From Rhodoferax sp. BLA1 (GTDB lineage: Bacteria > Pseudomonadota > Gammaproteobacteria > Burkholderiales > Burkholderiaceae_C), in NCBI RefSeq assembly GCF_013416775.1, contig NZ_SZVI01000012.1, positions 434,001 through 498,000 of the forward strand: 64,000 nt of DNA, read 5' to 3'. The position numbers and the translations under genes are program-made. Of the stretch, positions 1 through 64,000 are shown in pieces. The notes under the pieces were generated by a model. The model saw only the letters and a program-made list of their open reading frames with translations. It did not search any database and was not told the DNA's origin. Every line of letters begins with the position of its first letter. Positions within the stretch are counted from its first letter, which is position 1.

Positions 1-1
1 G

Positions 2-553
2 GTGCTGGGCCTGGGCAGTGGTCAGCATGATGCTGTGATCTCTGGCCTGTACATCACCGCCGAGCGCCTGGCCATTGCCGACGCCGTGCCTTACGCTGGC
101 ATGGGCGCCCTGATCATGGCCAGCAAAGATGGGGTGCAGCCCAAGACCGAGAACGATCTGTGTGGTGTCAAGGTCGGTCTGCAGTCGGGCACCAGCTGGG
201 TGAAAAAACTCCAGACCCTGTCCACCGACTACTGCGTCCCCAACGGCAAGCCACCAGTCACGGTGGCCGAGTTCCCGACCGCGCCTGAAGTGTCCCAGGC
301 CTTGATGTCCAAAAACGTGCAGGCCCAGATTGAAGTGGCCGCTGCAGCCAAGGCTTTTGCCGCCAAGAGCAATGGCCGCATTGTGGTCAGCTCGCCTGCC
401 ACGGTGTACCCGCAAATTCTGGGGATCTATGTGAAAAAGGGCAACACCGCACTGCTGAAGGAGTTCGAGAAAGCCATGCTTGCGATCCACAAGACCGGTG
501 AATACGACGCCCTGATCAAGAAGTACGACTTGACGCCTGTCGCCGCCAAGTAA
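2..553 (+). CDS. Amino-acid-type ABC transporter substrate-binding protein, 5' truncated by window edge
   Basis: This is the C-terminal 183 residues of a family 3 (polar amino acid/HisJ-type) periplasmic solute-binding protein. Visible features typical of the family are the segment with 'GLYITAERLAIADAVPY', the 'GVKVGLQSGTSW' hinge-lobe strand and the C-terminal 'TGEYDALIKKYDL' helix. The signal peptide and first lobe lie outside the window, so the apparent GTG at position 2 is an internal codon and not the true start. It sits 27 bp upstream of a fused permease-ATPase gene, so it should deliver ligand to that importer. The ligand cannot be read from this fragment; the downstream aldolase and dehydrogenase suggest a hydroxylated organic acid or amino acid, which is inference. 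Confidence 0.85.
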   Translation: MLGLGSGQHDAVISGLYITAERLAIADAVPYAGMGALIMASKDGVQPKTENDLCGVKVGLQSGTSWVKKLQTLSTDYCVPNGKPPVTVAEFPTAPEVSQALMSKNVQAQIEVAAAAKAFAAKSNGRIVVSSPATVYPQILGIYVKKGNTALLKEFEKAMLAIHKTGEYDALIKKYDLTPVAAK

Positions 554-580
554 TTTGCCCGCCGCATACCGAGGATTTCC

Positions 581-2134
581 ATGGAACTGAACTGGACTTA
601 TTTTTTCTCGCTCTTTTCAATGGCGATGTTCTGGCGTGCGGTGGTCACCGTGGTGGAGTTGGGCACCCTGTCCTGGCTGATAGGCCTGGGGCTGGGTTTT
701 GGTGTGGCCAGCGCCGAGTTGTCCAGTTTGACCGTTCTGCGCTACGTGGCCAAGGTCTACGTTTGGTTTTTTCGCAGCGTGCCTCTGCTGGTGTTGTTGG
801 TCTTTGTGTTCAACATGCCGCAGATATTTCCATCAGCCGGACCGTTGCTGGCCATTCCTTTCATCTCGGGCCTGATCTCTTTGGTGTTGACGGAAACCGC
901 CTACATGGCCGAGATCCACCGCGGCGGCCTGATATCGGTGTCCAAGGGGCAGCGCGAAGCCGGTCGAGCCTTGGGGCTGGGATTTCTGGGTATTCAGGCG
1001 CGCATTGTGGTGCCGCAAGCCTTTCGTATTTCCCTGCCGACGCTGGTCAACGAATATGTCACCGTGATCAAGCTGACCTCACTGGTCTCGGTGATTTCTC
1101 TGCCCGAGCTGCTGATGACCGGGCAACGCCTCTACAGCCAGAATTTTCTGGTGATGGAAACCTTGCTTGCTGTGGCGGTGTATTACGTGTTGATCGTTTC
1201 GGTGTTTGGTGCCGCCTTCCACTGGCTGGAGCGTCGGCTGGATCTGCAGCGTCGCCAACCAAGCACGCTGGATGACAGCCGGTGTGCACAGTTGCGTGCC
1301 AGTCTGGCGACGCCAGCCCTTGTTCATGCGTCTGGCCCCGAGCCCGGTGCCCCATTGGCACTGGAGATGTGCAATATCACCAAGCGTTATGGTGAGCACA
1401 CGGTGCTTGATGACATCCATTTGAGAGTGGCCGCAGGTGACGTGATTTGCCTGATTGGGCCTTCAGGTTCGGGGAAAACGTCCTTGATTCGCACCATCAA
1501 TGCACTCGAACCTATCCAAACTGGCGAGATCATCCTGTTTGGGGAAAGTTACCTGAAGGCGGGCGACAACCCGCATGACCGCAGTGTGCGCGCTGGCGTA
1601 CGGCGCATTGGCATGGTGTTCCAGAACTTCAATTTGTTTCCCCATCTCACGGTACTGGACAACATCCTGATGGCACCACACTACCACCGTGCAGCAGACC
1701 CAGCCCAGATGCGCGATGTGGCACTGGGCCTGCTGGACAAGGTCGGCTTGTTGGCCCATGCCTACAAGTACCCGCACCAGCTCTCGGGTGGCCAGCAGCA
1801 GCGTGTGGCGATTGCCAGAGCCTTGGCCTTGCAGCCCGACATCATGTTATTTGATGAACCCACCTCGGCGCTGGACCCGGAACTGGTGGGCGATGTGCTC
1901 AAGGTGATCCAGAGCCTGGCCAAGGAGGGGATGACCATGCTGATCGTGACACATGAAATGGAATTTGCGCTCAATATTTCAGACCGCGTGGTGTTCATGG
2001 AAGGGGGGCATTTGAAACTGGACGTATCGCCTGAGGTGTTGCGCAGCCAACCCAATCCAAATGAAATATTGCAACGCGTGCGCAAATTCATGGGTCTGTC
2101 CAGCGCCGCAGACAGTACCGGAGGCCAAGCATGA
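581..2134 (+). CDS. ABC importer permease-ATPase fusion protein (polar amino acid type)
   Basis: A single 517-residue protein joins an inner-membrane permease and its ATPase, which are normally separate genes (HisM and HisP types). Residues 1-220 hold hydrophobic membrane segments and the EAA-type loop (about 125-146, 'EAGRALGLG...VVPQA'). Residues 221-255 are a polar linker. Residues 256-517 are the nucleotide-binding domain: Walker A GPSGSGKT at 293-300, Q-loop Gln348, signature LSGGQ at 401-405, Walker B IMLFDEP at 421-427 and H-loop His458. All catalytic motifs are intact. The gene follows the binding-protein gene by 27 bp and overlaps the next gene by ATGA, so the four genes are probably one transcript. 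Such fusions occur in related genomes; there is no frameshift or internal stop. Confidence 0.9.
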   Translation: MELNWTYFFSLFSMAMFWRAVVTVVELGTLSWLIGLGLGFGVASAELSSLTVLRYVAKVYVWFFRSVPLLVLLVFVFNMPQIFPSAGPLLAIPFISGLISLVLTETAYMAEIHRGGLISVSKGQREAGRALGLGFLGIQARIVVPQAFRISLPTLVNEYVTVIKLTSLVSVISLPELLMTGQRLYSQNFLVMETLLAVAVYYVLIVSVFGAAFHWLERRLDLQRRQPSTLDDSRCAQLRASLATPALVHASGPEPGAPLALEMCNITKRYGEHTVLDDIHLRVAAGDVICLIGPSGSGKTSLIRTINALEPIQTGEIILFGESYLKAGDNPHDRSVRAGVRRIGMVFQNFNLFPHLTVLDNILMAPHYHRAADPAQMRDVALGLLDKVGLLAHAYKYPHQLSGGQQQRVAIARALALQPDIMLFDEPTSALDPELVGDVLKVIQSLAKEGMTMLIVTHEMEFALNISDRVVFMEGGHLKLDVSPEVLRSQPNPNEILQRVRKFMGLSSAADSTGGQA

Positions 2135-2892
2135 ACACGACCATCGGTGCCGCAGACGAGACCCGGCTGCGCCAAGACCTGGCGGCAGCCTATCGACTGG
2201 CTGCGCGCTTTGGCTGGGACGACACGCTCTACACCCACTTCTCGGTGCGTTTGCCTTCCCGCGACGGTCACGAGCGGTTTTTGCTCAACCCCTTCGGCCT
2301 GATGTTTGACGAGGTGCGGGCCAGTGACCTGATTGTGGTGGACATGCAGGGCCACATCGTGCAGGGTGATGCCAAACTCAACCCGGCTGGCTTCACCATC
2401 CACAGTGCAGTGCACATGGCGCGAGAAGACGCACATTGCGTGATCCACACCCACACTCTGGCCGGTATGGCGGTGGCGGCTTGTGAGCGTGGCCTGTTGC
2501 AGTTGAATCAGATCTCTGCCGAGTTTTATGAAGGTGTTGGTTACCACGCTTATGAAGGTGTTGCCACCAACCTGGAGGAGCGCCGCCGCATCCAGGCGGC
2601 CTTGGGCGACAAGGCTGCCTTGATCTTGCGCCACCACGGTTTACTCAGTGTGGGGCCCGCGGTCGCTGATGCGTTCTATGTGATGTATTACCTGAACCGT
2701 GCCTGCGAAATCCAGTTGGCATGTGCGCAGTTGGCCGCTTTACACAGCAGCGCCGGTGCGGTGACCGAAATCCCGCCCGCAGTGAGTGAGCATGTGCGCC
2801 AGCAGTTGCTGCGTGCGCAGCACGAGCGCCCGCTGATCTGGGCTGCCTGGCTGCGCCAGTTGGACCGCAGCGACGCCAGCTACAAGAACTAA
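2131..2892 (+). CDS. Class II aldolase/adducin family protein
   Basis: A 253-residue protein of the class II (zinc-dependent) aldolase/adducin fold, related to L-fuculose-phosphate aldolase, ribulose-phosphate 4-epimerase and short sugar-acid aldolases or decarboxylases. The zinc-ligand histidines are visible: 'VIHTHTLAGMAV' around residue 108 supplies HxH, and 'LRHHGLLSVG' around residue 167 supplies the third His. 'NPFGLMFDEVRASDLIVVD' is the family N-terminal signature. Its ATG overlaps the stop of the permease-ATPase gene (ATGA), which indicates translational coupling. Together with the dehydrogenase downstream it probably processes the imported compound. The substrate is not determinable; adducin-like proteins without a known reaction are common in this family. 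Confidence 0.85.
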   Translation: MNTTIGAADETRLRQDLAAAYRLAARFGWDDTLYTHFSVRLPSRDGHERFLLNPFGLMFDEVRASDLIVVDMQGHIVQGDAKLNPAGFTIHSAVHMAREDAHCVIHTHTLAGMAVAACERGLLQLNQISAEFYEGVGYHAYEGVATNLEERRRIQAALGDKAALILRHHGLLSVGPAVADAFYVMYYLNRACEIQLACAQLAALHSSAGAVTEIPPAVSEHVRQQLLRAQHERPLIWAAWLRQLDRSDASYKN

Positions 2893-2905
2893 GGCGAACA
2901 CACTG

Positions 2906-3850
2906 ATGCCGACCCTGCTGGTTTGCAGCGCCACCGACAACTTGCGGGTTCTCGCCGATAAGATGGCTGACGAAGCTCGCTTGCGCATGCCGGACCTGAA
3001 AGTGATCCTGTGGCCCGAGCCCTTTGACCCCACTGATGTGTTGGCGGTAGCCGCCTGGCATCCCCCAGAGGGTTTGTTCGGCCATCTGCCCAATCTGAGA
3101 CTGGTGGCGTCCATTGGTGCCGGTGTTGAGCACATCCTGCGTTGCCCGGATCTGCCCGCCAGCGTGCCCATCACGCGTATCGTGGACGAAGAGCAAGCCA
3201 GTGGCATGGCTCAGTACATGTTGTGGGCCGCCCTGCATTTCCACCGTGGATTTGACCAGATGGCCGCGCAGCAGCACCAAAGTCTGTGGCGTATGCCGCC
3301 CCAAACACCAGCCTGTGACTTCACGGTGGGCATCATGGGACTCGGTCGCATGGGTCTGCAGGTTGCAACCTGCTTGCACGGTGCGGGTTTTGCGGTGTCT
3401 GCCTGGTCTCGTCGTACCCACACCGTGCCAGGCATCTCCACTTGTGCGGGGGAAGCTGCGCTGGCAGGCTTTCTGTCAAGGCTGGACCTGGTGATTTGCC
3501 TGTTGCCGCTCACAGCGCAAACGCGGGGCCTGTGCAGCGCGGATTTTTTCGCCCGCATGAAGCCTGGTGCTGCTTTTGTGAATGCCGGGCGAGGTGAACA
3601 TGTGGTGATGGCTGACCTGCTGGCAGCGCTTGATAGCGGCCAGTTACGTGGCGCCTTGCTGGATGTGTTCGACACCGAACCCTTGTCTGCCACGGACCCC
3701 TTGTGGGCCCATCCAGGACTCATCATCACCCCTCACATGGCTTCCTCTGCCTCTGATCGAACGATCGTCCGGCAGGTGCTTGACAACACCTGCAAGGTCG
3801 GCCTAGGCCATGTGCCAGAGCATGTGATGGATCGAGACGCAGGTTATTGA
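2906..3850 (+). CDS. D-isomer-specific 2-hydroxyacid dehydrogenase (GhrA-like glyoxylate/hydroxypyruvate reductase)
   Basis: A 314-residue NAD(P)-dependent reductase of 2-oxo acids. The Rossmann motif reads GLGRMG (about residues 145-150). The catalytic Arg lies in 'NAGRGEHVV', the Glu in 'FDTEPLSATDPLW' and the His in 'ITPHMASSAS', so the active site is intact. The C-terminus and the 'ASIGAGVEHIL' segment resemble E. coli GhrA more than PdxB or SerA. It begins 13 bp after the aldolase gene and is the last gene of the ABC-importer cluster. It runs convergently with the LysR gene, separated by only 26 bp. A role in reducing glyoxylate, hydroxypyruvate or a related aldolase product is inferred from family and context. 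Confidence 0.88.
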   Translation: MPTLLVCSATDNLRVLADKMADEARLRMPDLKVILWPEPFDPTDVLAVAAWHPPEGLFGHLPNLRLVASIGAGVEHILRCPDLPASVPITRIVDEEQASGMAQYMLWAALHFHRGFDQMAAQQHQSLWRMPPQTPACDFTVGIMGLGRMGLQVATCLHGAGFAVSAWSRRTHTVPGISTCAGEAALAGFLSRLDLVICLLPLTAQTRGLCSADFFARMKPGAAFVNAGRGEHVVMADLLAALDSGQLRGALLDVFDTEPLSATDPLWAHPGLIITPHMASSASDRTIVRQVLDNTCKVGLGHVPEHVMDRDAGY

Positions 3851-3876
3851 GTCTGTTGGTACCTGATGGAGTCCGG

Positions 3877-4893
3877 TCAGACGGTTTCCGCAGCTTGTTC
3901 CCGTTGTGCATTTTTGGGCATGACCACCGATGACTCCTTAGCCGCTGTCCATGCGCTGCACATCTCTGGGGGCAAAGAGCTTTTGCGGTTCATCAAATCA
4001 TGTTGGGCAAATAACTCGGCAATCCAGTCCACAAAGACGCGTACCTTGTTGCTGAGGTGCCGGTTTGGCGGATAGACGATGTAGATCGGTTTGGCTTCGG
4101 TGCACCAGCCGGTGAACAAGGGCTCCAGAACACCGCTGCTGATGTGCTGCTGCACCATGAATGTCGAGGTAAACAGGACGCCCAGACCCGACAGACCCGC
4201 CACGACAGCCGCGCTGGAGTCATTCACCGCGAGTTGGTGTTGCCCGCCAACCTCAACCAGCTCGCCATCTTTTTGCATCTTGAGAGAAAACAGTTTGCCT
4301 GTCAGCGGCGACATATAGCCAATCATTTGATGTTCGTTTTTGAGTTCGTCCGGGTGTTGCGGCACACCATGGCGCTTAAGGTAGGCCGGTGAAGCACACG
4401 CCATGATGTAGAACTCCCCAATCCGCCGAGCCACCAACGATTGGTCGGTGATGGCGCCAGCGCGGACCACGCAGTCCACGTTCTCCGCCAGGAGATCGAC
4501 CGGTCGGTCGCTGACGCCCAGATGCAACTGGATGTCTGGATAACGCGCGTAAAAGTCCGGCAGCGACGGAATGATGACGGCCAGGCCCAGGGACGATGGA
4601 ATATCTACCTTCAATTTGCCACGCGGGCTGGCTTTGGCACGTGACATGCTGGCCTCAAGCTCATGCACCTCGTCCAGCAATCGGCAGGCTTGCTCGTAGT
4701 AGGACGCGCCATCAACGGTCACGGTGACTTTGCGGGTTGTCCGATTGAGCAACTTGGTTTCCAGCTCTTTTTCCAGATCCTGGATCAGGCGGGTGACCGT
4801 GGCTTTGGGCAGGTGCATCGAATCGGCGGCTTTGGTAAAGGTACCTGCCTCCACGACACGTACAAAAGCCTGCATGGCAGAGAACTTATCCAT
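3877..4893 (-). CDS. LysR-family transcriptional regulator, probable controller of the adjacent efflux operon
   Basis: A 338-residue LysR-type regulator. The N-terminal winged helix-turn-helix carries 'FTKAADSMHLPKATVTRLI', followed by the linker helix and an effector domain starting near 'GKLKVDIPSSLG'. The chosen ATG (4893) has AGGA about six bases upstream; a GTG nine codons further out (4920) also opens the frame but has poorer spacing. The C-terminal tail after residue 300 is longer than usual. It is divergent from the hydrolase/RND pump operon, the same arrangement as mexT-mexEF-oprN in Pseudomonas. It therefore probably activates the pump in response to a small molecule, and may repress itself through the inverted repeat in the shared promoter. 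Confidence 0.9.
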   Translation of the reverse strand: MDKFSAMQAFVRVVEAGTFTKAADSMHLPKATVTRLIQDLEKELETKLLNRTTRKVTVTVDGASYYEQACRLLDEVHELEASMSRAKASPRGKLKVDIPSSLGLAVIIPSLPDFYARYPDIQLHLGVSDRPVDLLAENVDCVVRAGAITDQSLVARRIGEFYIMACASPAYLKRHGVPQHPDELKNEHQMIGYMSPLTGKLFSLKMQKDGELVEVGGQHQLAVNDSSAAVVAGLSGLGVLFTSTFMVQQHISSGVLEPLFTGWCTEAKPIYIVYPPNRHLSNKVRVFVDWIAELFAQHDLMNRKSSLPPEMCSAWTAAKESSVVMPKNAQREQAAETV

Positions 4894-4962
4894 GGAAATC
4901 CTGTTGGGTTGAGGACTCACCTCAAACGGTTGAACGGTCAGGCCGCTACCAAGGTGGGTTGA

Positions 4963-4990
4963 TTGTTTCTTTTGTGAAACAAAGTATAAG
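4963..4990 (+). promoter_or_regulatory. Putative LysR operator and promoter of the efflux operon
   Basis: A perfect inverted repeat, TTGTTTC-N6-GAAACAA (4963-4982), lies between the divergent LysR and hydrolase genes. Its left arm overlaps a candidate -35 (TTGTTT, 4963-4968), and a candidate -10 (TATAAG, 4985-4990) follows with a 16-bp spacer. The layout suits LysR-type control, but binding by this regulator is inferred. Confidence 0.5.
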
Positions 4991-5074
4991 TAAATGGGCT
5001 ATTTATTGTTTTGCCTGGTGACTTTACATTCTGCCGCATCGCAACAAATGGGTGCCGCCTGACGGCTCAACCTG

Positions 5075-5983
5075 ATGCAAAGCCTTCACACCACCGCTCC
5101 AGAGATGTCTGCCGACCAGCTGCAAGAGGTGGATACACAGATCAACATTTTGCTGAATCGACCCTTGGCTGTGCGCATCTACCGCCTGCGCAAGGCTATG
5201 GTCGCCGCTGGGCCAACACCCTTGGTGATCCATTTTCATGGAGGTGCTTTTGTGGCCGGTTCACTCGATACCGGCTCCTGCATTGCGCGCCTGTTGGCCC
5301 AGGCCGGGGCGGTTGTTGTGTCGATCGACTATCCGCTGGCACCTGCCCAGCCTTTTCCTCAGGCGGTCGAGGCCGGATATGCGGCGCTGTTGTGGGCCTG
5401 GAAAACCCGCCACAAGCTGGTGGGTAAGGATGCGTTGTTTTTTGTCGCGGGTGAAGAAGCCGGGGGCAACTTGGCTGCCGCCGTCGCCCTGATGGCGCGC
5501 GACCAGCAGCATCCCGCATTGGCCGGGCAAATTTTGCTGTCTCCCATGTTGGACCCCTGCATGGCCACCGCGTCCTTGCGCCGTGCAGATGCCGGCCAAG
5601 TTGGCTGCCCTTGGGCCGATGGCTGGCATCAGTACCTATCGCGCCTGGACCAGGCCTGCCATCCCTATGCGGCACCGGGTACCGCTTTGCGCCTGTCTGC
5701 GCTACCACCGACTTTGTTACTGACTGCGCAAGATGACCCCTTGCGTGACGAATCGCTGGCCTATGCCAAACGCCTGCGTGGCGCCGGGCGCCTGGTGCAT
5801 GCCGCTGTGTTGCCTGGCCCAACCGGTTGGCCGGGCAGCTGTTTGCAGCCCACCAGACATGAAGCGAGTTGGGCGTCTGCCGTGCAGCAACAGTTTGGCG
5901 ATTTTTTCCAGAGTTTTTCAGGTCGTGTGGCGGAGGAATCCTCATACAAGCCCGTTTGTTCGCTCCCTGTTTCAGTTTCTTAA
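5075..5983 (+). CDS. Alpha/beta hydrolase fold protein of the hormone-sensitive-lipase type, predicted catalytically inactive
   Basis: A 302-residue protein of the HSL/acetyl-esterase branch. The oxyanion-hole motif HGGA is present at residues 55-58 ('VIHFHGGAFVAGS') and the fold continues through 'VVSIDYPLAP'. The nucleophile elbow, normally GDSAGG, reads GEEAGG (126-131), so the serine is replaced by Glu128. Near residue 250, where the family has an HGF-type histidine, the sequence is 'PGPTGWPG' with no His. Only the acidic residue region ('DDPLRDE') remains. The frame is open throughout, so this looks like a maintained pseudoenzyme. It leads the operon of an RND pump and ends 24 bp before the adaptor gene, suggesting a binding or sensing role, which is speculative. 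No convincing ribosome site precedes the ATG. Confidence 0.75.
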   Translation: MQSLHTTAPEMSADQLQEVDTQINILLNRPLAVRIYRLRKAMVAAGPTPLVIHFHGGAFVAGSLDTGSCIARLLAQAGAVVVSIDYPLAPAQPFPQAVEAGYAALLWAWKTRHKLVGKDALFFVAGEEAGGNLAAAVALMARDQQHPALAGQILLSPMLDPCMATASLRRADAGQVGCPWADGWHQYLSRLDQACHPYAAPGTALRLSALPPTLLLTAQDDPLRDESLAYAKRLRGAGRLVHAAVLPGPTGWPGSCLQPTRHEASWASAVQQQFGDFFQSFSGRVAEESSYKPVCSLPVSVS

Positions 5984-6007
5984 TTTCACTTTTCGAGGAT
6001 ATTTACC

Positions 6008-7228
6008 ATGCCAAACCTTCTACTCACTACTTCCCGACACCGTCTGCTGGCCGTTGCTTTGGCCGTTCTGGCCGTGGTGGGCGTTGCTGCCACCGTGCTG
6101 GGTGTCTCCAGCTCCCAAGCCCAACCCGGCACACCGGCCCAGGCGCCGGCAACACCGGTTTCTGTGGCCACCGTCGTGCAAAGCGAGGTGGCCGCCTGGG
6201 ACGAGTTTTCAGGCCGACTCGAGGCCGTGGAGCGGGTTGACATCCGCTCGCAAGTGGCTGGAACACTCCAGGCCGTGCACTTCCGTGAAGGTGCGCTGGT
6301 CAAAAAGGGGGAGTTGCTGCTGAGCATTGACCCGGCGCCGTATGCCGCCGACGTGCAGCGTGCCGAGGCTCAGGTGATGGCCGCCCAGGCCCGGGTTGCA
6401 CAAGCCAGGGGTGAGCAGGAACGTTCACAGCGTCTCTGGAGTGAACAGGCGATCTCCAAACGTGAACTTGATGAACGTGTCAACGGCCAGCGTGAAGCCG
6501 ATGCCAATTTGCGTGCGGCCCAGGCGGCCTTGCAGACAGCCCAACTTAGCTTGGGTTACACGCAGCTTCGGGCACCCGTGGCGGGGCGCGTCGGCAAGCT
6601 GGAAGTGACGGTGGGCAATCTGGTTGCTGCCGGCCCTGGTGCGCAGGTGTTGACCACTCTGGTATCGGTCAGCCCGATTTATGCGAGTTTTGACGCCGAC
6701 GAGCAGGTGGTCGCCAAAGCATTAAAAGACGTTGGAGTGAAGGGTGTGCGCAAGCTCGACCGGATCCCCGTGCAAATGGGCACGGCGGCCAGCACCGACA
6801 CACCTTTTGAAGGTCGTCTGCAACTGGTGGACAACCAGGTGGATCCCAAAAGCGGCACGATCCGCGCCCGGGCCGTGTTCGATAACCCGGACGGCCAGCT
6901 GATGCCCGGCCAGTTTGCACGCATTCGCATGGGCCAGTCCACACAGGGGGTGGCGTTGTTGATCAATGAACGTGCAGTGGGCACCGATCAGAACAAAAAA
7001 TTCGTGCTGGTGGTCGGCGCCGACAACAAGGCGATCTACCGCGAGATCAGCTTGGGCGCCTCCGTCAATGGTCTGCGCATCGTCAAACAGGGGCTGGAGG
7101 CCAATGAGCGCATTGTTGTCAACGGCCTGCAGCGTATTCGTCCGGGCTCGCTGGTTGCGCCACAGCTCGTGGAAATGAGTGCCAAGGCTGAGCTGAGCAA
7201 GCCCGTGTTGGTGGCAGCGAAGTCATGA
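6008..7228 (+). CDS. RND efflux pump periplasmic adaptor (MexE/AcrA-like membrane fusion protein)
   Basis: A 406-residue membrane-fusion protein that links an inner-membrane RND pump to an outer-membrane channel. An N-terminal hydrophobic segment (about 11-32) serves as signal or anchor. The lipoyl half-motifs flank an alpha-helical hairpin: 'GRLEAVERVDIRSQVAGTL' precedes it and 'GYTQLRAPVAGRVG' follows it. Beta-barrel and membrane-proximal domains follow ('PKSGTIRARAVFDNPDGQLMPG'). I see no lipobox cysteine, so anchoring by lipid is unlikely. It lies 24 bp after the hydrolase gene and 49 bp before the RND gene. MexE-like specificity is inferred from its MexF-like partner. Confidence 0.92.
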   Translation: MPNLLLTTSRHRLLAVALAVLAVVGVAATVLGVSSSQAQPGTPAQAPATPVSVATVVQSEVAAWDEFSGRLEAVERVDIRSQVAGTLQAVHFREGALVKKGELLLSIDPAPYAADVQRAEAQVMAAQARVAQARGEQERSQRLWSEQAISKRELDERVNGQREADANLRAAQAALQTAQLSLGYTQLRAPVAGRVGKLEVTVGNLVAAGPGAQVLTTLVSVSPIYASFDADEQVVAKALKDVGVKGVRKLDRIPVQMGTAASTDTPFEGRLQLVDNQVDPKSGTIRARAVFDNPDGQLMPGQFARIRMGQSTQGVALLINERAVGTDQNKKFVLVVGADNKAIYREISLGASVNGLRIVKQGLEANERIVVNGLQRIRPGSLVAPQLVEMSAKAELSKPVLVAAKS

Positions 7229-7277
7229 ACGGACATCTAAACCTGAGCCCGCCATTTGCCCGAACAAGAAACACCCC

Positions 7278-10200
7278 ATGAATCTTTCCAAATTTTTTAT
7301 CGACCGCCCTATTTTTGCTGGCGTGTTGTCCTTGCTGATCTTGCTTGCCGGTCTGGTCGCGTTGCGTGGCCTGCCTATCTCGGAGTATCCCGCGGTAGCA
7401 CCGCCAACGGTGGTGGTGCGCGCCCAGTACCCGGGTGCCAACCCGAAGGTGATTGCAGAGACCGTGGCTACACCGCTGGAGGAGTCCATCAACGGAGTGG
7501 AGGACATGCTCTACATGAACAGCCAGGCCACCACCGACGGGGTGATGACGCTGTCTGTCACCTTCAAGTTGGGAACCGACCCCGACAAAGCGCAGCAGAT
7601 GGTGCAAAACCGCGTCGCGCAGGCCGAGCCGCGTTTGCCCGAAGAGGTGCGGCGTCTGGGGGTGAGCACGGTCAAGAGTTCGCCCAATATCACGATGGTG
7701 GTGCACCTGGTGTCGCCCAATGACCGCTACGACATCACCTACCTGCGCAATTACGCTGTGCTCAATATCAAGGACAGGTTGGCGCGTATTCAAGGTGTGG
7801 GTCAAGTGCAGGTGTTTGGCGGTGGCGATTACGCCATGCGCGTCTGGCTGGACCCCCAGAAAGTCGCACAACGTGGTCTCTCTGCCAGTGACGTGGTGGC
7901 CGCCATCCGTGGCCAGAACATCCAGGCGGCGGCTGGTGTTGTGGGTGCCTCACCCGGTTTGGAGGGTGTGGACATGCAACTGTCAATCAACGCCCAGGGT
8001 CGTTTGCAAAATGAAGAAGAGTTTGGCGACATCATTGTCAAGACGGGTGCGGACGGCGCCGTCACGCGGTTGCGCGACATTGCACGCCTGGAGCTGGGGG
8101 CTGCTGACTACGCGCTGCGTTCTCTGCTGAACAACAAGCAGGCCGTGGGTATGGGCGTGTTCCAGGCGCCGGGTTCCAACTCGCTGGACATCTCCGCAGA
8201 AGTCCGCCAAACGATGGAAGAGCTTGGCAAAAACATGCCAGAAGGTGTGGAGTACCGTATTGCGTATGACCCGACACAGTTTGTGCGTGCATCGATCACC
8301 TCGGTGATCCACACCTTGCTCGAAGCGATTGCGCTGGTGGTGCTGGTGGTGATTTTGTTTTTGCAAACCTGGCGCGCATCCATCATTCCGCTGCTGGCGG
8401 TGCCGGTGTCGGTGGTTGGCACGTTTGCGGTATTGCATCTTCTGGGTTTTTCCATCAACGCGCTCAGTCTGTTCGGGCTGGTGCTGGCCATTGGTATTGT
8501 GGTGGATGACGCCATCGTGGTGGTTGAAAACGTGGAGCGCAATATCGAAAGCGGCTTGACCCCGCGCGAGGCCACCTACCGTGCCATGCGCGAGGTGTCG
8601 GGCCCCATCATTGCAATCGCCTTGGTGCTGGTGGCGGTGTTTGTGCCGCTGGCATTTATCAGTGGCTTGACCGGTCAGTTCTATCGCCAGTTTGCGGTGA
8701 CGATTGCGATCTCGACCGTGATCTCGGCGATCAACTCGCTGACCTTGTCGCCCGCGCTTGCAGCCTTGTTGCTCAAGGGAACCGATGCACCCAAAGATGC
8801 GCTGGCGCGTGGCATCGACAAAGTGTTCGGCCGCTTCTTTGCTAGCTTCAACCGTCTGTTCAAGCGCGGTGCAGAGGGCTACAGCACGGGGGTGACGGGC
8901 GCGATTTCGCGCAAGGGCATGATGCTGGTGATGTACATGGTGCTGGTTGGCGCAACGGTTGGCATCTTCAAGCTGGTGCCCGGCGGTTTTGTGCCCGCAC
9001 AGGACAAGCAGTACTTGATTGGGTTTGCGCAGCTGCCGGACGGTGCGACGCTGGACCGCACCGAAGACGTGATCCAACGCATGGGTGAACTCATGAAGCA
9101 GAACCCGAACGTGGAAGACGCCATTGCCTTCCCGGGCCTGTCGATCAACGGGTTTACCAACAGCTCCAACTCAGGCATTGTGTTTGCCACGCTCAAGCCC
9201 TTTGCCGAACGCAGCCGCCAAGACCAGAGCGGTGGTGCGGTTGCGGGGCAACTCAACCAGGCCTTTGGCAGCATCCAGGATGCCTTCATTGTGATGTTCC
9301 CGCCACCACCGGTGGAGGGCCTGGGGACAACAGGCGGCTTCAAGCTGCAGCTGGAGGACCGAGCCTCACTCGGTTACGACGCGATGGATACGGCGGTCAA
9401 GGCTTTTATGGCCAAGGTCTCGCAAGCACCCGAGCTGGCTGGCAGCTTCACCAGCTGGCAGGTCAATGTGCCGCAGTTGTATGCAGACATTGACCGCACC
9501 AAGGCGCGTCAGCTGAATGTGCCGGTGACGGACATTTTCGACACCATGCAGATCTACCTCGGCAGCCTGTATGCCAACGACTTCAACAAGTTTGGCCGCA
9601 CCTACAGTGTGCGTGTGCAGGCCGACGCGGCCTACCGGGCGCGGGCTGAAGATGTGGGCCTGCTCAAGGTCCGCTCGACCACCGGTGAGATGGTGCCGCT
9701 GTCGGCGCTGATGAAGGTGCAATCCAGTTTTGGCCCTGAGCGTGCCATGCGCTACAACGGTTATCTCTCTGCCGACGTGAGCGGTGGCCCGGCGCCGGGT
9801 TATTCGTCGGGCCAGGCCCAGGCAGCGGTGGAGCGTATCGCGGCCGAGACCTTGCCCCCAGGCATCGGCTTTGAGTGGACGGAGCTGACCTACCAGGAGA
9901 TCCTGGCGGGTGACTCTTCCGTGCTGGTGTTTCCGCTGGCCATTTTGCTGGTGTTCCTGGTGCTGGCGGCGCAGTATGAAAGCCTGACCTTGCCTATTGC
10001 AATCATTCTGATTGTGCCGATGAGCTTGTTGGCCGCGATGACCGGCGTGTGGCTGTCGGGCGGTGAGAACAACGTGTTTACCCAGATCGGGCTCATGGTG
10101 CTGGTTGGGCTGTCTGCCAAAAACGCCATTCTGATTGTGGAGTTTGCCCGCGAGCTTGAGTTTGCCGACCGGACACCGGTGCAGGCCGCCATTGAAGCCA

Positions 10201-10520
10201 GCCGCCTGCGCTTGCGCCCCATTCTGATGACCTCCATGGCCTTTGTGATGGGTGTGTTGCCGCTGGTGCTGTCCACCGGGGCGGGGGCAGAAATGCGCTC
10301 GGCCATGGGGGTGGCGGTGTTCTTCGGGATGATTGGTGTGACAGCGTTTGGCCTGTTTCTCACACCTGTTTTTTACGTGGTTCTGCGCCGTCTCGCGGGC
10401 AACCGACCGCTCAAATTACATGGCGAAGTGCCCCATCTGGACGGTTTTGCAGGCAGCCATGCCGCTGGCGGGCCAGCCGGTCATGCCCAGCCCGCAGCAG
10501 CCATCGGATACCACGAATAA
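7278..10520 (+). CDS. RND efflux transporter, MexF-like (HAE1 family)
   Basis: A 1080-residue inner-membrane proton/drug antiporter. It begins with the usual 'FFIDRPIFAGVLSLLILLAG' first membrane helix, has 12 expected membrane segments and two large periplasmic loops. The proton-relay aspartates are present at 410-411 in 'GIVVDDAIVVVENVE', and the relay lysine in 'VGLSAKNAILIVEFA' near residue 950. Segments such as 'LQTWRASIIPL', 'FAQLPDGATLDRTEDVI' and 'YLGSLYANDFNKFGRTY' are closer to MexF than to AcrB or MexB as I recall them. The last 35 or so residues after the final helix are a divergent Gly/Ala/His-rich tail. With the adaptor and outer-membrane factor it forms a complete tripartite pump; chloramphenicol, quinolone or aromatic export would be typical of the MexF group. 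Confidence 0.95.
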   Translation: MNLSKFFIDRPIFAGVLSLLILLAGLVALRGLPISEYPAVAPPTVVVRAQYPGANPKVIAETVATPLEESINGVEDMLYMNSQATTDGVMTLSVTFKLGTDPDKAQQMVQNRVAQAEPRLPEEVRRLGVSTVKSSPNITMVVHLVSPNDRYDITYLRNYAVLNIKDRLARIQGVGQVQVFGGGDYAMRVWLDPQKVAQRGLSASDVVAAIRGQNIQAAAGVVGASPGLEGVDMQLSINAQGRLQNEEEFGDIIVKTGADGAVTRLRDIARLELGAADYALRSLLNNKQAVGMGVFQAPGSNSLDISAEVRQTMEELGKNMPEGVEYRIAYDPTQFVRASITSVIHTLLEAIALVVLVVILFLQTWRASIIPLLAVPVSVVGTFAVLHLLGFSINALSLFGLVLAIGIVVDDAIVVVENVERNIESGLTPREATYRAMREVSGPIIAIALVLVAVFVPLAFISGLTGQFYRQFAVTIAISTVISAINSLTLSPALAALLLKGTDAPKDALARGIDKVFGRFFASFNRLFKRGAEGYSTGVTGAISRKGMMLVMYMVLVGATVGIFKLVPGGFVPAQDKQYLIGFAQLPDGATLDRTEDVIQRMGELMKQNPNVEDAIAFPGLSINGFTNSSNSGIVFATLKPFAERSRQDQSGGAVAGQLNQAFGSIQDAFIVMFPPPPVEGLGTTGGFKLQLEDRASLGYDAMDTAVKAFMAKVSQAPELAGSFTSWQVNVPQLYADIDRTKARQLNVPVTDIFDTMQIYLGSLYANDFNKFGRTYSVRVQADAAYRARAEDVGLLKVRSTTGEMVPLSALMKVQSSFGPERAMRYNGYLSADVSGGPAPGYSSGQAQAAVERIAAETLPPGIGFEWTELTYQEILAGDSSVLVFPLAILLVFLVLAAQYESLTLPIAIILIVPMSLLAAMTGVWLSGGENNVFTQIGLMVLVGLSAKNAILIVEFARELEFADRTPVQAAIEASRLRLRPILMTSMAFVMGVLPLVLSTGAGAEMRSAMGVAVFFGMIGVTAFGLFLTPVFYVVLRRLAGNRPLKLHGEVPHLDGFAGSHAAGGPAGHAQPAAAIGYHE

Positions 10521-10547
10521 CAAGACATGACACCCAAGGAGTTCCTC

Positions 10548-11969
10548 ATGAACCAGTTCCTCTTAAAGCGACATCTTGCACTGCTGCCGCTGCTTGCCGC
10601 ACTGGTGCTGGCTGGCTGTGCCACTGGCACGGTGATCCCGCCATCCAGCCTGCCAACCGCGCCCGCCGCGTTCAAGGAAAACGGCGGCACGGTCACCTCA
10701 ACCCACACGCCAGCCACCACGGTGAGCGCGCCAGGACAGACGCAAGGCCTGTGGTGGCAGGTCTTTGCCGATCCGCTGCTTGATCAGCTGGTTGAGCAAG
10801 CCAACCGCAACAACAACAGCATTCAAGTCGCGGCCGCCAGACTGGCCCAGGCACGCGCTTTGGCAGGTCTGACGGATGCCAACCGCGCGCTCCAGGTGGG
10901 GCTTAGCACCGGTGTGGCACGCCAGAACAACAACACAACGGCCAACACCCCGCAGACGCTGGTCAGCACCGGCCTCAACCTGTCTTACGAGGTGGACCTG
11001 TTTGGCAAGCTCTCGGCAGCATCCGATGCCGCCTCGCTGGACGCCACCTCGCGCGATGCACTCTTGCGCAGCACACAACTGCTGGTCCAAGCCGAAGTCA
11101 CCCAGACCTATCTGAGCCTGCGTGCTACGGACAGCGAGCGGACCTTGGTGCGCGATACCTTGCAGGCCTACCGCAACACCTTGCAGCTCACCGAAGTGCG
11201 TTACAGGGAAGGGGATGTGGCAGAGCTGGATGTGGCGCGAGTGCGGTCCGAAGTGGCATCCACAGAATCCGACGTGCTGGCGTTGGACCAGCGCCGTGCC
11301 CAACTGGAGCACGCCCTGGCCGTTCTGGTCGGTGAGCTTGCCTCCAACTTCTCTGTACCGCCCACCCAATGGGCGACGGCCTTGCCCGCCATACCGGCGG
11401 GTGTGCCAAGTACCGTGTTGACACGCAGGCCCGATATCTCTGCAGCCCAAAGCAGCATGCAGGCCGCCCAAGCACGCGTTGGTGTGGCCAAAGCCGCCTG
11501 GTTCCCGAGCTTTTCATTAACGGCCAATGGCGGCTATGCCGCGCCCGAGATCAAGGACTTGTTCTCGCTGTCTACCCGGGCCTGGGGTGTGGGCGCATTG
11601 CTCTCGCTGCCTGTGTTTGACGGCGGCAAGCGTGAGGCGGGTCTGTCAAGCGCCAATGCCGAACTCGACATGGCACTGGCCAGCTACCGTGAGCAGGTGC
11701 TGGTCGCGTTCCGGGAGGTGGAAGACCAGCTGTCTTCATTGCGGCTGCTGGCCGAACAGTCTGAGGCGCAGTCGCGCTCGGTGGCATCCAGCAGCCGCGC
11801 CACCCAGCTGTCGGGCGCTCGCTATCGCAATGGTTTTGTCAGTCAACTTGAACTGCTGGACGCGCAGCGCAGCGAACTGCGCAACCGCCGCCAGGCACTT
11901 CAAGTGCGTGCCGCGCAATACCAGGCCACGGTGGGGCTGATCCGCGCATTGGGAGGGGGCTGGGTTTGA
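10548..11969 (+). CDS. Outer-membrane efflux channel lipoprotein (OprM/OprN, NodT family)
   Basis: A 473-residue TolC-like outer-membrane factor completing the pump. The lipoprotein signal peptide ends in LAGC (about residues 20-23), so the mature protein is lipid-anchored. Two outer-membrane-factor repeats are visible ('LDQLVEQANRNNNSIQVAAARL' region and 'RRPDISAAQSSMQAAQARVGVA' region). The start at 10548 is preferred over an in-frame ATG at 10527 because AAGGAG lies six bases upstream of it. The gene starts 27 bp after the RND gene and is the last of the operon. No clear terminator follows, but a hairpin repeat lies about 140 bp downstream. Confidence 0.93.
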   Translation: MNQFLLKRHLALLPLLAALVLAGCATGTVIPPSSLPTAPAAFKENGGTVTSTHTPATTVSAPGQTQGLWWQVFADPLLDQLVEQANRNNNSIQVAAARLAQARALAGLTDANRALQVGLSTGVARQNNNTTANTPQTLVSTGLNLSYEVDLFGKLSAASDAASLDATSRDALLRSTQLLVQAEVTQTYLSLRATDSERTLVRDTLQAYRNTLQLTEVRYREGDVAELDVARVRSEVASTESDVLALDQRRAQLEHALAVLVGELASNFSVPPTQWATALPAIPAGVPSTVLTRRPDISAAQSSMQAAQARVGVAKAAWFPSFSLTANGGYAAPEIKDLFSLSTRAWGVGALLSLPVFDGGKREAGLSSANAELDMALASYREQVLVAFREVEDQLSSLRLLAEQSEAQSRSVASSSRATQLSGARYRNGFVSQLELLDAQRSELRNRRQALQVRAAQYQATVGLIRALGGGWV

Positions 11970-12276
11970 CGAAAACGGTTGGGTGCTGTGATGGCTCTGT
12001 CGCAAGGGGCTGTCCACCTACACCGGTTCTCAGGACGGAATGGGCGAGCGGCAACCTCGCCGCTCGCCTGGCGCCACGCGAATCAAGGCCTTGAATCACT
12101 CTACTAAACATAGCTATATGCCCTTTTGGGATAAGGGCTAGAGGCTGTTTTGGCATATAAAAGACGGCGGGTTGTCGAAACCGCTGCCGTGCCAGAAGTT
12201 CATCCGCGTAAGGTGTGAATTCCGCATGCACGCCAGGTGCGTTCGTGGCAGGCGGCGGTCAACAGGCCAAGCCTCG
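11970..12276. other. Convergent intergenic region with one copy of the hairpin repeat
   Basis: About 307 bp lie between the convergent outer-membrane-factor and MmcB-like genes. Apart from the repeat copy at 12111-12156 I see no gene, tRNA or clear terminator in it. Confidence 0.6.
12111..12156 (+). repeat. Short interspersed hairpin repeat, copy 1
   Basis: The unit starts TAGCT, then has a GCCCTT...AAGGGC stem, then CTAGAGGCTGTTTTGGC. The 17-mer ATAAGGGCTAGAGGCTG at 12131-12147 recurs exactly at 33692 and, inverted, inside uvrA at 23367; 16 of its 17 bases recur at 47552. It lies between convergent genes and could act as a bidirectional transcription stop, which is inferred. Confidence 0.75.
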
Positions 12277-13227
12277 TCACCCTTCAGTCATCAGCCCCAG
12301 CGCATCCTGACAGGGCTCCAGCTCCGTGCCTCTTACCGGCGTTGCTTTCGCCAAGGCCATCCACACCGAAAACGGCAGCTGGCTCACCATGCGCTTGGGC
12401 GCCATACGCAGCACCTCCAGCTGGCTGTTCTGCAGCACCATCACCCCACACTCCAGCGGAATTTCGTTGGCCTTGGCAATCGGGTAACCACTGCGGTCAC
12501 AGCCCAGCACATACCAGCACTGGCCACCCACATCCAGATAAGCCGACCGTTTGTCGAGGCGTTTGATGTCGCCCAGCAAATCAGCGCGGCTGACCTTGAT
12601 CTCGTGCACGATGGGCTCCAGGTATTCCTGGCGTGAGCTGTTGCGGATTGAGAAGACATCGGGCTGGCACAGCTTCCAGCGTGATTGCTCTTCAGACTCC
12701 CCCGGCACCTTGGCGCGCAGGCTCAACCCGGTCCAGACCAAGCGACCATCACGCAGCATGGCCTGCACCACCTTGTCCACTAGTGCCTCGTGTGCCGAGC
12801 GGGCCTGGCGGTTGCCCTGGGTGGCCTGGGCCAGGTGGGTGATGCCCGCATCGGTGAGTGCAACCAGGGGGTGCCCTGCGTCGCTGTTGGTGCGCCTGAG
12901 CAGCCCGGCTGCCAGCAGTTCAACTTCCACCACATCTTGATACGGCCAACCCGCCGAGCGGTACACCTCCCGCAGGCGTTGGGCGTGAACCCGTTTCAGG
13001 GGGATCGGCAGGTCTGCAACTGTTGCCGGGGTGGGGCTGTTTGATAGGGCCGCTGCCTGGGTGCCGATTTCGGCTTTTGGCTTGGCTTTGACTCTGGTTT
13101 TGCTGGAAGGTTTGACGGGTGTGTCAGCGGCCGTGCTGGCCTGCGGGCCGCTTTCCTTGGCCGTCTCTGCCCCTGGGGCCTGGCTCAAAGCGGTGTTCGG
13201 GTTGGGGGTGGATGATGCGGGGCGCAT
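12277..13227 (-). CDS. Putative PD-(D/E)XK nuclease-fold protein, MmcB-like, with LexA box
   Basis: A 316-residue protein. Residues 1-75 are a low-complexity Ala/Ser/Pro/Lys-rich tail. Residues 76-140 look like a small helical, possibly winged-helix, domain ('LREVYRSAGWPYQDVVEVELLAAGLL'). Residues 145-300 carry a restriction-endonuclease-like core: Asp190 in 'QPDVFSIR', then Glu209-x-Lys211 in 'VHEIKVSRADLLGDI', followed by 'YLDVGGQCWYVLG'. This matches the MmcB-type DNA-repair family in motif order; MmcB is known to be SOS-controlled in Caulobacter. A CTGT-N8-ACAG LexA box lies six bases before the ATG. No Shine-Dalgarno precedes that ATG, so a nearly leaderless mRNA or a later start is possible. 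Nuclease activity is inferred from motifs only. Confidence 0.6.
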   Translation of the reverse strand: MRPASSTPNPNTALSQAPGAETAKESGPQASTAADTPVKPSSKTRVKAKPKAEIGTQAAALSNSPTPATVADLPIPLKRVHAQRLREVYRSAGWPYQDVVEVELLAAGLLRRTNSDAGHPLVALTDAGITHLAQATQGNRQARSAHEALVDKVVQAMLRDGRLVWTGLSLRAKVPGESEEQSRWKLCQPDVFSIRNSSRQEYLEPIVHEIKVSRADLLGDIKRLDKRSAYLDVGGQCWYVLGCDRSGYPIAKANEIPLECGVMVLQNSQLEVLRMAPKRMVSQLPFSVWMALAKATPVRGTELEPCQDALGLMTEG

Positions 13228-13232
13228 ACAAA

Positions 13233-13252
13233 TACTGTTAATGTGTACAGTA
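13233..13252 (-). promoter_or_regulatory. LexA (SOS) box overlapping a -10 element
   Basis: The 20-bp palindrome has TACTGT and ACAGTA arms and fits CTGT-N8-ACAG exactly, the E. coli-type LexA consensus also used in betaproteobacteria. On the minus strand it overlaps a TATACT -10-like hexamer (13254 to 13249), so LexA would block transcription of the MmcB-like gene. Confidence 0.7.
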
Positions 13253-13423
13253 TAAAAGAAAGCCCGCTGTGTTGACCAGCCTGCTGCCTATGTTTTAAGC
13301 AGTCCCCGCCAGATCAAGCGGGGCGCGGCTTTGGCGACTTGTTCAAGCCTTTATCCACAGCTTTGGGCCCAGTCTGCGGGGACAACTTGTCAGAACAGAG
13401 GTTCAGCTGCGGAGCCTGGATGT

Positions 13424-13996
13424 TTACGGCGCGTCGTCCGGCTCAGCATCGGTCACCAGATACTGCTTCACCAGGTCAAAAAAGCGGTCGTAAAAAGCGT
13501 CTGAAACAACGGTCTCACTGCCGACCTTGACCATCGACTCACTGCTTGAGCTAAACGGCAGCGAGACGGAGCCAATGGCACTCACGCCCACACTGGCCGA
13601 GTTATTGCTTTTCTTGAGCGCATAACGGTCTTGCAAAGCGGTGACGAACCCAAGGCTGACTTTCCCGTCTTTGCTGTCGGGTACACACACCACCCGGATT
13701 TCCAGCTGCAAGTGTGATTCGCCATCGGGTTGGAAACTTTTCTGTCCCGTGACCAGGTCGTCACGGGTGATGTTGGTGATGTAGCCCTGGCTCAGCAAGG
13801 CCCTTCTGGCGGCTTCACAGGTCTGCGCCGGGGTGCTGTCAAACAGCCGTGAGTAGGTCGAGGTGGAGCCGAACTTTTCCTGCAGCGGGAACTTCTTCAA
13901 GGATGTGCCACACGCGGTCAGCATACTTGACAAGCTCACCAGGCCCACCAGCCAGAGCGTGGCACGGCGTCGTATCCATGACAATTTCAAAGCCAA
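13424..13996 (-). CDS. Outer-membrane-type lipoprotein, DUF2242-like
   Basis: A 190-residue predicted lipoprotein. The N-terminus is a signal peptide with an Arg-rich n-region and a lipobox LTAC (Cys about residue 29). The mature part contains 'TCEAARRALLSQGYI' and 'DDLVTGQKSFQPDGESHLQLEIRVVC', resembling the DUF2242 family of proteobacterial lipoproteins as I recall it. No catalytic motif is visible and the function is unknown. The second residue after the Cys is Thr, not Asp, which by the E. coli rule favours outer-membrane sorting. It is transcribed alone; the glycosyltransferase gene upstream on the same strand ends 134 bp away. Confidence 0.7.
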   Translation of the reverse strand: MALKLSWIRRRATLWLVGLVSLSSMLTACGTSLKKFPLQEKFGSTSTYSRLFDSTPAQTCEAARRALLSQGYITNITRDDLVTGQKSFQPDGESHLQLEIRVVCVPDSKDGKVSLGFVTALQDRYALKKSNNSASVGVSAIGSVSLPFSSSSESMVKVGSETVVSDAFYDRFFDLVKQYLVTDAEPDDAP

Positions 13997-14130
13997 TCTC
14001 TCCTATATCCTTGAGGCATCAAAACAGGTTACCACAGCACCTATTGTGGCTGTCCTCCGGTGACGGAATCACGCTGGCCGCTGCCAACCCGATGTTCAGG
14101 AGGCGCAGAACTGTGTTGAAGACGCGTGCA

Positions 14131-15300
14131 TCATTTAGCCAGTTTTGCCAACAGCTGTGGCACCTCAAAAACGGCCCGATTTTGCATCTGGCGGACGTTG
14201 TTTTGCCATCTGGGCAGATCTCGCACCATCTCATACACGGCCGAGCGCACACCGCGAAAACTGTTTAACACCAGCCCCAGCCCGTTGTGGCGAACCCACT
14301 GGGTATTCCACCGCTCTTGAGGCATGGTCCAGGCATTGCAGGTGATCACAACGGGCAGCCCCATATGCACCGCCTCACTGAGGCTGCCCGGCCCAGGTTT
14401 GCCAATGAAGAAGTCCGCCAGACGCATCCAGTACGCCATGTCATCGGTGAACTCGACCACCACATGGGGGGCCTGGGTGGTCATGGCGCGCAAGGATTGG
14501 GCCAGCGCTGTATTTTTGCCGCAGACCAGAATCAGCGGTGTGTCCACCAGACGGGTCGCGATGGTCTTCATCACTTCCGAACCATAACCGCCAAACATCA
14601 CCAGCCCCACAGCCTGTTTGCCAAAAAAACCATGCTTGAACCGCTCGATCCAGCGGTCTGTGGCAGAAGGTTCGTAAAACCGGGGTGACAGGATCATGCC
14701 GGAGCTTTGATGAACACGCTGGGCTGCACAGCCTGCCGACATCGCCTGTTGGGCCGCATAAGCTGTGCCGCACACCAGCTGCTGGGGCTGGTCCGGCTCG
14801 ACCCAGAATGCCGGTGGATGGTCTGCCATGTCGGTGAGCACGGTCACGTAAGGCGTGCTGGGCACGGCCAATTTCAAGCTTTCACACAAGGCACGATTGA
14901 AGTTGGGTATCACTGACACGACCATGTCGGGCCGGGCATCGCGCCAATAAGCACACATCCGCTTGACCATCGCCTGGTGCCCCAGTCTGATCAACATCTG
15001 CAGCAATTTGAGCTCCAGCGACATGCCCAGGGTCATGCCGTGCGCCAGTTGTTTGTTGTAGATGTCTTCCGGCTGGAACCCCAGTGTTTTGGCAAACAGG
15101 CTGCAGGGGTCAAGGATGTCGAACAAGTGCACCAGCCGCACCTGCCAGCCTTGGCCGTGCATGACCTGCTGCAAGGCTGTTGCGGCGGCGCGGTGCCCAC
15201 CCCCGGCATTGAAGTAGATGATGTCGACGCGGGTTTTGGCTGACCCGGGGTGGGCCGTATCAAGGTCAGAGGCGGTCAGCAATGGCTTGTTACCGATCAC
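14131..15300 (-). CDS. Glycosyltransferase of the MurG/MGDG-synthase superfamily (GT28-like)
   Basis: A 389-residue GT-B fold protein. The N-terminal 'IIYFNAGGGHRAAATAL' glycine-rich loop is the acceptor-domain signature shared by MGDG/diacylglycerol glucosyltransferases and MurG. The C-terminal donor-binding region reads 'FFIGKPGPGSLSEAVHMGLPVVIT', matching the K-P-G-x-x-S/T-x-x-E-A signature. It probably transfers a sugar from a nucleotide donor to a lipid at the cytoplasmic face of the membrane. The start is a GTG (15300), as no nearby in-frame ATG would keep the glycine loop. It has no obvious operon partner. A lipid or cell-envelope role is family-based inference. Confidence 0.82.
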   Translation of the reverse strand: MIGNKPLLTASDLDTAHPGSAKTRVDIIYFNAGGGHRAAATALQQVMHGQGWQVRLVHLFDILDPCSLFAKTLGFQPEDIYNKQLAHGMTLGMSLELKLLQMLIRLGHQAMVKRMCAYWRDARPDMVVSVIPNFNRALCESLKLAVPSTPYVTVLTDMADHPPAFWVEPDQPQQLVCGTAYAAQQAMSAGCAAQRVHQSSGMILSPRFYEPSATDRWIERFKHGFFGKQAVGLVMFGGYGSEVMKTIATRLVDTPLILVCGKNTALAQSLRAMTTQAPHVVVEFTDDMAYWMRLADFFIGKPGPGSLSEAVHMGLPVVITCNAWTMPQERWNTQWVRHNGLGLVLNSFRGVRSAVYEMVRDLPRWQNNVRQMQNRAVFEVPQLLAKLAK

Positions 15301-15687
15301 GGCGCCGACCCGGGGCGACGCCTTGCAGTTGGCCTAAGCTCATCTTTGCCATGTTTGCGGATGTTGTGCTGCCTCTGGCCAGTCCGCGTAGGCGATTTCT
15401 GTCGAGGTGATGAACCCCATGGTCAAGTGGTTGCTGAAAGCCCCGAGCCAGCTGAGACACAACATCACAAAGTCGGATCGATCACACATGGGGAGTCTCG
15501 GTGCACAACAAGGCGATCAGTGTGCCTCTTGTCTGTGAAGCTTGTGTGACAGCTTCCGGTGGGCGGAGCCAGCCCGGCACCCGTGTTCGCCCCAAGCTGG
15601 CAGAATCGCCCGTCCTGACTTTTCCGCTCATCCTGGTGCCCGTCCATCAGGATGGGCTGGTTTCCTTTTACCCACCTTGTTTTCCCC
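15301..15687. other. Divergent intergenic region, nothing recognised
   Basis: About 387 bp separate the divergent glycosyltransferase and Hsp70-like genes. It should hold both promoters, but I cannot point to convincing elements, an RNA gene or a conserved short coding frame. Confidence 0.5.
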
Positions 15688-16950
15688 ATGACTTCTTCCC
15701 CCCAAGGCACACTTGGCATTGACTTCGGCACCTCCAACTCGGCCATCGCCTGGGCCGACCCGCTGGGTGAGGCCCGCCACCTCTGCCTGGAGGGGCAAGC
15801 CACCGCCATGCCGACCGCCGTGTTCTACAACTCAGAAGACCTGAGCACCCACTTTGGTCGTGACGCGGTGGCGCAGTACCTGGGTGGTACACCCGGGCGG
15901 TTGATGCGTTCGCTCAAAAGCCTACTGGGCAGCCCTTTGCTGCAGGAGACCACGGTGATTAACCACCGGCAGGTCAGTTTTCAGGACATCATCGCCACCT
16001 TTCTGGCCACCTTGCGCGAGCGCGCCACCCAGTCGTTGGGTGCGTCTCCCCAGCGTGTGGTGATGGGCCGCCCGGTGCATTTTGTCGACGATGACCCGGT
16101 GCGAGATGCCCAGGCCGAGGCCTCACTGCGGCAGGCTGCCCAATCCGTCGGCTTTGATGAGGTGACGTTCCAGCTGGAGCCGATTGCTGCTGCGCTGGAC
16201 TACGAGCGTCGCCTGCAGCGTGAGTCGGTGGTGCTGGTTGTGGACATTGGCGGCGGCACCTCCGACTTCACCGTGGTGCGGCTGGGGCCACAACGCAAAA
16301 CGCGGCCGGATCGGACCAGCGACATCCTGGCCACCACCGGTGTACACATTGGGGGTACCGACTATGACCAGAAACTGAGTCTGGAGCAGCTGATGCCGAT
16401 GCTGGGTTACCGTCATCTGGGGCCGCAGCAGCGCGAGGTGCCGAGCCGCATCTTTTTTGATCTGTCCACCTGGCATCTGATCAACTGGCTGTACCAGTCG
16501 CGCGCGCTGAGCCAGGCGCGTGAGTTGCGCAGCAACTATGCCGACCCACATTTACACCAGCGCCTGATGAAGGTGCTCAACCACCGGTTCGGCCACCAGA
16601 TGGCGCATGAGCTGGAGCTGGCCAAAATCCGCTGCTCAGACCTCAACGACATCACGCAGGTCGATCTGTCGTTTGTGGAGCCTGGTTTTGAAGTGCAGAT
16701 GGCGCCCGAGGACATGCGTGAGCATCTGGCCACCTTGCTGAGCCGGGTGGTGGCCTGTGCACGAGACTGTGTGGCGCGTGCCGGTATCACCGACGCTGCG
16801 CTGGACGCGATTTACCTGACCGGTGGCTCGTCGGCCCTGCGGCCTTTTCAGGCGGCGTTGCGGGCCGAGTTTCCCGGTGTGCCCCTGGTCGAGGGGGATC
16901 TGTTTGGTGGGGTGGCGGCCGGTCTGGCCTATTCCCAGGGCCGGACCTGA
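15688..16950 (+). CDS. yegD: Hsp70-family chaperone-like protein (YegD type)
   Basis: A 420-residue protein with the actin/Hsp70 ATPase fold but no DnaK substrate-binding domain, the usual length for YegD. Phosphate-1 motif 'GIDFGTSNSAIAW' is at residues 10-22, phosphate-2 is 'VVDIGGGTSDFTVV' and the adenosine motif is 'YLTGGSSALRPFQAAL' near the C-terminus. The Met at 15688 is preferred over an in-frame upstream ATG at 15652 because it places the phosphate-1 motif at the normal position. The client or partner of YegD proteins is unknown. It is transcribed alone and converges on pckG. Confidence 0.88.
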   Translation: MTSSPQGTLGIDFGTSNSAIAWADPLGEARHLCLEGQATAMPTAVFYNSEDLSTHFGRDAVAQYLGGTPGRLMRSLKSLLGSPLLQETTVINHRQVSFQDIIATFLATLRERATQSLGASPQRVVMGRPVHFVDDDPVRDAQAEASLRQAAQSVGFDEVTFQLEPIAAALDYERRLQRESVVLVVDIGGGTSDFTVVRLGPQRKTRPDRTSDILATTGVHIGGTDYDQKLSLEQLMPMLGYRHLGPQQREVPSRIFFDLSTWHLINWLYQSRALSQARELRSNYADPHLHQRLMKVLNHRFGHQMAHELELAKIRCSDLNDITQVDLSFVEPGFEVQMAPEDMREHLATLLSRVVACARDCVARAGITDAALDAIYLTGGSSALRPFQAALRAEFPGVPLVEGDLFGGVAAGLAYSQGRT

Positions 16951-16994
16951 GAGGGCAGGGGGCACATCACGCGCTGGTTCGTGTGATGGGAGGC

Positions 16995-17023
16995 AAAAAA
17001 ACGGCGAGCCAGAAGCTCGCCGT
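16995..17023 (-). terminator. Rho-independent terminator of pckG
   Basis: A perfect 9-bp stem, ACGGCGAGC (17001-17009) with GCTCGCCGT (17015-17023), has a 5-base loop. On the minus strand it is followed by a T-run (16995-17000). It lies 45 bp after the pckG stop. Confidence 0.85.
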
Positions 17024-17067
17024 GTGCAGATATCGCCCCGTTGGTTGGCCGGAGCGTCAAGGGAACC

Positions 17068-18915
17068 TTACTCGTGCGCCAGCTCCCAGCGGTCGGGCGA
17101 GCGCCACAGGCGAGAGCGCAGCAACTCGCGCTCAAAGGTGAACTCCTTGGGCAGTCGGTCGCGGAAGCGGTCAAACAGCTCTTCGTGGGCATGGGCTTCG
17201 GCGGTGCCGGCTTCCCGGCCCACGGCCATCAGGTCGTAGAAACTGTCGCTGGAGAAGTCCAGACCCGTCCAGTCGATGTCCTCAAAGCGGGGCATCCAGC
17301 CAATCGGGCTTTCCACCGCACAAGCCTGGCCATGCACGCGCCCGGCAATCCACTTCAGCACCCGCAGGTTGTCGCCAAAACCAGGCCAGATGAACTTGCC
17401 TTCGTCGTTTTTGCGGAACCAGTTGACGCGGAAGATGCGTGGTGGGTTGCTGACATTGCGCCCCACATTGAGCCAATGTGAGAAGTAGTCGGCCATGTTG
17501 TAGCCACAGAACGGTAGCATGGCCATCGGGTCGCGCCGGGTGGCCACCACCCCAATCGCCGCAGCGGTGGCTTCCGAGCCCATGGTGGCGGCCAGGTAAA
17601 CGCCGTGCGCCCAGTTGAAGGACTGGAACACCAGCGGCATTTCCTTGCTGGCGCGGCCACCAAAGATGAAGGCCGCGACCGGCACACCTGCGGGGTTTTC
17701 CCAGTCAGGGTCAATCGACGGGCATTGGCTGGCAGGCGCGGTGAAGCGCGAATTGGCATGCGCTGCTGGGCGGCCACAGCCAGGGGTCCAGTCCTTGCCT
17801 TGCCAGTCGATGCAGTGCTCGGGGGCGGGGCCGTCCATGCCTTCCCACCAGACATCACCGTCGTCGGTCAGCGCCACATTGGAGAAGATCGAGTTCTTCG
17901 TCATGGTCAACATGGCGTTGGCGTTGGACGAGTAGTTGGTGCCTGGGGCCACGCCAAAGAAACCGGCCTCAGGGTTGATGGCGCGCAGGGAGCCGTCAGG
18001 GCCTTTTTTGATCCAGGCGATGTCGTCACCCACGGTGGTGACCTTCCAGCCCTCCATGCCCTTGGGCGGGCGCAGCATGGCCAGGTTGGTCTTGCCACAG
18101 GCGCTGGGGAACGCCGCGGCGATGTAGGTTTTTTGACCTTCCGGTGACTCCAGACCCGAGATCAGCATGTGTTCAGCCAGCCAGCCTTCCTTGCGGGCGA
18201 TGGCCGAGGCAATACGCAGGGCCAGGCATTTTTTGCCCAGCAGCGCGTTGCCACCGTAGCCCGAGCCATACGACCAGATTTCGGTGGTGTCTGGGAAATG
18301 GGCGATGTACTTCTTGGCAATATCGGGCTCACACGGCCAGGTCGAGTCTTTTTGGCCTGGGGAGAGCGGTGCGCCGACCGAGTGCATACACGGGATGAAG
18401 GCGCCGTTACCCAGCACGTCCAGCACCTTGGCACCCATGCGCGTCATGATGCGCATATTGGTCACCACGTAGGCGCTGTCGGTGATTTGCACACCGATCT
18501 TGGCAATGGGCGAGCCCAGCGGCCCCATGCTGAACGGGATCACATACATGGTGCGCCCGGTCATGCAGTTGGTGAACACATTCTTCAAAGTGGCGCGCAT
18601 TTCCTCTGGTGCGGCCCAGTTGTTGGTGGGGCCTGCCTCGTCTTTGGTGGCAGAGCAGATGAAGGTGCGCTCTTCGACACGGGCCACATCCGAGGGATGG
18701 GTGCGGGCGAGGAAGCTGTTGGGGCGTTTGTCGGGATTGAGGCGGATGAAGGTGCCTGCGGCCACCATTTCCTCACACAAGCGGTCGTACTCTTCCTGCG
18801 AACCATCACACCACACCACGCGGTCAGGTTTACACAGTTCGGCCATGTCACTGACCCATGTGAGAAGCTTCTCGTTGCTCGTATTCGCCGGGGAACCCGT
18901 GGATTTGCCACTCAT
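17068..18915 (-). CDS. pckG: Phosphoenolpyruvate carboxykinase (GTP)
   Basis: A 615-residue cytosolic enzyme that converts oxaloacetate and GTP to PEP, CO2 and GDP, the first committed step of gluconeogenesis. The GTP-class signature P-loop '[15 protein letters not shown]' contains the reactive cysteine next to the kinase-1 motif. The length fits the GTP family (about 600-620), not the ATP family (about 540). The ATG at 18915 has AAGGAG seven bases upstream, and a strong terminator follows, so it is monocistronic. With the acetate symporters and glycogen genes in the same window it suggests growth on organic acids. Confidence 0.97.
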
Positions 18916-19238
18916 TGAACGACTCCTTGCAGTTAAAAAAACTTGTCTCCCGGAGGTCGTACCCGTGTGCGGCTCCAGGTCTCTGATGCGCGACGTTATT
19001 AATTAATTGTTAATAATTATGGCGCAAGCCTCATCTTTGCACAAGTCCAGCACTTTGTGCAGTATGGTTTTGATCCAAGTCAGATGGATGACAAACAGGC
19101 GCTCACCAACCTGACTCGGTCAAGCGCTGTTCTGGGTCGGGGAGAGTCCCAACAAGACGGCATGGCTAAAAGCGGGCCCCGTCGGTGCACTGGAGCACAG
19201 ACAGCCCAGTCCCCCCGCCCCTAGCATGCGCGGCAACT
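18916..19238. other. Divergent promoter region of pckG and the MCE lipid-transport operon
   Basis: About 323 bp without a gene. It contains a very AT-rich stretch (about 19002-19020) likely to hold the pckG promoter. An inverted repeat TGCACAA-N10-TTGTGCA at 19038-19061 is a candidate operator for one or both genes; its regulator is unknown. Confidence 0.5.
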
Positions 19239-20078
19239 ATGAACGACGGCCTGCCATCCGCCCCAAGCACTGCACAGCCCCCATGGGGGATGCTGCAGCG
19301 CCTTGGCCGTCAGTCTTGTGACGCGTTGGCGCAAGTGATGGCATTGCTTGGTTTTTTGGGGGAAAACGTGATGGCGCTGCTGGGCTGGGTGCTGCACCCA
19401 CGGCGCATTCGCTGGCGCCCCATTTTGTTTAACCTGCGCAGCGCGGGGTTCGATGCGCTGCCGATTGTTGGGCTGCTGTCGTTCCTGCTGGGTATTGTGG
19501 TGGCGTACCAGGGGGCCGACCAGCTGCGCCAATACGGCGCCAATATTTTTGTCGCGGACCTGGTGGGCCTGTCCATGTTGCGCGAATTTGCGCCCTTGAT
19601 GACGGCCATCATCATTGCCGGGCGCTCCGGCTCGGCCTATGCGGCACAAATCGGCACCATGTCGGTGACGCAGGAGATTGATGCCATGCGCACCATCGGC
19701 ATCGCCCCGCTGGAGATGCTGGTGCTGCCCAAACTCCTGGCCCTGGTGCTGGCGCTGCCGCTGCTGACCGTGTTTGCCGATGTCTCAGGTGTGCTGGGCG
19801 GCATGTTGATGGCCCGGGCCCAGCTGGGTGTGGGTTTTGCTGAGTTTCTGGACCGCTTCTCCAAAGCGGTCAGTGTCACCACCTACCTGGTGGGTATTGG
19901 CAAGGCGCCGATTTTTGCCGCCATCATTGTCATGGTCGGCTGTTTCCAGGGTTTTCGCACGCGGGGTGGTGCGGACAGTGTGGGCATACACACCACCCGT
20001 GCTGTGGTGCAGTCCATCTTTGTGGTGATTGTGGCCGATGCCCTGTTTTCGGTGGCCTTCAGCATGCTGGACCTGTGA
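19239..20078 (+). CDS. MlaE-type ABC transporter permease (MCE lipid transport)
   Basis: A 279-residue inner-membrane permease of the MlaE/YrbE family, which moves phospholipid between membranes with an MCE protein. Family segments include 'LLSFLLGIVVAYQGADQLRQYGA', 'FAPLMTAIIIAGRSGSAYAAQIGTM' and 'IDAMRTIGIAPLEMLVLPKLLAL', with five or so hydrophobic helices. I chose the ATG at 19239; a GTG 18 codons upstream (19185) is also open, and neither has a strong ribosome site. The next gene starts one base after the stop. The four-gene order (permease, ATPase, MCE, PqiC-like lipoprotein) differs from the classical mlaFEDCB order. Confidence 0.92.
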   Translation: MNDGLPSAPSTAQPPWGMLQRLGRQSCDALAQVMALLGFLGENVMALLGWVLHPRRIRWRPILFNLRSAGFDALPIVGLLSFLLGIVVAYQGADQLRQYGANIFVADLVGLSMLREFAPLMTAIIIAGRSGSAYAAQIGTMSVTQEIDAMRTIGIAPLEMLVLPKLLALVLALPLLTVFADVSGVLGGMLMARAQLGVGFAEFLDRFSKAVSVTTYLVGIGKAPIFAAIIVMVGCFQGFRTRGGADSVGIHTTRAVVQSIFVVIVADALFSVAFSMLDL

Positions 20079-20079
20079 C

Positions 20080-20892
20080 ATGACCACCGATACGCCCGAG
20101 ACGGTGCTTGAAATGCAACAGGTGGTGACACGTTTTGGCCAGCATGTGGTGCACAAGGACATCAACCTGGCCGTGCGCCGCGCCGAAGTGTTTGCCGTGA
20201 TTGGCGGCAGCGGCACCGGCAAATCAACCCTGCTGCGTGAAATGATCTTGTTGCAGACACCCAATGCGGGTCACATCCGGGTGCTGGGGGTGGACCTGGC
20301 CAACATCAGCGACGCCGCAGCGCTGGCACTGCGCCAGCGTTTTGGGGTGCTGTTTCAGCAGGGCGGGCTGTTTGGCTCACTCACGGTGCTTGAAAACATT
20401 GGCTTGCCACTGCGTGAGCATCGCCAGCTGGACAACCGCCAGGTGGATGCCCTGGCGGCCGAGAAGCTGGCTGCTGTTGGCCTCGCCCCAGAGGTGGCCC
20501 GCCAATACCCGTCCGAACTCAGTGGGGGCATGTTGAAACGCGCCGCGCTGGCCCGTGCCCTGGTGCTGGAGCCTGAGCTGCTGTTTCTGGACGAGCCCAC
20601 CGCCGGGCTGGACCCGCAAAGCGCCGCCGGTATTGATGAGCTGGTACTGCGCTTGTGTGACACCCTGGGGCTGACGGTGGTCATGATCACCCATGACCTG
20701 GACCTGCTGTGGCAGGTGGCAGACCGGGTGGCGGTGTTGGCGGATGGCAGGGTGCAGGCGATTGGCTCGATGGCCGAGCTGGCCGCGATGAGCGACCCCG
20801 CCATACGCCCTTTTTTTGACGGGCCGAGGGCGCGCGCCGCCGCCGCACAGGCCTGTTTTACCCAACGGGAGACATCATCGAAACCAAAGTGA
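20080..20892 (+). CDS. MlaF-type ABC transporter ATP-binding protein
   Basis: A 270-residue ATPase of the MCE lipid transporter. Walker A is 'GGSGTGKST' (about residues 43-51), the signature is 'LSGGMLKRAALARAL', Walker B is 'LLFLDEPTAGLDP' and the H-loop His is in 'MITHDLDLL'. LSGGM in place of LSGGQ is normal for MlaF. The ATG at 20080 lies one base after the permease stop, and its stop overlaps the GTG of the MCE gene, so the operon is translationally coupled. It energises the permease encoded just upstream. Confidence 0.92.
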   Translation: MTTDTPETVLEMQQVVTRFGQHVVHKDINLAVRRAEVFAVIGGSGTGKSTLLREMILLQTPNAGHIRVLGVDLANISDAAALALRQRFGVLFQQGGLFGSLTVLENIGLPLREHRQLDNRQVDALAAEKLAAVGLAPEVARQYPSELSGGMLKRAALARALVLEPELLFLDEPTAGLDPQSAAGIDELVLRLCDTLGLTVVMITHDLDLLWQVADRVAVLADGRVQAIGSMAELAAMSDPAIRPFFDGPRARAAAAQACFTQRETSSKPK

Positions 20893-21818
20893 ACTATGCG
20901 CTGGTGGGCGCCTTTGTGCTGCTGCTGGGCAGCCTGCTGGTGGCCGGTGTCCTGTGGCTGGCCTCGGGAGGCGCCTGGCAGAAAAAGTACGAGCTGTATC
21001 AGGCGGTGCTGGCGGAGTCGGTGGCCGGGCTCAACCTCAACGCGCCCGTCAAATACAACGGTGTCGATGTGGGCAAGGTGCAGGCCATCCTGCTCGACAG
21101 CAGCAACCCCAAAAACGTCAACCTGCTGTTTGCCATCGAGCAAGGCACCCCCGTCAAAGAAGACACCCTGGCGGTGCTGAAGACCCAGGGCCTCACCGGC
21201 ATTGCTTATGTGGAGCTCAGTGGTGGCAGCCTGGCCTCGCCGGTGTTGCTGGCCAAGGCGGGTGCGCGCTACCCGGTGATCCGCAGCTCGCCGTCGTTGT
21301 CGGCACGACTGGAAAACGTGTTATCGAGCGTGTTGGCCAAGCTCGACAGCACCTCCACCAACCTCAACGCGATCCTCAGCAAAGACAACCAGGCCGCCTT
21401 TCACAACACGCTGGCCGACATGGCGATCATCACACGCACCCTGGCTGCGCGCAAAGACAGCATCGATACCGCGCTGGTGGACGGCGCCCGCACCATGAAA
21501 AATGCCTCGGTGGCCAGCGCCGGCCTCAACGACTTGGTGCAGCGCCTGGCGCGCAGCGCCGACGCAGTGGCCCTGATGGGCACCGAGGTGGCCAAAACCA
21601 GCGCCGGTGCGGGCCAGACCATTGGTGCGGTGGGGGCCGATGTGCAGCGTTTTGGGGCGGAAACCTTGCCCGAACTGCAGCGTTTGTTGGCCGAGCTGAG
21701 TAACTTGAGCCGTTCACTCACCGAGCTCACCGAACAAACCCGGCGCAACCCCAGCGGCCTTATTTTTGGACACCCCGCCGTGGTCAATGGCCCCGGCGAA
21801 TCAGGCGACACACCATGA
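20889..21818 (+). CDS. MCE-domain lipid-binding protein (MlaD/PqiB family)
   Basis: A 309-residue periplasmic protein with one N-terminal membrane anchor (about 4-26) followed by a single MCE domain ('AESVAGLNLNAPVKYNGVDVGKVQAI', 'VKEDTLAVLKTQGLTGIAYVEL'). Residues 130-290 are predicted helical and coiled-coil rich. MCE proteins form hexameric rings that channel lipid to or from the permease. The GTG start overlaps the ATPase stop (GTGA), and the ATG of the lipoprotein gene overlaps this stop. It is longer than E. coli MlaD (183 residues) because of the extra C-terminal helices. Confidence 0.92.
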   Translation: MNYALVGAFVLLLGSLLVAGVLWLASGGAWQKKYELYQAVLAESVAGLNLNAPVKYNGVDVGKVQAILLDSSNPKNVNLLFAIEQGTPVKEDTLAVLKTQGLTGIAYVELSGGSLASPVLLAKAGARYPVIRSSPSLSARLENVLSSVLAKLDSTSTNLNAILSKDNQAAFHNTLADMAIITRTLAARKDSIDTALVDGARTMKNASVASAGLNDLVQRLARSADAVALMGTEVAKTSAGAGQTIGAVGADVQRFGAETLPELQRLLAELSNLSRSLTELTEQTRRNPSGLIFGHPAVVNGPGESGDTP

Positions 21819-22486
21819 CCCATCACGTTCTGAACCAGAAGTCCCCGGCCCAAGGGCTGCTGCGTCTGCTGCTGGTGGCAGCGCTGTTCACACTCTCGGC
21901 CTGTGGTGCGCTGCGCCCGACCCCCACCCAGGCCCCGACCTTGTACCTGCTGGCAGGTCTGCCCGGCCCAGTGGCAACACCTGCCTCAGGTGCGGCGGTG
22001 ACACCACCGTTGCCCACGCTGCTGGTTACCCCAACGCGGGCGGCATCGGGGTTTGACAGCCAGCGCATCATCTATGTGCGTGACGACCAGACCCTGGCAT
22101 TTTTTGCACACAGCGAGTGGGTCGACCCACCGGCGCGTATGTTGGGGCACTTGCTGGTGGCCGCGCTGGACCACACCGGCGCGTTTGGCCCCGTGGTGCT
22201 GACACCTGCGGGTGTGTCGGGTGACTTGCGGCTGGACACCCAGATCATCCGTTTGCAGCAGAACTTTCACAACACGCCGAGCCGGGTGCAGTTCAGCCTG
22301 CGTGCCTACTTGACGGATGAAAAAACCCGCCGTGTTCTGGCCTGGCACGAGTTCAGCGCCGAGGCAGACGCCACCAGCGACAACGCACAAGCCGGTGTGA
22401 CGGCCGCGAACCAGGTGGTGCAGGAGGTGCTGGCGCAGCTGGCGCTATTTGTCGCCTCAGCATCCCGCTTGCCACCAACAGACTGA
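21815..22486 (+). CDS. PqiC-type ABC-transport auxiliary lipoprotein
   Basis: A 223-residue lipoprotein with signal peptide and lipobox LSAC (Cys about 29). 'TLYLLAG' and 'QRIIYVRDDQTLAFFAHSEWVDPPARML' match the ABC-type transport auxiliary (DUF330/PqiC) family. PqiC-like proteins sit at the outer membrane and partner MCE proteins. It overlaps the MCE gene by ATGA and closes the operon. The C-terminal helix carries 'TAANQVVQEVLAQLALFVAS', also typical of the family. Confidence 0.9.
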   Translation: MTHHVLNQKSPAQGLLRLLLVAALFTLSACGALRPTPTQAPTLYLLAGLPGPVATPASGAAVTPPLPTLLVTPTRAASGFDSQRIIYVRDDQTLAFFAHSEWVDPPARMLGHLLVAALDHTGAFGPVVLTPAGVSGDLRLDTQIIRLQQNFHNTPSRVQFSLRAYLTDEKTRRVLAWHEFSAEADATSDNAQAGVTAANQVVQEVLAQLALFVASASRLPPTD

Positions 22487-22634
22487 ACGGTTTGTGAGGC
22501 CGCTGCTGGAGCGGTGCTTGACCAAGCCGGGAGCTTGGATGATCTCGACAAAGACCGCTGCCAGCCCGGGGCGACAGGTGGCGCCCTAGAATCATCGGCC
22601 CCAACCTTTGCCACCTCACCCGGAAACACCATCC

Positions 22635-25600
22635 ATGACCCAGGGAACCATCCGCATTCGCGGTGCACGCCAGCACAACCTCAAGAACCTGGACCTGGAC
22701 ATCCGTACCGGTGAACTCACCGTGGTCACCGGCCCGAGCGGCTCGGGCAAGTCCAGCCTGGTGTTTGACACCTTGTTCGCCGAAGGCCAGCGTCGTTATG
22801 TGGAGACCTTCAGCGCCTATGCGCGCCAGTTTCTGGATCGTATGGACAAACCCGCCGTCGACAAGGTCGACGGTGTGCCGCCTGCCATCGCCATCGACCA
22901 GACCAACCCGGTGCGCTCCAGCCGCTCCACCGTGGGCACGATGACCGAGCTCAACGACCATCTGAAGCTCTTGTTCGCGCGCGCTGCCCAACTCTTTGAT
23001 AGCGCCACTGCCCAGCCGGTGCGCCATGACACCCCGGAGACGATTTATGCCGACATCCAGGCCCGCGCCCTGGCGCTGGCCAATGCCGGTGGTTTTGAGG
23101 GCGTCCAGGCTGCTGACGATGTCCGGCTCGCCATCACCTTCCCGGTGGAGTTGCCTGCCAGCGCCACACCCGAAGAGGTGGAGCAATGGCTGTCGGTCAG
23201 CGGTTTCACCAAGGTGCAGGCGCAGCGTGATGTGGAGCAGCGCAAGCTGCTCGACGTGGTGGCCGACCGTTTCCGACTGGGCGCTGCCGAGCGTGCCCGC
23301 GTGTTGGAGGCGATTGAAGTCGCCCTCAAACACGGCGGGGGTCGCCTCAGTGTATATGTGTTAAATCAGCCTCTAGCCCTTATCAATCAAGGGCAGGTAG
23401 CTGCAGATTCAGGAGTGGATGCTGCGCCCGAGATCTGGCGCTTTTCCACCGGCCTGCATTGCCCGGACAGCAACCTGCGCTACACCGAGCCGATTGCCTC
23501 GATGTTTTCGTTCAACTCGGCAGTGGGTGCCTGTGACAGCTGCCGAGGTTTTGGCCGGGTCATCGGGGTCGACTACAGCTTGGTGATCCCGAACGACAAA
23601 CTGACCTTGCGCTCTGGCGCCATCAAACCGTTCCAGACCCCGGCCTGGGCCGAATGCCAGGACGACCTGATGCGCCATGCCGAAACCCACGGCATTCCGC
23701 GCGACACCTCCTGGAACAAGCTCAGCCCCGAGCAACAGCATTGGGTGATCCATGGTGAACCCAGCTATCGCGACGGCCAGTGGAACAAGAAGTGGTTTGG
23801 CGTCAAACGCTTTTTTGAGTACCTTGAAACCAAGGCCTACAAGATGCACATCCGGGTGCTGCTGTCCAAGTACCGCAGCTACACCGAATGCCCGACCTGC
23901 ACCGGCGCCCGGCTCAAGACCGAGAGCCTGCTCTGGCGCATTGGCTCCCAGGTCCAGGCCGACGCGGTGCTGGACCCCGCCAAGCGTTTTCTGCCTGCCG
24001 GTGTGTCATGGTCACGCGCGCAGCTGGAGGCATTGCCGGGCCTGTGCCTGCATGACCTGATGCTGCTGCCGATTGACCGGCTGCGCCGCTTTTTTGACAG
24101 CATGCAACTCGCCCAAGTGGCCCAGGTGAGCGCAGGCGCTGGCAACGAGGCAGATGCCAAAACCCTCAAGCTGCTGCTTGAAGAAATCTGCACCCGCCTG
24201 CAATACCTGAGTGAGGTCGGCATTGGGTACCTGACGCTGGACCGCCAAAGCCGCACCCTCAGTGGCGGTGAGGTGCAGCGTATCAACCTGACCACCGCAC
24301 TGGGCACCTCGCTGGTGAACACCTTGTTTGTGCTGGATGAGCCCAGCATAGGCCTGCACCCGCGCGACATGCACCGCATCATCGTGGCCATGCAGCGCCT
24401 GCGTGACGCGGGCAACACCCTGGTGGTGGTGGAGCACGACCCAGCGGTGATGTTCGCCGCCGACCGCATGATCGACATGGGCCCCGGCCCTGGCCAACTG
24501 GGCGGGCAAATTGTGTTTGACGGCAGCACCAATGACTTGCGCAATGCCGATACGCTGACTGGCGCGTACCTGGGTGGGCGCAAGCAGGTGGGCATGGGTT
24601 TCAAGCGGCTGGTGGCAAGCAGCACGCCACGTCTGATTCTGGAAGGCGCCAGTGACCACAATCTCAAAAACGTCTCGGTTGAGATCCCGTTGCAGCGCCT
24701 GGTGTGTATCACAGGCGTCTCCGGCTCGGGCAAATCCACGCTGATCCAGGACACGTTGGCACCGGCGCTGTTGCGCCACTTCGGCAAAGCCACAGATACG
24801 CCCGGCGCTTTTGAGCGCCTGCTCGGTGCCGAGCAGCTCAGCGACGTGGTGTTTGTTGACCAGTCGCCGATTGGCAAAACCGCACGTTCCAACCCGGTCA
24901 GTTATGTCGGCGCTTGGGACACGATTCGCGAGATTTTTGCCAACGCGCCGTTGGCGCAGCAACGCGGCTACACCGCCACCAAGTTCAGCTTCAACAATGG
25001 CGACGGCCGCTGCCCCACCTGCGGTGGCTCGGGTTTTGAGCATGTGGAGATGCAGTTCCTGAGCGACGTGTACCTGCGTTGCCCGGACTGCGATGGCAAA
25101 CGGTACCGCCCGGAAATCCTCGAGATCAGCATTGAGCGTGGTGGGCGCGTTGTTAATGTGGCCGATGTGCTGGACCTTACTGTCAGTGAAGCCGCAGCCT
25201 TGTTCAAGGACGACCGTGAGGTGATCCGTGCGTTGCAGCCCATCGTCGATGTGGGGCTGGAATACGTCAAGCTCGGTCAGCCGGTGCCCACGCTCAGTGG
25301 GGGTGAAGCCCAGCGCTTGAAGCTGGCCGGTTTCCTGGCCGAGGCGGCCAAGAGCAGCAGCGCCAGCCGCCAGGCCTTGGCGCGCAAAGGGGTGTTGTTC
25401 ATGTTTGATGAGCCCACCACCGGGCTGCATTTTGACGACATCGCCAAGCTGATGCGGGCGTTGCGCAAGTTGCTCGACGCGGGCCATTCGCTGCTGGTGA
25501 TTGAGCACAACCTGGATGTGATCCGTGCATCCGATTGGCTGATTGACCTGGGCCCTGAGGGGGGTGACGCGGGTGGTGAGGTGGTGGCCTTTGGTACACC

Positions 25601-28600
25601 TGAGGATGTGATGCTGCATGCCAGTTCCCACACGGGTCAAGCGCTGCGTGAGTACGCAGCACAGATGGGGGTGGTGCATGAGGTGGCTGAGGCTTCGGTC
25701 AAGTATTTGTCTGTGGTGCGCGCTCCCGGAGCTGGGCTGAGGCCGGGTTCCTCAGACGTCAGCTTCGCTGCCTCGACATCGTCACCCGGCCTCAGCCCAG
25801 CCCCGGCGGGTTCGCGGACGAGCGGCGTTCCTGTCGCCGGGTCAGACGCCATTCAGATCATCAATGCGCGTGAGCACAACCTCAAGGGTCTGAGTGTCAA
25901 CATCCCGCGTGGCCAGTTCACCGTGGTCACCGGGGTCAGCGGCTCGGGCAAATCGACGCTGGCGTTTGACATTTTGTTCAACGAAGGCCAGCGCCGTTAT
26001 CTGGAAAGCCTCAACGCCTACGCCCGCAGCATCGTGCAACCGGCTGGGCGGCCTGAGGTGGACGCGGTTTACGGCATCCCGCCCACGGTGGCGATTGAGC
26101 AGCGGCTAAGCCGGGGCGGGCGCAAGTCCACCGTGGGTACCACCACCGAGGTCTGGCACTTTTTGCGGCTGTTGTTTGTCAAACTCGGCACCCAGCATTG
26201 CATCCATGACGGCACGCCAGTGGCGCCGCAAACGCCGGAGAGCATTGCCGCGCAGTTGATGAAAACCTACCGCGGCCAGCACATCGGCTTGCTGGCGCCG
26301 CTGGTGATGAACCGCAAAGGCGTCTATACCGAGCTGGCCGACTGGGCGCGCCCGCGTGGGTTCACCCATCTGCGGGTGGATGGCAACTTTTTGCCGACCA
26401 CCAACTTCCCGCGCCTGGACCGCTTCAAGGAACACACCATCGAGCTGCCAGTGTTCAGCCTGGACGTGACGCCTGAGAACGAAACCCTGTTGCGCCAGGC
26501 CCTGGCCGAAACCTTGCAGCATGGCAAGGGTGTCTTGCATGTTTTGTCCGATCTGGATGGCCTGTCGGAGGCGATGCAGGCGGGCACTTCGACGGCGGGT
26601 ATTGGCCGTTTGAGCGTGTTTTCCACCCTGCGCGCCTGCCCGGTGTGCAGCACCAGTTACGCCGAGCTGGACCCGCGCCTGTTCAGTTACAACAGCAAAC
26701 ACGGCTGGTGCCCGGACTGCGTGGGCACCGGCCTCAAACTCAGCCGTGAGCAGCGTAAGGTGTTTGACGACTCGGTGCGCGACGATGAAACCAAAGGCCG
26801 TGAACAAACCTTTGTTGAGGCCGATGTGGAAGACCTGGTGGATGTCGTCTGCCCCAGCTGCAACGGCACACGGCTCAACGCCACTGCGCGGGCGGTCAAG
26901 TTTGGCCTGCAACTGGCCACCGACGCCACGTCTGGCGTAGCGGCCAAAACCGCCATCGACGGCATTGGCATCACCGAACTGGCACGCCTGAGCGTGACCG
27001 ACATGCGTGTGTGGGTCGAGACCTTGCAGGTGCTGGGCCGTATGAGCCAGCGCGAGACCGAAATCGCGCGTGACTTGGTGCCCGAGATTCTGGGGCGGCT
27101 CAAGTTCCTGGAACAGGTCGGCCTGGGTTACCTGACGCTGGACCGGGGCGCGCCCACGTTGAGCGGCGGCGAGGCGCAGCGCATCCGGCTGGCGGCGCAG
27201 CTTGGCAGCAATTTGCAAGGGGTCTGCTATGTGCTGGACGAGCCAACCATCGGCTTGCACGCACGCGACAACCAGATTTTGCTGGGCGCCTTGCAAACGC
27301 TGAGCGACCAGGGCAACACCCTCGTGGTGGTGGAGCATGACGAGGACACCATCCGCCACGCTGACCACATCATCGACATCGGCCCGAGCGCCGGCAAACG
27401 CGGTGGGCGGCTGGTGGCCGAAGGTTCGGTGGCCGACATTCAGGACGCCGAAGAGTCGCAGACCGGGCGTTATCTGTTGCACGCCATGCGCCATCCGGTG
27501 CAGGCGCGGCGGGTGATACTTGCTGCGGAATCAGTAGCTGTTGGCCCAGGTGATAAAAGGGTTGGAGGCCAATTGGATGCCAATGCGCAGGAAACCTTGG
27601 CGGTTGATGCCAACCCGTTGCCCAGCGAACCCGCATCTGCTGATAGCGCCTTGGCGGCTGCAGCTGGTGATGCCAAATTTGTGTTTGTGCCTGCGCCCAA
27701 GAAAACGAAGACGGCCAAACGGTTGCCCGTGGACCCGAACGTGGTGGAGCCCTACATCCAGCAGTGGATCACTGTCACCGGGGCCCATTTACACAACCTG
27801 CAAAACGTCACCGTCCAGGTGCCGCTCAAACGCCTGGTCGCGGTGACCGGTGTGTCCGGCTCCGGCAAGTCCACGCTGGCGCGGGATGTGTTGCTGGCCA
27901 ATGTGCAAACGGCGGTCCATAAACGCAGTACCAAGGCCGGGCGGGACGCGCTGGAAGCAGGCGAGCAAATCGCCTGGACCGGTTGTGAACAGGTCAGCGG
28001 CTACGAGTCTGTGGACCGGGTCCTCGAAGTGGACCAAACCCCAATTGGCAAAACACCGCGCTCTTGCCCGGCCACCTACATCGGTTTCTGGGACACCATC
28101 CGCAAACTGTTTGCCGACACGCTGGAGGCCAAGGCACGCGGTTACGCGGCCAACCGTTTCAGCTTCAATACCGGCGAGGGCCGTTGCCCGAGTTGTGAAG
28201 GCCAGGGCATCCGCACCATCGCCATGAGCTTCTTGCCCGATGTGAAGGTGTTGTGTGAAACCTGCAAGGGCGCGCGTTTTAACCCCGAAACCCAGGCCGT
28301 CACCTGGCGTGGCAAGAACATTGGCGACGTGTTGCGGATGGAGGTCGATGAAGCGGTGGACTTCTTCGCCGCCATGCCGGTCATCGCCCACCCGCTGCAA
28401 CTGCTCAAGGATGTGGGCCTGGGTTACCTGACGCTGGGCCAACCGTCACCGACGCTCAGCGGCGGCGAGGCGCAGCGCATCAAACTCGTCACCGAGCTGT
28501 CCAAGGTGCGCGACGACATCACCCGGCGCGGCCAGAAGGCGCCGCACACCCTGTATGTGCTCGACGAACCCACGGTGGGTCTGCACATGGCAGACGTGGA

Positions 28601-28820
28601 AAAACTCATCAAGGTCTTGCACCGCTTGGTGGACGGCGGCCACAGCGTGGTGGTCATCGAACACGACCTGGATGTGATCGCCGAGGCCGACTGGGTGATT
28701 GACCTCGGGCCCGATGGCGGCACCGCCGGTGGTCAGGTGGTGGCTGCTGCCCCGCCCGAAGCGGTGGTCAAGCTGGGCACCCACACCGGCAAGGCGCTCC
28801 AAGCGGTGCTGGCGCGGTGA
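22635..28820 (+). CDS. uvrA: Double-length UvrA-family excinuclease ATPase (tandem UvrA)
   Basis: A 2061-residue protein made of two complete UvrA units in tandem, against about 940 residues for ordinary UvrA. It has four Walker A motifs (about residues 33-40, 694-701, 1099-1106 and 1737-1744) and four LSGGE signatures. Each unit has its own Cys4 zinc modules, for example '[16 protein letters not shown]...CPDCDGKRY' and '[16 protein letters not shown]...CETCKGARF'. The units join through a Gly/Ser/Pro/Ala linker at about 1015-1070. UvrA finds bulky DNA lesions for UvrBC; the tandem form should fold as an intramolecular dimer. The Met at 22635 fits the family N-terminus. No LexA box is visible upstream. 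Three repeat-like inserts lie in frame (residues about 244-257, 1033-1056 and 1633-1646). A separate normal uvrA elsewhere is possible. Confidence 0.92.
23364..23404 (-). repeat. Hairpin repeat copy inside uvrA, inverted
   Basis: The 17-mer core (complement at 23367-23383) is identical to the intergenic copies at 12131 and 33692. It is read in frame and encodes '[13 protein letters not shown]', a segment not explained by the UvrA fold. Confidence 0.75.
25731..25801. repeat. Interrupted palindrome in the uvrA inter-unit linker
   Basis: Perfect 18-bp inverted arms at 25731-25748 and 25784-25801 enclose 35 bp. The element is in frame and encodes Gly/Ser/Pro-rich linker between the two UvrA units. 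It is unrelated to the ATAAGGGCTAGAGGCT repeat. Confidence 0.8.
27531..27572 (+). repeat. Degenerate hairpin repeat in uvrA second-unit linker
   Basis: TAGCTGTTGGCCC...AAAAGGGTTGGAGGCC resembles the repeat family (TAGCT, GCCC/GGG arms, GAGGC tail) with several changes. It lies between the two nucleotide-binding domains of the second UvrA unit, in a segment without family motifs. Confidence 0.45.
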
Positions 28821-28930
28821 GAGCTTGCGCCAGCAGGGGAAACGCTCAAGAAATCGGCCGTAAAGCCGCTTGAACCCTTGTTTTTATTGATCATGAAGCT
28901 ACCAAAAGAGTAGCGATTGCACTTTTCCAA

Positions 28931-29899
28931 ATGACTCGCCCACGTTACCTCCCCGACAACTTCACCCTGGCCCTGCTGGGCAGCATTGGCCTCGCCAGTT
29001 TTCTGCCGGTGCGCGGTTATGCGGCGCAGGGTTTTGAGTGGCTCACCACTGCGGCCATTGCCCTGCTGTTTTTCTTGCACGGCGCCAAGTTGTCGCGTGC
29101 GGCGGTGGTGGCGGGTATGAGCCATTGGCGGCTGCATCTGCTGGTGTTTGCCTGCACCTTTGTGTTGTTTCCCATTTTTGGGATGCTGCTCAAGCCTTTG
29201 TTCAGTATCGTGCTGACGCCTGACCTGGCGGTGGGCATGTTGTTTCTGTGCACCTTGCCCGCCACCGTGCAGTCGGCGATTGCGTTCACGGCCATGGCTC
29301 GGGGCAATGTGGCCGCGGCGGTGTGCAGCGCCTCGGCTTCCAGTCTGCTCGGGGTCTTCATCACGCCGCTGCTGGTGAGCTGGCTGGTGGTGTCGGGCGG
29401 GGTATCGGGTACTGGCAATCTGGACGCCGTGGGCCGCATCATGCTGCAGCTGCTGCTGCCTTTTGTACTGGGCCAGTTGCTGCAGCCCTGGATTGGCGAC
29501 TTTGTGCGGCGCCACGCCAGCGGGCTCAAGCTGGTGGACCAGGGCTCCATTCTGCTGGTGGTCTACACCGCGTTCAGTGCGGCGGTGATCGAGGGCCTGT
29601 GGCAGCAGGTGCCGCTGCCGATCTTGCTCAGCCTGGCGGTCACCTGTTGTCTGCTGCTGGCGCTCTCCTTGGCCATGACCACCTGGGCCAGCCGCGCACT
29701 GGGGTTCAGCAAAGAGGACGAGATCGCCATCGTCTTCTGCGGCTCCAAAAAAAGCCTGGCCAGCGGTGTACCCATGGCCAAGGTGCTGTTCGCCGCCCAC
29801 ACCGTGGGGGTACTGTTGTTGCCGATCATGCTGTTCCACCAGATCCAGCTGATGGTCTGCGCCGTGCTGGCGCAGCGCTACGCCAAGAGGGGCGGCTAA
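28931..29899 (+). CDS. Bile acid:sodium symporter family protein (SBF-like)
   Basis: A 322-residue integral membrane protein with about nine or ten hydrophobic helices. Segments 'FTLALLGSIGLASFLPVRG', 'FLHGAKLSRAAVVAGMSHWRLHLLVF', 'TLPATVQSAIAFTAMARGNVAAAVC' and 'FCGSKKSLASGVPMAKVLF' match the SBF-like (YfeH-type) branch of the bile acid/arsenite symporter superfamily. The last motif is the conserved 'GSKKSLA.G' signature of this branch. The true substrate in bacteria is mostly unknown and need not be a bile acid. It is transcribed alone. A short degenerate repeat-like sequence lies upstream (about 28881-28922). Confidence 0.87.
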   Translation: MTRPRYLPDNFTLALLGSIGLASFLPVRGYAAQGFEWLTTAAIALLFFLHGAKLSRAAVVAGMSHWRLHLLVFACTFVLFPIFGMLLKPLFSIVLTPDLAVGMLFLCTLPATVQSAIAFTAMARGNVAAAVCSASASSLLGVFITPLLVSWLVVSGGVSGTGNLDAVGRIMLQLLLPFVLGQLLQPWIGDFVRRHASGLKLVDQGSILLVVYTAFSAAVIEGLWQQVPLPILLSLAVTCCLLLALSLAMTTWASRALGFSKEDEIAIVFCGSKKSLASGVPMAKVLFAAHTVGVLLLPIMLFHQIQLMVCAVLAQRYAKRGG

Positions 29900-29931
29900 A
29901 TCCACTTGCTGCCCACCGGCGCGAGGCGGGC

Positions 29932-29985
29932 GTTGCTATTAATAACAAAGCTGCAAGTGGATGCAGCATAAGGGCTGCAGACCGG
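29932..29985 (+). repeat. Degenerate hairpin-repeat copy after the symporter gene
   Basis: GCTATTAATAAC...GCATAAGGGCTGCAGACCGGTTTT resembles the repeat family, with the ATAAGGGCT core retained and the GAGGC tail changed. It marks the left edge of the restriction-locus remnant. Confidence 0.4.
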
Positions 29986-30028
29986 TTTTCTTGTGACCTA
30001 GAATGTAAACACAGGAGGAAGCCGGGGC

Positions 30029-30232
30029 ATGACGCCAGAGCAGAAAGCCAGAGTCAGCATCGACACGCTGCTAGCTGCGGCCGGCTGGCACGTCTGCCAT
30101 GTCCCCCGCGCCAACCTCCATGCCGCCACTGGCGTGGCCTTCCGCGAAGTCGAAGCCGAGGTCGACGCCAAGCTCCAGCGCGCGCAGGCGCTGCGGCAGG
30201 CCACTCTTGCTAAAACGCTCGCAGCCACATGA
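30029..30232 (+). pseudogene. HsdR-HsdS fusion remnant of a type I restriction-modification locus
   Basis: A 67-residue frame. Residues 1-39 ('MTPEQKARVSIDTLLAAAGW...LHAATGVAFRE') match the very N-terminus of type I restriction subunit HsdR, which normally continues for about 900 residues. Residues 40-67 ('VEAEVDAKLQRAQALRQATLAKTLA') match the C-terminal coiled coil of specificity subunit HsdS. The simplest explanation is a deletion that removed nearly everything between the start of hsdR and the end of hsdS. An AGGAGG ribosome site survives about 11 bases upstream. The stop overlaps the ATG of the DUF3644 gene, so it may now serve as a leader peptide gene. Function as a restriction system is lost. 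Confidence 0.65.
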
Positions 30233-31212
30233 AACCGCCAATCTATCTCAAGCTTTTCGAGAAATCCGTTGCGGCTATTACGTCAGCGGTTGAGATCTAT
30301 AACAAGCCGGGCTTTCAGTACAGGGATGAAACGTTTGCACTGTTGGCGCTGAACGCATGGGAACTGATCCTTAAAGCGCGGGTCGTCCAAGTCGATCCAA
30401 ATAAACAGAAGGCGATTCACGTCTATCAGCGCAGACCAACAAAGTCGGGTGTTCTGGGCACAAAAGAGTACTTGGAGCGCGGGCGTTCTGGAAATCCGAA
30501 AACCATAGGGATACGCAAGGCAATTGAAAAGCTGGATGCCCATGCACCGTCCAAGTTGCCTGATGCGGTAAAGAACAACATCGAAGCCTTGATGGAAGTC
30601 CGGGATTGCTCAGCTCACTTTTTTTCACCATCCATGGCGCTACGTAGGCAACTGCTGGAGGTCGGTACTGCGGCGGTACGGAATTTTGTTTGGTATGGGC
30701 GGCGATGGTTTAAGAAAGACTTGTCGGAGCACCTTCAAATTCTTTTGCCTATCGGCTTTGTGAATACGGGTGGTTCAATCGTGGTGTCCTCTGCTGAGGA
30801 AAAAAACCTGTTGGCTTGTATCAGCGATCTGGCACAGTCGTCAGCAGCGACTGAAACAAATGATCTTCGCTTTCAGACATCAATTGAAGTGCAAATCAAG
30901 AAGACAGGTGCAGAGAACACGCCGACCGTGAAGATCACGAACGATCCAACGGCAATACCAGTATTCTTGACTGAGGAAAATCTTGCTCAGAACTATCCTT
31001 GGACCTATGACGAAGTGACTGCGCGTTGCAAAGCTCGGTACTCTGATTTCAAAGCAGCGAAGAAGTATCACGACCTGCGAAAAGTTTTGGCTGAAGATTC
31101 AAAGTTATATCGACTTCGTTTGCTTGATCCAACGAATCCTAAAGGGATCAAGAAGCCGTTTTACAGCACGAACGTGCTGGCCTTTTTTGATAAACATTAC
31201 ACGTTGAAGTGA
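30229..31212 (+). CDS. DUF3644-family protein, accessory/defence-associated
   Basis: A 327-residue protein. The N-terminal half ('SAVEIYNKPGFQYRDETFALLALNAWELILKARV', then 'EALMEVRDCSAHFF') matches the DUF3644 family, a helical domain often found in accessory islands near restriction systems. Conserved residues include the Glu/Lys of 'WELILKA' and the Arg/Asp/His of 'VRDCSAHF', an arrangement reminiscent of HEPN-type RNase motifs (Rx4-6H); that link is tentative. The C-terminal part is rich in Lys and Thr with no motif I recognise. It is clearly AT-richer than its neighbours, a sign of transfer. It overlaps the HsdR/HsdS remnant by ATGA. Biochemical function is unknown. Confidence 0.8.
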   Translation: MKPPIYLKLFEKSVAAITSAVEIYNKPGFQYRDETFALLALNAWELILKARVVQVDPNKQKAIHVYQRRPTKSGVLGTKEYLERGRSGNPKTIGIRKAIEKLDAHAPSKLPDAVKNNIEALMEVRDCSAHFFSPSMALRRQLLEVGTAAVRNFVWYGRRWFKKDLSEHLQILLPIGFVNTGGSIVVSSAEEKNLLACISDLAQSSAATETNDLRFQTSIEVQIKKTGAENTPTVKITNDPTAIPVFLTEENLAQNYPWTYDEVTARCKARYSDFKAAKKYHDLRKVLAEDSKLYRLRLLDPTNPKGIKKPFYSTNVLAFFDKHYTLK

Positions 31213-31320
31213 CCTTTTGACCATGTTCAATATAAAGGGGGACAGTTTTGCTTGCGCCTGCAATTCGTGGTGTGATTTTGGGAGAGCTTGTCCGCTATTT
31301 GCTGAGTCTGGTCGGTTAAC

Positions 31321-31611
31321 GTGATTGAACCTCTACTTGCGATAGAGGCGTCTTATTTTGGAATGCTTCAGGGTAAGTGGCCTATGCATTTGCTTGCAGG
31401 GAATTCACTACCTCTGGCATTGTTTGCTACTCGTGATGAGGTGGCTTGCTGTGTTTATGGGCGAGAGAGTGACCGTTGGTGGTTTTCGCCCGTCGATGTT
31501 ACCGAAGGTAGTTTCGAGTGGTTCCTGCTTGATTCATGGCCGAAGCGCCAATGGCCGTATCGAGTGGAAGGATGCGAACGCGCGCACGCTGAAGGCATTG
31601 GAAGAGGCTGA
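31321..31611 (+). CDS. Uncertain small hypothetical protein
   Basis: A 96-residue GTG-started frame with plausible composition in its first 75 residues ('VACCVYGRESDRWWFSPVDVTEGSFEWFLLDSWP'). I recognise no family. Its 3' end overlaps a better-conserved DUF4357-like tail in another frame, so it may be spurious or frameshifted. No good ribosome site precedes it. Confidence 0.25.
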   Translation: MIEPLLAIEASYFGMLQGKWPMHLLAGNSLPLALFATRDEVACCVYGRESDRWWFSPVDVTEGSFEWFLLDSWPKRQWPYRVEGCERAHAEGIGRG

Positions 31612-31621
31612 GGCAGGTTAG
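31538..31621 (+). pseudogene. DUF4357 C-terminal fragment
   Basis: In the frame ending at the stop 31619-31621, the peptide 'GRSANGRIEWKDANARTLK' matches the end of DUF4357 domains, where 'VLGRSANG...W...G.TLK' is typical. Upstream sequence in this frame is not family-like, so only the tail survives. DUF4357 proteins are often neighbours of type I restriction genes, which fits the decayed hsd locus next door. Confidence 0.5.
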
Positions 31622-31639
31622 TAGTTTTGCTTCTGTTGT

Positions 31640-31686
31640 GATAGCTTCTTGGCCCCATCTCACAAGGGCTAAAGGCCAATTTCATT
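31640..31686 (+). repeat. Degenerate hairpin repeat upstream of the toxin-antitoxin pair
   Basis: GATAGCTTCTTGGCCCC...ACAAGGGCTAAAGGCCAATTTC keeps the TAGCT start, an AAGGGCTA core and an AGGC tail. It separates the restriction remnant from the AbrB/PIN genes. Confidence 0.5.
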
Positions 31687-31749
31687 CATGAATTGCATCT
31701 ACTTGGGTTTTTGGTTAAAGTAAGGAATCCTTACTTTCTGTCAAATGCC

Positions 31750-32070
31750 ATGCTCGCCAAAATCACCTCCAAGAACCAGCTCACGCTGCCCAAGAGCGTG
31801 ACGCAGGCCGTGGGTGCCACGGAATACTTTGATGTGGAAGCCCGTGCCGGGCAGATCATCCTGACGCCCGTGCGCATCCAGCGCGGGGACGCCGTCCGGG
31901 CCAAGTTGGCGGAGTTGGATTTGACGGACGCCGATATTGCCGACGCAGTGGCCTGGGCCAGAGCGCCCCAGGCCGCGCCAGCCATGGCTGCCGAGCCGGT
32001 GGCGCCCTATGCTGTTAACCCCGCGAAGACCAGGAAACCGGTTGGCAAAAAGGCCCAGACCAAAGCATGA
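31750..32070 (+). CDS. AbrB/SpoVT-type antitoxin
   Basis: A 106-residue protein with an N-terminal swapped-hairpin AbrB DNA-binding domain: 'MLAKITSKNQLTLPKSVTQAVGATEYFDVEARAGQIILTPV' in two stretches gives the S/N-Q-x-T-L-P-K and 'G..I.L.P' marks of the MazE/VapB-like fold. The C-terminal half is Ala/Pro/Lys-rich and probably binds the toxin. It overlaps the PIN-domain gene by ATGA, the classical antitoxin-first order. It should repress its own promoter together with the toxin. Confidence 0.85.
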   Translation: MLAKITSKNQLTLPKSVTQAVGATEYFDVEARAGQIILTPVRIQRGDAVRAKLAELDLTDADIADAVAWARAPQAAPAMAAEPVAPYAVNPAKTRKPVGKKAQTKA

Positions 32071-32507
32071 GCGCCCCAGTGCGCGTGGTGTTGGACACCA
32101 ATGTCGTCTTGTCTGCGCTGGTGTTTGGCGGCGGGGCGGCCGGGCGTGTGCGGCGTGCGTGGCAGCAAGGGGCATTCTTGCCATTGGCCAGCACCGCCAC
32201 GGTACAGGAGCTGGTGCGGGTGTTGGCGTACCCCAAGTTCCACCTGCCGCAAGCCGAGCAAGAAGAGTTGCTGGCCGACTACCTGCCGTACACAAAGACA
32301 GTGCGTATTCCCCAACCGCCACCACAGGTGCCAGAGTGCCGCGATACGCAGGATGAGCCGTTCATGCATTTGGCGGCGGCAGGCAAGGCGCACGTGCTGG
32401 TGTCTGGCGACCGCGATTTGCTGTCCATTGCCGCAGAGTTTGAGCAGGCAAGCGGCTGCCCGATTTTGACCTTGGACGCTTTTTGCAAGACCTACTGTGA
32501 TGTGTAA
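32067..32507 (+). CDS. PIN-domain toxin (COG1569-type, VapC-like ribonuclease)
   Basis: A 146-residue PIN-domain protein. The acidic residues expected to bind metal are visible: Asp near residue 9 in 'VVLDTNVVLSALVFGG', a central Glu in 'VQELVRVLAY', and Asp in 'VSGDRDLLSI'. 'PECRDTQDEPFMHLAAAGKAHVLVSGD' is the signature of the COG1569 'putative toxin component, PIN family'. It is translationally coupled to the AbrB-type gene upstream. Expected activity is cleavage of RNA in trans, inhibited by the antitoxin; the target is unknown. Confidence 0.87.
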   Translation: MSAPVRVVLDTNVVLSALVFGGGAAGRVRRAWQQGAFLPLASTATVQELVRVLAYPKFHLPQAEQEELLADYLPYTKTVRIPQPPPQVPECRDTQDEPFMHLAAAGKAHVLVSGDRDLLSIAAEFEQASGCPILTLDAFCKTYCDV

Positions 32508-32615
32508 CTTCTTGCTCAAGGACGATTCATTGACTGACCGTGTGACGGATCAGGCCACTGCGGCGGGACCAGATCTGCGCCTAGATACCAACCACTTCAT
32601 TTGAAAGAACGCCCA

Positions 32616-33668
32616 ATGTTGACCTACTACAACCATTTGCACAGCCAGCACCAAGGCAAGCTGGAGATGTTTCGTGGCCAGTTGGTGCCGTGTTTTGAGG
32701 TGCCCGCACGGGTGGACCATGTGCTGGCGGAGTTGAAGGTGCGCAAGCTTGGTCCCATCTTGCCGCCCGAGCCTTTTGATGACAGCGCGTTATTGGGCGT
32801 GCACAGCCAGCGTTACCTGGATTTTTTGGCCGGTGCCTGGGACGAGTGGGTGGCGCTGGACCCGGCCAACGCTCAGCGTGACGCGCTGCCCTCGGTGTGG
32901 CCGGTGCGCAGCCTGCGCTCGGATGTGTTGCCTGCCAACTTCGCCGCCCGCATGGGCCTGTTTTCGATGGATGCGGGCACCCCGCTGACCGAAGGCACCT
33001 GGGACGCCGCCCGCGCCGGTGCCGACTGTGCCTTGAGTGCGGCGCTGGCGGTGGCTGGGGGTGAGCGTGCTGCGTTTGCTTTGACGCGCCCACCTGGTCA
33101 CCATGCGGGTGCAGACTTTTTTGGCGGGTATTGTTTTGTGAACAACGCCGCCCTGGCCGCGCAGGCCTTGCGTGAGCAGGGCCTGGATCGGGTGGCGATT
33201 CTGGACATCGACTACCACCACGGCAACGGCACCCAGGCCATTTTTTACGAGCGGCCTGACGTGTACTTCACCAGCATCCATGGTGACCCCCACACCGAGT
33301 ACCCGTTTTACCTGGGGTATGCCGACGAGTTGGGTGCAGGTGCCGGGCTGGGTTTTAACCGCAACTGGCCGCTGCCGCGTGGCACCGGGTTTGAGGTCTG
33401 GCGGGCCACCTTGCAGCAGGCCTTGGCGGGTATTGCCGAGTTTGGCGCGCAGGCGCTGGTGGTGTCGCTGGGCATGGATACCTTTGTGGGTGACCCGATT
33501 TCGGGCTTCTCACTGCAGAGTGCCGACTACCTGCAGGTCGGTGAGGACTTGGCCAAAGCGGGCTTGCCCACGGTGTTTGTGTTTGAAGGTGGTTACGCGG
33601 TCGCCGAGGTGGGCACCAACGCGGTCAACGTGCTGCAAGGCTTTGATCAGGCCACCAATCATTCATAA
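32616..33668 (+). CDS. Histone deacetylase family protein / acetylpolyamine amidohydrolase-like
   Basis: A 350-residue zinc amidohydrolase of the arginase/deacetylase fold. Active-site features are intact: tandem histidines in 'TRPPGHHAGADFFGGYCFVNNAA', zinc ligands in 'VAILDIDYHHGNGTQAIFY' (DxDxxHG-type) and the late Asp in 'SLGMDTFVGDP'. Bacterial members remove acetyl groups from polyamines or small amines; this sequence is closest to the acetylpolyamine/class II HDAC branch. The ATG at 32616 is preferred over an in-frame TTG at 32601. It is monocistronic and converges on a two-component system, with a hairpin repeat between them. Confidence 0.9.
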   Translation: MLTYYNHLHSQHQGKLEMFRGQLVPCFEVPARVDHVLAELKVRKLGPILPPEPFDDSALLGVHSQRYLDFLAGAWDEWVALDPANAQRDALPSVWPVRSLRSDVLPANFAARMGLFSMDAGTPLTEGTWDAARAGADCALSAALAVAGGERAAFALTRPPGHHAGADFFGGYCFVNNAALAAQALREQGLDRVAILDIDYHHGNGTQAIFYERPDVYFTSIHGDPHTEYPFYLGYADELGAGAGLGFNRNWPLPRGTGFEVWRATLQQALAGIAEFGAQALVVSLGMDTFVGDPISGFSLQSADYLQVGEDLAKAGLPTVFVFEGGYAVAEVGTNAVNVLQGFDQATNHS

Positions 33669-33670
33669 CC

Positions 33671-33715
33671 ATATCGCCAGGCCCTTTAGATATAAGGGCT
33701 AGAGGCTGATTTTGC
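33671..33715 (+). repeat. Short interspersed hairpin repeat between convergent genes
   Basis: The unit has GGCCCTTTAGATATAAGGGCT stem-loop followed by AGAGGCTGATTTTGCCC. The 17-mer core at 33692-33708 is identical to that at 12131. It lies in the 76-bp gap between the convergent deacetylase and kinase genes. Confidence 0.75.
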
Positions 33716-33744
33716 CCTGAGTCCAGGGCGGGGTGGGGCGTTCG

Positions 33745-34869
33745 TCAGCCGGGTGTTGATGAGGGCCGGGGCAAAACCACGGTGGCCACCAGACCGCCGC
33801 TGGTCCCGTTCTTGAGCCGCACCTCACCGTGCAGGCGGCGTGCGATGTCGTTGGCAATCGACAGCCCCAGGCCCACCCCGCCGCTGTGGCGGTTGCGGGA
33901 GCCTTCGGCGCGGAAGAACGGTGTCAGTGCCCGGTTCAGGTCGGCCGCGGCCATGCCGGGGCCGGGGTCGCTGACCTCGATACACAGCTGGTTAGCCTCT
34001 TCAAAACAGCGCACCCGGGCCGAGCCGCCGTAACGCACCGCGTTGTCGACGATGTTGCTGATGCAGCGGCGCAGCGCCTGCGCCTGGGTCAGCAGGGGTG
34101 CCACCGGGCTGGATTGCTCAGGTTCAACCAGGGTCACCGGGTGGCCCCAGGACTGGTAGTCGTCAACCAGACTGCTTAGCAAGGAACCCACATCAAGCAA
34201 CACCATCGGTTCCCCCGAGGCCACACCGCGCAGGTGGTCCAGCGTGGCGGTGATCATGGTGTTCATCTCAGTGATGTCGCGCTGGAAACACAGGCGCTGT
34301 TCGGCATCCTGCAGGCTTTCGGCGCGTAGCGCCATACGCGTCAGCGGGGTGCGCAGGTCGTGTGAGACGGCGGCCACAAAGCTGTCGCGTTCGCTCAGTT
34401 GCTGGCAGATCTGGGCTTGCATCTGGTTGAAGACACGGGTGGCTTCACGGCACTCGTCGCTGCCTTGTTCCACCAGTGGCGCGCGGTGGATGTCGCGTCC
34501 CAGCTCACGCGCGGCGTCGGCCAATTGGCGCACCGGCTGCGCCAGCCAGCGTGCGCCAATCCAGGCCGCCACCATCAGTGCCAGCAGCCGTATCCCGATG
34601 TCCAGCCACAAACCCAGATGGGCTAGGCTGGGTGCTTCTCCGGGGCGCGGTGGCGGTGGGCCCATGTTGGGGCCGGTGAACGGGCCGGGTGGTGGCCCGG
34701 GGGGCGGGCCGTTGGGCATGGGGCCAAACAAGCTTGGGCCAACCTCAAACATCAGTTTGATCGCCAGCGCCTGGCTGATCAACACCGCCACACACAGCAG
34801 CAGGGCCAGGCGGCCAAACAGTGTGCTCGGCACCAGCCGACGCAGCAGCCCGATCAGCCGAAGTTTCAC
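33745..34869 (-). CDS. Two-component sensor histidine kinase (EnvZ-like)
   Basis: A 374-residue membrane kinase. First membrane helix at about 16-40; a periplasmic segment of about 45 residues is strikingly Pro/Gly-rich (four or more PPPGP/GPPP runs); second helix about 92-112. A HAMP-like segment follows, then the H-box 'AAVSHDLRTPLTRMALRAE' with the phosphoacceptor His, N-box 'ISNIVDNAVRYGG', and G-boxes 'VSDPGPGM' and 'GGVGLGLSIANDIA'. All catalytic motifs are intact. It overlaps the response-regulator gene by four bases. The stimulus is unknown; the short proline-rich loop makes a folded ligand pocket unlikely. Confidence 0.92.
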   Translation of the reverse strand: MKLRLIGLLRRLVPSTLFGRLALLLCVAVLISQALAIKLMFEVGPSLFGPMPNGPPPGPPPGPFTGPNMGPPPPRPGEAPSLAHLGLWLDIGIRLLALMVAAWIGARWLAQPVRQLADAARELGRDIHRAPLVEQGSDECREATRVFNQMQAQICQQLSERDSFVAAVSHDLRTPLTRMALRAESLQDAEQRLCFQRDITEMNTMITATLDHLRGVASGEPMVLLDVGSLLSSLVDDYQSWGHPVTLVEPEQSSPVAPLLTQAQALRRCISNIVDNAVRYGGSARVRCFEEANQLCIEVSDPGPGMAAADLNRALTPFFRAEGSRNRHSGGVGLGLSIANDIARRLHGEVRLKNGTSGGLVATVVLPRPSSTPG

Positions 34870-35594
34870 GCGACCTGACCCCGCTCAACCGGGGCGGTAA
34901 ACAGGTAACCGCGACCCCGGATGGTTTTGATCATGTCGGCCCCGTCGGGCGAGCCAGCCAATTTCTGGCGCAGCCGTGACACCAGCAGGTCAATGCTGCG
35001 CTCACCGGCGCCAGCCACATGGCCATGGGCGAGTTCGATCAGCTGGTCGCGGCTCAGCAAACGCCGAGGGGTGTGCAAGAAGCTGCACAGCAGACGAAAT
35101 TCGGCATTGGACAGGGCCACGGTGACACCGCTGGGTGCGTGCAGGCTGTGGTTCTCCGGGTTGAGCTTCCAACCGTTGAAACAAATCACATGGCCGCCGT
35201 CACGTCCTTTGATGGTGTTGTGGGTATTGGCACGGCGCAGCACCGACTGGATGCGGGCCACCAGCTCACGGGGCTCAAACGGCTTGGTGACATAGTCGTC
35301 AGCGCCGTTCTCCAGGCCCAGCACCCGGTCAAAATGGTCGGCGCGGGCGGTCAGCATGATCACCGGGATGGGTGAGTGTTGCCTGACTTCGCGTGTCAGG
35401 CTCAGGCCGTCGGTACCGGGCAACATCACATCCATCACGATCAGGTCGATGCGGTGGCGCTCCAGCTGGCGGCGCATGCTGTCGGCATCACATGCCACAT
35501 GGGTCACAAAGCCATAGGGCACCAGATAATCGGCCAGCAGGCGATTGATATCTTCGTCGTCGTCGACAATCAGTACCTGAAATTTGGAAGTCAT
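34866..35594 (-). CDS. OmpR-family response regulator
   Basis: A 242-residue regulator with a receiver domain ('VLIVDDDEDINRLLADYLVPYG', phospho-Asp in 'DLIVMDVMLPGTDGLSL', Lys in 'YVTKPFEPRELVARI') and a C-terminal winged-helix domain ('AEFRLLCSFLHTPRRLLSRDQLIEL', 'IDLLVSRLRQKL', 'IKTIRGRGYLFT'). It resembles OmpR in length and in the 'VRTIRGRGY' end. It is the first gene of the two-gene operon with the kinase. Targets cannot be read from the window; the FlgH-type operon upstream on the same strand is one neighbour worth considering. Confidence 0.94.
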   Translation of the reverse strand: MTSKFQVLIVDDDEDINRLLADYLVPYGFVTHVACDADSMRRQLERHRIDLIVMDVMLPGTDGLSLTREVRQHSPIPVIMLTARADHFDRVLGLENGADDYVTKPFEPRELVARIQSVLRRANTHNTIKGRDGGHVICFNGWKLNPENHSLHAPSGVTVALSNAEFRLLCSFLHTPRRLLSRDQLIELAHGHVAGAGERSIDLLVSRLRQKLAGSPDGADMIKTIRGRGYLFTAPVERGQVA

Positions 35595-35741
35595 CTTGAA
35601 GGCATAAATGGGCTGATTGTAGGTTTGTCATTTGCACCTATTTGTGCCGATGCCTTTCTGCGGGACATTCTGGGTATGTATTGTGTTTTATGTCCAAACA
35701 GATACAAAGTCGACATATTCCATTCACATATTCACCCGGGT

Positions 35742-36353
35742 TCAGTCACGCAGGGCTGAGCGCAATTCCGTGGCCTGGCCCAGCAGTTTCATTTTGAGCC
35801 CGGAATCGGCCGGCCGGTCGCCCAGCCAGATGTTGAGCAAAGCCTTGTAAAACGCCAAGTCGCGCAGTGGGGTGGTCAGCGGTTTGTTGTTGAGCTCCAC
35901 CAGCGTGCCGGTGCCGGGCACCCAGTCCAGCGTCAGAGTGTCGCCCTTGCGCAGGCCGTTGGACTGGCGTTCAATGGCCTGACCCAGGCGCATCATGTTG
36001 TCCAGGATGTGCGCCGGTACCGAGGCGCTCTCGGTCACCGCATACTGGCGCAACTCGTCGTTGAACTCTGCACCGCTGACGTCCCGCAACATGGCAATCA
36101 ACAGCCTTTTGGGGCCCTCGCCATGCAAGACCTCGCGGGTGGTGTCCTGGCGGTTGGGCAGGTACAGGCCCAGGGCGTAGACCTTGAAGATCAAACGCAT
36201 GCTGATGCCCGCCCCGTTGAGCCTGAGGTTTTTGCCGGCCACCTGGACCGACTCCTCCAGCGCCACACCGTCCATCTGCAGCGCGGCCGTGGCAGGCAGG
36301 CTGGCAGCCAGCCAGGACGCCGCTGTCAAGGTGGTTTTGAGAAATGTGAACAT
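35742..36353 (-). CDS. Secreted chalcone-isomerase-like protein
   Basis: A 203-residue protein with a cleavable signal peptide (about 1-22, ending 'LPATAA') followed by a chalcone-isomerase-like domain ('LRLNGAGISMRLIFKVYALGLYLPNRQD', 'VSGAEFNDELRQYAV', 'GDTLTLDWVPGTGTLVELN'). Bacterial members of this family are periplasmic, are not flavonoid enzymes as far as is known, and probably bind hydrophobic ligands. The ATG at 36353 has AAGGA nine bases upstream; the frame is open further 5' but that part is not family-like. It begins 19 bp after the FlgH-like gene and ends the operon. Confidence 0.85.
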   Translation of the reverse strand: MFTFLKTTLTAASWLAASLPATAALQMDGVALEESVQVAGKNLRLNGAGISMRLIFKVYALGLYLPNRQDTTREVLHGEGPKRLLIAMLRDVSGAEFNDELRQYAVTESASVPAHILDNMMRLGQAIERQSNGLRKGDTLTLDWVPGTGTLVELNNKPLTTPLRDLAFYKALLNIWLGDRPADSGLKMKLLGQATELRSALRD

Positions 36354-36372
36354 GGTTTTTTCCTTGAACCCA

Positions 36373-37062
36373 TTACCAAACGGACAGGGTTCTGCTGAGC
36401 ACCTTTTGCAGCCAGGTGCGTGAGGCAATCTCGGACGAGTCGCCCTGCGCCACCACTTCCAGGCGGGCATTCACCACATCGCTGGACTGAATGACATTGC
36501 CGTCCCGGATGTCACGCGGGTCGATCACACCTGAAAAGCGCAGGGTGCTGCCGCCCCCGTGCAGGGCAATGCTGCGTTGACCCGCCACCACCAGGTTGCC
36601 ATTGGCCAGCACATTGATCACCGAGGCGGCGAGTTGGCCGGTGAAACTGCTGTCGTTTTTGGCGGTGCCGTTGCCCTTGAAGGAGCTGCTGCCGGAGGCG
36701 GTGGCATCCTGGTTGAAGATGCCTGCCAGAGGGGAGTCCTCCCGAACGCCGGGTCCTTTGGACTTCAAGGACGTTTCCCGGCTGGCATCTTCCTTAACGG
36801 TGTCGCTGGCACTGAGTTTCTCCGAGATGTTCACCTTGACGGTGTCACCAATCGCGCGGGGTTTTTGCCGTCCGGTAAAGAGTGAGCCTGAACTGGCCTG
36901 GAACAGAGAGCCGGTGGTGACACGTTCCAGATTCGCCGGGCGGGCGATCGGCAGGGCCGACAGTGGCCCGGGTACGGTGGTGGTGGGTGCACTGGCACAG
37001 CCCAGCAACAGGCTGCTCAGGCTGAGTACCGCCAGCAGAGGGCGGGCAATGGGGGCGATCAT
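36373..37062 (-). CDS. flgH: Orphan FlgH-like L-ring lipoprotein
   Basis: A 229-residue lipoprotein homologous to flagellar L-ring protein FlgH (E. coli FlgH is 232 residues). Lipobox LLGC (Cys about 22). Family blocks are 'GSLFTGRQKPRAIGDTVKVNISEKLSASD', 'SSSFKGNGTAKNDSSFTGQLAASVINVLANGNLVVAGQRSIAL' and 'LRFSGVIDPRDI' followed by a conserved 'TWLQKVL' end. FlgH builds the outer-membrane ring around the flagellar rod. No other flagellar gene is nearby; its neighbours are a small lipoprotein, a low-complexity protein and a chalcone-isomerase-like protein. The ATG at 37062 has AAGGAG six bases upstream and overlaps the lipoprotein stop. A non-flagellar outer-membrane ring or pore is the inferred role. 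Confidence 0.85.
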   Translation of the reverse strand: MIAPIARPLLAVLSLSSLLLGCASAPTTTVPGPLSALPIARPANLERVTTGSLFQASSGSLFTGRQKPRAIGDTVKVNISEKLSASDTVKEDASRETSLKSKGPGVREDSPLAGIFNQDATASGSSSFKGNGTAKNDSSFTGQLAASVINVLANGNLVVAGQRSIALHGGGSTLRFSGVIDPRDIRDGNVIQSSDVVNARLEVVAQGDSSEIASRTWLQKVLSRTLSVW

Positions 37063-37637
37063 GATTGCTCCTTGGCTGGCTGGGTTGGTCGCTTGACTGG
37101 CTGCACCCCGGTGACCAGGACACTGACCACGGGTGCCAGCTTGTCCTGGGTCGAGGCCCATTTGCTGGTGAGGAAACCATCATCCAAGCGGTAGTGGCTG
37201 CTGGACAACACCCGACCTCGGTCGGTCTGCAAGGTCAGGGCGGCTTGGCTGATGTAGGCCTGATAACGCTCTGAATAGGGGGATATTCCCCACTCCATTT
37301 GGGCGCTGTAACGCAACCAGACCGGGCAATGGGGTGCGTTGATGGCGTTTTCATAAACCCGGCTGTCAATCCGGTGGGCACGCAGTGCCAGTTGCAGGGC
37401 GGGCACCACATCGGCGGTCTGGGTTTGCGGGTTGTATTCGATACACAAGCTGGTAAAACGGGCATGGGCGTGGTAGACCGTGTCACTGGCCTCGCCCGGC
37501 TCTGTCTGCAGGGAGCTGAAGGCCAACTGACCGGTGGCTTTGGTCAGCTCCCAAAGTGGCAAGGGACTCAGGATGGAGCAGCCCGACAAGGACAGGCTCG
37601 CCACCGCCAGTGCCACGGTGTGTCTGCGGGCAGCCAT
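37059..37637 (-). CDS. Hypothetical lipoprotein of the FlgH-containing operon
   Basis: A 192-residue predicted lipoprotein with a short signal peptide and lipobox LSGC (Cys about 20). The mature part ('FTSLCIEYNPQTQTADVVPALQLALRAHRIDSRVYE' and 'CPVWLRYSAQMEWG') suggests an alpha/beta fold with a Cys pair, but I recognise no family and give no function. It overlaps the FlgH-like gene by ATGA and begins one base after the stop of the low-complexity gene, so production with both is certain to be coupled. A periplasmic or outer-membrane partner of the FlgH-like ring is the simplest inference. Confidence 0.75.
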   Translation of the reverse strand: MAARRHTVALAVASLSLSGCSILSPLPLWELTKATGQLAFSSLQTEPGEASDTVYHAHARFTSLCIEYNPQTQTADVVPALQLALRAHRIDSRVYENAINAPHCPVWLRYSAQMEWGISPYSERYQAYISQAALTLQTDRGRVLSSSHYRLDDGFLTSKWASTQDKLAPVVSVLVTGVQPVKRPTQPAKEQS

Positions 37638-37638
37638 G

Positions 37639-38139
37639 TCAAACCATTTCGCTGAAGGTTTGTTTAACCGCCGCCGCGCCCAAGTTGGCGTACTCCGAGA
37701 TGCTGCTGGCGACTGAGCTCATGCCATCTGCCACCGAGGAGGCCGCATCACCGACGCCGTCCACAACCGATTCGGTTGCCTCGCTGATGCCATCGGCCAT
37801 CGAGGTGGCGGTTTCGCTGATGGCGTCCACACTGTTTTGCGCCAGGTCGGAGATGTCGGTGTACAGCTCGGTCAAGCCGTTCTCCACACTGTCAGCCGCA
37901 TCAGCGATGGCGTTCCCGGCATCGCTGAAGGCGTCACCAACGGCGTCGAAACCCTCGCCAGCGAGTTCACTGAGTTTGTTCAGGCTCTCGGCGCTGAAGG
38001 TGACAACGGCGCTGGCGGCATCGCTGATCTCATTGGCCACCGACGAGCCATAGGCCTTGGCAGAGTCGTAGACGGAAGACGTGGAACTGAGGGCCGTCGA
38101 CGACGGCATATAAGAAGTCACCGAGCTGATATTACTCAC
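37639..38139 (-). CDS. Low-complexity acidic Ala/Ser-rich amphipathic protein
   Basis: A 166-residue protein. Residues 1-35 are Ser/Thr/Tyr-rich ('SSVTSYMPSSTALSSTSSVY'). The rest is one long acidic amphipathic helix series with repeating blocks such as 'DAISETATSMADGISEATESVVDGVGDAASSVADGMSSVASS', broken into about 11-residue periods; Lys and Arg are almost absent. No classical signal peptide or cysteine. The GTG at 38139 is preferred over the ATG at 38145, because AGGAG abuts that ATG but is six bases from the GTG. It is the first and probably most highly translated gene of the FlgH-type operon. It may be an exported or surface protein; that is inference. Confidence 0.7.
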   Translation of the reverse strand: MSNISSVTSYMPSSTALSSTSSVYDSAKAYGSSVANEISDAASAVVTFSAESLNKLSELAGEGFDAVGDAFSDAGNAIADAADSVENGLTELYTDISDLAQNSVDAISETATSMADGISEATESVVDGVGDAASSVADGMSSVASSISEYANLGAAAVKQTFSEMV

Positions 38140-38145
38140 AATCAT

Positions 38146-38460
38146 CTCCTGGGGTTAAGTGGAAAAGGTGAGGAAATATTAGGGCTGCTGGTGAATGCTT
38201 AGCTTTTTATAAAAAGCATCAAAACGAGATACCTCGGTGCTTGAAAATAACTCCTTCATCCAAAGTTATTAAATTGGATATATTCGATGCCATCACTTAA
38301 CGCGATGCATATCTATTGGATAAATTGTTTCTGGTTGGACACAAAAGTATCGCCAAGGGGTCGACGTGTGAGGGCGAACAGGCCCGCTGCAAGGGGCCAA
38401 CGCAGGATGCGTCGGTGATCACCCCAGCTTGGGGGCGTTTGAGTGGCCGACCCCAGCAGC
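38146..38460. other. AT-rich promoter region upstream of the FlgH-type operon
   Basis: About 315 bp without a gene, much AT-richer than its surroundings. It holds a perfect 16-bp palindrome GCTTTTTATAAAAAGC at 38202-38217, close to where a minus-strand promoter for the operon would lie. No sigma-28-type flagellar promoter was recognisable by eye. Confidence 0.5.
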
Positions 38461-40281
38461 TCAGGCTTCCAGCCGGTAGTGCAGGCGCAAGTGCTGTTTG
38501 AACTGCTTGATGATCAGCAAAGCGTCCTTGAGCAGGTCGCGGTCGAGGGTGCCCAGGGTGTTGAGCTCAATCAGGTTGCTGATGGGTTGCCCGAGGGACT
38601 GTTGGCGCAGGTTGTTGCGCAGTTTCATTGCCATCAGCAAGTGCAGGGTTTCCACCAGATCACGCACCAGCGTTGTCGGTAACACCTGCCGGTGGGCCAG
38701 TTCCTGCAGGCGCTCGACCGTGCCCAGTAAGTCCAGTCGATGCTCCAGGGCCAGGGCGCGGGTGCCGTGCACGATCGGGAAGGTGCCGATTTTTTTCAGG
38801 TCAAAAGTCTCTGGCCCGCTGACCTGCAATTTGGTGATGCGGCTCCACCAACCTTGTGTGGGCTCGGCAAACTGGTCAATGGCGCTGGCCATGCGGGCCA
38901 TGTAAGACAGGCTGCCGGTGGCCAGATTCAGAGCATGTTCGCGGGCGTTGGTCAGCAGCGAGGCGTCGCCAGAAATGGCCCGGGCATCCAGAAAAATGGC
39001 CAGGTTCATCTTGCCTTCAGGGTCCGCGTTAAACAACCACTGGCCAATGGTCTCGCGAAAAGCCGCCAGGGGTTGGCACCACAGCGGGTTGGTGATCATG
39101 ATGTTGCCCGGGCAAGGCGGGTAACCAAAGGTCAGCAGGGCGGCACTGAATTGGCCGGTGATGCTGGCCAGATCCGCACAGCTGTAGCCATCGCGCAGCA
39201 GCAGGGCGTTATCCTGGTCGGTCTTGAGGATTTGTTCACTGCGGCCCTCGCTGCCCATCACCAGCAGGCAACTGTTTTGCAACAGCTCAGGCGGTGCCAG
39301 TAGCGACCACAGCCTGGCAAAAATCTGGCCATTGAGTTCACTCACCAGTTTGGAGATGATCTCGATGCGCATGCCACCACGCTGCAGCATCTTGATCGAA
39401 TCGTCCACCTGAATCGCCGCTGCGCGCAAGTCATCCACCGAGCGCGCCTGTTCCACCTGCAGCGTGATCAGGTGCGAGTGGTTGGACATGAAACTCATCA
39501 GATCGAGCTGGCTCAGCAGGCCCAGAACGGTGTCGCCGTCTTTCACCAGCACCCGGTGTACCCGGTGCCGCAGCATGATCAGCAGGGCCTCAAACAGCTC
39601 CGCCTCTGGCCCCAGTGTGATTAGATCAAAACGGGCCACATCCCTTATGGGCAATAGGTGGGGTGCTACAGGTTTTAATAAAGCGTCACGCAGGTCGGTG
39701 GTCGTGAACATGCCGATGCGTTCGACCCCCTGCTGCACATCACGCACCAGCGCGTTGGTTAATTTGTGCTGAGCCAGCAGGCGACACACCGCCACCACGT
39801 CGAGCTGACCGTCGACATAAAAGGGTTTTTGCAAATAGGCGTCTTTGACGCGCACCAGCATCAGCGACATCAGTTCGCGGTTGTGGTCAATGTCCTGGTC
39901 ATTGGCCAGATCGGCGGCCATGGTGGCAAACACCCGGGCACTGAAACGCGGGTTGTTGGCCAGCAACGGCATCAGGGTGGTTTTGGGGATCTGCCAGGCC
40001 AACACATCGTCCAGGGCCACCACACTGGCATGGTTGCGCTCGGTCAGCAACGCACGCCAGCTGATGGACTCGCCCGACGTCAACACATGCACATGTTCAT
40101 CTTCTTGCAGCTGGGCATGCCCGTCACGGATCACCCACAGATGCTGGGGTGTGCTGTCGGGCACCAGCAACCGGTCTCCGGCGGTGATGCGCACATGCAA
40201 CGCCACCTCGCGCAGCCGGGTTTGTTCGGTGGCGCTCAGCTCGTTGAAGGGTGCGGTATCAAAAGGAAAAATGAAAGACAC
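38461..40281 (-). CDS. DUF294-type nucleotidyltransferase-like protein with cNMP-binding and CBS domains
   Basis: A 606-residue cytosolic protein. Domains in order: cyclic-nucleotide-binding-like domain (about 10-125), paired CBS domains (about 150-275), a GlnD-like nucleotidyltransferase domain with 'VMGSEGRSEQILKTDQDNALLL' (GS...R and DxD motifs present, about 345-370), and the DUF294 C-terminal helical substrate-binding domain. Such proteins are found beside acetate and other SSS symporters and are thought to regulate them; the reaction is unproven. I chose the GTG at 40281; a TTG at 40293 would start inside the upstream terminator's T-run. It follows actP but is separated by that terminator. 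A 623-residue paralogue lies at 47566-49437. Confidence 0.88.
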   Translation of the reverse strand: MSFIFPFDTAPFNELSATEQTRLREVALHVRITAGDRLLVPDSTPQHLWVIRDGHAQLQEDEHVHVLTSGESISWRALLTERNHASVVALDDVLAWQIPKTTLMPLLANNPRFSARVFATMAADLANDQDIDHNRELMSLMLVRVKDAYLQKPFYVDGQLDVVAVCRLLAQHKLTNALVRDVQQGVERIGMFTTTDLRDALLKPVAPHLLPIRDVARFDLITLGPEAELFEALLIMLRHRVHRVLVKDGDTVLGLLSQLDLMSFMSNHSHLITLQVEQARSVDDLRAAAIQVDDSIKMLQRGGMRIEIISKLVSELNGQIFARLWSLLAPPELLQNSCLLVMGSEGRSEQILKTDQDNALLLRDGYSCADLASITGQFSAALLTFGYPPCPGNIMITNPLWCQPLAAFRETIGQWLFNADPEGKMNLAIFLDARAISGDASLLTNAREHALNLATGSLSYMARMASAIDQFAEPTQGWWSRITKLQVSGPETFDLKKIGTFPIVHGTRALALEHRLDLLGTVERLQELAHRQVLPTTLVRDLVETLHLLMAMKLRNNLRQQSLGQPISNLIELNTLGTLDRDLLKDALLIIKQFKQHLRLHYRLEA

Positions 40282-40295
40282 GGTAGCTTTCAATC

Positions 40296-40333
40296 AAAAA
40301 AAGGGCTGCAGACAGTAGCGCCAGCAGCCCTTT
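40296..40333 (-). terminator. Rho-independent terminator of actP, derived from a repeat-like sequence
   Basis: A 10-bp stem, AAAGGGCTGC (40300-40309) with GCAGCCCTTT (40324-40333), is followed on the minus strand by a T-run. The DUF294 gene begins immediately after it, so it may act as an attenuator between actP and that gene. Its AAAGGGCT arm and adjacent TAGCTTT recall the hairpin-repeat family. Confidence 0.8.
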
Positions 40334-40384
40334 GAACGGATGACCTCGCTAGCCAAAGAGGCTGAGGCGAGGCTTTATCTGTCG

Positions 40385-42115
40385 TCAGTGGCCGGACGCA
40401 CCTGAGGCACCGATGCCGGTTTCCGAGCGCACTTGCTGCGCCAGGAAACCATCGCGGTCTTTGGCAGCACGTGCACTCTTGTCAAGCACCGAAAACAGCC
40501 AGATGCCAACAAAACCGATGGTCATCGAGAACAGCGCCGGTGAGGTGTACGGGAACAGGGCCGAACCTTTGGGGTTACCCAGCGTGGCTTCCCACACCGA
40601 AGGTGACACCACCGTCAGGGCAACGGATGAGATCAGGCCCAGAAAGCCACCGATCACCGCACCTTTGGTGGTGCAATCTTTCCACAGCACCGACATGAAC
40701 AACACCGGGAAGTTGGCCGAGGCCGCAATCGCGAAGGCCAGCGACACCATGAAGGCGATGTTTTGCTTCTCGAACACGATGCCCAGCGTCACCGCCAGAA
40801 TGCCCAGGCAAATGGTGGTGATTTTGGAGATGCGCAACTCGTCGGCACTGTTGGCCTTGCCTTGTTTGATCACGGTGGCGTAAATGTCATGCGACACAGC
40901 GGACGCCCCTGAGAGGGTTAGGCCCGCCACCACCGCCAGAATCGTGGCAAAAGCCACCGCCGAGATGAAGCCCAGGAACACATTGCCACCCACGGCGTTG
41001 GCCAGGTGGATCGCCGCCATGTTGCCGCCGCCACGCAGACCACCCTTGACCGGGTCAAGAAACTCGGGGTTGGTCAGCACAAAAGTGATTGCACCAAAAC
41101 CAATGATGAAGGTCAGCAGGTAGAAGTAGCCGATCCAGCCGGTGGCCCACATCACCGAACTGCGTGCCGCTTTGGCACTGGGCACGGTGAAGAAACGCAT
41201 CAGGATGTGGGGCAGGCCAGCGGTACCAAACATCAGCGCCATACCAAAGCTGATGGCCGAGATCGGGTCCTTCACAAAGTTGCCCGGTCCCATGATCGAC
41301 TGGCCGGCCGCTGCTGCCACTTCGGCAATCTTGCCGTCTTTGAGCGCCAGGTCGGTCTTGATCTGTACCGCAGAGGCAAACATGGCTTCGGGGCTGAAGC
41401 CGAAATGCCACAACACCGACAGCGCCATGAAGGACGCCCCACCCAGCAGCAAACAGGCCTTGATGATCTGCACCCAGGTGGTGGCGGTCATGCCACCAAA
41501 CAACACGTAGACCATCATCAGTGCGCCGACGATGATCACCGCAATGTAGTACTCCAGACCAAACAACAGCTTGATCAGCTGGCCTGCACCCACCATCTGG
41601 GCGATCAGGTAAAACGCCACCACCACCAGCGTGCCCGAGGCCGCAAAAATGCGGATCGGTTTTTGCTCGAAGCGAAAGGCCGCCACGTCAGCAAAGGTGA
41701 ACTTGCCCAGGTTGCGCAGACGCTCGGCCATCAGGAAGGTGATGACGGGCCAGCCCACCAGGAAACCGATGGAGTAGATCAGGCCGTCGAACCCGCTGGC
41801 CATCACCGCCGCAGAAATACCCAGGAAGGATGCCGCCGACATGTAGTCGCCAGCAATCGCCAGACCGTTCTGAAAGCCGGTGATGCCGCCACCTGCGGTG
41901 TAAAAGTCAGCGGCCGATTTGGTTTTGGCGGCTGCCCACTTGGTGATGAACAGCGTCATGACCACAAAGGCGCCAAACATGCTGATGGCCGTCCAGTTCG
42001 TTGCCTGTTGTTGCGCCTGGCCCAGATCGGCGCCCGCAGACCAGGCGGCCGCCGACACGCCAAGCAGCGCTGCCAAGATGGCAATTTGTCGGGTGGTATC
42101 GTTTTTGAACCTCAT
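40385..42115 (-). CDS. actP: Cation/acetate symporter ActP
   Basis: A 576-residue sodium:solute symporter. A signal-like first hydrophobic stretch is followed by about 13 membrane helices. '[29 protein letters not shown]' is the acetate-permease signature, and '[30 protein letters not shown]' the SSS core signature. It imports acetate and other short carboxylates. Its ATG overlaps the stop of the DUF485 gene by four bases, the conserved yjcH-actP arrangement. The operon is divergent from a second SSS operon over a 250-bp promoter region. Confidence 0.95.
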
Positions 42116-42420
42116 TTCAGCACCGCCTTGGTAATTTCTGCTGTCAGATCGTCGTATTCGCTGTTGGCGCGACGCACATAAATGGCGGTGATGAGCACCG
42201 TGAACACAATGACACCAAAACCAATCGGGATACCGATGGTCATGACACCCGCACCGAGTTTGGTGGCCAGGAACTCCTTGTTAAATGCCACCAGCACAAT
42301 GAAGCCGTAGTAGACGATCATCATCGCCCAGGTCAGCGTCCAGCCAAAGCTGCTGCGCTTGGCTTTGAGCTCCTGGTATTTCGGGTGGCTGATCACCCGC
42401 TGTATCAAATCGTCTTGCAT
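42112..42420 (-). CDS. DUF485 membrane protein (YjcH-like), partner of ActP
   Basis: A 102-residue inner-membrane protein with two hydrophobic helices ('[22 protein letters not shown]' and '[20 protein letters not shown]'). The N-terminal '[19 protein letters not shown]' is the DUF485 signature. Members are nearly always co-transcribed with acetate permease and may be needed for its assembly. It overlaps actP by ATGA and opens the operon. Confidence 0.93.
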
Positions 42421-42670
42421 GGGTTGTCTCCGGATTGTTGCTGTGATGGGGCTAGGCTAAGTGGCACGACTTACCCATTACTGACCTCTTTCTCCCGCGC
42501 ACCATCTTTACGCCAGTGTTTACCCTAAGTTGTTGGTTTTCAAGGCAATTTCATAAGAAAACTGTAAGGAATGGCCGCGACAGTCACCAACGCAAAAGCG
42601 CGGGAACAGGTCGCGCAATGTATGTGTGTAGCCTCGACGCTGCACTACTTAAATCAATCGAGGAGACTTC

Positions 42671-42931
42671 ATGAAGCATGACTACGATAGTGGTGCCTAC
42701 TGGAAGGAGACCCTGAAACTGCTGAGGAATGTGCTGATCCTCTGGTTTCTGGTGTCCTTCGGGGCGGGCATTCTGTTTGTTGAATTTTTCAACCAATTCC
42801 ACCTGGGTGGCTACCCGCTGGGTTTCTGGTTTGCACACCAGGGCTCCATCTACTTCTTTGTGGCTCAGATTTTTTATTACGCCTGGCGTATGAACAATCT
42901 GGACATCAAGTTTGACGTTCACGAAGACTGA
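42671..42931 (+). CDS. DUF4212 small membrane subunit of a sodium:solute symporter
   Basis: An 86-residue protein with two hydrophobic helices ('VLILWFLVSFGAGILFVEFF' and 'GSIYFFVAQIFYYAWRMNNLD') and the C-terminal 'LDIKFDVHED'. This is the DUF4212 family, which forms an obligate pair with VC_2705-type symporters. It lies 10 bp upstream of such a symporter. A GGAGAC-like ribosome site precedes the ATG. Confidence 0.93.
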   Translation: MKHDYDSGAYWKETLKLLRNVLILWFLVSFGAGILFVEFFNQFHLGGYPLGFWFAHQGSIYFFVAQIFYYAWRMNNLDIKFDVHED

Positions 42932-42941
42932 GGGCTACAAG

Positions 42942-44747
42942 ATGGATCTTCAAACCACAATTTATCTGATGGTGGGTCTGAGCTTTGCGCTCTACATCGG
43001 CATTGCCGTCTGGGCACGTGCCGGCTCCACCAGTGAGTTTTACTCGGCGGGCGGCTCAGTCCATCCGGTGCTCAACGGTATGGCCACCGGCGCCGACTGG
43101 ATGTCGGCGGCGTCCTTCATCTCCATGGCGGGCCTGATCGCCAACATGGGCTACGGCGGCGGTCTGTTCCTGATGGGCTGGACTGGTGGTTATGTGCTGC
43201 TGGCCATGTTGCTGGCACCGTATCTGCGCAAGTTCGGAAAATTCACCGTGCCTCAGTTCATCGGTGACCGCTTCTACTCCAAGGGCGCAGCCATGATCGC
43301 GGTGATCTGCCTGCTGACCGCGTCGCTGACCTACATCATTGGTCAGATGACAGGGGTGGGGGTGGCGTTCTCGCGCTTCCTGGGCGTGTCCAGCGACGTG
43401 GGTATTTATGTTGGTATGGGCATCGTGTTCCTGTACGCGGTGTTTGGCGGCATGAAAGGCATCACCTACACCCAGGTGGCGCAGTACATCGTGCTGATTT
43501 TGGCCTACACCATCCCGGCGATCTTTATCTCTCTGCAACTCACCGGCAACTTCCTGCCGCAGTTGGGGCTGGGGGCTGACCTGACCGGTACCGACATGTC
43601 CTTGTTGGCCAAACTGGACTCCGTGGTGACTGACCTCGGTTTTGGCAAGTACACCACCACCACAGCGGGCAGCACGCTCAACATGTTCATGTACACCCTG
43701 TCGCTGATGATCGGAACCGCCGGTTTGCCCCACGTGATCATGCGATTCTTCACGGTGCCCACCGTCAAGGACGCACGCTCCTCTGCGGGCTGGGCACTGG
43801 TGTTTATTGCCATCCTCTACACCACTGCACCCGCCGTGGCGGCCATGGCCAAACTGAACCTGCACTCCACCGTGAACACGGCCGTAGTCAAGGGCGGTGA
43901 CTTGTATGCCCCTGAAGCCTCGATCAAGGCGGACGAACGTCCGGACTGGATGAAGCGTTGGGAAAAGACGGGTCTGTTGAAGTTTGAGGACAAAAATGGC
44001 GACGGCCGTATCCAGTACTACAACGACGCAACCAAAAATGACGCCGCCAAAGCCAAGGCCGCCGCCGCAGGCTGGAAAGGCAATGAGCTGACCGTGAACG
44101 CCGACATCATTGTGCTGGCCAACCCGGAAATTGCGTTGCTGCCCAACTGGGTGATTGGTCTGGTGGCTGCGGGTGGTCTGGCCGCCGCGCTGTCCACGGC
44201 TGCTGGCTTGCTGATGGCGATTTCTGCCGCTGTATCGCACGACCTGATCAAGAACATCTTCATGCCCAGCATCTCTGAGAAGGGTGAGCTGTTGGCGGGC
44301 AAGGTGGCGATGGCGGTGGCGATTGTGATCTCTGGTTGGCTCGGCTTGAATCCGCCAGGATTCGCGGCGGGGACAGTGGCACTGGCCTTTGGTATTGCGG
44401 CGTCCTCGTTGTTCCCGGCGATCATGATGGGCATTTTCTCGAAGAAGATGAACAAAGAAGGCGCCATGGCCGGCATGTTGGCGGGCTTGTTCATCACCTT
44501 GTTCTATGTGTTTGCACACAAGGGCATTTTCTTCATCAAAGGCACCGACTTCTTGCCGCTGATTGGTGGCGCCAACCCATTCTTTGGCATCACCCCTGAA
44601 GCATTCGGCGCGGTGGGTGCTTTGGTGAACTTTGCGGTGGCCTTCCTGGTGGACAAGGTCACGGCGGAACCGCCCGAGCACATCCAGCACATGGTCGAGT
44701 CGGTGCGTGTGCCACGTGGCTCCAAGCTGGTGGACGGTGCCCACTGA
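42942..44747 (+). CDS. Sodium:solute symporter of the VC_2705 family
   Basis: A 601-residue membrane transporter with about 13 helices, related to ActP. Signatures are 'FYSAGGSVHPVLNGMATGADWMSAASFI' and 'GTAGLPHVIMRFFTVPTVKDARSSAGWALV'. A soluble insert of about 60 residues ('PDWMKRWEKTGLLKFEDKNGDGRIQYYND') holds a DxNxDG-type EF-hand-like loop (D-K-N-G-D-G-R), so calcium binding is possible. It pairs with the DUF4212 gene just upstream and is followed by a strong terminator. Substrate is probably a short carboxylate. The exonuclease-kinase and DUF294 genes nearby are typical neighbours of this symporter family as I recall. Confidence 0.92.
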   Translation: MDLQTTIYLMVGLSFALYIGIAVWARAGSTSEFYSAGGSVHPVLNGMATGADWMSAASFISMAGLIANMGYGGGLFLMGWTGGYVLLAMLLAPYLRKFGKFTVPQFIGDRFYSKGAAMIAVICLLTASLTYIIGQMTGVGVAFSRFLGVSSDVGIYVGMGIVFLYAVFGGMKGITYTQVAQYIVLILAYTIPAIFISLQLTGNFLPQLGLGADLTGTDMSLLAKLDSVVTDLGFGKYTTTTAGSTLNMFMYTLSLMIGTAGLPHVIMRFFTVPTVKDARSSAGWALVFIAILYTTAPAVAAMAKLNLHSTVNTAVVKGGDLYAPEASIKADERPDWMKRWEKTGLLKFEDKNGDGRIQYYNDATKNDAAKAKAAAAGWKGNELTVNADIIVLANPEIALLPNWVIGLVAAGGLAAALSTAAGLLMAISAAVSHDLIKNIFMPSISEKGELLAGKVAMAVAIVISGWLGLNPPGFAAGTVALAFGIAASSLFPAIMMGIFSKKMNKEGAMAGMLAGLFITLFYVFAHKGIFFIKGTDFLPLIGGANPFFGITPEAFGAVGALVNFAVAFLVDKVTAEPPEHIQHMVESVRVPRGSKLVDGAH

Positions 44748-44808
44748 CCGCTGTGTTTGATTGACACGGGTCGCTGGCTTGTTTGCCGCAGGCCAGTTTG
44801 ACAAAGCA

Positions 44809-44841
44809 AGCCCTGTCAGCCATGCTGGCGGGGCTTTTTTT
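44809..44841 (+). terminator. Rho-independent terminator after the VC_2705-type symporter
   Basis: A 12-bp stem with three G-U pairs (44809-44820 with 44824-44835) has a 3-base loop and is followed by a run of seven T. It ends the DUF4212-symporter operon. Confidence 0.88.
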
Positions 44842-44928
44842 CAGAACTGGCACAAGCCAGCCCAGCGTTTCAGTGACGCACATGACGTGCAGGTTTTTCA
44901 GATTCTTGACTGGTATTGGAGGGTGTGA

Positions 44929-45282
44929 ATGGTTTTCGACATCAGCGTCGCCATGACGTGGATTTTGTTTTTGGCACTGTTTCCGATCGGGTTTTTCTGG
45001 TTGCGTCGGGCTTGGCGCATCACCGTGCGGCGAGATTTCTCCGAAGTGGCCACCAAGCGCGGCGAGGCACCACCCGATGCCCCCAAATGGGCACCTTATG
45101 AGATGGCCATCAATTTGGTGGCAGGTGGCGTGATCGCCTGCGTGGTGGTGGCGGTGATTCTGGGCGAATGGGACTACAGCACCTGGAGTGCGGTGGCTGG
45201 TAGCACCATCTGGTGCAAGTTTTTTGCCAGCTTTGCCCTGAGCCGCCATGCACACGCCAAGTGGGGTAAGGCCAAGGTCTGA
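44929..45282 (+). CDS. Small membrane protein of the symporter/exonuclease block
   Basis: A 117-residue protein with two hydrophobic helices (about 5-24 and 62-82) joined by a basic cytoplasmic loop ('RRAWRITVRRDFSEVATKRGEAPPDAPKW'). GGAGG lies seven bases before the ATG. I do not recognise a characterised family; small proteins of this kind recur next to VC_2705-type symporters. It ends 13 bp before the pseudokinase-exonuclease gene and is probably co-transcribed with it. Confidence 0.75.
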   Translation: MVFDISVAMTWILFLALFPIGFFWLRRAWRITVRRDFSEVATKRGEAPPDAPKWAPYEMAINLVAGGVIACVVVAVILGEWDYSTWSAVAGSTIWCKFFASFALSRHAHAKWGKAKV

Positions 45283-45295
45283 GCCCGGGAGTTCC

Positions 45296-47464
45296 ATGAA
45301 GCCCATCGACCGCCGCCTGTTGCTGGCCATTGTGGTCATTGGCCTGGCCACCATCGTCTGGCTGGCGCTGACCATGGGCCTGATCACCTCGACCCTGGCG
45401 CCAGAACAGCGGGCGCTGATCACCGAGCAACTGGCGCCACGTCTGGCGCTGATTGGGTTGACCTGGGGGATGGGGTTGGTGTTGATTGCCGCCACTTTGC
45501 GTTGGTTGTTCCGGCGTTACGCCAGCGCCCCGGCACGTTTGCTGGAGCAAACCCGGGTGTTGTTGGCCGCAGACCAGGCCGCACCGATGCAGCACCAGGG
45601 CACCCAGGAAACGCAGGAACTGGCGCAGGTGGTGTTCCAACTGGCCAGCCAGCGTGACCAGTTACGCCACGAGATGGCCAGCCAGGTGGCCCAAGCCAGC
45701 CTGGGCATCCAGCAGGAAAAAGACCGCCTGGCGGCCCTGATGGCCGAGCTGACCCAAAGTGTGGTGGTGTGTAACCTGGACGGCCGTATCCTGCTCTACA
45801 ACAACCGGGCGCGGCTGCAGTTTCGCACTTTGTCCAATGTGCCCGCGCTGGCCGGTGGTGCTGAACTGGTGGGTATTGGCCGCTCGATCTACGCGGTGTT
45901 TGACCGTGCCCTGGTGGCGCACGCCATCGACAGTATCCAGCAGCGCCTGCTGCGTGGTGCCGCCAACCCGTCGGCCCAGTTTGTCACGAGCACGACCGCC
46001 GGCCAGCTGCTCAAGGTGCAGATGGCGCCGGTGCGCACCAGCAATACCGACGACGCCAACAACGCGCTGAGCGGATTTGTGCTGATGCTGGACAACGTGA
46101 CCCGGGCCTTTGAGGAAGAAAAGCGGCGCGATCAGATGCTGCATACGCTCACCCAGGGCTGCCGCGCCTCACTGGCGGGCATGAAAACCGCATTGGCCAC
46201 GCTGGAGGCCTCGGAGCTCACAGGTGAGCCCCGCTCGCGTCAGCGCCAGATCCTGCACGACGAGATGAACAGCATGGCCCAGCGCATCACCGACCTGGAC
46301 AAGCAGGCCAGCCATAGCCAGAGCACCCGCTGGCCATTGGAGGAGATGCTGGGTGCCGACATGTTGCTGGTGGCGCAACAACGCATTCAGAAACACTGCC
46401 AGCGCACGGTGTCACTGGAGCAGCTCGACGACAGCCTGTGGCTGCGGGTGGACAGCTATAGCCTGATCCAGGCGCTGGTGTATCTGTCGGCACGGCTGGT
46501 GGATGAGTTCGATGTCAGGTTCCTGCGTCTGCGCTTGTTCTCAGAGAACGGCGTGGCCAAGCTCGACCTGATCTGGACCGACCAGGTGATGAGCACCGAA
46601 ACCGTGATGATCTGGCAGATGGACAGCATGCAGATGGGCGCCGAGAGCACCCGTTTGAGTGTGCGCGATGTGGTCGAGCGCCATGGGGGTGAGCTGATCT
46701 TTGCGCGCGAACGGGTGCGCCACGAGGCCTTCTTCCGTTTTGCCCTACCCCAGGTGAATGTGCAGGACCTGCCCGAGACCGCCACCCTGGGGCACAGCAA
46801 CAGCCGCCCTGAGTATTACGACTTCGATCTGTTCCAGAGCACCGACCAGACCAGCGCATTGGATGACCGCCGTCTGAGTGAGCTGGCCTACACCGTGTTT
46901 GACACCGAGACCACCGGCCTGAACCCGTCCGAGGGCGATGAGATCATCCAGATCGGCGCCACCCGTTGTGTCAACGGCAAACTGCTGCGCCAGGAGAGTT
47001 TTGAGCAACTGGTCAACCCCGGGCGACTGATCCCGGCAGCCACCATCCCGATCCACGGCATCACCCAGGAGATGGTCCGTGGTCAGCCCCGCATCACCGA
47101 GGTGTTGCCCGCGTTTCACCGCTTTGCCAGCGACACCGTGCTGGTGGCACACAACGCGGCGTTTGACATGAAGTTCCTGCAGCTCCAGGAAGCCGCCACC
47201 GACCTGAAGTTTGACCAGCCGGTGCTCGACACCTTGTTACTCTCAGCCGTGGTGCACCCGGCCCAGGAGTCTCACCGGCTCGAGGCGATTGCCGAGCGCT
47301 TCAACATCACCGTGCTGGGCCGCCACACCGCGCTGGGCGATGCCTTGGTGACCGCCGAGGTCTGGCTCAGGTTGATCCCGCTGCTGCAGGCCATGGGCAT
47401 CCACACCCTGCGCCAGGCGCGTGAGGCGGCACAAAGCACCTATTACGCGCGGCTTAAGTACTGA
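45296..47464 (+). CDS. Membrane PAS/degenerate histidine-kinase protein fused to a DnaQ-type 3'-5' exonuclease
   Basis: A 722-residue fusion. Two membrane helices (about 9-32 and 50-71); a linker helix; a PAS-like domain (about 145-270, 'VVVCNLDGRILLYNNRARLQF'); a kinase-like region (about 275-490) in which the phosphoacceptor His is absent ('MLHTLTQGCRASLAGMKTAL' in place of an SHELRTPL-type box), the N-box Asn is absent ('LIQALVYLSARL') and no G-box is evident; then a DEDDh exonuclease (530-722). Exonuclease residues are intact: Asp536 and Glu538 in 'FDTETTG', Asp624 in 'HNAAFDMKFL', His677 and Asp682 in 'GRHTALGDA'. It is often called DNA polymerase III epsilon subunit, but it is a different, membrane-anchored protein. 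The start at 45296 has GGGAG upstream. Confidence 0.88.
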   Translation: MKPIDRRLLLAIVVIGLATIVWLALTMGLITSTLAPEQRALITEQLAPRLALIGLTWGMGLVLIAATLRWLFRRYASAPARLLEQTRVLLAADQAAPMQHQGTQETQELAQVVFQLASQRDQLRHEMASQVAQASLGIQQEKDRLAALMAELTQSVVVCNLDGRILLYNNRARLQFRTLSNVPALAGGAELVGIGRSIYAVFDRALVAHAIDSIQQRLLRGAANPSAQFVTSTTAGQLLKVQMAPVRTSNTDDANNALSGFVLMLDNVTRAFEEEKRRDQMLHTLTQGCRASLAGMKTALATLEASELTGEPRSRQRQILHDEMNSMAQRITDLDKQASHSQSTRWPLEEMLGADMLLVAQQRIQKHCQRTVSLEQLDDSLWLRVDSYSLIQALVYLSARLVDEFDVRFLRLRLFSENGVAKLDLIWTDQVMSTETVMIWQMDSMQMGAESTRLSVRDVVERHGGELIFARERVRHEAFFRFALPQVNVQDLPETATLGHSNSRPEYYDFDLFQSTDQTSALDDRRLSELAYTVFDTETTGLNPSEGDEIIQIGATRCVNGKLLRQESFEQLVNPGRLIPAATIPIHGITQEMVRGQPRITEVLPAFHRFASDTVLVAHNAAFDMKFLQLQEAATDLKFDQPVLDTLLLSAVVHPAQESHRLEAIAERFNITVLGRHTALGDALVTAEVWLRLIPLLQAMGIHTLRQAREAAQSTYYARLKY

Positions 47465-47532
47465 AAACTTGTGCCCGTTCAATCGGATTGAGCAAGAGGT
47501 TGCATGTTGGCTTGAGGTGCTATTGTTAGTGG

Positions 47533-47574
47533 AGCTATCAGCCCTTTTGAAATAAGGGCTAGAGGCTAAAAACG
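47533..47574 (+). repeat. Short interspersed hairpin repeat between convergent genes, supplying a stop codon
   Basis: GAGCTATCAGCCCTTTTGAAATAAGGGCTAGAGGCTAAAAAC in two parts shows the AGCCCTT/AAGGGCT stem and the GAGGCTA tail. The tail's CTA (47566-47568) is, on the minus strand, the TAG stop of the DUF294 gene, so the repeat trims or ends that reading frame. Confidence 0.75.
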
Positions 47575-49437
47575 TCCGCCGGCGTAACGTTTGCTCAGCA
47601 CCTCTTGCAGGGTCTGCACCACCCCAAACGCCTCTTTGAGCTGGCTACGTTCAAAGTTGGACAGCTCTTCTAGGGCCAGGAAGTTGTCGGGTGCCTGGCC
47701 CTGGGCCGTTTGGCGTGCCTGGTGGGCCAGGCGCAGCTTGCCCAGAAACTCCAGCGCGTCGCGCAGGTCACGCGCACTTTGTTCGCTGACCTGCCCGGCA
47801 TTGGCTGAGAGCGCCAGTCGGTCATGTGTGTTGGCCGCAGACACCCCGGCCGCCAGCGCGTAGATGCGCGCCAGATCCACGATCGGCACGATGCCACTGT
47901 GTTTGAGGTCGATGGTGTGGGGATGGTCGCCACCTTTGCTCAGGGTGATGTTGCCAAACAAGCCCAGCGGCGGGCGGTGTTTGAGTGCGTTGCTGACCAT
48001 GTGTGCCAGAAACAGGCTGTTGCCCCGGGTCAGTGTCAGCACGTCCTGCCGCAATGTCTCCAGCAGCTCGGTTTGGCCGTGGATGCCGCGCAAATCAAAA
48101 AACACACAGGTCAGCATCAGCGCCCTGGGCTTGGGCTGGTTGACCCATTTGTGAAAGTACTCGGCCCAGACCCGGCGTGGTTGGCGCCAGGTGTCCGTCA
48201 TAGCCATCATCTCACCGGGGCAATGGATGTAGCCGCAGGCCGCCAGGCCGTCACACACTTTTTGGGAGAACTGCTTGAAATAGTCGCCATGGCTGGCCTC
48301 GTCAAAACCGTCGTCCAGGATCAGGCAGTTGTCCTGGTCGGACTTGGCGGTCTGCTCGTTGCGGGCCTGGCTGCCCGCCGCAACCCAAAGGTAGGGCAGG
48401 GGTGGCGGGCCAAGTGCCTGCTCCGCCAGCTGGATCAGCCGCACGGTCAAAGCGTCGGTGATGGCGGTGATGATGTGGCCGGTGCTGTAGGCGTTGGCGT
48501 CGGCGTCCACCAACTGCTGCTGCAGCTGTTTGACACGGGCCGTGAGTGTTTGCAGGCCCTCCAGCGTGGTCTGTTGGTAAATGTCGGAGGCCAGGTGCAC
48601 CGGAGAGGCGCGGTGTTGTTCGGTCAGGTTGGTGGTGGTGACCATGCCGATCAGTTCACTGCCATCCAGCACCGGCAGATGGTGGATGTGGTGGCGCGCC
48701 ATCAGCAGCAGGGCTTCGAACGTGGGGCTGTTGGCCTGCACCGTTTGCAGGCTGCGGCTGGCGATGTTGACCACCGGCTGGTTCACATCCAGGGCGTTCG
48801 CCACCACTTTGTTGCGCAGGTCGCGGTCGGTCACCAGGCCCAACAGCTGGCCGTGCTCTACCAGCAGTACGGAGGACACACCGTGTTCGCGCATCAGCTG
48901 GGCGGTGGCCTGGATGCTGGTGTCGGGCGTCAGGCTGATGGGCCTGCGCTGCACCAGCGTCCGGACCGGGGCGCTGATCTGGTTCAAGGCTTTGGCCGCC
49001 GTTTGCCGGGTGTCGGGCTGGGCACTCTGCTGCATCACCGATGGGAAGAAGTACAACAGCGCCGGGTGTTTGGTGCACAGGCTTTGCAGCAACTCCGGCG
49101 CCAGCCAGGCCAGCTCGCAGTCGGTCAGCGCGGTGGCTTGCCAGGCCCGCAACTGTTGTTGAGGTGTGGCCCCATAACCCAGCATCTGCCCGCGCCCCAG
49201 GCGCACGGACAGGCCCAGGTCCGGGTCCTGCAACTGCACCTCGCCGTGCAACACCAGTCCCAGGCGGCTGCCCAGTTGGCCCTGGGCCAGCAGCACCGTG
49301 TCAGCTGAAACACTTTGCAGCTGGGCCTGGGCTTCCAGACTTTTGAGCGTTTTGACCGGCAAGTTTTGCCAGGCGGGGTGCTGTGCCCACAGGGCGGTCA
49401 GCGGGTGGGTCTGGGCGCTGGTGGAGGTGCTGGGCAT
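47566..49437 (-). CDS. Second DUF294-type nucleotidyltransferase-like protein with cNMP-binding and CBS domains
   Basis: A 623-residue paralogue of the protein at 38461-40281 with the same domain order: N-terminal cyclic-nucleotide-binding-like domain (about 15-130), two CBS domains (about 160-280), nucleotidyltransferase core 'VAAGSQARNEQTAKSDQDNCLIL' (GS..R and DxD present, about 355-378), and the DUF294 C-terminal helical domain ('FDLRGIHGQTELLETLRQDV'). It differs enough to be an old duplication. It probably regulates or modifies a partner of the symporters in response to nucleotides. It converges on the exonuclease gene and follows DUF2721 by 39 bp. Confidence 0.88.
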   Translation of the reverse strand: MPSTSTSAQTHPLTALWAQHPAWQNLPVKTLKSLEAQAQLQSVSADTVLLAQGQLGSRLGLVLHGEVQLQDPDLGLSVRLGRGQMLGYGATPQQQLRAWQATALTDCELAWLAPELLQSLCTKHPALLYFFPSVMQQSAQPDTRQTAAKALNQISAPVRTLVQRRPISLTPDTSIQATAQLMREHGVSSVLLVEHGQLLGLVTDRDLRNKVVANALDVNQPVVNIASRSLQTVQANSPTFEALLLMARHHIHHLPVLDGSELIGMVTTTNLTEQHRASPVHLASDIYQQTTLEGLQTLTARVKQLQQQLVDADANAYSTGHIITAITDALTVRLIQLAEQALGPPPLPYLWVAAGSQARNEQTAKSDQDNCLILDDGFDEASHGDYFKQFSQKVCDGLAACGYIHCPGEMMAMTDTWRQPRRVWAEYFHKWVNQPKPRALMLTCVFFDLRGIHGQTELLETLRQDVLTLTRGNSLFLAHMVSNALKHRPPLGLFGNITLSKGGDHPHTIDLKHSGIVPIVDLARIYALAAGVSAANTHDRLALSANAGQVSEQSARDLRDALEFLGKLRLAHQARQTAQGQAPDNFLALEELSNFERSQLKEAFGVVQTLQEVLSKRYAGGRF

Positions 49438-49476
49438 GGTGTGGCGCAGGACGCTGTGGGGTGGATCAAACGGCGG

Positions 49477-49938
49477 TCAGTGTCTGGCCTGGCGCCCGCC
49501 GTGGCCAAATTTGAGGATACGTGTGGCAATCACCGTCTCCGTCAGGAAACACAACAACGCCAGCAAAAAGCTGCCCACCCCCGACAGGAACAGCACGGTG
49601 GCCACCTTGAAACTCTCGATTTCGGTGGTTTCACCGAGAAACAGCGCCATGATGGTCAGTCCGATCTGGATCGCACACAAGGTCAGCAGGCCAATACAGA
49701 CGTTCACCAGGTTGCCGCGTTTGCGCAGCTGTTTGAGCTCGGCGATGATGGTTGGCATCGGGCAGTCGTGAGGAGCGGCTTCGATACGGCCCTCCAGCAG
49801 GCGGGCGCGGTCGATGATGCGTGCCAGCCGCCCGGCCACGGTGCCAATCATGCCAGCCACCGCGGTGAGTAAAAACACCGGCGCCACCGCCAGCTGGATA
49901 CCGTGCGAGACGGCGCTGACATCTGTTGCAAAAAACAT
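49477..49938 (-). CDS. DUF2721 membrane protein
   Basis: A 153-residue inner-membrane protein with three hydrophobic helices ('GIQLAVAPVFLLTAVAGMIGTVAGRLA', 'LVNVCIGLLTLCAIQIGLTIMALFLG' and 'VATVLFLSGVGSFLLALLCFLTETVIAT' regions). 'GTVAGRLARIIDRARLLEG' is the DUF2721 mark. Function is unknown. It lies between the MFS gene (42 bp upstream) and the DUF294 gene on the same strand, so a shared transcript is likely. Confidence 0.85.
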   Translation of the reverse strand: MFFATDVSAVSHGIQLAVAPVFLLTAVAGMIGTVAGRLARIIDRARLLEGRIEAAPHDCPMPTIIAELKQLRKRGNLVNVCIGLLTLCAIQIGLTIMALFLGETTEIESFKVATVLFLSGVGSFLLALLCFLTETVIATRILKFGHGGRQARH

Positions 49939-49980
49939 CTTGCCTCCCGAGGAGTCAGGTCAAACCACGTGGTGAAACTG

Positions 49981-51174
49981 TCAAAAACGCCGGGCATGGC
50001 GCACCAGTGCCCAGCAGGCGGCCAGTGCCAGCAGACTCAGCAGCAGCGGGAAACCCAGCGCGGGTGACCACTCGATCAACGCGCCAGACAGTGCCGACGC
50101 CATCAGCCCGCCCAAAGTGTAGGTCAGCACCAGCACTGCGGTGCTGTTGACCAGGGTCAGCCCTTTTTCGCGGGCACCGATGTCGACCATGGCCAGGGTG
50201 TAGAGCGCACCACCCGCCGCACCCCAGACCGCCACCATGGGCCAGACCAGAACCTTGGCGCCGCTGACCCAGGGCAGCAGCAGGGTCGACAGCAGGATCA
50301 TTGCGGCACACACCGCCATCAGCGTGCGTCTGCCTTGTGCCGGGTTGGCAAAACGGTCGGCCAGCATGCCCGAGGGCAGGGCGATCAGGGTGCCACCGGC
50401 CCCACTGACGGCCACCAGCAGGGTCGCGGCGCTGGCGCCCAGGCCCAGTGACAGCCCGTACAGCGGCAGGATTGAGGCCAGGCCCAGCTCAAAAAAGCCA
50501 CCCAGAAAACCGGCCAGCATGATCACCGGGTGGGCCAGCACTGCCTGCCACAGCCCGCGCAGGCCCACGCTGGCGCTGTGGCTGTCGTGGTCGGGCGGCA
50601 GGCGCGGGATCAACGCCGTCCAGGCCAGGCCGATGACCAGCAGCGCCACCACCAGCCACAAGGCCACGTTGTTGTCGGGCCCAACCCAGGCCAGCAAGGT
50701 GGGGCCAATCACAAAGGTCAGCCCAACCAACGTGGCATAAGTGCCTATGTAGCGCCCGATGTTGCGCGGCGGTGCAAATTCGGCAATGAAGGCCTCGGCC
50801 AGCACCCAGCGCAGGCCACCGGTGATGCCCGCAGCCAGTTCCAGCACAAACCAGACCCACACCACATCGGTCAGCATAAAACCCAGCGCCGCGATGATCG
50901 GCACGGTCGATGCCACCCACATGGTTTGGCGCCGCCCCACACGCCGGATCAGCTGCGAGGCAAACGGCGTCATGACAAAAATGCCGAGCCAGGTGGTGGC
51001 GGCAAACAGGCCCGCCAGGGTGGTCGAGACCTGCACGTTTTTCAGCATTAGCAGCATCAGCGGGCTGAGCATGAAGATGCCCGATAGCTGGAACAGGGTC
51101 GAGCCAAACACCGCCAGCAGGCCGACCGGTGAGCCCTGGTTGGGTGCAGAAAGAGCTGGGTGATTTGCGCTCAT
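49981..51174 (-). CDS. Major facilitator superfamily transporter
   Basis: A 397-residue protein with 12 expected helices. The loop between helices 2 and 3 has 'ASQLIRRVGRRQTM', a variant of the MFS G-x-x-x-D-R-x-G-R-R motif, and the second half has 'SGMLADRFANPAQGRRTLM', a full motif. 'GLRWVLAEAFIAEFAPPRNIGRYIGTYATLVGL' suggests the sugar/drug efflux type (YcaD-like). The ATG at 51174 begins seven bases after the HAD phosphatase stop. The open frame continues 5' into that gene but is not protein-like there. Substrate is unknown; coupling to a sugar-phosphatase-like gene hints at a sugar or polyol. Confidence 0.88.
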   Translation of the reverse strand: MSANHPALSAPNQGSPVGLLAVFGSTLFQLSGIFMLSPLMLLMLKNVQVSTTLAGLFAATTWLGIFVMTPFASQLIRRVGRRQTMWVASTVPIIAALGFMLTDVVWVWFVLELAAGITGGLRWVLAEAFIAEFAPPRNIGRYIGTYATLVGLTFVIGPTLLAWVGPDNNVALWLVVALLVIGLAWTALIPRLPPDHDSHSASVGLRGLWQAVLAHPVIMLAGFLGGFFELGLASILPLYGLSLGLGASAATLLVAVSGAGGTLIALPSGMLADRFANPAQGRRTLMAVCAAMILLSTLLLPWVSGAKVLVWPMVAVWGAAGGALYTLAMVDIGAREKGLTLVNSTAVLVLTYTLGGLMASALSGALIEWSPALGFPLLLSLLALAACWALVRHARRF

Positions 51175-51181
51175 ACCTGCC

Positions 51182-52048
51182 TCAGGCCAGGCGTGCCTGC
51201 AGGATCGCCTGGGCCATCTCGGCAAAACCGGCGCCGCGTTCACCCACAGTCTCATAACGCGGCCAGTGTTGCAACTGGCCATCAAAGTTGTGGATGTTGG
51301 CCACACCCACGCTGTGCGGGAAATGTTGAAACATCAGCTGGTCGTTGGTCGAGTCACCCACATAGACCCAGCGATCCAGCTCATCGTCAAGGTTGCGATG
51401 AAACAGGGTGGCCACCATCCAGCGTGCAGCTGCAAGCTTGTTGTGCGAGCCGTACCAGCCGTTGATGTGGATGCTGCTGACGGTGGCCTGCATGCCCTCT
51501 GACTGCATCAGCGCCACCACCTGCGCCACCTTGTCCGGCGCCAGCGTTGTGTGTTCTGCGTGGTCGATGGCGATGTCGGTCTCGCGCCCGGCGCTGTCTT
51601 GTGAGAGCGTCGTGCCGAGGATCTCAGACAGGATGCGCTGGGCCACTTGCTGTAGCTTCTGCGTGTTGATGACCCGCTCGGCGGCTTCGATGTAATATAT
51701 TTTTGATAGCTGTTGACCCTGATCTAATAAGTGCTGGTGGCCATTTTGGCTTAGAAGTGTTGGCGCAAAGGCGACACCGCCGTTTTCCGCCACCATCGCG
51801 TCCACCGCCCAGGCCGGCAAGCCGCGGGCGACATCGCCGTACGCATGGGGTTCACACCAGCCAATCGGCCGCCCGGTGATCGGAATCACAACCAGCCCGG
51901 CGGCTTTGAGGTCTGCCAGCGCCTGCAAGGCATCTGGCGTGATGGCCTGATGGGTGGTCAGGGTGTCGTCGATGTCGGTGAACACACCGATGATGCCCCG
52001 GCGCTGCGCCAGCGGCCAACTGGACAGCGGCAGCATCGGGTCGGGCAT
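51182..52048 (-). CDS. HAD-IIB family hydrolase (sugar-phosphatase-like) with in-frame repeat insert
   Basis: A 288-residue HAD phosphatase with a C2-type cap. Motif I 'GVFTDIDDTLTTHQAI' (DxDxT), motif II in 'VVIPITGRP', motif III Lys in 'GSHNKLAAARWM' and motif IV 'VYVGDSTNDQLMF' are all present. It resembles sucrose-phosphate or mannosyl-phosphoglycerate phosphatases; the real substrate is unknown. Its ATG at 52048 is one base from the prfC stop. A stretch of about 17 residues ('LSQNGHQHLLDQGQQLSKI') comes from a degenerate copy of the hairpin repeat. It is co-directional with prfC and the MFS gene and probably part of their operon. Confidence 0.85.
   Translation of the reverse strand: MPDPMLPLSSWPLAQRRGIIGVFTDIDDTLTTHQAITPDALQALADLKAAGLVVIPITGRPIGWCEPHAYGDVARGLPAWAVDAMVAENGGVAFAPTLLSQNGHQHLLDQGQQLSKIYYIEAAERVINTQKLQQVAQRILSEILGTTLSQDSAGRETDIAIDHAEHTTLAPDKVAQVVALMQSEGMQATVSSIHINGWYGSHNKLAAARWMVATLFHRNLDDELDRWVYVGDSTNDQLMFQHFPHSVGVANIHNFDGQLQHWPRYETVGERGAGFAEMAQAILQARLA
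51700..51750 (+). repeat. Degenerate hairpin repeat inside the HAD hydrolase gene
   Basis: TTTTGATAGCTGTTGACCC...AATAAGTGCTGGTGGCCATTTTGGC keeps the family's GATAGCT start, AATAAG and GGCC..TTTTGGC tail. It lies in frame within the cap region of the hydrolase. Confidence 0.55.
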
Positions 52049-52049
52049 G

Positions 52050-53681
52050 TTAGCCAGCGCTTTGCAGCGCCAGCCCGGCATGTTCGCGCAGCGGATGGAA
52101 GTGGATCTTGGGGAAACGTTCCTGCGCCAAGCGCACATCGTACGGGCTGGTGCACAGGTAGGCCAGGGTGTCGGCGGCGTCGCGCGCCATACGCTGCGGG
52201 TAGGCGTTGACAAAGTCCTTGAGTTCCTGCGGCGTGTCAGCCGTGATCCAGCGCGCGCCGGTGTACTGGCTGTTTTCGAGCCGCACATCGGCATCGTATT
52301 CACTCTTGAGCCGGTGTTGCACCACCTCAAACTGCAGCTGGCCGACCGCGCCGAGCAACATGTTGCCGCCCATCTCGGGGCGGAATACCTGGATCGCGCC
52401 TTCTTCACCGAGCTGCGCCAGACCCTGTTGCAGCTGTTTGGTGCGTAACGGGTTTTTCAGGATCACGGTGTTGAACATTTCCGGCGCAAAAAACGGCAGG
52501 CCGGTGAACAGCAGGTTGACCGAGCCGTCTGTGATGGTGTCGCCCAGCTGCACGCCACCGTGGGTGGTGAAGCCGACGATGTCGCCCGCGTAGGCTTCTT
52601 CCACTGCCTCACGGCGCTGGCTCATGAAGGTGACCACACTGGTCGGGCGCAGTTCCTTGGCGGTGCGCATCACTTTGAGTTTCATACCCGGGGTGTATTT
52701 GCCGCTGGCCATACGCACAAAAGCGATGCGGTCGCGGTGGTTGGCGTCCATGTTGGCCTGCACCTTGAACACCACACCACTGAAGGCGCCGTCCTCAGGC
52801 TGCACCTGTTTGATGACAGGCTGCTTGTTGACAATGAAGCTGCTGGTACGGGCACCGGGTGAGGGGGCCAGGTCCACCAGCGCGTCGAGCACCTCCATCA
52901 CACCGAAGTTGTTGACGCCCGAGCCAAAAAACACCGGGGTCTGTTTGCCCGCCAGGAAAGCTTCGCGGTCAAACGTTGGGGAGGCGCCGGTGGCCAGTTC
53001 CATACTCTCGAGTGCGGTGAGCCACTCGCTACCGAAGCGCGCTTCCAGCGCGGCCGGGTCAGACAGGGGCATGGCGTCGAAGTCGTGCGGCAGGCGCTCC
53101 GACCCGGACTCAAACACCGTCATGATCTGGGTGCGCAGGTTGATGATGCCGCCAAAGGTTTTGCCCTGACCGACCGGCCAAGTCATCGGCACACAAGGCA
53201 TACCCAGCTCACGCTCGACCTCGTCGAGGATGTCGAGGGGGTCGCGCACCTCGCGGTCCATCTTGTTGACGAAGGTGATGATGGGTGTGTCGCGCTGGCG
53301 GCAGACCTCGATCAGGCGGCGGGTCTGCGACTCCACCCCGTTGGCCGCGTCGATCACCATCAGCGCCGAGTCCACCGCCGTCAGCACCCGGTAGGTGTCT
53401 TCGGAAAAGTCCTTGTGGCCGGGGGTGTCGAGCAGGTTGACCACGTGGTCGCGGTAAACCATTTGCATCACGCTGGAGGCCACCGAGATGCCGCGTTGTT
53501 TTTCAATTTCCATCCAGTCGCTGGTGGCGTGGCGCGTGGCCTTGCGGGCTTTCACCGAGCCGGCGATCTGGATCGCGCCCGAGAACAGCAACAGTTTTTC
53601 GGTCAGCGTGGTTTTACCCGCGTCAGGGTGGGAAATGATGGCAAAAGTGCGGCGGCGGCGGGTTTCAAAAGCGTAAGTCAC
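52050..53681 (-). CDS. prfC: Peptide chain release factor 3
   Basis: A 543-residue GTPase that recycles RF1/RF2 from the ribosome after termination. G1 'ISHPDAGKTTLTEKLL', switch 'KQRGISVASSVMQM', G3 'DTPGHKDF' and G4 'NKMDRE' are intact, and domains II and III follow ('GVQLGDTITDG', 'EEGAIQVFRPEMGGNMLLGAVGQLQFEVV'). The length and start match the family. It is followed one base later by the HAD hydrolase gene. Its upstream region (about 257 bp to pgm) is a divergent promoter region. Confidence 0.97.
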   Translation of the reverse strand: MTYAFETRRRRTFAIISHPDAGKTTLTEKLLLFSGAIQIAGSVKARKATRHATSDWMEIEKQRGISVASSVMQMVYRDHVVNLLDTPGHKDFSEDTYRVLTAVDSALMVIDAANGVESQTRRLIEVCRQRDTPIITFVNKMDREVRDPLDILDEVERELGMPCVPMTWPVGQGKTFGGIINLRTQIMTVFESGSERLPHDFDAMPLSDPAALEARFGSEWLTALESMELATGASPTFDREAFLAGKQTPVFFGSGVNNFGVMEVLDALVDLAPSPGARTSSFIVNKQPVIKQVQPEDGAFSGVVFKVQANMDANHRDRIAFVRMASGKYTPGMKLKVMRTAKELRPTSVVTFMSQRREAVEEAYAGDIVGFTTHGGVQLGDTITDGSVNLLFTGLPFFAPEMFNTVILKNPLRTKQLQQGLAQLGEEGAIQVFRPEMGGNMLLGAVGQLQFEVVQHRLKSEYDADVRLENSQYTGARWITADTPQELKDFVNAYPQRMARDAADTLAYLCTSPYDVRLAQERFPKIHFHPLREHAGLALQSAG

Positions 53682-53902
53682 AGGAGATTCTCAGGTCGGC
53701 AGCGTTGGGCTGGGTCGGGCTTTTGACTGGGCTCAATCGGCGAAAGGCCGCTTTCATTGAGCCACGTCAATCTGAAGCGGTTTATATCCATTTTAAAGGG
53801 CCTTGGCCTCTGTTCCCCGTCGGCTATTGGTGCTAAATTCAAAGTGCTGTTGTGAAGCCCATGGCCCAGCCACAGCGACCTTTCGTGCACCTTTTTTTGT
53901 AG

Positions 53903-55600
<1,698 letters not shown>

Positions 55601-55646
55601 TGGCTGATTCCTTGGCATTCCTTCACTTTGAAAGCGAGTTGAACCT

Positions 55647-56918
55647 ATGTTGAACGAGACGGAACGGGCCCCTGAAACGCACCAACTGGTGCGCCACACA
55701 GTGGCATTGGTGCTGGCCGGTGGGCGAGGAACCCGGCTCAAACAGCTCACGGACTCCCGCGCCAAGCCGGCCGTTTATTTTGGGGGCAAGTTCCGCATCA
55801 TCGACTTTGCTTTGTCCAACTGCTTGAACTCCGGCATCCGGCGTATGGCGGTGGTCACCCAGTACAAGTCGCACTCGCTGATGCGTCATATGCAGCGTGG
55901 CTGGAGTTTTTTGCGCGCTGAACTCAATGAGATGGTGGATCTGCTGCCCGCGCAGCAGCGCGCCGGGGAAGAACATTGGTACCGCGGCACGGCCGATGCC
56001 ATTTTTCAGAATCTGGACATCATCCGCTCCAGCAACCCCAAATACATCGTGATTCTGGCGGGTGACCATGTCTACAAAATGGACTACTCGATCATGGTCC
56101 GAGACCATGTGATGCATGGCGCAGGCTGCACCGTGGGGTGTATCGAAGTACCGCGTGCCGAAGCCAGTGCGTTTGGCGTGATGGCGGTCAACGAGACGCG
56201 GCGCATCACGGCCTTTGTCGAGAAGCCGGTAGATCCGCCGCCGATGCCTGGCAACGATGCGGTGTCGCTGGCCAGCATGGGGATTTATGTGTTTGATGCC
56301 GAGTACCTTTACCAGCTGCTGGAGGCAGACCTGGACAACCCTGCATCCGAGCACGATTTTGGCAAAAACGTGATTCCTGCGGCAGTGGCAGAGGGGCAGG
56401 CGCTGGCGCACCCGTTTGGCCTGTCTTGTGTGTCGCGTGTGTCGGGTTCCCAGCCGTATTGGCGCGATGTGGGCACGATAGATGCTTTCTGGTCAGCCAA
56501 TCTGGATTTGGCCTCGACGGTGCCTGAACTCGATATTTACGACACCGACTGGCCGGTCTGGACCTACCAGCGTCAGCTGCCACCCGCCAAGTTTGTCCCC
56601 GACAGCTTGGGTCAGAATGGGGTGTCTGTGAACACGCTGGTGTCTGGCGGTTGTATTGTGTCGGGATCGTATGTGGCACATTCGGTGCTGTTCTCGGAGG
56701 TGCGGGTGCATTCCTTCTGCCGCGTTGAAGAAGCGGTGGTGTTGCCCGATGTCACCATCCAGCGCAACTGCCGTTTGCGCCGTGTGGTGATCGACCGGGG
56801 CTGTGTGGTTCCCGAGGGATTGGTGGTGGGTGAAGACCCGGCGCTGGATGCGCAAAGGTTTGAGCGCACCGAAGGAGGCGTGGTGTTGATCACACCTGCG
56901 ATGTTGGCCAAGCTTTAA
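55647..56918 (+). CDS. glgC: Glucose-1-phosphate adenylyltransferase (ADP-glucose pyrophosphorylase)
   Basis: A 423-residue enzyme making ADP-glucose from ATP and glucose-1-P, the regulated step of bacterial glycogen synthesis. The N-terminal nucleotide loop '[39 protein letters not shown]' is shown in parts as GGRGTRL and KPAVYFGG. The catalytic region has '[12 protein letters not shown]', the sugar site 'FVEKP' and '[12 protein letters not shown]', and the C-terminal left-handed beta-helix follows. The length matches the E. coli enzyme (431). It lies 20 bp before glgA. Allosteric control by glycolytic intermediates is expected from the family. Confidence 0.96.
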
Positions 56919-56938
56919 GTTATAGAAGAGTTTTCTCA

Positions 56939-58387
56939 ATGAATGTGTTGCAAGTCAGTGCCGAGATTTTTCCCCTGCTGAAAACGGGAGGGCTTGCGGA
57001 CATCGCAGGGGCTTTGCCCGGGGCTTTGCAGTCGGTGGGCTGCCAGGTGCGTGTGGTGTTGCCCGGTTTCCCTACCATCCTGGCGGATCTGTCTGACGAC
57101 TGGGTGCTGGCGGAGTTGACCGCGCCCTGGGGTGAACGCTTGCAGCTTCGGCAAGGCAAACTGCGCACCTTGGGGCTGGACGCCTATGTGATCGATTTGC
57201 CGCATCTGTATGACCGGCCTGGTAGTCCGTATGAGGATGTGTGGCGTCAGCCCTATGCCGACAACCACCGGCGCTTTGCGCTGCTGGGCTGGGTGGCGGC
57301 GCAGCTTGCGCATGGGCTCGATCCCCATTGGCAGCCCCAGGTGGTGCACAGCCATGACTGGCACGCGGGCTTGACCTCTGCCTACATGGCGTTTTTGCCA
57401 CACCGTTCGCCGCGTGTGGGTACGGTGTTCACCATCCACAACCTCGCCTACCAGGGTGTGTTTTCGCCAGCCTGTTTTTACGAGCTGGGTTTGCCGCATG
57501 CTGCTTTTGCTTTGAATGGTGTCGAGTTTTATGGCCAGGTGTCTTTTATGAAGGCCGGCTTGTACTACGCAGACCACATCACCACGGTCAGCCCAACCTA
57601 CGCGCGCGAGATTCAGACGCATGAACAAGGCTGCGGGTTTGATGGTCTGCTGCGTACCCGCTCAGCGGCCTTGTCGGGCATCTTGAATGCGGTGGACGAT
57701 GCGGTGTGGAACCCCGCGATAGATCCCTATGTGAGTGAAACCTTTGATGCAGACAACATCGCAGGCAAGGCGCGCTGCAAGGCCGCCTTGCAGCAAGAAC
57801 TGGGGCTGACGGTGCAGTCCGAGGCGCCCTTGTTTGGTGTGGTGAGTCGCCTCACGGGTCAAAAAGGTTTGCATTTGGTGCTGGGTGCGGTGGATGCCCT
57901 CCTGGCCCGTGGTGGGCAACTGGTGGTCTTGGGCACAGGTGAGCCCCATCTGGAGTCACTCTTCAAGGCCAAAGCGGAACAACATCCCCACGCTGTGTCG
58001 GTGCGTATTGGTTATGACGAGACCTATGCCCACCGGATTTTTGCGGCCACCGATGTGACGCTGGTGCCTTCGCAGTTTGAGCCCTGTGGCCTGACGCAGA
58101 TGTATGGTCTGAAGTACGGCAGTCTGCCGCTGGTCCACCGGGTGGGTGGGCTGGCCGACACGGTGGTCGACTGTTCCCTGGAAAACATGGACGAGGGTCG
58201 CGCCAACGGCTTTGTGTTCAACAACTTCAACCAGCAGGCGCTGGAGCGCGCCATGGCACGTGCCTTTGCGCTCTACGCCCGCAAAAACGAGTGGGAGAAG
58301 GTGCGTGACTGCGGCATGCGCCAGGATCTGGGCTGGCAAAGTGCCGCCCGTCAGTACCTGACTCTGTACCAACATTTGTACGCGTGA
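56939..58387 (+). CDS. glgA: Glycogen synthase (ADP-glucose type)
   Basis: A 482-residue GT5 enzyme that elongates alpha-1,4-glucan from ADP-glucose. The N-terminal 'LLKTGGLADIAGALPGAL' carries the KTGGL ADP-glucose motif; 'VVHSHDWHAGLTSAYM' and 'FTIHNLAYQG' are typical. In the C-terminal domain 'RLTGQKGLHLV' and 'VPSQFEPCGLTQMYGLKYGSLPLVHRVGGL' hold the EPCGL and catalytic Glu region. The start follows an AGAAGAG-like ribosome site. It is in the pgm-glgC-glgA-malQ operon, 72 bp before malQ. Confidence 0.96.
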   Translation: MNVLQVSAEIFPLLKTGGLADIAGALPGALQSVGCQVRVVLPGFPTILADLSDDWVLAELTAPWGERLQLRQGKLRTLGLDAYVIDLPHLYDRPGSPYEDVWRQPYADNHRRFALLGWVAAQLAHGLDPHWQPQVVHSHDWHAGLTSAYMAFLPHRSPRVGTVFTIHNLAYQGVFSPACFYELGLPHAAFALNGVEFYGQVSFMKAGLYYADHITTVSPTYAREIQTHEQGCGFDGLLRTRSAALSGILNAVDDAVWNPAIDPYVSETFDADNIAGKARCKAALQQELGLTVQSEAPLFGVVSRLTGQKGLHLVLGAVDALLARGGQLVVLGTGEPHLESLFKAKAEQHPHAVSVRIGYDETYAHRIFAATDVTLVPSQFEPCGLTQMYGLKYGSLPLVHRVGGLADTVVDCSLENMDEGRANGFVFNNFNQQALERAMARAFALYARKNEWEKVRDCGMRQDLGWQSAARQYLTLYQHLYA

Positions 58388-58459
58388 GTTTTTTTGTCTG
58401 TGAAGGGGGCGAGCTGGCTTGGCGCCAGAAGCCCCGTTCTCTTTTGTTGGAACAACCGA

Positions 58460-59983
58460 ATGCCTAGTTCTTTGATGGATCTGCGTCGTGCTGGTGTGGT
58501 GTTGCATCCCACCTCCTTGCCTGGCCCGCATGGCTCAGGTGACCTGGGTCCCAACGCCTACTATTTTGTGGACTGGTTGAACAAGGCCGGGCAGACGCTG
58601 TGGCAAACCCTGCCCTTGGGGCCGGTGGGGCCGGGGTTTTCCCCCTATATGGGCAGTTCGGTGTTTGCTGGCAACCCGATGTTGGTGGCCTTCGAACCGT
58701 TGGCCGAGCGCGGCTGGTTGGCTGCCAGCAGCTTGCAGGTCGAGTTTGATGATGTGAAGGTGGACTACCCTGAAGTGTTGCCCTGGCGCATGGCCAGGTT
58801 GCGCGAAGCGTTTGCCGGGTTTGTCGCCACGGCGACGCCACATGAGCATGACGCTCAGGCGCACTGGGTGGCCTCACAGCAGATCTGGCTGGAAGACTAT
58901 GCGCTGTTCATGGCGCTGGACCAGGCCTACGCCCCTCTGTTGTGGCCACAATGGCCACAGCCCCTGGCGCAACGTGAGCCTGCCGCACTGGCCGAGGCAC
59001 GACGGGTGTTCGCTGATGAACTGGCGTTTTGGCGCTTTGTGCAATGGCAGTTTGACAGCCAGTGGCAAGCGCTCAAGTCGTATGCCCACAGCCAGGGTGT
59101 GTTGATGGTGGGTGACTTGCCGATTTTTGTGGCGCACCACGGCGCAGATTGTTGGGCGCGGCCGGATCTGTATTTGCTCGACGCCAGTGGCCAGCCGCGT
59201 GTGGTGGCTGGGGTGCCGCCTGACTTTTTCTCGGCCACAGGGCAGCGCTGGGGCAACCCCTTGTACAACTGGGAAACCATGCAGGCGGACGGCTACCAGT
59301 GGTGGGTGGAGCGAGTCAGGCGACAGCTGGCCTTGGCCGATGTGATCCGTATCGACCACTTCCGGGGGTTCATGGATTATTGGGAAATCCCGGCAGATGA
59401 ACCCACCGCCGTCAAAGGGCGTTGGCAAGACGGGCCGGGGGATGCCTTGTTTGAGGCGTTGACCCAGGCGCTAGGCCCGTTACCCATCATTGCGGAAGAC
59501 CTGGGCATCATCACCGATGCGGTGGTGCGCTTGCGTGAGCGCACGGGTTTTCCGGGCATGCGGGTGTTGCAATTTGCGTTCTCGGGGGATGCACATCACC
59601 CGTTTTTGCCACACAACTTTGAGCCCAATACCGTGGTCTATACCGGTACCCACGACAACGACACGGTGCTGGGTTGGTGGGCCAATTGCAGCGCCCATGA
59701 GCGGGCCTTTGCGCAACGTTACCTGGATGTTCAGGACACAGACCTGACCTGGGCTTTGTTACGTGCGGCCGCCATGTCAGTGGCCCGCCTGTCCCTGTGC
59801 CAGTTCCAGGATGTGCTGGAGCTGGGCTCCGAACACCGCATGAATGTGCCAGGCACCACCTCGGGCTGCTGGACGTGGCGTTTTTCTTGGGACTGGGTTA
59901 CCCCACAGGCCTCGGTGCGCCTGGCACACATCACGGCGGCCAGCGCCCGCGTTGGTTTCGAGCGGCTGGATTTGTCGGCCTGA
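58460..59983 (+). CDS. malQ: 4-alpha-glucanotransferase (amylomaltase)
   Basis: A 507-residue GH77 enzyme that transfers maltodextrin chains, recycling oligosaccharides released from glycogen. Motifs: 'SLPGPHGSGDLG' (about 20), 'MVGDLPIFVAHHGADCWARPDLYLL', the catalytic Asp in 'VIRIDHFRGF', the Glu in 'IIAEDLGII' and the stabilising Asp in 'YTGTHDNDTVLGW'. It is of the shorter bacterial type (about 500 residues), not the longer E. coli MalQ. The ATG at 58460 fits the family N-terminus; an in-frame GTG at 58394 is less likely. It ends the rightward glycogen operon and converges on glgX. Confidence 0.94.
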   Translation: MPSSLMDLRRAGVVLHPTSLPGPHGSGDLGPNAYYFVDWLNKAGQTLWQTLPLGPVGPGFSPYMGSSVFAGNPMLVAFEPLAERGWLAASSLQVEFDDVKVDYPEVLPWRMARLREAFAGFVATATPHEHDAQAHWVASQQIWLEDYALFMALDQAYAPLLWPQWPQPLAQREPAALAEARRVFADELAFWRFVQWQFDSQWQALKSYAHSQGVLMVGDLPIFVAHHGADCWARPDLYLLDASGQPRVVAGVPPDFFSATGQRWGNPLYNWETMQADGYQWWVERVRRQLALADVIRIDHFRGFMDYWEIPADEPTAVKGRWQDGPGDALFEALTQALGPLPIIAEDLGIITDAVVRLRERTGFPGMRVLQFAFSGDAHHPFLPHNFEPNTVVYTGTHDNDTVLGWWANCSAHERAFAQRYLDVQDTDLTWALLRAAAMSVARLSLCQFQDVLELGSEHRMNVPGTTSGCWTWRFSWDWVTPQASVRLAHITAASARVGFERLDLSA

Positions 59984-60019
59984 TACCCCCAGGCAAGCCA
60001 GCCACGCCGGGCGTGCTTG

Positions 60020-62131
60020 TCAAGTGCGTGTGACGATCTGCTGAAGCAGCAGCAGGCTGTGTGCTGCCACCGGCAATTCGGAGGTGCCCGCACCCTGCCA
60101 GTCGGCCAAACCCAGGGGGTGGCTGGTGTCGAGCAGGCCTTGCCAATGGCCCCTGGGCAGCACAAAGTGCTCGGGATGCGCGGCATTGTTGACCAGCAAC
60201 ATCAAGGGGGATCCAGAGCCGCCGGGCTTGCCGATCAGACAGCCCAAGGCGCGGCGTTGTGGCAACTGCCAAGCCGATCCCTGCAGCACACTGCCATCGG
60301 CGTTCCACCAGGACAGGTCATAAATGCCCTCGGCATCGGCAATACCGCTGTACCAGACATTGGCAAACGGCAGGAAACGCTGGCGCAGACTGATCACATG
60401 CCGGGTAAATGCCAGCAAATCCGTATCCACCTCCGCCCAGTTGATCCAGGTGGCGGCGTTGTCCTGACAGTAGGGGTTGTTGTTGCCACCCTGTGAGTGC
60501 CCCAGTTCGTCGCCAGCACTTAGCATGGGTGTGCCTTGTGCCAGCAGGTTGGTCGCCAACAAGGCACGTTGCAGCAATTGCCGAAGTTTCTGGACCTGGG
60601 CGTCGCTGCTGGGGCCTTCCTCGCCGCAGTTGAAATTGAGGTTGTTGCCTTGGCCATCGCGGTTGTTTTCACCGTTGGCCAGGTTGTGGCGGTGGTTGTA
60701 GCTCAACAGATCCAGCAGGGTGAAACCATCGTGAGAAATCACATAGTTGACCGACTCGGATGGCTCGCGTCGGCGCGCCTGGTACAAGTCCGAGGAACCA
60801 CACAGCCGCATCGCAAATTCGCCCAGTGTGCCGCCACTGCCTGCTGCATGGGGGGAGGCCACGCTCTGCACCCAAAAACGGCGCATGCCATCGCGGAAAT
60901 GGTCGTTCCACTCCAGCCAGCCACGTGGAAACTGGCCCACCTGGTAACCACCTGGGCCGATGTCCCAGGGCTCCGCAATCATCTTGACGCGACACAGCAC
61001 GGGGTCCTGGGCGACGGCTGCGAAAAATGCGGCCTGCGCAGAAAAACCGCTGTCGGTGCGCCCCAGGACGGTGGCCAGGTCAAAACGGAAGCCATCGACG
61101 TGCATCTCGCTGACCCAATAACGCAGACTGTCCATCACCAGCTGCAGCACCCGGGGGTGCCGAATGTCCAAGGTGTTGCCGCAGCCACTGAAATTTTCGT
61201 AATGGTTCAGGTCGTTCGGTACCAGTCGGTAATAGCTGAGGTTGTCCAGCCCGCGAAAACTCAGCGTGGGGCCGTTGTGGTCTGCCTCGGCGGTGTGGTT
61301 GTAGACCACATCGAGGATCACCTCCAGGCCAGCCGCATGCAGGTTGCGTACCATGCTGCGAAATTCGTCACGCGGGGACTGCCCACCTTGCCCACTCGCC
61401 AATCGCGGGTTCGGGCAGAAAAAGCCCAGGGTGTTGTAGCCCCAGTAATTGCTCAGGCCCATGTCGATCAGCCGCTCTTCACTGAGGTGGTAATGCACAG
61501 GCAGCAGGCTGACGGCGGTGACCCCCAGGGTCTTCAGGTGCTGGATGGCGGCGGGGTGCCCCAAACCGGCAAAGGTGCCACGCAGCTTCTCCGGGATATC
61601 CGGGTGGGTTTGGGTGAGCCCCTTGACGTGGCACTCGTAAATGACGGAATTGGCCAGAGGAATCGCCGGAGGACGGTCGTTTTTCCAGTCGAACGTGTCA
61701 TGCACGACCCGCGCCTTGAGCGCCATCGCCGCGTTGTCCCGGGTGTCCAGATGGCGGGGGTGCATCCGATCCGGGCCGAAGTGTTCGTCGGCCCAGATGA
61801 ACTCACCCACAATCTCACGTGCATAGGGGTCCAGCAGCAATTTCGATGCATCGAATCGGTGACCACGGTCTGGCCGCCAGGGTCCCGACGCACGCAAGCC
61901 ATAAACCAAGCCAGGTTGGGCGTTGGGCAGATAACCATGCCAGATGTCACCGGTGCGACCGCGCAAACGTAGTCTGGCCAGTTCCTGGGTGCCATGGCTG
62001 TCAAACAGGCACAAGTCGATCACTTGAGCATGTGTTGAGAACACGGCAAAGTTGATGCCCTTCCCGTCAAAATGGGCGCCCAGCGGCCACGCTTGCCCCA
62101 GTTGTGTTGCTGAGGTATTTAAGCGGTCCAT
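60020..62131 (-). CDS. glgX: Glycogen debranching enzyme GlgX
   Basis: A 703-residue GH13 isoamylase-type enzyme that hydrolyses alpha-1,6 links of limit dextrins. N-terminal CBM48-like domain ('[27 protein letters not shown]'), then the TIM barrel with '[12 protein letters not shown]', nucleophile Asp in '[14 protein letters not shown]', acid Glu in '[14 protein letters not shown]' and '[16 protein letters not shown]'. The Met at 62131 lies 13 bases inside the end of glgB, giving tight coupling; the longer open frame further upstream overlaps glgB and is not GlgX-like. It follows glgB on the minus strand and converges on malQ. Confidence 0.95.
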
Positions 62132-64000
62132 TTCAGGAACACCGTGGACAGAGGGGGAACGGTCAATGTGATCGAGTTCAATTTGCCTTGCCAGGGGATG
62201 GCGTCCGTCAGGTTGCCTGTGGCCAGTGTGCAGACATTGCTGCCACCGTACGCCGCCCAGTCGGTGTTCAGCAGCTCCTGGTAGCAGCCCGGTCGTGGTA
62301 CACCCAGCCGGTAGTCTGTCCAGACGTTGGGGGTGAAGTTGCACAGCACCACCACAAAACTGGCTTGATCTTCCGCCCAGCGAATGAAGCTCAGCAGCGA
62401 GCGCTGGTTGTCAGCGTGGTCAATCCACTCGAAGCCGGCCGGCACAAAGTCTTGCTGGTAGAGCGCCGGTGTGGCGCGATAGAGGTGGTTGAGGTCGCGC
62501 ATCAGGCACTGCACGCCAGCATGCTGGGGGTTGTCCAGCAGATGCCAATCCAGGCTCTGGTCATGGTTCCACTCGCGCTCCTGCGCAAACTCACAACCCA
62601 TGAACAACAGCTTTTTGCCGGGGTGGCCAAACATGTAGCCCAGAAACGCGCGTACGTTGGCAAACTGTTGCCAGCGGTCTCCCGGCATCTTGTTCAGCAG
62701 GGAGCCCTTGCCGTGGACCACTTCGTCGTGCGAGATCGGCAAAACAAAGTTTTCGTTGAACGCGTAGACCAGACTGAAGGTCATCTCGCCCTGGTGGTGC
62801 TGGCGGTAAATTGGATCGCGCGCCATATACGCCAGGCTGTCGTGCATCCAGCCCATGTTCCACTTGTAATGGAAACCCAGGCCACCCGCAAAGGTCGGGC
62901 GTGACACAGCCGGGTAGGCGGTGGACTCTTCGGCCAAGGTAATGGCCTGTTCGCGCTCTACCCCCACCACCTCGTTCATGCGTTTCAGGAAAGAAATGGC
63001 TTCCAGGTTTTCCCGGCCACCGTAGATGTTGGGAATCCACTGGCCGTCCTGGCGGCTGTAGTCGCGGTACAACATGGACGCCACGGCGTCCACACGCAGA
63101 CCATCCACGCCAAAACGCTCCAGCCAGTACAGGGCATTGCCCACCAAAAAGTTGCGAACCTCGGTGCGGCCCAGGTTGTAGATCAGGGTGTTCCAGTCGT
63201 TGTGGAAGCCTTCACGCGGGTCGGCGTATTCGTACAAATGGGTGCCATCAAAGTTGGCCAGGCCATGGGCGTCGGTCGGGAAGTGGGCCGGAACCCAGTC
63301 CAAGATCAGGCCAATGCCAGCCTCATGGCAGCGGGTCACCAGTCGGCCAAAACCCGCAGCGTCGCCAAAACGGGCGGTGGGAGCGTACAGCCCGATCGGT
63401 TGATAACCCCAGGAGCCATCAAACGGGTGCTCGCTAACGGGCAACAGCTCCAGATGAGTGAAGCCCATGTCTTTGGCATAGGGAACCAGCGTGTCCGCGA
63501 GTTCATCCCAGTTGAGCCAGCGGTTGCCATCTTCGGTGACGCGTCGCCACGAGCCCAGATGTACCTCATAAATGCTCACTGGCGCATCCAACGCATTGGC
63601 GATTTTGCGTGCCGGGGACGGGTTCACCATCTCCGGCAATTGCCCTACAACACTGGCGGTGGCGGGGCGTAACTCCGACTGCAGCGCATACGGGTCGGCA
63701 CGTGCGGGCAGCACTTGCCCGTGTTGGGTGCGCACCTCGTATTTGTACAGCGCGCCGATATCCACGCCGGGCAGGAACAGTTCCCAGACACCACATTCGC
63801 GCCGCAAACGCATTGGGTGGCGCCGCCCATCCCAAAAATTGAAGTCTCCCACCACACTGACGCGCGATGCATTGGGCGCCCAGACGGCAAAACGGGTGCC
63901 AGAGACACCTTCCATGGTGCAGGCCTGTGCGCCCAACACCTCAAAGGGCCGCAAATGGGTGCCTTCACCCAGCAGCCAGACATCCATCTCGCCCAGTACC
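62119..64000 (-). CDS. glgB: 1,4-alpha-glucan branching enzyme, 5' end beyond the window
   Basis: At least 626 residues of a GH13 branching enzyme that introduces alpha-1,6 branches into glycogen. CBM48 domain '[24 protein letters not shown]', then barrel motifs '[11 protein letters not shown]', nucleophile in '[19 protein letters not shown]', acid Glu in '[11 protein letters not shown]' and '[16 protein letters not shown]'. The reading frame runs through the right edge ('[23 protein letters not shown]'), and GlgB normally has 80 or more residues before this point, so the Met at 63987 is internal. It overlaps glgX by 13 bases. With the pgm-glgC-glgA-malQ operon it makes a complete glycogen gene set. 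Confidence 0.95.

Follow-up and report, generated by a model that had tools for sequence, protein, structure and literature searches.

Each flagellum is usually regarded as having an invariable L-ring specified by a single gene. The FlgO/FlgP/FlgT H-ring of Vibrio is a flagellar outer-membrane accessory ring, and neither this system nor the FapH system of H. pylori replaces FlgH, to our knowledge. FapH is described, in the portion of PMC11756786 consulted, as a lipoprotein ring at the flagellum in the outer membrane. For Salmonella FlgH, the consulted part of PMC8298488 states that Ile30-Phe31 and Leu44-Phe45 plug into pockets of FlgI. A second FlgH is found in Shewanella piezotolerans, where the lateral-flagellum FlgH2, 36% identical to FlgH1, compensates for the loss of FlgH1 according to the excerpted text of PMC5178100. 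A FlgH cassette of the kind analyzed here was undescribed in the titles and abstract openings of the open-licence literature searched, and the consulted sections of PMC13063649 and PMC11673145 hold nothing on one.

Within the window, the whole 64-kb stretch of DNA that was analyzed, the ORF coordinates define a cassette of four coupled minus-strand genes, A (38145-37639, 168 aa), B (37637-37059, 192 aa), C (37062-36373, 229 aa) and D (36353-35742, 203 aa), with 1 base between A and B, a 4-base overlap (ATGA) between B and C and 19 bases between C and D, just as the initial annotation had described. The same annotation had called C a clear FlgH homologue, and this stands: C scores 147 bits against the PF02107 FlgH profile, whose cut-off is 27, and solved L-ring proteins match C at E 1.6e-31. 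It had also noted that no other flagellar gene lies nearby, in agreement with a tblastn search in which the products of 18 ORFs of the host flagellar cluster, FlgE to FlgL included, were compared with the whole window and gave C as the sole match at E 1e-3. We propose, with a probability of about 0.6 and from comparative sequence analysis, that the cassette, under regulation of its own, supplies the ordinary flagellum with an alternative L-ring that has new partners; an alternative flagellar ring part appears most likely because the partner genes recur with C in relatives, a few of which have lost the normal flgH but retain the cassette copy. If true, the outer-membrane bushing of the flagellum would be exchangeable, by way of a co-operonic extra FlgH that occurs with two conserved partner genes in six families and is sometimes the sole FlgH beside an otherwise complete flagellar cluster.

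C shares with the L-ring proteins of Salmonella (7BGL, 7CLR) its Pfam family, its predicted lipoprotein nature, with a lipobox (LLLGC) recognized by eye and a lipobox pattern found by script in 41/46 relatives, and the FlgI-docking anchors. There are nonetheless differences from canonical FlgH as evidenced by: 1) C reaches none of the NCBIfam FlgH equivalogs, the best score being 143.6 bits against a cut-off of 280; 2) it groups with 35 other sampled cassette FlgHs in a single clade (support 97/96); 3) it lies outside flagellar clusters, in one operon with A and B and with regulators nearby. The host genome also encodes a normal, intact flgH next to flgI, the product of which is 34% identical to C, and C is thus a second, separate FlgH, a paralogue belonging to the cassette clade, which we propose as an alternative L-ring subunit. 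Shewanella FlgH2 is likewise a second FlgH at a similar distance (36% vs. 34% for C) and able to replace the first, but in the part of PMC5178100 consulted it is one component of a complete second flagellar system, whereas C has no flagellum of its own. Among plasmid records, 77 contain a match to C, every one at <60% identity, with 29-38% among the best 30 of the 77. AlphaFold2 models of three C sequences and of two B sequences fell in the same low range, with a mean pLDDT of only 32-33 for each protein.

The initial annotation had asked whether the four-gene order is conserved, and the answer differs between the genes. In a family sample of 399 genomes, B and C are adjacent at 43/45 other B matches, and they are also neighbours in 9 genomes from five other families, which brings the cassette to six families of the order. 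Profile matches to the A family lie beside B/C at 46/57 loci, 10 of them being the seeds of the profile, with no A-family match farther from B/C within those loci, and most family loci have A, B and C arranged as a single operon. A and B are thus core members of the cassette module. D, which occurs at 13/57 loci, is accessory and outside the conserved core; its earlier description as a secreted chalcone-isomerase-like protein is upheld by PF16036 Chalcone_3 (130.7 bits, cut-off 27). Against two relatives, dN/dS was 0.08-0.09 for D, with 0.14-0.25 for both B and C and ~0.42 for A, so that all four genes are under purifying selection. The recurrent B-C linkage and the low dN/dS indicate that the cassette is more than a chance arrangement.

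A had been described as an acidic, low-complexity protein, and its composition (25 D+E vs. 3 K+R among 168 residues) fits this, with a Ser-rich N-terminus followed by 11-residue amphipathic repeats. The 11-residue hydropathy period was strong in a set of ten A proteins that included A of the window, with a mean autocorrelation of 0.465 at lag 11 vs. ~0 in shuffled sequences. A match of A to phasin (PF09361) scored 21.9 bits in a repetitive protein, below the cut-off of 24.9, and this assignment was rejected. As for B, the initial view that it belongs to no known family holds in part: B falls below the cut-off of NCBIfam NF040519, the Sbal_3080 family lipoprotein (49.7 bits vs. 80), but its match at E 4.7e-13 shows a distant relationship to that family; the two further differ in that weak-scoring relatives (L099, L170-L174) have no FlgH neighbour. 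With 33 B proteins, the best Pfam match was only E 0.042, and a profile built from them revealed no relative among solved structures, reaching E 0.1 at best. The lipobox of B is LSGC, with Cys20, and the alignment of 33 shows two invariant cysteines (65 and 104). The accessory rings FlgO/FlgP/FlgT and FapH, which also comprise small outer-membrane lipoproteins near the L-ring, offer a possible model for B, the comparison being one of description.

Several observations link C to the flagellum. FlgI is encoded in 56/56 cassette genomes, counting G343, in which C is unreadable, as compared with 320/399 genomes of the family overall; for the 42 cassette genomes in the family sample, all with FlgI, the hypergeometric P is 5e-5 if relatedness is ignored. 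Equivalents of the Salmonella anchors are present in cassette FlgHs at 58/58 for the outer pocket and 54/58 for the inner; the inner anchor sits one alignment column off in most family cassettes and is missing in 4/47 (L059-L062), and the same inner-anchor pattern is matched by only 21/42 canonical FlgHs. P13, P18 and G28 of the same chain are also conserved, and the anchors are therefore not the sole constrained sites of cassette FlgH. Cassette FlgHs retain few of the charges that were named on the inner surface of Salmonella FlgH, but the canonical FlgHs compared here lack most of them too.

The relationship to the flagellum is best exemplified by genus g139, a natural experiment on why a cell would change its flagellar outer-membrane crossing. 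In 4/4 genomes examined, the main cluster reads flgE-F-G-I-J-K-L with flgH gone and flgG joined to flgI by TGATG, except that the contig of the fourth genome is cut inside flgG. The cassette FlgH is the sole FlgH of G197 and G408, while G280 and G349 have one further FlgH in a second flgHI pair. Outside this genus, G343 (genus g125) has flgG followed by flgI without flgH, gives no FlgH match at all, and its C is not readable after B. The main cluster thus lacks canonical flgH in five cassette genomes, four of g139 and one of g125, which count as two loss events as the g139 genomes are related. A cassette FlgH that is the only one of its genome, with the rest of the flagellar cluster intact elsewhere, which the initial annotation had named as telling against a non-flagellar role, therefore exists in g139 relatives and not in the present genome. 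By Fisher test, flgH was absent in 5/42 cassette vs. 3/278 non-cassette FlgI genomes (P 0.0013, with the related g139 genomes counted separately and the flgH-flgI pairing checked in part of the 278). Telling against the alternative L-ring, the losses amount to two events only, and g139 could have re-recruited FlgH, or the flagellum of G343 may be failing.

The counts behind this comparison include several irregular genomes. In the family sample, FlgI occurs without FlgH in G196, G332, G340 and G343; flgI lies at a contig end in G196 and G332, and G340 has no FlgE, FlgF or FlgG match (1e-20), nor does FlgH match anywhere in the 8.6 kb upstream of its flgI, so that G340 does not represent the clean loss of one gene. 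In six non-cassette genomes (G062, G163, G284, G299, G347 and G369), FlgI matches outnumber those of FlgH, with FlgI split over two frames in G062 and G163, flgH adjoining the main flgI in G284 and an extra flgI on a 5-kb contig in G369. Conversely, FlgH matches exceed those of FlgI by one in each of the non-cassette genomes G099, G133 and G395; these are mostly fragments, with a whole FlgH in G133 on a contig lacking a FlgI match. The number of FlgH matches minus cassettes equals that of FlgI matches in 40/45 and 11/11 genomes, indicating that no cassette brings its own P-ring; the five exceptions are the four g139 genomes and G343. Canonical flgH is kept, by count, in 51/56 cassette genomes, and the cassette is thus usually not needed for the ring, a point against our proposal.

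Adjoining the cassette are genes for an OmpR-type response regulator (34866..35594, minus strand; PF00072 and PF00486), a possible regulator of the cassette, and, overlapping the regulator gene, for a sensor histidine kinase (33745..34869, minus strand). OmpR-type homologues (E <1e-5, not necessarily orthologues) lie within 3.5 kb of C at 24/57 loci and histidine-kinase homologues near C at 12/57, with Crp-type regulators near cassettes elsewhere. The presumed promoter region (38146..38460, minus strand) contains two copies of TATCCAAT and no match to the sigma-28 and sigma-54 patterns used. Upstream of A, these strict patterns, run without a positive control and thus a weak test, were found in none of 46 loci, as against 0.02 and 0.14 matches expected by chance, respectively, across the 46 regions.

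Taken as an alternative L-ring, C would reach the outer membrane as an exported lipoprotein and would there substitute for canonical FlgH on the P-ring (FlgI) of the flagellum via the same two hydrophobic anchors; B may be a dedicated outer-membrane lipoprotein partner of the C ring, A would be an amphipathic repeat protein made alongside B and C that may coat membrane at the ring or be exported, and the regulators nearby, an OmpR-type two-component system here and Crp-type elsewhere, would govern the cassette. With regulators of its own, the cassette could allow the cell to swap or add rings under particular conditions. From this pattern we infer that C sits in the flagellum, that the swap is regulated and what A, B and D might do. 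A more speculative extension, in which we have little confidence, is that the swap remodels the flagellar outer-membrane passage, A (exported via the flagellum or membrane-bound) and B forming a collar or sheath-like structure around the C-type L-ring, thus giving one flagellum two alternative passages.

The initial annotation had suggested that the FlgH fold serves another structure, namely that C with B forms a non-flagellar outer-membrane ring or pore, for instance to export or display A by a logic like that of curli export. The single-operon layout of A, B and C in most family loci (A at 46/57), the regulators nearby, the separation from flagellar genes in 58/59 wide loci, the canonical flgH kept by most hosts and the separate clade of cassette FlgHs would all suit such a pore, but FlgI in every cassette genome, the conserved FlgI anchors and the loss of canonical flgH in five cassette-bearing genomes, the four of g139 among them, speak for the flagellum. 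Moreover, the conserved module has no inner-membrane exporter, and A, with no signal peptide by eye, has no obvious route to an outer-membrane pore. We therefore consider this proposal unlikely and not the best reading. The presence of canonical flgH, by count, in most hosts could also mean that C is a redundant spare FlgH without a function of its own, retained because it stands in for the main copy now and then, and the losses in g139 and G343 could then reflect relaxed redundancy. A mere spare is at odds, however, with the purifying selection acting on all four genes, with the B-C linkage at 43/45 family loci and in five other families within one clade, and with the nearby regulators, and we regard it as quite improbable.

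That several relatives carry second flgHI pairs raises the idea that the cassette is what remains of a second (lateral-type) flagellar system after loss of the other genes. The FlgHs of such pairs (L120, L121, L151, L152, L182 and L196) fall in a different clade from the cassette FlgHs, one that also holds L103 and L105 by their place in the tree rather than by a flgI partner; G134, G315, G280 and G349 carry both a cassette and a second pair; and no cassette has flgI beside its FlgH gene. Given the FlgH tree and the absence of flgI beside the cassette, and of rod and hook genes as well in the window, we rejected this origin as extremely unlikely.

In 58/59 wide loci, tblastn with the 18 host proteins detected FlgH alone among flagellar genes around the cassette, the exception being G228. 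The wide loci L063 and L071 displayed only generic sigma-factor similarity. About 2 kb separate the G228 cassette from the main flagellar cluster at its flgN/flgM/flgA end, and the flgI there, at 9.7 kb the nearest to any cassette, has its own flgH; an adjacency of this kind at 1/59 loci is about what chance could give.

The four tightly coupled minus-strand genes of the initial annotation were confirmed in both coordinates and junctions: the acidic repeat protein A (38145-37639) is separated by one base from the lipoprotein B (37637-37059), which overlaps the FlgH paralogue C (37062-36373) by 4 bases, with a 19-base gap between C and D (36353-35742). C is a FlgH by the PF02107 profile (147 bits) and carries a lipobox in its sequence, D is chalcone-isomerase-like (PF16036 profile), and B is a distant relative of the Sbal_3080 lipoprotein family (NF040519, 49.7 bits, below the cut-off of 80). 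A belongs to a set of proteins whose hydropathy repeats every 11 residues, as is typical of long amphipathic helices, and its N-terminus may be an export signal, judged by eye. The cassette is followed by an OmpR-type response regulator and a histidine kinase. That no other flagellar gene lies nearby also held, as only FlgH among 18 ORF products of the host flagellar cluster matched the window, at C. The host genome has two FlgH, and since the second, 34% identical to C, resides on another contig in the order flgF-flgG-flgH-flgI, C is an extra FlgH in addition to a separate flagellar copy adjoining flgI. Of 60 sampled genomes of the genus, 4 (the host included) have C or an orthologue close to it, at 81-100% identity, and each of these has two FlgH and one FlgI. 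Six genomes of the genus (loci L103-L108) harbor a second, divergent FlgH with 26-30% identity to C; these likely represent second flagellar systems, and L103 and L105 grouped with FlgHs of second flgHI pairs in the more careful of two trees.

Beyond the genus, B was matched in 43 of 399 family genomes (23 of 141 genera), and a FlgH-like gene adjoined it at 43 of 45 places outside the own genome, the two exceptions being L071, where the neighbouring sequence was unreadable, and L099, a weak, generic lipoprotein match. In the order-wide sample, the B profile matched 15 of 260 genomes. One is the own genome, nine belong to five other families and have a FlgH-like gene nearby, and five are weak matches without such a neighbour; B and C are encoded on opposite strands in seven of the nine and at one locus of the own family. 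Across 57 loci (46 first loci, the window included, and 11 later additions), an A-profile neighbour was present at 46, or at 36 of 47 with the ten seeds of the profile excluded, and this profile found no A-like gene at greater distance within the same loci. D was present at only 13 of 57. Based on these counts, A-B-C is the core of the module and D is accessory. Comparing the window with two relatives, dN/dS was lowest in D (0.08-0.09), intermediate in B and C (0.14-0.25) and highest in A (about 0.42). Regulators recur near the cassette, with some response-regulator homologue at 24 of 57 loci, a histidine-kinase homologue at 12 and a Crp/FNR-type gene at 14 (e.g. L074:7971-8744), the latter cNMP-binding with an HTH_Crp match under the cut-off. 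Three genomes each carry two B-C copies: G095 (L079/L089), G344 (L084/L095) and G405 (L088/L096).

In both trees a single branch separated the cassette FlgHs from all others, with an SH-aLRT of 100 for 47 cassette rows in the first (quick, with long-branch warnings) and support of 97/96 for 36 rows in the second, which used 25 of the 47 family rows and included other families. Their nearest outsiders in the second tree were main-cluster-type FlgHs from other families of the order, with FlgHs of second flgHI pairs placed apart. Two FlgI pockets in the LP-ring structure of Salmonella are described as plugged by FlgH residues, one by Ile30 and Phe31 and the other by Leu44 and Phe45 (PMC8298488). 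Of these pairs, the outer is retained in 58/58 cassette FlgHs and the inner in 54/58 (missing in L059, L060, L061 and L062), the inner pair sitting one alignment column off in most family cassettes; P13, P18 and G28, in the same chain, are also conserved. Canonical FlgHs of the family matched the outer pattern in 42/42 and the inner in just 21/42, so a match to the inner pattern cannot be strictly required.

The flgI gene was present in all 56 cassette genomes examined, counting G343, whose C is unreadable (45 from a first set of 46 and 11 of 11 further genomes; G124 was left out as no FlgH lies beside its B-like gene). FlgI occurs in 320 of 399 family genomes, and all 42 cassette genomes of that sample fall among them (P 5e-5, relatedness ignored). 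The number of FlgH matches was the sum of FlgI matches and cassettes in 40 of 45 cassette genomes and in the 11 others; the five exceptions were each one FlgH short and lacked flgH between flgG and flgI. In genus g139, flgH was missing there in 4/4 genomes examined, with flgG and flgI joined at TGATG (stop overlapping start) and flgJ, flgK and flgL after flgI; flgE and flgF were visible in three, the fourth contig stopping inside flgG. The cassette FlgH is the sole FlgH in two g139 genomes, G197 and G408, and FlgI of G197 is full length, matching the solved P-ring protein from residue 33 to the end. The fifth exception, G343, belongs to another genus with B in 3 of 80 genomes, where the other cassette genomes, G486 and G513, have one canonical flgH adjoining flgI. 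Three family genomes have FlgI with neither FlgH nor cassette and are explained otherwise, the flgH-flgI pairing having been examined in part of the non-cassette genomes: contig ends account for G196 and G332, while the G340 cluster (L148; flgI, flgJ, flgK and flgL, with no FlgE, FlgF, FlgG or FlgH match within 8.6 kb upstream) suggests partial flagellar decay.

The initial annotation proposed a ring or pore for a non-flagellar structure. Against a flagellar role, most hosts retain a canonical flgH by count, the losses of flgH amount to two events, and the regions upstream of A at 46 loci contained no sigma-28 or sigma-54 pattern, a weak test. The presence of flgI in every cassette genome examined, the five genomes short of canonical flgH and the kept FlgI anchors point back to the flagellum, as does the precedent of Shewanella piezotolerans, where the second of two FlgHs sharing 36% identity (vs. 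34% for C and the host FlgH) is reported to substitute for the first (PMC5178100). The G228 cassette (L221, 3930-5955) adds weakly to this link. About 2 kb, with a presumed dcd and two further genes, separate it from what we take, from the sequences, to be the flgN/flgM/flgA end of the main flagellar cluster (flgM 8362-8042; flgE to flgL from 11148). Among 59 wide loci no other cassette adjoins a flagellar cluster, and chance could yield one such case. The gene order of the G228 cassette is rearranged, B and C being convergent and A lying on the far side of C, and in the second tree its FlgH is the first of the family cassettes to branch off.

As read from sequence, C is a FlgH that has the FlgI anchors and a lipobox and shares an apparent operon with A and B, close to regulator genes. 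We surmise that, once the cassette is on, C would form an L-ring on the existing P-ring. Vibrio FlgO/P/T are accessory proteins of the flagellar motor. By analogy with accessory lipoproteins of other motors, such as H. pylori FapH (PMC11756786), B may act at the C ring. A may bind the membrane through its amphipathic repeats or, alternatively, leave via the flagellum. AlphaFold2 models of B and C were uninformative. We found no account of such a FlgH cassette in the portions of open-licence literature covered; the novelty is a FlgH with new partners and not a new machine class.

Normally, flgH and flgI are adjacent. In four genomes of genus g31 (G362, G089, G295 and G421) they lie about 2.5 to 6.6 kb apart (e.g. 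G362 C12:1093716-1100275, L146), and G133, without a B gene, has a whole FlgH (C157:11454-11987) on a contig devoid of FlgI matches, its single FlgI being on another contig beside a FlgH fragment. Upstream of A in the window, TATCCAAT occurs twice on the minus strand (38322-38315 and 38280-38273), a possible response-regulator site, and this upstream region is partly conserved in L101. Farther upstream (38461-42115) are a DUF294/CBS/cNMP-binding protein and a transporter resembling an acetate permease; among the wide loci scanned, only L101 and L102, both from the own genus, have the two beside the cassette.
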